Assembly (NCBI GenBank): GCA_015520985.1
Contig: WAOY01000033.1
Location: 1 to 17,915 of the forward strand
DNA length: 17,915 nt
Reading direction: 5' to 3'
Source: DHVE2 group archaeon
GTDB taxonomy: Archaea; Thermoplasmatota; Thermoplasmata; Thermoplasmatales; Aciduliprofundaceae
Every line of letters begins with the position of its first letter. Position 1 is the stretch's first letter. The notes under the pieces were generated by a model. The model did not search any database, was not told the DNA's origin, and saw nothing but the letters and a program-made list of their open reading frames with translations. Of this stretch, positions 1-17,915 are shown piece by piece. The position numbers were made by a program, and so were the translations under genes.

Positions 1-340
1 TTCTCTCATCGTCCGCCGCCTGTTTGAGGCTATCAACGAAAAGGCGCATTAGATGCTCTACCTCTTCGCGGCTCCGCATGAAATTCTCCGTGGAGAAAGC
101 GTATACCGTGACTATCTTTATTCCGAGTTCGCGACACCACTCCAGCACCTCCTCCAGCTTCTTTCGACCCATATCATGCCCGAGGAAGTGGTCAAGCCCA
201 AGCTCACTCGCAAATCTTCTATTTCCATCCATAATTATACCTACATGTCTCGGAATGACACCCTTCTTCACAATATCGAGAAGTTTCTTCTCGTATGCCC
301 TGTACGCCGTATCGGCTATTCCTCTGCTGAGCTGGTTCAT
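1..340 (-). CDS. uppS: cis-prenyltransferase (undecaprenyl/polyprenyl diphosphate synthase), C-terminus cut by window edge
   Basis: Cis-prenyltransferases add isopentenyl units in cis to an allylic diphosphate. In archaea the long product becomes the dolichyl-type carrier for protein and S-layer glycans. The first 113 residues are visible. Residues 31-43 (HVGIIMDGNRRFA) hold the family's signature with catalytic Asp38, and residues 77-87 (VTVYAFSTENF) are the second conserved block. Family members are about 240-260 residues, so roughly half is missing, beyond the window. I chose the ATG at 340 because a TATA-like box lies about 26 bases upstream, which fits a leaderless transcript. The gene lies 60 bases downstream of a giant surface protein with about 48 N-glycosylation sequons, a suggestive but unproven link. 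Family assignment is firm; exact chain length and product are not visible. Confidence 0.93.
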   Translation of the reverse strand, partial: MNQLSRGIADTAYRAYEKKLLDIVKKGVIPRHVGIIMDGNRRFASELGLDHFLGHDMGRKKLEEVLEWCRELGIKIVTVYAFSTENFMRSREEVEHLMRLFVDSLKQAADDER

Positions 341-360
341 ATCGCAGCCCTATTTCTCTC

Positions 361-373
361 CTTTTATTTATCT
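361..373 (-). promoter_or_regulatory. TATA box of the cis-prenyltransferase gene
   Basis: On the minus strand the stretch reads AGATAAATAAAAG, centred about 26-27 bases before the ATG at 340. This spacing would start transcription at or next to the start codon, as in several other genes here. Confidence 0.5.
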
Positions 374-400
374 CTTTCTGCCGAAAAGGGGGAGAGGGAT

Positions 401-3400
401 TTATTTTCTCCTTCTCCTCAGGAACACCATGAAGAGAGGTGCGGCCATCACAATTGCCACATAATGGAACTCTGGAACCGTCGTGCTGTCCACGGAGTTG
501 TCGGCACATGTGGAGAAAGCACTGGATATGTTAACGTATGTCTTAACATTCGTATTCGTGGTTACCTTCACTGCAATTCTCACGCTTCCACCGTTTGGCA
601 CAAGGAAATCCGGGTTCCCATCGTTATCGCGATCGTAGCCGGATGTTATACTATTCCACCCTGTTCCGGTGTTGCTGTACGCTATCACCACCCATGATCC
701 GCTCTGGTACATATAGAGGGTTATATTGACGTTCTGATTCGATTCCACAAGTACATTTATTATGTCGTACCCGCTGCCGTTATTCCATATTGTATGATTG
801 TACCACACCACCGTTCCTGTGGAGGAGTTAGTGTGCGGAGAGATAGATATATTGCAGTTTATCTGGAAGGTCGTGTAAGAGCTATTTTGCACGCCGTTTC
901 CCTCAATGGCGGTGACATTCACGTAGTAAGTTCCAACGAGGGCATCGGAGGGGATGTTGAAGGTGCCGTTGTAGATTAATGTACCTATCAACGGATGCAC
1001 CTCAGTAAGTTTAAGATTCACACTATACAAGGTCCCGTTCGGACTGGTTATATTGGCGGTAACGTTTCTAACATCAAATGATCCAAATGGCTCCCTGACC
1101 ACAGCGGTTATATTCATGGTATCCCCCGCACTGTAATTGCTCTGCAAAACCGGGCCGCTGGCTGTAAGGTTGTAGAGTTGCACATTTTCTACGTATATGT
1201 AGGAGGTAGTGTTGAACTCTATGCGAGAGGGGTATGTTGTGGAGTTAAAGTGAAGTGTAAGTGTGTTGTCTGCATACCACTTCATTGATATAGTATCTCC
1301 CGCGGGTATTAGGGATATTACAGGATGGATAATTATAGTATTCCACTGATATGTTCTTCCAGGAACCAAATATGTCGCAGACCCTACATAAGTACCATCA
1401 CTTAGAGTCAAGGTCACATTTATAGTCACATCAGTTGGTGGACGTATGTCATTATCAATATAAAGCTTAACTGCAATATCACCTGCCAGCACAAAGTCAT
1501 TTAGGAAAGGGGTAGTCATATTCCAGTACTCCCACATCTGGGTATTCTGAATAGTTAGATCTGCTGTGCCATTTGGTTCTAAGGGATATAGAGAATCATT
1601 TATTGTTGGATATGTGTCACCACCGCCGTACAGATACAAAGTCTTTATTTTCACCTCCCTGACCTTCGCTACGTCGTTCACCGTGTACGAAGAATTGCCT
1701 GTGAACGAAATAACTGTCAGATTTGAGTATGTGCTGGGATTCGTGGTGGTGAGGGTAACATTCATGGCTATCAGAATCCTCGGCCCCTCTCCCTGAATAA
1801 CGGTTATGTCGGGCTCGCCGTTACCGTCTGTGTCATTTTTCTTGTAAGTCCACGCACCCTGTGACGCGTTGTAAACCGCGTACAGCACGTCACTGGAATC
1901 TATAAGCCTGTTGTCATTACTGTCAAAGTATATACTCACGTCAAATTTCGGGGGATCCGCAGCAGAAAACCTGAAATTGTAAACATCGTCCCCGTCGCCT
2001 ATGTTCACTATACGGTGCCTGAACCAGATATGCGACTCACCAACAGGTACAAAAAGATACTTAGATGCGGCCCTCTTCAATCCGCTGTTTATCCAGAACG
2101 AACCATTTCCATTTGCAGCGAATCCTTCCATATCTGATGCCTGCACTAAAATAGAATATTTTCCCACAAAGACATAAGGATGACTAATATTACTAACCAA
2201 TTGGAACGAAAAATAGAAATGTACCCAACCGAACCCATCGGAATCCCACGTCATTTTGCTTCCAGAAATTATCGTGTTACCAAGTGCATCAGTTATATCA
2301 AGCGTTGTTGAATCTGCAATATGAGTTGCACCCAGTGGATCAGTGACATTGGCGTATACGCCAACAGTTTCACCTTTTTTGAAGTGACTCTGAAGGACCC
2401 TTGTGGTGTCATTAACAGTCCAGACATTTTTCACCAACATGGTGGAATTCGTGGTTATCGTGATATTTGAATCCTTTGGGGAAGAGTTGTTGTAAGATAT
2501 ATCTATGTAGTCATTATAGTATGCACCAATGAGATCCCCAGAGAAAGTGAAATACACACCCATTATAAGGCCTTTACCGATATAATCGCCAACCACATTC
2601 AGAGACGTTGTGTATTTGGTACCTACACTATTTGATAAATCGGTCCCACTTATGTTGCTATATGCTACCAACTCAGCATTATTTGCAGAAGTGTTTATTG
2701 AAACTAGGGATATGTTAAGGTAATCCGTACCCTGTATACTGGCATCATTCAGGTAAAAAGACACAGTTGCAGAGGTTACATTATATCTTTCCGTCATCTC
2801 GTTCTCATATCTCCACAATGTATACACTTTCTGAGATCCTAAGGCTAATTGCAGAGTAACGCTATTATCACTTGAGCCGAGGTTCCAGTCCATATAGTTA
2901 GGATTTCCGTTAGGATCGGCGTGAAAATAAAAAACATTAGATGTGGAATATGACCTTGAGTTTTTCGAAATAGAAGGCATATCATACTGATTCTCCCAGT
3001 TGAACACTGTTATCCACATCCTCGCATTCTGAAGTTTGAGGCCTGTGGAAAGCTCCACTGCGTGATACCCTGAGGCGATACTGTTTATCTCCCCCATATC
3101 TAGCCAGTTTCCAGATGAGTATTTGTACATATGTGCGTTGTAAATCCCATCTCTGCCGGAGATGGTTATCTTATAGTTCACGGGGAACGGAACCCAGTCA
3201 AAATGCGCACCGCTATTGCTGTAGCCTATATATATCTCCGCAGTATCATTTCCATTCTTGGGCCTTACCGGGGGCGCGGGACCTATGTACACGCTAACAT
3301 GCCTTCCCGCATATGGTTTGGGGAAGTCAGAAGGGATAGTGGTATTTAGCCATGTATCGTTTCCCGCAGGGTAGTCAATGTACCCATCCCCGTCCACATC

Positions 3401-5044
3401 CCCGTTGGAATCCTTATCGGGGGTACCATCGTTGTTGAAATCATGGGGATACGGATCGTACTTATCAGGTACCCCATCCCTGTCGCTGTCCTTGGGTGCC
3501 CACTTCCTCACGATTGGCACATCGTCACCGCCCATGAATTCACCGCGAACTTCGAAGTACACCTTGTCCATGGTTGGAGTGTGGGAATAATTAACAAGGT
3601 CTATATTTGCATCGGATGCATCCATAAGTATATCGCCGGTCCTGTTCTTCCAGTCGCCGAAGGCCCCATCTATTATAACAGAGGAGGGAGCAGCACGAAG
3701 ATAAACCTTGGACGTTTCGTAGAGATATGAGAAAGCAACATCCCGCGATGACATCTCAACGGTGAAGGAGAGAACGCTACCGGTTGCACCTGAATAATTA
3801 GCAGAAAAGAGGAGCTTTTCACTCTTGATATCTCGATCCACATCGAAACGCACAATGCCACCCTGTCCAGATGTACTTAGGGAGAAACCGGATCCCATTA
3901 CCGTCGCGTTATCCACATCCGCACCCTCACAGTAAACGACGAGGGATTTGAGGTGGAATTTCACCGGAGAGGTAATGTTGATTTCCAGAGCCGCGTCCCC
4001 ATCGTTGACCACGTCTTTCAGGGTGCTAACAACCACCTGCGCAGTAGGGGAGGAGACATAAACTGGGGGAGATCTCAGAATATCCCCTGATTTCATCATA
4101 ACCTCAACACGGGAATCGCTGGGGATACCGTTTATCATGAACTCTACACCGTTATCCCCCGCCGAGTATATGAGACCGCTGCTCTTTGTGAAGTTCCACA
4201 GGTACTGTCCGCTCACGTGCTTCCACAGGGTGGCGCCTTTTAGGGTTCCGTTCCAGCCATAGAACTCCACAACGTAGCTCGCCTTGATTCCGTCAACGTA
4301 ATACCCATCGTTCCTCCCGTCGTCTATGAAAACGTAGAAACTCTCCTCTTCGGAGAACATACCCCTCTCATGGATATAGAAGTAAAGCGCACCCGAATCA
4401 TACCTGTACTTGTAAATGGAATCTCCCAGGGGATACCCCCCGACGCTCTGCCATTCGCCGAAATTTCCATCGATTCTGAGGGACGGGGCCTGCATGTAGA
4501 AAACCGCGGCGGCAGCAGAGACAACCAGGAGGATAACTATAATGAAGGGAATCAGCCTGAAGCTCTTCTTCTCTTCCTCCTTGATCTTGGGAGCGCCGAA
4601 TCCGTTCACGAAACCCTCTTTGGAAAGTATAACGTTGTGGTTTATCTGCTCCTTCTTTACCCGGACCTCGGCCTTCCTAACCCCGGTCTTGAGGGCCGCT
4701 CGGAATATGATGTCAAATGCTTCCTTCTCGCTTACACCCAGGATCTTCGCTATCTCCTCTTTCTTTGCCCGGGCGATCTTCTGGACATCGTACTCGTTGT
4801 ACGCTAGTTTCTTCGCCTGTTCCTTATCCAGGCCCAGGGCATCCATGATGTCGTACATCCTGCCGGCGTACTGCCTGGCGGTGGCGATTATTATTTTCAG
4901 TTTTCCCCGGGATATCCTGGGGATGTGCTTCTTGAGTTCGTCCTCGTCCATCTTGGCAATCTCTTCTATGCCGATGCCGGCCTCTTCGAGCTTGCGGGCT
5001 CGCTTTTTCCCTATAAACGGAAGCTTCGTGTATTCCTCGCTCAT
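401..5044 (-). CDS. giant surface protein: cytoplasmic HhH domains, one TM, beta-sandwich ectodomain, VPEF-type C-terminal anchor
   Basis: A 1547-residue protein of unknown function. Residues 5-57 and 68-118 look like two helix-hairpin-helix (HHH_5-like) units, normally DNA- or protein-binding. Residues 163-183 are a single TM segment. After it come two related beta-sandwich units (from 190, IDGNFGEWQ, and 457, IDGAFGDW) resembling DOMON/CBM9-like domains. An Asp-rich calcium-loop region follows at 519-556 (DSDRDGVPD and similar). Two copies of a roughly 410-residue module then lead to the C-terminus: VPEF at 1523-1526, a hydrophobic stretch 1528-1542 and a basic RRRRK end, as in PEF-CTERM sorting signals. 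I count about 48 N-X-S/T sequons, all after the TM. The start overlaps the TPR gene's stop as ATGA, so the two are an operon. The middle of the gene is much AT-richer than its surroundings. Surface location is well supported; the role is not known. Confidence 0.85.
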   Translation of the reverse strand: MSEEYTKLPFIGKKRARKLEEAGIGIEEIAKMDEDELKKHIPRISRGKLKIIIATARQYAGRMYDIMDALGLDKEQAKKLAYNEYDVQKIARAKKEEIAKILGVSEKEAFDIIFRAALKTGVRKAEVRVKKEQINHNVILSKEGFVNGFGAPKIKEEEKKSFRLIPFIIVILLVVSAAAAVFYMQAPSLRIDGNFGEWQSVGGYPLGDSIYKYRYDSGALYFYIHERGMFSEEESFYVFIDDGRNDGYYVDGIKASYVVEFYGWNGTLKGATLWKHVSGQYLWNFTKSSGLIYSAGDNGVEFMINGIPSDSRVEVMMKSGDILRSPPVYVSSPTAQVVVSTLKDVVNDGDAALEINITSPVKFHLKSLVVYCEGADVDNATVMGSGFSLSTSGQGGIVRFDVDRDIKSEKLLFSANYSGATGSVLSFTVEMSSRDVAFSYLYETSKVYLRAAPSSVIIDGAFGDWKNRTGDILMDASDANIDLVNYSHTPTMDKVYFEVRGEFMGGDDVPIVRKWAPKDSDRDGVPDKYDPYPHDFNNDGTPDKDSNGDVDGDGYIDYPAGNDTWLNTTIPSDFPKPYAGRHVSVYIGPAPPVRPKNGNDTAEIYIGYSNSGAHFDWVPFPVNYKITISGRDGIYNAHMYKYSSGNWLDMGEINSIASGYHAVELSTGLKLQNARMWITVFNWENQYDMPSISKNSRSYSTSNVFYFHADPNGNPNYMDWNLGSSDNSVTLQLALGSQKVYTLWRYENEMTERYNVTSATVSFYLNDASIQGTDYLNISLVSINTSANNAELVAYSNISGTDLSNSVGTKYTTSLNVVGDYIGKGLIMGVYFTFSGDLIGAYYNDYIDISYNNSSPKDSNITITTNSTMLVKNVWTVNDTTRVLQSHFKKGETVGVYANVTDPLGATHIADSTTLDITDALGNTIISGSKMTWDSDGFGWVHFYFSFQLVSNISHPYVFVGKYSILVQASDMEGFAANGNGSFWINSGLKRAASKYLFVPVGESHIWFRHRIVNIGDGDDVYNFRFSAADPPKFDVSIYFDSNDNRLIDSSDVLYAVYNASQGAWTYKKNDTDGNGEPDITVIQGEGPRILIAMNVTLTTTNPSTYSNLTVISFTGNSSYTVNDVAKVREVKIKTLYLYGGGDTYPTINDSLYPLEPNGTADLTIQNTQMWEYWNMTTPFLNDFVLAGDIAVKLYIDNDIRPPTDVTINVTLTLSDGTYVGSATYLVPGRTYQWNTIIIHPVISLIPAGDTISMKWYADNTLTLHFNSTTYPSRIEFNTTSYIYVENVQLYNLTASGPVLQSNYSAGDTMNITAVVREPFGSFDVRNVTANITSPNGTLYSVNLKLTEVHPLIGTLIYNGTFNIPSDALVGTYYVNVTAIEGNGVQNSSYTTFQINCNISISPHTNSSTGTVVWYNHTIWNNGSGYDIINVLVESNQNVNITLYMYQSGSWVVIAYSNTGTGWNSITSGYDRDNDGNPDFLVPNGGSVRIAVKVTTNTNVKTYVNISSAFSTCADNSVDSTTVPEFHYVAIVMAAPLFMVFLRRRRK

Positions 5045-6228
5045 TCTACCAACCCACCCAGCTGTGATTTGTACTTGCTGGCCTCCTCATCCATCCCCAT
5101 AGCGGTGAGAAGAAAGTAATAATTGACCTTGGCGGCCTTCTTGTCCTGATCCACCTCTATCGCCTTCTCCAGGAGCTCGCGGGCTTTCTCGTACTCGCCC
5201 TTTTCCATATAGCACCTGGCCAGGTTGTTCAGCGCGTTGTAAAAGTGTGGATCCTCCTTCAGAACCTCCTGATATATCTCCATGGCCTTGTCTATCCTCC
5301 CGCTCCTGAAGTACAGGTTTCCGAGGTTCGTTTTGTAAACCTTGTCATTGCTTATCCTGACGAGTTTCCTGAGGTACTCTTCGCTCTCCTTGTAATTGCC
5401 CATCTTCATGAGCGCGAGGCCAAGGCCATTCAGAACGCGCTCGTCGTCGGGAAGGGCTTTGTACGCCCTCCTGAAGTGCTCCACGGCCTCCTTGTACTTC
5501 CCCTTCCTGAGAAGTTTGTATCCATTCTCAATATCTTCGATGACCTTTCTCTCCGCCAGACGATAAACCAGGATGTTTGCAAAGAACACGAAGAACACAA
5601 GCGATGCCATGCTTATGATGGTGAGGTCATATACACCGTAGCTGCCGTTGGCGTGTATGCTGAGGAGTTCGTGTGATGGCGCCAGGAACAGGAATGAAAG
5701 GGTAAGGAGTAGGAACCCCACGCTTACCGTCTCAACGTGCTTCCTGGAGCGTATGGTCAGAACTACACCTACGATCACCAAGATGGTCCCCAAGGAAAGC
5801 ACCATATAATCCAGGACTCCGAACTGCAGAGACAGGAACGCGCCCAGCGGGGGCATCACCGCGAGAAGGGCGAAGCCCACGTATGAGAGGATAACCCCCC
5901 TCTTCTCATCGCCGGCTATGTCCTTGCACAGCAGCAGGAAGAAGAGGGCTATGAGGGATATCACCCCGCCAATGAACCAGGAGAAGAACGTGATGGCTGC
6001 CCCAATGGCCAGTATCACGAGGGATGGCATGAGGAGCCAGTTGTTTTTACCTAACTGTAGATAATAGAGGAAGGTGAACGCCAGTGCGAGGATGACAAGC
6101 GTGAATATCATCTGCGTCGCAAGCAGGAATACGGTCTCGGCTTGCAGATTACCGAAGAAGAATATCAGTACCGCCGATATCACCGCTGCCACATCCAGCC
6201 CTAGTATATACTCAGCATACCTTTCCAT
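5041..6228 (-). CDS. eight-TM membrane protein with C-terminal TPR domain
   Basis: The N-terminal half has about eight hydrophobic segments, ending near residue 230 (numbered from the upstream ATG at 6246). Residues 239-399 carry four to five tetratricopeptide repeats with the usual G-Y-A pattern, for example 303-335 and 336-369. TPRs bind protein partners; here they should face the cytoplasm after the last TM segment. No catalytic motif is seen. The stop codon overlaps the next gene's start (ATGA), so it is translationally coupled to the giant HhH surface protein, whose N-terminus is also cytoplasmic; the TPRs may bind it, which is inference. An in-frame ATG exists at 6246, but it lies only about 11 bases from the TATA box centre, so the ATG at 6228 (MERYAEY) fits a leaderless transcript better. 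I recognise no named family beyond TPR. Confidence 0.85.
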   Translation of the reverse strand: MERYAEYILGLDVAAVISAVLIFFFGNLQAETVFLLATQMIFTLVILALAFTFLYYLQLGKNNWLLMPSLVILAIGAAITFFSWFIGGVISLIALFFLLLCKDIAGDEKRGVILSYVGFALLAVMPPLGAFLSLQFGVLDYMVLSLGTILVIVGVVLTIRSRKHVETVSVGFLLLTLSFLFLAPSHELLSIHANGSYGVYDLTIISMASLVFFVFFANILVYRLAERKVIEDIENGYKLLRKGKYKEAVEHFRRAYKALPDDERVLNGLGLALMKMGNYKESEEYLRKLVRISNDKVYKTNLGNLYFRSGRIDKAMEIYQEVLKEDPHFYNALNNLARCYMEKGEYEKARELLEKAIEVDQDKKAAKVNYYFLLTAMGMDEEASKYKSQLGGLVE

Positions 6229-6250
6229 GGATTGAATGATTGCCATTGTG

Positions 6251-6265
6251 TTATTTTAAATTTTC
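6251..6265 (-). promoter_or_regulatory. TATA box of the TPR/giant-protein operon
   Basis: The minus strand reads AAAATTTAAAATAA, centred near 6257. A start site about 26-29 bases on falls at 6228-6231, next to the second in-frame ATG. This argues against the upstream ATG at 6246. Confidence 0.6.
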
Positions 6266-6299
6266 GGTAACTCCGCGATCTCCTGGGAACCTGGGAAAC

Positions 6300-6308
6300 A
6301 TAGAAATA
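6300..6308 (+). promoter_or_regulatory. weak TATA-like element before the sirtuin gene
   Basis: ATAGAAATA lies about 28 bases before the ATG at 6333 in the divergent region. It is a poor TATA match, supported mainly by spacing and by the lack of a Shine-Dalgarno site. Confidence 0.3.
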
Positions 6309-6332
6309 CGATGCGATGAATACCACCAAACC

Positions 6333-7073
6333 ATGGGAATTCACATCCCCGATAGCCTGGTGAAGGTGCTGCTCGAGGCGAGAAAGATCGGAGTTCTCAC
6401 AGGTGCGGGAATAAGCGCCGAGAGTGGTATACCGACCTTCCGCGGCTCCGGCGGCCTCTGGGAGGGCTATCCCGTGGAGAAAGTGGCGACCGTGGAGGGA
6501 TTCGTTGAAGATCCAGAACTCGTGTGGAGATTCTACGACGAGAGAAGGAAAAACATTGCGAGGGCTAAGCCGAACAGGGCGCATATCGCCCTGGCTGAGA
6601 TGGAGAAGCATTACGACATGTGGGTGATAACGCAGAATATCGATGGCCTTCACCTGGAGGCGGGAAGCAAAAACGTAATTGAGATGCACGGGAACATATG
6701 GAGGGTGAGGTGCACCTCCTGTGACTACCGCGGGGAGAACAGGGAGGTACCCCTGGGTGAAATTCCACCCAGATGTCCCAAATGCAATTCCATCCTTAGG
6801 CCCGATGTTGTGTGGTTCGGCGAGCCCGTCTACGGGGTGGAAAAAGCATTCCAGGTTGCTAGGGAAAGTGACGTCTTCTTCGTCATAGGCACCTCGGCGC
6901 AGGTGCATCCCGCCGCTTCTTTACCATACATAGCCAAGGATTACGGCGCCACGGTGGTCGAGGTGAACATAGAAAAAACGCCGGTATCGATAATAGCGGA
7001 TTATGTTCTTCTCGGCAGGGCTACGGAAGTTCTCGATTCCCTCCTTCGGAGGCTGCGAGAAGCATGGAGATGA
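6333..7073 (+). CDS. Sir2-family NAD-dependent protein deacylase (sirtuin)
   Basis: Sirtuins remove acyl groups from lysines using NAD+, giving nicotinamide and O-acyl-ADP-ribose. With the ATG at 6333 the protein has 246 residues, normal for the family. Visible motifs are the NAD-binding GAGIS (24-28), FRG, the TQNIDGLH block, catalytic His119 in MHGN, zinc cysteines 127, 130, 148 and 151, and GTSAQVHPA near the end. Tyr68 and Arg71 in FYDERR match the Y-x-x-R pair that lets SIRT5 and bacterial CobB accept succinyl- and malonyl-lysine, so desuccinylase activity is predicted. The frame is open back to 6240, but those residues are not family-like and run into the divergent promoter region. The last 53 bases overlap the convergent transporter gene. 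In archaea a known sirtuin substrate is the chromatin protein Alba. Confidence 0.95.
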   Translation: MGIHIPDSLVKVLLEARKIGVLTGAGISAESGIPTFRGSGGLWEGYPVEKVATVEGFVEDPELVWRFYDERRKNIARAKPNRAHIALAEMEKHYDMWVITQNIDGLHLEAGSKNVIEMHGNIWRVRCTSCDYRGENREVPLGEIPPRCPKCNSILRPDVVWFGEPVYGVEKAFQVARESDVFFVIGTSAQVHPAASLPYIAKDYGATVVEVNIEKTPVSIIADYVLLGRATEVLDSLLRRLREAWR

Positions 7074-7872
7074 ATATGAGCGATGCGCCGATCATCCCGA
7101 ATGTGCCGAGGGTTTCACCCAGGAATATGTAGGAGAATATCCCAGCGAATACGGGCTCGGTGGTGAATATTATCGCAGCCCGGGAAGGCGGGATGTACCG
7201 CTGGGAGTGGACCTGCACCAGGATACCAATGGCAGATGCGAATATACCCGTGAACACAATACCGAATACGAGCAGGGGGGATGCCACCATGGGAAAACCT
7301 TCGGCACCCCAGATAAACGAGGAGAAGAAAAAGACGAAGAAAAGCTGCATGACCGTCAGGGTTGGTGCATCGTAGGATCTGCTGAACTTTCCTATAAGTG
7401 CGACGTGGATTCCGTACGCTATGGCGCACAGTAGTTCGAGGATATCTCCCGGGTTGAAACCTGACACGCCGGACAGCAGGTACATACCCGAAAGGGAGAG
7501 GACTAAAGCGAGGACGATGCGGGCGGTCAGCTTCTCCTTGACTATGAAGTACGAGAATATGGGTGTGAACACCACGTAGAGCCCAGTTATGAAACCCGCA
7601 TTGGAAGATGTGGTGTAATCCAGGCCGATGGTCTGGAACGCGTACCCAAGGAAGAGGAAAATCCCCAGCATCAGCGAGGGTTTCAGAGCCTTTCGATTCT
7701 TCCGCACGTTTCCGGCGTAGAAAAGGAGGAGCACGAGGGAGGCGAGCAGAAAACGCAGGGTTACAAAGCCCATAGGCGTGATGTAGTCAAGCGATTCCTT
7801 TACCAGGGGAAAGGTGGCACCCCACACCAGGGACACGGACACGAGACCTGCGACGTATTTCAGGTTCCTCAC
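7021..7872 (-). CDS. EamA/DMT-superfamily transporter
   Basis: A 283-residue protein with about ten hydrophobic segments in two similar halves, the usual size and layout for drug/metabolite transporters (EamA repeats). Typical traits include a first helix with the WGATFPLVK pattern and a KEKLT loop before the middle helices. Family members export or import small metabolites such as amino acids; the substrate cannot be read from sequence. The start is a GTG at 7872, about 23 bases after the centre of a TATA box that also serves the ribosomal operon on the other strand, so the transcript is probably leaderless. The 3' end overlaps the sirtuin gene by 53 bases in antisense. Confidence 0.9.
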   Translation of the reverse strand: MRNLKYVAGLVSVSLVWGATFPLVKESLDYITPMGFVTLRFLLASLVLLLFYAGNVRKNRKALKPSLMLGIFLFLGYAFQTIGLDYTTSSNAGFITGLYVVFTPIFSYFIVKEKLTARIVLALVLSLSGMYLLSGVSGFNPGDILELLCAIAYGIHVALIGKFSRSYDAPTLTVMQLFFVFFFSSFIWGAEGFPMVASPLLVFGIVFTGIFASAIGILVQVHSQRYIPPSRAAIIFTTEPVFAGIFSYIFLGETLGTFGMIGASLIFISMLLAASEGGNRELP

Positions 7873-7884
7873 GACGGGGAATAT

Positions 7885-7900
7885 GAAAACATTTATAAAG
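7885..7900 (+). promoter_or_regulatory. near-palindromic TATA box between the divergent ribosomal operon and transporter gene
   Basis: GAAAACATTTATAAAG has a purine/A-rich BRE-like GAAAAC just before TTTATAAA on the plus strand. The core is almost symmetric, so it also reads as a TATA box on the minus strand. On plus it predicts a start near 7921, about 18 bases before the L18e ATG; on minus it predicts a start near 7869, at the transporter GTG (7872). BRE polarity favours the ribosomal operon. Confidence 0.6.
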
Positions 7901-7938
7901 GAAATGCCTATTGCAGTGTGCGAATCGGGGGATTAAAA

Positions 7939-8292
7939 ATGAAGAAGGAGAACCCTGAACTGGTAAAACTCATAACGGACCTGAAGCTCAAGGCTCGCGA
8001 GAACAACGCAAAGATATGGAAGGACATAGCCCAGAGGCTCGAGGGCCCAAGCAGCAACTACGCGGAGGTGAACCTCAGCAGGATACAGAGGTACGCCAAC
8101 GAGGGCGAAGTGATAGTAGTCCCGGGCAAGGTGCTCGGTTCAGGTGTTTTGGATAAGAAGGTAACCGTTGCCGCCTGGAAGATAAGCAGGAAGGCCGAGG
8201 AGAAGATAAAGAAGGCGGGTGGCAGGGTTCTCACCATAATGGAGCTCGTGGAGGAGAACCCCAGAGGCTCAAACGTCAGGATCATGGGGTGA
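7939..8292 (+). CDS. rpl18e: 50S ribosomal protein L18e
   Basis: This large-subunit protein belongs to the archaeal/eukaryotic L18e group, related to bacterial L15. The 117 residues match the family in length and pattern, with a Lys/Arg-rich N-terminal half, the central PGKVLGSG loop and a C-terminal NVRIMG. The frame is open back to a GTG at 7918, but the ATG at 7939 gives the family's normal start and has a GGGGAT purine site five bases before it. It is the first gene of the L18e-L13-S9-RpoN operon, the standard archaeal order. Its TGA stop is part of the ribosome binding site for L13. Confidence 0.97.
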   Translation: MKKENPELVKLITDLKLKARENNAKIWKDIAQRLEGPSSNYAEVNLSRIQRYANEGEVIVVPGKVLGSGVLDKKVTVAAWKISRKAEEKIKKAGGRVLTIMELVEENPRGSNVRIMG

Positions 8293-8293
8293 T
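8286..8293 (+). promoter_or_regulatory. ribosome binding site of L13 overlapping the L18e stop
   Basis: GGGGTGAT includes the L18e TGA. GGTGAT is followed by four bases and then GTG at 8298, the same spacing as for S9 and RpoN. It decides for the GTG over the ATG at 8292, which would lie inside the site. Confidence 0.65.
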
Positions 8294-8297
8294 GAAG

Positions 8298-8708
8298 GTG
8301 AAGGTTATAGACGCCAGCAACATGGTTCTCGGACGCCTCGCAAGCAGGATCGCCAAGGACCTACTCAACGGAGAGGAGATCGTCGTGATCAACGCGGAGA
8401 AGGCGGTGATCATAGGCAACAAGGACTACATATTTGAGAAGTACACCGAGAGGAGGAACATAGGCAGCGTGCGCAAGGGTCCCTATTACCCGAAGATGCC
8501 CGACAGGATCCTCAGGCGCACCGTTCGTGGCATGCTCCCGATGAAGAAGGCCTCTGGGAAGGAAGCGTACAAGAGGCTCCGCGTTTATATGGGAGTTCCA
8601 AAGGACCTTCAGGGTGAGGTGGAGGTTTACGAGGACGCCAGGAACACGAAGCTGAAGGGCTATGTAACCCTCAAGGAACTCTCCAGGCACCTGGGTGCCA
8701 AGATATGA
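8298..8708 (+). CDS. rpl13: 50S ribosomal protein L13
   Basis: Archaeal/eukaryotic-type L13, a large-subunit protein assembled early. Landmarks are [14 protein letters not shown] at the N-terminus, [10 protein letters not shown], the basic RRTVRGMLP block in the middle and a C-terminal LKELSRHLG. From the GTG at 8298 the protein has 136 residues and begins MKVIDAS, as archaeal homologues do. Starts at the ATG 8292 (MKVKVIDAS) or the GTG 8289 are possible in frame but fit the ribosome binding site less well. It overlaps or abuts its neighbours: the L18e stop is at 8290-8292 and its own TGA (8706-8708) touches the S9 binding site. Confidence 0.96.
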
Positions 8709-8714
8709 GGTGAT
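8707..8714 (+). promoter_or_regulatory. ribosome binding site of S9
   Basis: GAGGTGAT, with four bases between GGTGAT and the ATG at 8719. It overlaps the L13 TGA by two bases and rejects the longer in-frame start at 8695. Confidence 0.75.
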
Positions 8715-8718
8715 CGTC

Positions 8719-9120
8719 ATGAAGGTTGCCATAGCAAGCGGCAAGAGGAAGACCGCCATCGCCAGGGCGGTTGTGAAGGAAGGTAAGGGTAGGTTCAGGA
8801 TAAACCACATGCCCTTTGAGATTTACGAGCCCGAGGTTGCCAGGCTCACAATAATGGAGCCCATCGAGCTCATAGGTGACAGGGTGAACCAGGTGGATGT
8901 GGAAGTGAAGGTAAAAGGCGGCGGGGTAATGGGCCAGGCAGAGGCCGCCAGAACCGCCGTGGCAAGGGCCCTGCTGAAGTATTTTGACAACGATCCCAAG
9001 ATAGAGGAGATATTCAAGGAGTACGACAGGACATTGCTGGTGAACGACGTGCGCAGGAAGCTTCCGAAGCTGCCCCTGGGCAGGGGTGCGAGGAAGCGCA
9101 GGCAGAAGTCGTACAGGTGA
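8719..9120 (+). CDS. rps9: 30S ribosomal protein S9
   Basis: This small-subunit protein has a C-terminal tail that reaches the P-site tRNA. The 133 residues start [17 protein letters not shown], matching archaeal S9. They include the [19 protein letters not shown] block and end in the basic [12 protein letters not shown], whose final Lys-Ser-Tyr-Arg is the family's invariant tail. An earlier in-frame start at 8695 would add eight unrelated residues and lies within L13. The TGA stop at 9118-9120 is embedded in the AGGTGATC site that serves RpoN. Confidence 0.97.
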
Positions 9121-9122
9121 TC
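9115..9122 (+). promoter_or_regulatory. ribosome binding site of RpoN overlapping the S9 stop
   Basis: AGGTGATC contains the S9 TGA. Four bases separate GGTGAT from the GTG at 9126, supporting that GTG over the upstream GTG at 9117. Confidence 0.7.
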
Positions 9123-9125
9123 CTC

Positions 9126-9347
9126 GTGATCATCCCTGTACGCTGTTTTTCCTGCGGCCGCGTCATCGCTTCTGACTACATGGCCTTCGTTAGCAGGGTT
9201 CGCTTCATCCGCGAGAACGAGAAGAGGGATCCCACGCCGGAGGAGATAGAGCAGATCTTTGACGAGCTCGGGGTCAAGAGGTACTGCTGCCGCAGGATGA
9301 TACTGAGCCACGTTGACCTCATAGACGAGGTCCTACCCTTCGATTAA
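9126..9347 (+). CDS. rpoN: DNA-directed RNA polymerase subunit N (Rpb10 homologue)
   Basis: A small zinc-binding subunit that helps assemble the Rpo3/Rpo11 platform of archaeal RNA polymerase. The 73 residues start MIIPVRCFSCGRVI and hold the CxxC pair near the N-terminus and the YCCRRM double-cysteine motif, then LSHVDLIDEVLPF at the end. This is the complete family pattern. The start is a GTG, chosen from the canonical MIIPVRC beginning and the ribosome binding site. In many euryarchaea rpoK follows; here it does not, and a new promoter and a coiled-coil microprotein come next. Confidence 0.96.
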   Translation: MIIPVRCFSCGRVIASDYMAFVSRVRFIRENEKRDPTPEEIEQIFDELGVKRYCCRRMILSHVDLIDEVLPFD

Positions 9348-9353
9348 TGCGTA

Positions 9354-9364
9354 AGTTTAAATAC
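9354..9364 (+). promoter_or_regulatory. TATA box of the 51-residue microprotein gene
   Basis: AGTTTAAATAC is centred near 9359, 26 bases before the ATG at 9385. This predicts a leaderless transcript. Confidence 0.6.
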
Positions 9365-9384
9365 AGCCAAAGGTATGATGACGT

Positions 9385-9540
9385 ATGGAGCCAAAGGATG
9401 TTGACGTGAAGCAGCTCGCAGAGGAAGTTAAGCACCTGAAACGAGAGATGGACGAGATGAAGAAGCTCATCCGCAGCCTGCTGCAGGAGATTATGGAGAG
9501 TGGCCAGGGTGAAGAGGAGGATTTCTTTGACTTCAACTAA
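9385..9540 (+). CDS. 51-residue coiled-coil microprotein with acidic-aromatic tail
   Basis: A short ORF, easily missed by size cut-offs. Residues 8-38 form an amphipathic helix with leucines, lysines and glutamates in heptad order (VKQLAEEVKHLKREMDEM and on), so a dimeric coiled coil is likely. Residues 42-51 (GEEEDFFDFN) are an acidic tail with three phenylalanines. Support that it is real: a TATA box exactly 26 bases upstream, a clean TAA followed at once by the next promoter, codon use like its neighbours, and no other gene in the stretch. The family is not recognised. The tail recalls, without proof, acidic-aromatic docking tails such as that of bacterial SSB. Confidence 0.7.
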   Translation: MEPKDVDVKQLAEEVKHLKREMDEMKKLIRSLLQEIMESGQGEEEDFFDFN

Positions 9541-9542
9541 AC

Positions 9543-9551
9543 GTTTATATG
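9543..9551 (+). promoter_or_regulatory. TATA box of the LSm operon
   Basis: GTTTATATG is centred near 9547 and starts three bases after the microprotein's stop codon. A start near 9573 leaves about a 10-base leader before the ATG at 9583 and excludes the in-frame ATG at 9553. Confidence 0.6.
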
Positions 9552-9582
9552 CTTGGATGAATTTAGCGGGGATGGTGGAAGA

Positions 9583-9801
9583 ATGACGATGCCGTTGAAG
9601 ATGCTGGAAAGCTTTCTCGGGAAGCGCATATCGCTGCTCCTCAAGGACAACAGGGTTCTCGAGGGAAAGCTGATAGGGTATGACGACTACATGAACATGG
9701 TCCTGGAGGACACCGTGGAGACCACACCCGAGATGACGCGCAAGATAGGTGTTGTGATCCTGAGAGGGAACAACGTTGTGAGGATGACCCTCGTAGGATG
9801 A
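9583..9801 (+). CDS. LSm/Sm-like archaeal RNA-binding protein
   Basis: Sm-like proteins form heptameric rings that bind U-rich RNA. The 72-residue protein has the Sm1 motif from residue 13 to 43 (GKRISLLLKDNRVLEG, then the DDYMNMVLED strand) and the Sm2 motif VVILRGNNVVRM near the end, with the conserved Asp-x-x-x-Asn and RG(N/D) RNA-binding residues. I start it at the ATG 9583 (MTMPLKMLESF), with GGTGG shortly before it. The frame is open to an ATG at 9553, but that codon sits next to the TATA box. Its stop overlaps the start of the coiled-coil gene (ATGA at 9798-9801), making it the lead gene of a five-gene operon. Confidence 0.95.
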   Translation: MTMPLKMLESFLGKRISLLLKDNRVLEGKLIGYDDYMNMVLEDTVETTPEMTRKIGVVILRGNNVVRMTLVG

Positions 9802-11591
9802 ATATGAGCCTCGATAAGGTTATCTGTCCCAAGTGCGGAGGCGTTATAGATCCCGAGACCCTCACCTGCGATAGCTGCGGTGCTAAGTACACCCGCGAGG
9901 AATACGAGGCAATAAAGGACGAGCAGTCGCTGAAGAGCTGGCTCCTGGGCGGGGACGAGATAGACGTGCCCATCGGTGATGAGGAGGACTCCGACGCCCT
10001 GAAGAGGTGGCTCGAGGGGGACGAGGAAGCGTTTCTCGGGTGGGCCGAGGAGCGAGAACTCGGTCAGGAAAAGGTGGAGGAGATAAAGGAGAAGAGTGCG
10101 GAGATGAAGGCATCGGTGGAGGGGGGAGAGGTAAGCATAGACGAGGTTATACAGGAGAATCTCAAGCTGAAGAGCCTTCTCGAAGTGGAGACGAGCAAGA
10201 GGGAGGAACTTGAGGAGGAGATTGAGAAGCTCCGGAAGGAGATAGAGGTACTCAAGCAGGAGGCCGTGAAGGAGCTGCCCCAGGATGCGAAGGAACTCAA
10301 ACTCCTGGAGATGGAGCTCAAGCAGAAGGAGATAGAACTGGAGATGAGGGAGAAGAAACTCGCGCTCCAGGTGAGCAGCGCTGGGGGAATCTCTCCTGAG
10401 CAATTAGAGGAGTTGAAGAACCTTGTGAAGGACGGAGATGTGCAGAGGCTCCTGGACGAGATAAAGGACCTGAGCGAGCAGATCGCGGAGAAGGACAGGC
10501 TCATAAGCGAACTGAAGAACGAGCTGAGGATCAAGGAAGAGGAGATGAAGAAGCTCCAGGATATGATCAAGTACAAGGAGGAGGAGCTATCTAGAAGGGA
10601 GCAGGACCTGATGTTCCGCGAGAAGAAACTCGAAAAGGAGCTGCGCAACCTTGAGATGATGCGCAGCCAGATGGGCAACATGGACGAACTCGCCCTAAAA
10701 AGGAGGCTGGAGGACCTCCAGGACGAGATAAGGAGGAAAGAGGAGGAACTACGGGTAAAGATGAAGTACCTGGAGGCGAAGGAACGCGAGATAAAGGCGA
10801 AGATGGAGGGACTCGTGGAGGAAGAGCTCGCGCTGGCGGAGGAGGAGATAAAGGCGGAGATACAGGAGAGGAAGGTCCGCACGGGAACCCGCAGGCTAGA
10901 CGACCTCCTCTACGGGGGATTTCCTATCGGGTCAAACATACTGATATACGGACCACCATACAGCAAGAAGGAGGTCCTGATATACTCCTTCATGGCTGAG
11001 GGCCTGAAGAAGGGAGTGCCGGTTGTGTGGATTCTAACGGACAAAACTGTCTCAGAGATCCGGGAAGCTATGAGTTTCGTGCTCCCCGCTTACGAGCAGT
11101 ACGAGAAGATGGGCCTGGTTCACTACGTGGACGCGTACTCCAAGAGCATCGGGGAGGAAGAGGAGATAGAGGGCGTAATATACCTCGACTCCCAGACCGA
11201 TGTGGATGGGATAAGCAAGGCCGTGGAGGACATAGCAAAGAAGTTGAAGGAGAAGCACCCATACTACCGCCTCGCCTTCATGAGCCTCTCCACGGTCATG
11301 GCATACATGGACCAGCAGTCCCTGCTCAAGTTCCTGCAGCCCTTCACCACGAGGAGAAACAGGGACAACGCCGTCTCCCTCTACCTCCTCGAGAAGGGCC
11401 TGCATAGTGAGAACGAGATTCAGATGGTCGGCTACCTGATGGACGGCATGATAGAATTCAAGATCGAGGCGCACAAGACGTATCTCACCGTGCACGGCAT
11501 AACCGAGGTGCAGAGCAGGAGCTGGATCGAGGTCACCGCGAGCAAGAGTGGCATCCAGCTCGGTTCGTTCAGCCTGGGGCACATCAAATGA
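9798..11591 (+). CDS. zinc-ribbon / long coiled-coil / degenerate KaiC-like (RecA-fold) protein
   Basis: A 597-residue protein of unknown role. Residues 10-27 are a zinc ribbon (CPKCG and CDSCG). Residues 45-51 and 68-74 carry a repeated L-K-x-W-L element. Residues 90-358 are almost all Glu/Lys/Leu coiled coil, broken near 192-200. The C-terminal 235 residues resemble a KaiC/RecA domain, starting RTGTRRLDDLLYGGFPIGS. The Walker A loop is degraded: G385-PPYSK-K391-E392, where the usual Gly and Ser/Thr are replaced by Lys390 and Glu392. The Walker B region, RLAFMSLS (491-498), has Met where KaiC has Asp. ATP hydrolysis is therefore doubtful. The start is ATG 9798, overlapping the LSm stop; ATG 9804 is possible. 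The stop overlaps the next gene as ATGA. It may act as a scaffold or nucleotide-sensing adaptor, which is inference. Confidence 0.85.
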   Translation: MNMSLDKVICPKCGGVIDPETLTCDSCGAKYTREEYEAIKDEQSLKSWLLGGDEIDVPIGDEEDSDALKRWLEGDEEAFLGWAEERELGQEKVEEIKEKSAEMKASVEGGEVSIDEVIQENLKLKSLLEVETSKREELEEEIEKLRKEIEVLKQEAVKELPQDAKELKLLEMELKQKEIELEMREKKLALQVSSAGGISPEQLEELKNLVKDGDVQRLLDEIKDLSEQIAEKDRLISELKNELRIKEEEMKKLQDMIKYKEEELSRREQDLMFREKKLEKELRNLEMMRSQMGNMDELALKRRLEDLQDEIRRKEEELRVKMKYLEAKEREIKAKMEGLVEEELALAEEEIKAEIQERKVRTGTRRLDDLLYGGFPIGSNILIYGPPYSKKEVLIYSFMAEGLKKGVPVVWILTDKTVSEIREAMSFVLPAYEQYEKMGLVHYVDAYSKSIGEEEEIEGVIYLDSQTDVDGISKAVEDIAKKLKEKHPYYRLAFMSLSTVMAYMDQQSLLKFLQPFTTRRNRDNAVSLYLLEKGLHSENEIQMVGYLMDGMIEFKIEAHKTYLTVHGITEVQSRSWIEVTASKSGIQLGSFSLGHIK

Positions 11592-11902
11592 TTCCGGTGG
11601 TGGATTTGAAAGTGAAGAAGGTGGGGAAGGTTGAGTACGTGATAGACATGGACAGGAGGCCAGACAAGATAAGGTTCCTCTGGAAGAAGGGGCACCTTTA
11701 CCTCTCCGTAGATGGTGTGCTCCTCAACAGCGACAACACCTGGTACGAGATCCCCGCGGAGGCGATAAGGGACGTCAGGCTGGACGAGAGTGGCCTTCTG
11801 ATACTCGACTTTGAAAGTGGGGAGATAAGAATCGTGTCCAAGGACATAAACTCCCTGAGGGCCATGAGGCATTTTCTTCTGCCGTACATAAGGGGGAAGT
11901 GA
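11588..11902 (+). CDS. small beta-rich protein, possibly PH/GRAM-like, function unknown
   Basis: A 104-residue soluble protein. Residues 28-85 alternate short hydrophobic strands with turns (RFLWKKGHLYLSVDG, TWYEIPAEAIRDV, GLLILDF, IRIVSKD), and the C-terminus is a helix (SLRAMRHFLLPYI). Strands closed by a helix recall a PH/GRAM-like fold, as in the PH-like part of archaeal CheF adaptors, but I cannot assign a family. There is no TM segment, signal peptide or cysteine. It starts within the stop of the coiled-coil KaiC-like gene (ATGA) and ends four bases before the Kae1-Bud32 ATG, so it is almost certainly co-translated with both. A partnership with the KaiC-like protein is the simplest guess. 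Confidence 0.8.
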   Translation: MIPVVDLKVKKVGKVEYVIDMDRRPDKIRFLWKKGHLYLSVDGVLLNSDNTWYEIPAEAIRDVRLDESGLLILDFESGEIRIVSKDINSLRAMRHFLLPYIRGK

Positions 11903-14036
<2,134 letters not shown>

Positions 14037-14041
14037 CGCGG

Positions 14042-14053
14042 AAAGGTTTATAG
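14042..14053 (+). promoter_or_regulatory. TATA box of the phospholipase D-family gene
   Basis: AAAGGTTTATAG, with GGAAAG before it as a possible BRE, is centred near 14050. That is 26 bases before the ATG at 14076, predicting a leaderless transcript. Confidence 0.6.
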
Positions 14054-14075
14054 GGTTCTTCACCCTAACCCATTT

Positions 14076-15548
14076 ATGGGATTCTCCTCCTTCCGAAGGG
14101 TATCCGCGCTTATCCTCGTGCTTCTACTTTTCTACGCCCCATTCCATGCGGGGCCTGCCGCCTCCGGCGTGGGAGCGACGAGATCATGGGACAGCGAGGG
14201 TCTGCACATTATCCCGATAGAGAACTACGGCTATGCACCCATGCTCAAGCACCTGATTGACAATGCAACCTCCTACATACACATCTCCATGAACGTTATG
14301 AGCGATTACGAGCCCGTGAAAACGCTCCTGGATTCGCTCATCTCCGCAAAGAACAGGGGCGTGGATGTGCTCGTTATTTACGAGGGAGACATCTCGTCCA
14401 ACAGGTACGCGGCACAATACCTGAGGGACGGCGGGGTGGCCGTGAAGAACGACTCCTCCGAAAAGTTCATACACACAAAGATGGTGGTGATAGACGGGCG
14501 CGTGGTGTACCTCGGATCGCACAACTGGAGCCCCTACGCTATGGAGAAGAACAACGAGTACGGGGTTCTCATATTCAACAGGAGCATCGCCGGATTCTAC
14601 GAGGGGTACTTCCAATCGCTCTGGGATGATGCGAATCTCACCCCTTCTCTATCGCCAGCGAGGGAGGAAAGCGATGGGATGGTGATTGAAACATGCTACG
14701 ACGGATACACCTATGATGCCCTGAGGGACCTGATATCCTTGGCTCAGAACAGGCTATACGTGGCCATGTACACCATGGCGTACTACTCCAACCCCACCGG
14801 CGCCGAGGAGAAGGTGGATAACCTGGTGAACGGGATAGTTGAGAAGAGGGGAATCGCGAAGGTCATCCTGGACGACCACGACAGCGAAGATTCATATGAT
14901 TACCTTTCCGGCAACGGTGTGGATGTGATCTACGACTCATCCGCTGTGCTAACCCACCTGAAACTGGTAATAGCGGACGACGCGGTTTACATCGGGGACG
15001 CCAACTGGGACACATGGTACCTCGACAACGATACGCACACTGTGGGCGTGGTGATACGCAACGAGTCCGTGGCCACCTTCTTCGCGGGATACTTCCTGAC
15101 CATATACAAATACGGGGACGCGCCGTACTACATACCAGACGGCTTCGTGGAACGGCGATACTACGAGGCAAACCCGGGTGAATCCCTCAGTTTCTATGTC
15201 TACCTGGCCAACGGCGGGGCGGTTAACGACACGGAATTTCACATCGTCCCGGGAGGGGAACTTCAGGTGGACATAAATGAGAATCCCTCGTGGAACAGGG
15301 AATCCGTCTATGACTGGATAAGGGAAGTTGCCACGGTGCAGGTTCCATCCGGGGCAAGCGGGAACTACACCATCTCCCTCACCTTCTACTCCAAGTACTA
15401 CCACATCAACTACACAGCGTACATCGTGATAAGCGTCAGGAGCGAGGTCCCCGAGATGAGCCCGATATCCGCGGCCTTTTCAATCTTCTTCGCTGTCGCG
15501 CTCATTAGGATTCGGGGCTCAGCAGGAAAACGCGGAGGGCGATCATAG
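14076..15548 (+). CDS. exported phospholipase D-family protein with VPEM-type C-terminal membrane anchor
   Basis: PLD enzymes cut phosphodiester bonds in lipids or nucleic acids through a phosphohistidine. The 490-residue protein starts with a signal peptide (basic FRR, then hydrophobic 10-22, with cleavage likely near Ala28-Ala34). It has two intact HKD motifs, His133/Lys135/Asp140 followed by GSHNW, and His294/Lys296/Asp301 followed by GDANW, so one chain can make a full active site. Residues 365-455 look like a beta-sandwich. The end is VPEM (458-461), a hydrophobic stretch 463-478 and a basic tail, resembling the giant protein's VPEF anchor. It should be cell-surface bound and act outside the cell on lipid or DNA; the substrate is unknown. 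The final 44 bases, coding the basic tail, overlap the convergent MFS gene. Confidence 0.92.
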   Translation: MGFSSFRRVSALILVLLLFYAPFHAGPAASGVGATRSWDSEGLHIIPIENYGYAPMLKHLIDNATSYIHISMNVMSDYEPVKTLLDSLISAKNRGVDVLVIYEGDISSNRYAAQYLRDGGVAVKNDSSEKFIHTKMVVIDGRVVYLGSHNWSPYAMEKNNEYGVLIFNRSIAGFYEGYFQSLWDDANLTPSLSPAREESDGMVIETCYDGYTYDALRDLISLAQNRLYVAMYTMAYYSNPTGAEEKVDNLVNGIVEKRGIAKVILDDHDSEDSYDYLSGNGVDVIYDSSAVLTHLKLVIADDAVYIGDANWDTWYLDNDTHTVGVVIRNESVATFFAGYFLTIYKYGDAPYYIPDGFVERRYYEANPGESLSFYVYLANGGAVNDTEFHIVPGGELQVDINENPSWNRESVYDWIREVATVQVPSGASGNYTISLTFYSKYYHINYTAYIVISVRSEVPEMSPISAAFSIFFAVALIRIRGSAGKRGGRS

Positions 15549-16683
15549 CTGCCAGCAGAGACATGGCGGATGCGATGGTGAAGAGGAGCGTGGGAGAGTA
15601 GCGAAATATGTACCCGGCGATGATGCTTGAGACCATGGTGCTGAGGTAGGAGAGGAAGAGATAAACCCCGGTGAACCTCCCGCGGATTTCCAGGGGCACC
15701 AGGTCGGCCATAAGCCCGTTGCTGCTGGGCTGATAGAGGGCCATACCGAGACCAAATATTGCGGCGTAGGAGAAGAGGGCAAGCACGGAGGGAACCACGA
15801 AAACTGCCAGTCCAAGGGACACAAGCAGAGATCCTGCAATGTAGAACTTCTCCTTTCCCCTGGCGTCACCCAGGCGCCCGGCCACCACACCGAACACCAC
15901 CGAGAAGAGCATGGATATGGCCATGGCGATGCCGAATACCACCTCGTTGGTGTACGAGGATGCGTATATCACGAGGAAGTAGCCCACCATACCCGTTGCG
16001 GAGGTGAAGAGCATCGCCACGGCGATCATCCCCCTCGCCCGGACATCCGCGGTGCGGATCACCCCGAAGAAGGACAGGGGCGATGGCCTCTCCCCCTTAC
16101 CACGGGGAGTTGAAGTCTCCTTCAGGAATACGCGCATGAATGCGGCGGCGAGGGAGAGGAAGAACAGTATCAGGTAGCCCAGGCGCATCCCCGGGACCAC
16201 CCCGTAATAGTATATCAGGGCGCCTCCCACGAGGGGCGCTGCGAGGGCTGGCAGAGATGAGAGGTTTGTGATTGCGAAGCCCTCGGCCCTCCTGTCAGGG
16301 GGGAGGGAGTCCATGACTATGGAGAACAGCCCGGGCTGGTACAGCAGCGCCAGATTCGTCACTATCAGCCCGATGACTATGTACTCCCAAGACGGGGCGA
16401 AGGCGAAGATGAGCATGGAGAAGGCCATGACGAAGGTGAACACCACGACCACCCTCTTCCTCCCGAAGGCGTCGGCTATATGGCCCCCGGGAATCTGAAG
16501 CAGGGCCATCATCCCGAAGGTAATAGCCCCCATGTAGCCCAGCATGACATCGGATGCTCCCAAAGCTTTGAAGTACACTCCGTCGAACTTGTGAACCATG
16601 TTGTTCCCGAAACTGAGCAGGAGCCAGGTCAGAAAGAGTATCAGGACGTTTCCGCGTAGAATGGATCTCAGGTCACTTCTCAT
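15505..16683 (-). CDS. major facilitator superfamily transporter
   Basis: A membrane protein with about twelve hydrophobic segments in two halves, as in MFS secondary transporters. MFS motif A is clear after the second helix (GGHIADAFGRKR), and a second-half counterpart is GRLGDARGKEK. A charged loop (KETSTPRGKGERPS) separates the halves. No substrate can be named. The open frame runs back to a TTG at 16713, but that codon overlaps the promoter. The ATG at 16683 (MRSDLRSILRGN) gives a normal 392-residue protein; a GTG at 16695 is another option. The last codons (LLSPES) overlap the phospholipase D-family gene by 44 bases. Confidence 0.9.
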   Translation of the reverse strand: MRSDLRSILRGNVLILFLTWLLLSFGNNMVHKFDGVYFKALGASDVMLGYMGAITFGMMALLQIPGGHIADAFGRKRVVVVFTFVMAFSMLIFAFAPSWEYIVIGLIVTNLALLYQPGLFSIVMDSLPPDRRAEGFAITNLSSLPALAAPLVGGALIYYYGVVPGMRLGYLILFFLSLAAAFMRVFLKETSTPRGKGERPSPLSFFGVIRTADVRARGMIAVAMLFTSATGMVGYFLVIYASSYTNEVVFGIAMAISMLFSVVFGVVAGRLGDARGKEKFYIAGSLLVSLGLAVFVVPSVLALFSYAAIFGLGMALYQPSSNGLMADLVPLEIRGRFTGVYLFLSYLSTMVSSIIAGYIFRYSPTLLFTIASAMSLLAAMIALRVFLLSPES

Positions 16684-16714
16684 CTTTGAAAGCACAATTG
16701 CATGGTAATGCAAA

Positions 16715-16729
16715 AATAGTATAAAAAGG
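16715..16729 (-). promoter_or_regulatory. TATA box of the MFS gene within the T-rich end of the leuD transcript
   Basis: The minus strand reads CCTTTTTATACTATT. TTTTTATACT is centred near 16722, about 27 bases before the GTG at 16695 and 39 before the ATG at 16683. The T5 run four bases after the leuD stop could also act as an archaeal oligo-T terminator. Confidence 0.5.
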
Positions 16730-16732
16730 TGC

Positions 16733-17227
16733 TCACTTCCCTTGCACCTGGTTGCGGATGTATTCTATTATCCCCCCGGCGCGGATTATGTCCATCACGT
16801 AGCCCTCAAAGGGTGGGAAATGCACCTCAAAGCCCTTGGTCTTGTTCACGATGATGCCCTTCTCTATGTCCACGTCCACCTCGTCCCCGGCGTCGAACCT
16901 CTCGATGTCCTCCCTCTTGAGGGTTATCGCTGGAAGCCCGAGGTTTATGCAGTTCCTGTAGTATATCCTGGCGAAACTCTCGGCAATTATCGCCTTGATG
17001 CCGGCGGCTTTCAGGCACTTCACCGCCTGCTCCCTCGATGAGCCGTATCCCCAGTTTTTTCCAGCCACAATTACGTCGCCGGGCTTCACGTTCTTGGCGA
17101 ATTCTGGATCGAGGTCCTCCAGCGCGTGCGACGCCATCTCCTCGTCGCTCATGATTTTGTAGGTGTACTTGCCGGGGAAGATCACGTCGGTGTTCACATC
17201 GTCCCCATATTTCCACACGCGTCCCAT
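16733..17227 (-). CDS. leuD: 3-isopropylmalate dehydratase-type small subunit (LeuD/HacB family)
   Basis: This is the swivel-domain subunit that pairs with LeuC to isomerise 2-isopropylmalate to 3-isopropylmalate in leucine synthesis, or to handle homologous substrates. The 164 residues are family-sized. They contain GDDVNTDVIFPGKY at the start, GSSREQA (62-68), which binds substrate carboxylates, and ESFARIYYRN. The specificity loop after the Asp-Thr-Asp region reads YTYK (21-24) and lacks the Arg of the YLRT loop reported for methanogen homoaconitase, so isopropylmalate is the likelier substrate; this is tentative. The ATG follows the LeuC TAA with no gap, and GGAGGTG lies six bases upstream. 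The oligo-T/TATA element before the MFS gene follows. Confidence 0.94.
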   Translation of the reverse strand: MGRVWKYGDDVNTDVIFPGKYTYKIMSDEEMASHALEDLDPEFAKNVKPGDVIVAGKNWGYGSSREQAVKCLKAAGIKAIIAESFARIYYRNCINLGLPAITLKREDIERFDAGDEVDVDIEKGIIVNKTKGFEVHFPPFEGYVMDIIRAGGIIEYIRNQVQGK

Positions 17228-17915
17228 TTACAGCACCTCCCTCGGATCCGCGATGTATCCCTTCAATGCGGTAGCGGCGGCGGTAGCAGGGGAACCCAGA
17301 TATATCTCAGCATTGGGATTGCCCATCCTGCCCTTGAAGTTGCGATTCGCTGTGCTCAGACACTTCTCCCCATCGCCGAGCACCCCGGCGTGGGCGCCCA
17401 GACAGGGACCGCAGCCCGGATTCATTATCACCGCGCCCGCTTCCGCGAGGATCCTCAAGATACCCTTCTCGTCCGCTTCTTTCCACACCTCCCAGGAGGC
17501 GGGGAAGACGAGCATGCGTACATTCGGATTTATTTTCTTCCCCTTCAGTATTCTCGCCGCGATTTCCAAATCCTCCAGGCGGCCGTTTGTGCACGTGCCG
17601 AGGAAGACCTGATTTATCTCAATGCCCTCCGCTTCGTCTATGTCGTGAACGTTGTCCACGGTGTGCGGGAACGCAATCTTCGGCACGAGGTCCGAGGCGT
17701 CGTACTCGTATCTTTTTTCGTATTCCGCATCCTCGTCAGCGTGCATGATCTCGTAGGGGCCCCGCGCCCTGTTCTTGAGGTAAGCCTCCGTCTTCTCGTC
17801 CGCCTCGATTATCCCGTTCTTGGCGCCCATCTCCGCGCTCATGTTCGTGAGAACCATGCGCGAAGCGATAGTCATGTTCTTTATCGTCTCTCCCTTGAAC
17901 TCCACCGCCTTGTAC
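17228..17915 (-). CDS. leuC: 3-isopropylmalate dehydratase-type large subunit, N-terminus beyond window
   Basis: This is the aconitase-family catalytic subunit with a 4Fe-4S cluster. The C-terminal 228 residues are visible; archaeal forms are about 415-420, so nearly half is missing. The frame is open to the window edge, entering as YKAVEFKGETIKN. The cluster cysteines are present: the single Cys in GTCTNGR and the pair in NPGCGPC. TIASRMVLTNMSAEMGAK and the terminal SPATAAATALKGYI are also typical. It is in one operon with leuD, whose ATG directly follows this TAA. Leucine synthesis is the default role. A homoaconitate role in lysine synthesis cannot be excluded without the neighbouring genes. 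Confidence 0.95.
   Translation of the reverse strand, partial: YKAVEFKGETIKNMTIASRMVLTNMSAEMGAKNGIIEADEKTEAYLKNRARGPYEIMHADEDAEYEKRYEYDASDLVPKIAFPHTVDNVHDIDEAEGIEINQVFLGTCTNGRLEDLEIAARILKGKKINPNVRMLVFPASWEVWKEADEKGILRILAEAGAVIMNPGCGPCLGAHAGVLGDGEKCLSTANRNFKGRMGNPNAEIYLGSPATAAATALKGYIADPREVL
17234..17240 (-). promoter_or_regulatory. ribosome binding site of leuD
   Basis: GGAGGTG on the minus strand lies within the end of leuC, six bases before the ATG at 17227, the clearest Shine-Dalgarno match in the window. Confidence 0.75.

Follow-up and report, generated by a model that had tools for sequence, protein, structure and literature searches.

A predicted giant surface protein with a cytoplasmic helix-hairpin-helix pair in a DHVE2 group archaeon, and its relatives with exchangeable cytoplasmic ends

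Genes and predicted topology at the locus

The window, i.e., the whole 17,915-nucleotide stretch of DNA analysed here (contig WAOY01000033.1), belongs to an assembly of 1.29 Mb in 239 contigs (79.75% complete) from a vent archaeon of the DHVE2 group, which NCBI places in the Thermoplasmatota beside Candidatus Aciduliprofundum. A single uninterrupted frame on its minus strand (401..5044), for which orthologues were found, encodes a protein of 1547 residues, hereafter the giant, that joins a helix-hairpin-helix (HhH) pair, two transmembrane (TM) helices and a long ectodomain in one chain; all its parts are given below on the minus strand. Upstream of it, the gene at 5041..6246 (minus strand) codes for a 401-aa protein with eight predicted TM helices and a TPR domain. 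Downstream lies a cis-prenyltransferase of the undecaprenyl diphosphate synthase family (1..340, minus strand; PF01255, E 7.4e-27), a conserved neighbour that is cut by the window edge.

A protein search with residues 1-190 as the query (about 5.8 billion proteins, E<=1e-3) returned 15 proteins, one of which is the window's own. Twelve others (879-1569 aa) match 99-100% of the N-terminal region at 53-75% identity and form with the giant the window-type proteins P0001-P0013, of which the sequences of P0011 and P0013 stop before any C-terminal TM. The remaining two, P0014 (1801 aa) and P0015 (1798 aa), match HhH unit 1 alone and have an insert between their two HhH units; DUF835, considered as a name for this insert, was dropped, since a Pfam scan of P0014 did not show it at E<=0.1. 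A tblastn search of genome contigs found six loci with the window-type region in DHVE2 MAGs; the protein set, the tblastn loci and the genome set overlap, and their counts are not summed. A fusion or assembly artefact was ruled out, since HhH units and ectodomain stand together in the 12 further proteins from several assemblies, and because these keep the same architecture, chance is excluded both for HhH unit 1 and for the architecture as a whole. The DHVE2 loci also keep both parts together, which bears out the preliminary description in its claim that HhH units, TM helix and ectodomain share one chain.

The first TM helix (TM1, residues 164-184; 4493..4555) is presumably a signal-anchor. 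Its N-terminal flank is more positive than its C-terminal flank in 71 of 72 members of the family described below, the remaining one being tied, and sequons number 0 within residues 1-163 of the giant versus 48 in the ectodomain; three orthologues counted in the same way have 1, 2 and 1 N-terminally versus 33, 46 and 45 in the ectodomain. Flank charges and sequon distribution together are consistent with a chain whose N-terminus would lie inside, whose ectodomain would lie outside and whose C-terminus would return to the inside, and the flank charges agree with the cytoplasmic position that had been proposed for the HhH pair. With an HhH model built from the family, no HhH unit was detected behind TM1 across 76 parts.

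The ectodomain (residues 188-1520; 485..4483) was modelled with ten rows over residues 186-900; across this span it is beta, interrupted here and there by a short turn of helix, with a mean pLDDT of 71. Fold comparison, which barely covered residues 186-330 and 455-690, pointed to a beta-sandwich at residues 335-450 (3695..4042) resembling the N-terminal part of sialidase and integrin domains, and to a jelly-roll at residues 696-868 (2441..2959) resembling the C-terminal part of CocE / X-Pro dipeptidyl aminopeptidase. An Asp-rich stretch of calcium-binding type (residues 519-560; 3365..3490; DSDRDGVPD...DVDGDGYID) is absent from one of ten orthologues (P0012), and this single row also accounts for its zero invariant columns in the ten-row alignment; TSP_3 matches are weak (best E 0.27) and occur in 3/10 members. 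An MG2-like domain at residues 1304-1389 (878..1135) reached a Pfam E of 3.5e-6 at 27.7 bits, below the cut-off of 32.8. Self-comparison of the ectodomain gave no internal repeats at E<=1. The IDG.F.[DE]W look of its domains had suggested CBM9 (PF06452), an assignment that was rejected because the profile had no genomic match at E<=10 and hit none of 10 ectodomain pieces at E<=1.

The chain ends with VPEF, a hydrophobic stretch and RRRRK (residues 1523-1547; 404..478), so that the C-terminal VPEF-type anchor of the preliminary description is supported. All 27 family members (of 72) with a C-terminal TM in their sequence carry a PE-type motif, under a loose pattern (PE or PI then L, F, I, V or M; PE.P; or VPE), and 26 of the 27 have a net positive C-terminal tail, the exception being L073 at -1. 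The same tripartite layout of short motif, hydrophobic stretch and basic tail is found in the PGF-CTERM archaeosortase substrates of Haloferax (PMC7157517), with VPE[LF] as the motif instead in the giant. The exosortase/archaeosortase family PF09721 was found neither in the source genome (80% complete) nor in the relatives G001, G003 and G004 (93-96% complete), and it exceeded its cut-off in 4 of 21 genomes; if cleaved, the giant's C-terminus would be lipid-linked instead of forming a second TM helix. Elsewhere in the window (14076..15548, plus strand), a phospholipase-D-type protein (PLDc_2) begins with a hydrophobic segment and finishes with VPEM, followed by hydrophobic and then basic residues; it may be a PLD-family protein that is anchored at the surface and shares the giant's type of C-terminal signal.

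Fold, conservation and charge of the helix-hairpin-helix pair

The two HhH-like units that had been proposed within residues 5-118 are both recovered, with unequal profile scores. Unit 1 (residues 4-58; 4871..5035) is matched by HHH_5 (PF14520) over residues 3-57 when the whole giant is searched against Pfam (E 2e-9, 38.2 bits) and more strongly when the N-terminal 165 residues are searched alone (E 4.4e-12, 46.7 bits), in both cases above the cut-off of 27. Unit 2 (residues 63-118; 4691..4858) is degenerate: it stays under the Pfam cut-offs, with an HHH_2 match at 75-110, and weakly resembles the Rad51/RadA N-domain, a weak and partial RadA match at 66-122 being the sole NCBIfam match of the giant. 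The family-built HhH model, which was seeded by nine units from proteins that it afterwards searched, detects unit 2 in 13/13 window-type proteins. In an AlphaFold2 model of residues 1-185 (eight rows), two units of alternating helices span residues 13-120, with mean pLDDT of 91-96 across ten-residue blocks of residues 11-120, followed by a low-confidence stretch at 125-163 and a helix at 165-184. The model thus gives residues 1-120 as HhH, as anticipated, and predicts with confidence that residues 11-120 fold as helix-hairpin-helix. A resemblance to DUF4332 (PF14229) had also been suggested and did not hold up, as no profile match was obtained in the giant's gene; the genome's only match at E<=1e-3 lies on contig 98 (E 4.9e-4, below the cut-off).

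Comparison of the HhH model with known structures by VIA-align, which covered mainly model residues 1-73, matched NusA repeats, RadA, Pol theta and Hel308-type domains, all within Z 8.5 to 7.0, with SAM domains at about 6; Foldseek gave no match for the model at E<=0.001, and the best PDB sequence match for the HhH region is weak (E 0.023). The N-domain of RadA/Rad51 and the C-terminal domain of Hel308/Pol theta are HHH_5 domains like the giant's unit, but they belong to soluble DNA enzymes, whereas the giant is predicted to span the membrane and no enzyme domain was found in it. NusA repeats are likewise tandem HhH units in a soluble protein and are called acidic, unlike the basic unit 1 of the membrane-spanning giant. 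ComEA-type DNA receptors carry HhH on a membrane-anchored protein, as the giant does, but outside the cell and with no giant ectodomain, whereas the giant's HhH pair would lie inside. A shared fold in itself shows no function.

Conservation was measured on ten of the fifteen proteins, leaving out P0004 (a near copy of P0003), P0014 and P0015 (which are not orthologues), and P0011 and P0013 (C-terminal TM absent from the sequence). Unit 1 has a mean pairwise identity of 0.79 across these ten full-length orthologues, against 0.55 for unit 2, 0.45 for TM1, 0.35-0.65 for stretches of the ectodomain, and 0.59 and 0.31 for the other parts of the linker; the six residues GFVNGF within it reach 0.92. 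Save for GFVNGF, all other stretches thus fall within 0.31-0.65, and unit 1 has the highest identity of any long stretch. Invariant residues occupy 29 of its 55 positions, and 11 positions have K or R in every sequence: five at hairpin 1 or directly behind it (13, 14, 15, 17, 18), three likewise at hairpin 2 (43, 48, 50) and three elsewhere (38, 39, 57). Unit 2 is not consistently basic overall, with two always-basic positions only (95, 100). From the identity and the invariant and basic positions we infer that selection guards the basic unit 1 more than any long part of the predicted surface region.

This pattern is what favours a tether between envelope and nucleoid, in which unit 1 would bind DNA without sequence preference and the chain would tie the chromosome to the surface. 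Further in its favour, the net charge of unit 1 lies between +3 and +9 in 13/13 window-type proteins, P0014 and P0015 each having +8 for their first unit, and the hairpin IGKKRARKL of unit 1 resembles IGRVRARRL of the Hel308-family HHH_5 domains in the source genome and in G007 (L160 and L161, partial frames matching archaeal helicase domain 4 and Hel308 models, net +7 and +8). According to PMC4671958, the corresponding domain of Hel308 is in contact with the 3' ssDNA tail in the crystal. Against this, the 33 other HhH units of the family (outside the set returned with residues 1-190) have a mean net charge of -0.2 and only two reach +3, and the first hairpin glycine is replaced by F or Y in all 13 window-type proteins. 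Net charge as a test of DNA binding was dropped altogether, as values from -3 to +8 occur among the RadA, Hef/XPF-type and Hel308 HhH units of these two genomes, with the RadA N-domain of G007 at -3 and three Hef/XPF-type nuclease frames at +7, 0 and -2. The weak PDB sequence matches and the structural comparison, in which NusA repeats, which bind protein, reach the same Z and SAM domains come not far below, also count against a tether. On balance we regard DNA tethering as possible but less likely than not, and as the chief rival of the reading preferred below; nucleoid tethering, the interpretation offered in the preliminary description, is one of several possibilities.

A family with exchangeable cytoplasmic ends

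A family profile (A1) consisting of the linker, the TM helix and the first ~400 ectodomain residues was built from the window, its orthologues, its paralogues and P0014. It matched 18 of the 117 genomes of the order, namely 17/18 of the window's own taxonomic family (f1) plus G021 of f5, and no genome of families f2, f3, f4 and f6. In the class, 97 of 300 genomes sampled (about a third; 36/90 genera) also gave matches, as did 17 of 194 sampled in the phylum, where some are weak or partial. The source genome alone has six family places, on contigs 33 (the giant's gene), 212, 133, 100, 134 and 206, four of which have a recognised HhH unit. The preliminary description is supported as regards architecture, sidedness and anchor. 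The design is not unique to the giant's gene; it recurs across a family that spans the class and exchanges its cytoplasmic ends.

These ends were examined in 57 further members, 17 from a set of 20 loci, the other three having no frame of at least 300 aa with E<=1e-3, and 40 from a second set of 40; the selection is biased, as the members come from the better profile places, mostly with a match starting in the linker. Against Pfam at E<=0.01, the 58 ends (window included) gave HHH_5 in 23, TPR_2 in 27 and Zn_ribbon_3 in 32. They cannot be aligned end to end, and the invariant columns of their alignment were not used. The family HhH model recognised 63 units in 41 of 76 N-terminal parts, comprising all 15 proteins of the search with residues 1-190, 4/4 paralogues and 22 of the 57 others (seeds included). 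Some paralogues have TPR within the same chain, over the Pfam cut-off in L071 and below it in L074 and L072. The KaiC ATPase family was confirmed in 3/3 KaiC-looking ends (E 1.3e-23, 4e-23 and 1.2e-22), where TPR and zinc ribbon come behind the ATPase; L097, L098 and L103 are surface giants with this KaiC-like ATPase, TPR and zinc ribbon at the cytoplasmic N-terminus. Module exchange is seen directly in the sequence of G010, where an ectodomain 45% identical to that of the window over the A1 region is combined with different HhH units, of the paralogue type. Family members share the juxtamembrane G..NG motif, the TM helix and the ectodomain, while the cytoplasmic end varies between HhH, zinc ribbon, TPR, KaiC-like ATPase and none.

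Exchangeable ends that include KaiC-like ATPases, together with the jelly-roll and sandwich folds of the ectodomain, would also suit a transmembrane receptor, whose ectodomains would bind an extracellular polymer or neighbouring cells and whose HhH, TPR, zinc-ribbon or KaiC end would relay a signal. Jelly-roll and sandwich folds are often found in carbohydrate-binding proteins. However, neither Pfam nor NCBIfam gave a receiver or output domain in the window protein, CBM9 is not among the genome's matches at E<=10, and a disordered linker would probably conduct signals poorly; we consider such a receptor quite improbable.

The linker itself carries the G..NG motif, in the giant GFVNGFG (residues 144-150; 4595..4615), which becomes a many-copy repeat in other members, with up to 31 NG copies in the family; in L120 and L131, 30 and 31 NG copies (GLTNGN or GLVNGN repeats) fill the stretch between N-terminus and TM. 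G..NG precedes TM1 by 13-32 residues in 70 of the 72 members, against 14.2 expected from shuffles of the same 60 residues, an excess that is partly built in, as members were partly chosen through the motif. In five members (L066, L068, L120, L124 and L131) the linker would be the only part inside the cell, with no Pfam match at E<=0.001 in 5/5 ends, and because of this lack of a Pfam domain the docking domain seems dispensable in the family. The same five members favour the view that the HhH pair is an oligomerization or spacer module with no cytoplasmic partner, in a purely structural surface component, as does the presence of SAM-type folds, some of them oligomerizing, among the fold matches. 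That view leaves unexplained both the higher conservation of unit 1 relative to the ectodomain and the exchange with TPR, zinc-ribbon and ATPase modules, and we hold it to be very improbable.

Module types as in some of these cytoplasmic ends, but without the linker, also occur in the window at 9798..11591 (plus strand), which encodes 597 residues with a weak N-terminal zinc-ribbon (E 0.0011), a long, charged middle resembling a coiled coil and a KaiC-type ATPase. On contig 134 of the source genome (G000), the frame L163 combines zinc-ribbon-like CxxC stretches and several hydrophobic segments with an HhH unit that is basic (net +6), and the opposite-strand frame adjoining it is likewise hydrophobic; HhH units near membranes may be common in this genome.

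The family is absent from the literature that we found, as judged from titles and the starts of abstracts with partial coverage of subscription papers. While its domains were already known, their combination in one chain, the class-wide spread and the exchange of ends are apparently undescribed.

Docking onto a cytoplasmic complex and the neighbouring TPR gene

The upstream gene for the 8-TM TPR protein overlaps the start of the giant's gene by 4 nt in all seven genomes with a window-type N-terminus (the window, L022, L023, L025, L027, L154 and L155) among 61 searched, and in the same genus G004 (95% complete) and G005 (70%) have neither the window-type N-terminus nor a full-length TPR protein. 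The pairing is not obligatory, judging from the gene neighbourhoods, because the TPR protein also occurs without a giant gene alongside: G010, whose own family member has other HhH units, encodes it on a contig with no adjoining giant, and G009 and G011-G017 lack a window-type N-terminus but have a TPR relative of 35-49% identity (a partial one in G016), the surroundings having been examined in G009-G014. The TPR gene looks older than its pairing with the giant. Members of the giant's family are carried by G011 as well.

The reading that we prefer, to which we give about an even chance, is docking: through its HhH pair the surface protein would attach to a complex of proteins in the cytoplasm, of which the 8-TM TPR protein may be a part. 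The giant would cross the membrane twice, with the HhH pair in the cytoplasm and a 45-residue linker bearing the G..NG motif running from it to TM1, ~1330 residues of beta domains, open to glycosylation, on the outside, and a second TM of VPEF type leading back into the cytoplasm; one platform of ectodomain, TM helix and linker carries exchangeable modules (HhH, zinc ribbon, TPR, KaiC-like) in this Thermoplasmatota family, and docking of the HhH pair would allow envelope elements to be positioned or sensed from inside. The analysis shows the architecture, the modelled fold, the conservation, the gene pairing and the exchange of ends, whereas the place at the surface, the docking and the partner are inferred. 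The exchangeable ends fit surface-anchored docking proteins, and the nearest folds include the NusA repeats, which are seen in complexes with SuhB and N protein. TPR and zinc ribbon are largely protein-binding in known proteins. We rank docking above DNA tethering because the charge is undecisive, the fold is functionally mute and the modules that replace or accompany HhH largely bind proteins. Counting against docking are the linker-only members, the non-obligatory gene pairing and the TPR part of the 8-TM protein, which is itself slightly basic (+2 to +6 in 7/7), so that charge lends no support to its binding of the basic unit 1.

To our knowledge, how the surface is coupled to the cytoplasm in archaea that have no peptidoglycan is largely open, and a surface platform with exchangeable nucleic-acid-type and docking modules would give a concrete route for such coupling. 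A bolder proposal, which we consider unlikely, is that the Thermoplasmatota surface is built on two-pass giants from a multigene family, with their cytoplasmic modules (HhH, zinc ribbon, TPR and KaiC) clamping the envelope to the chromosome or to transcription or repair complexes, and with the basic unit 1 of the window subfamily as a direct DNA clamp; if true, one polypeptide would physically link the outer surface to the nucleoid.

Among the other genes of the window, the one at 11906..13498 (plus strand) encodes a TsaD (Kae1-type) domain fused to a kinase domain, which we take to be the ordinary Kae1-Bud32 arrangement known in archaea.
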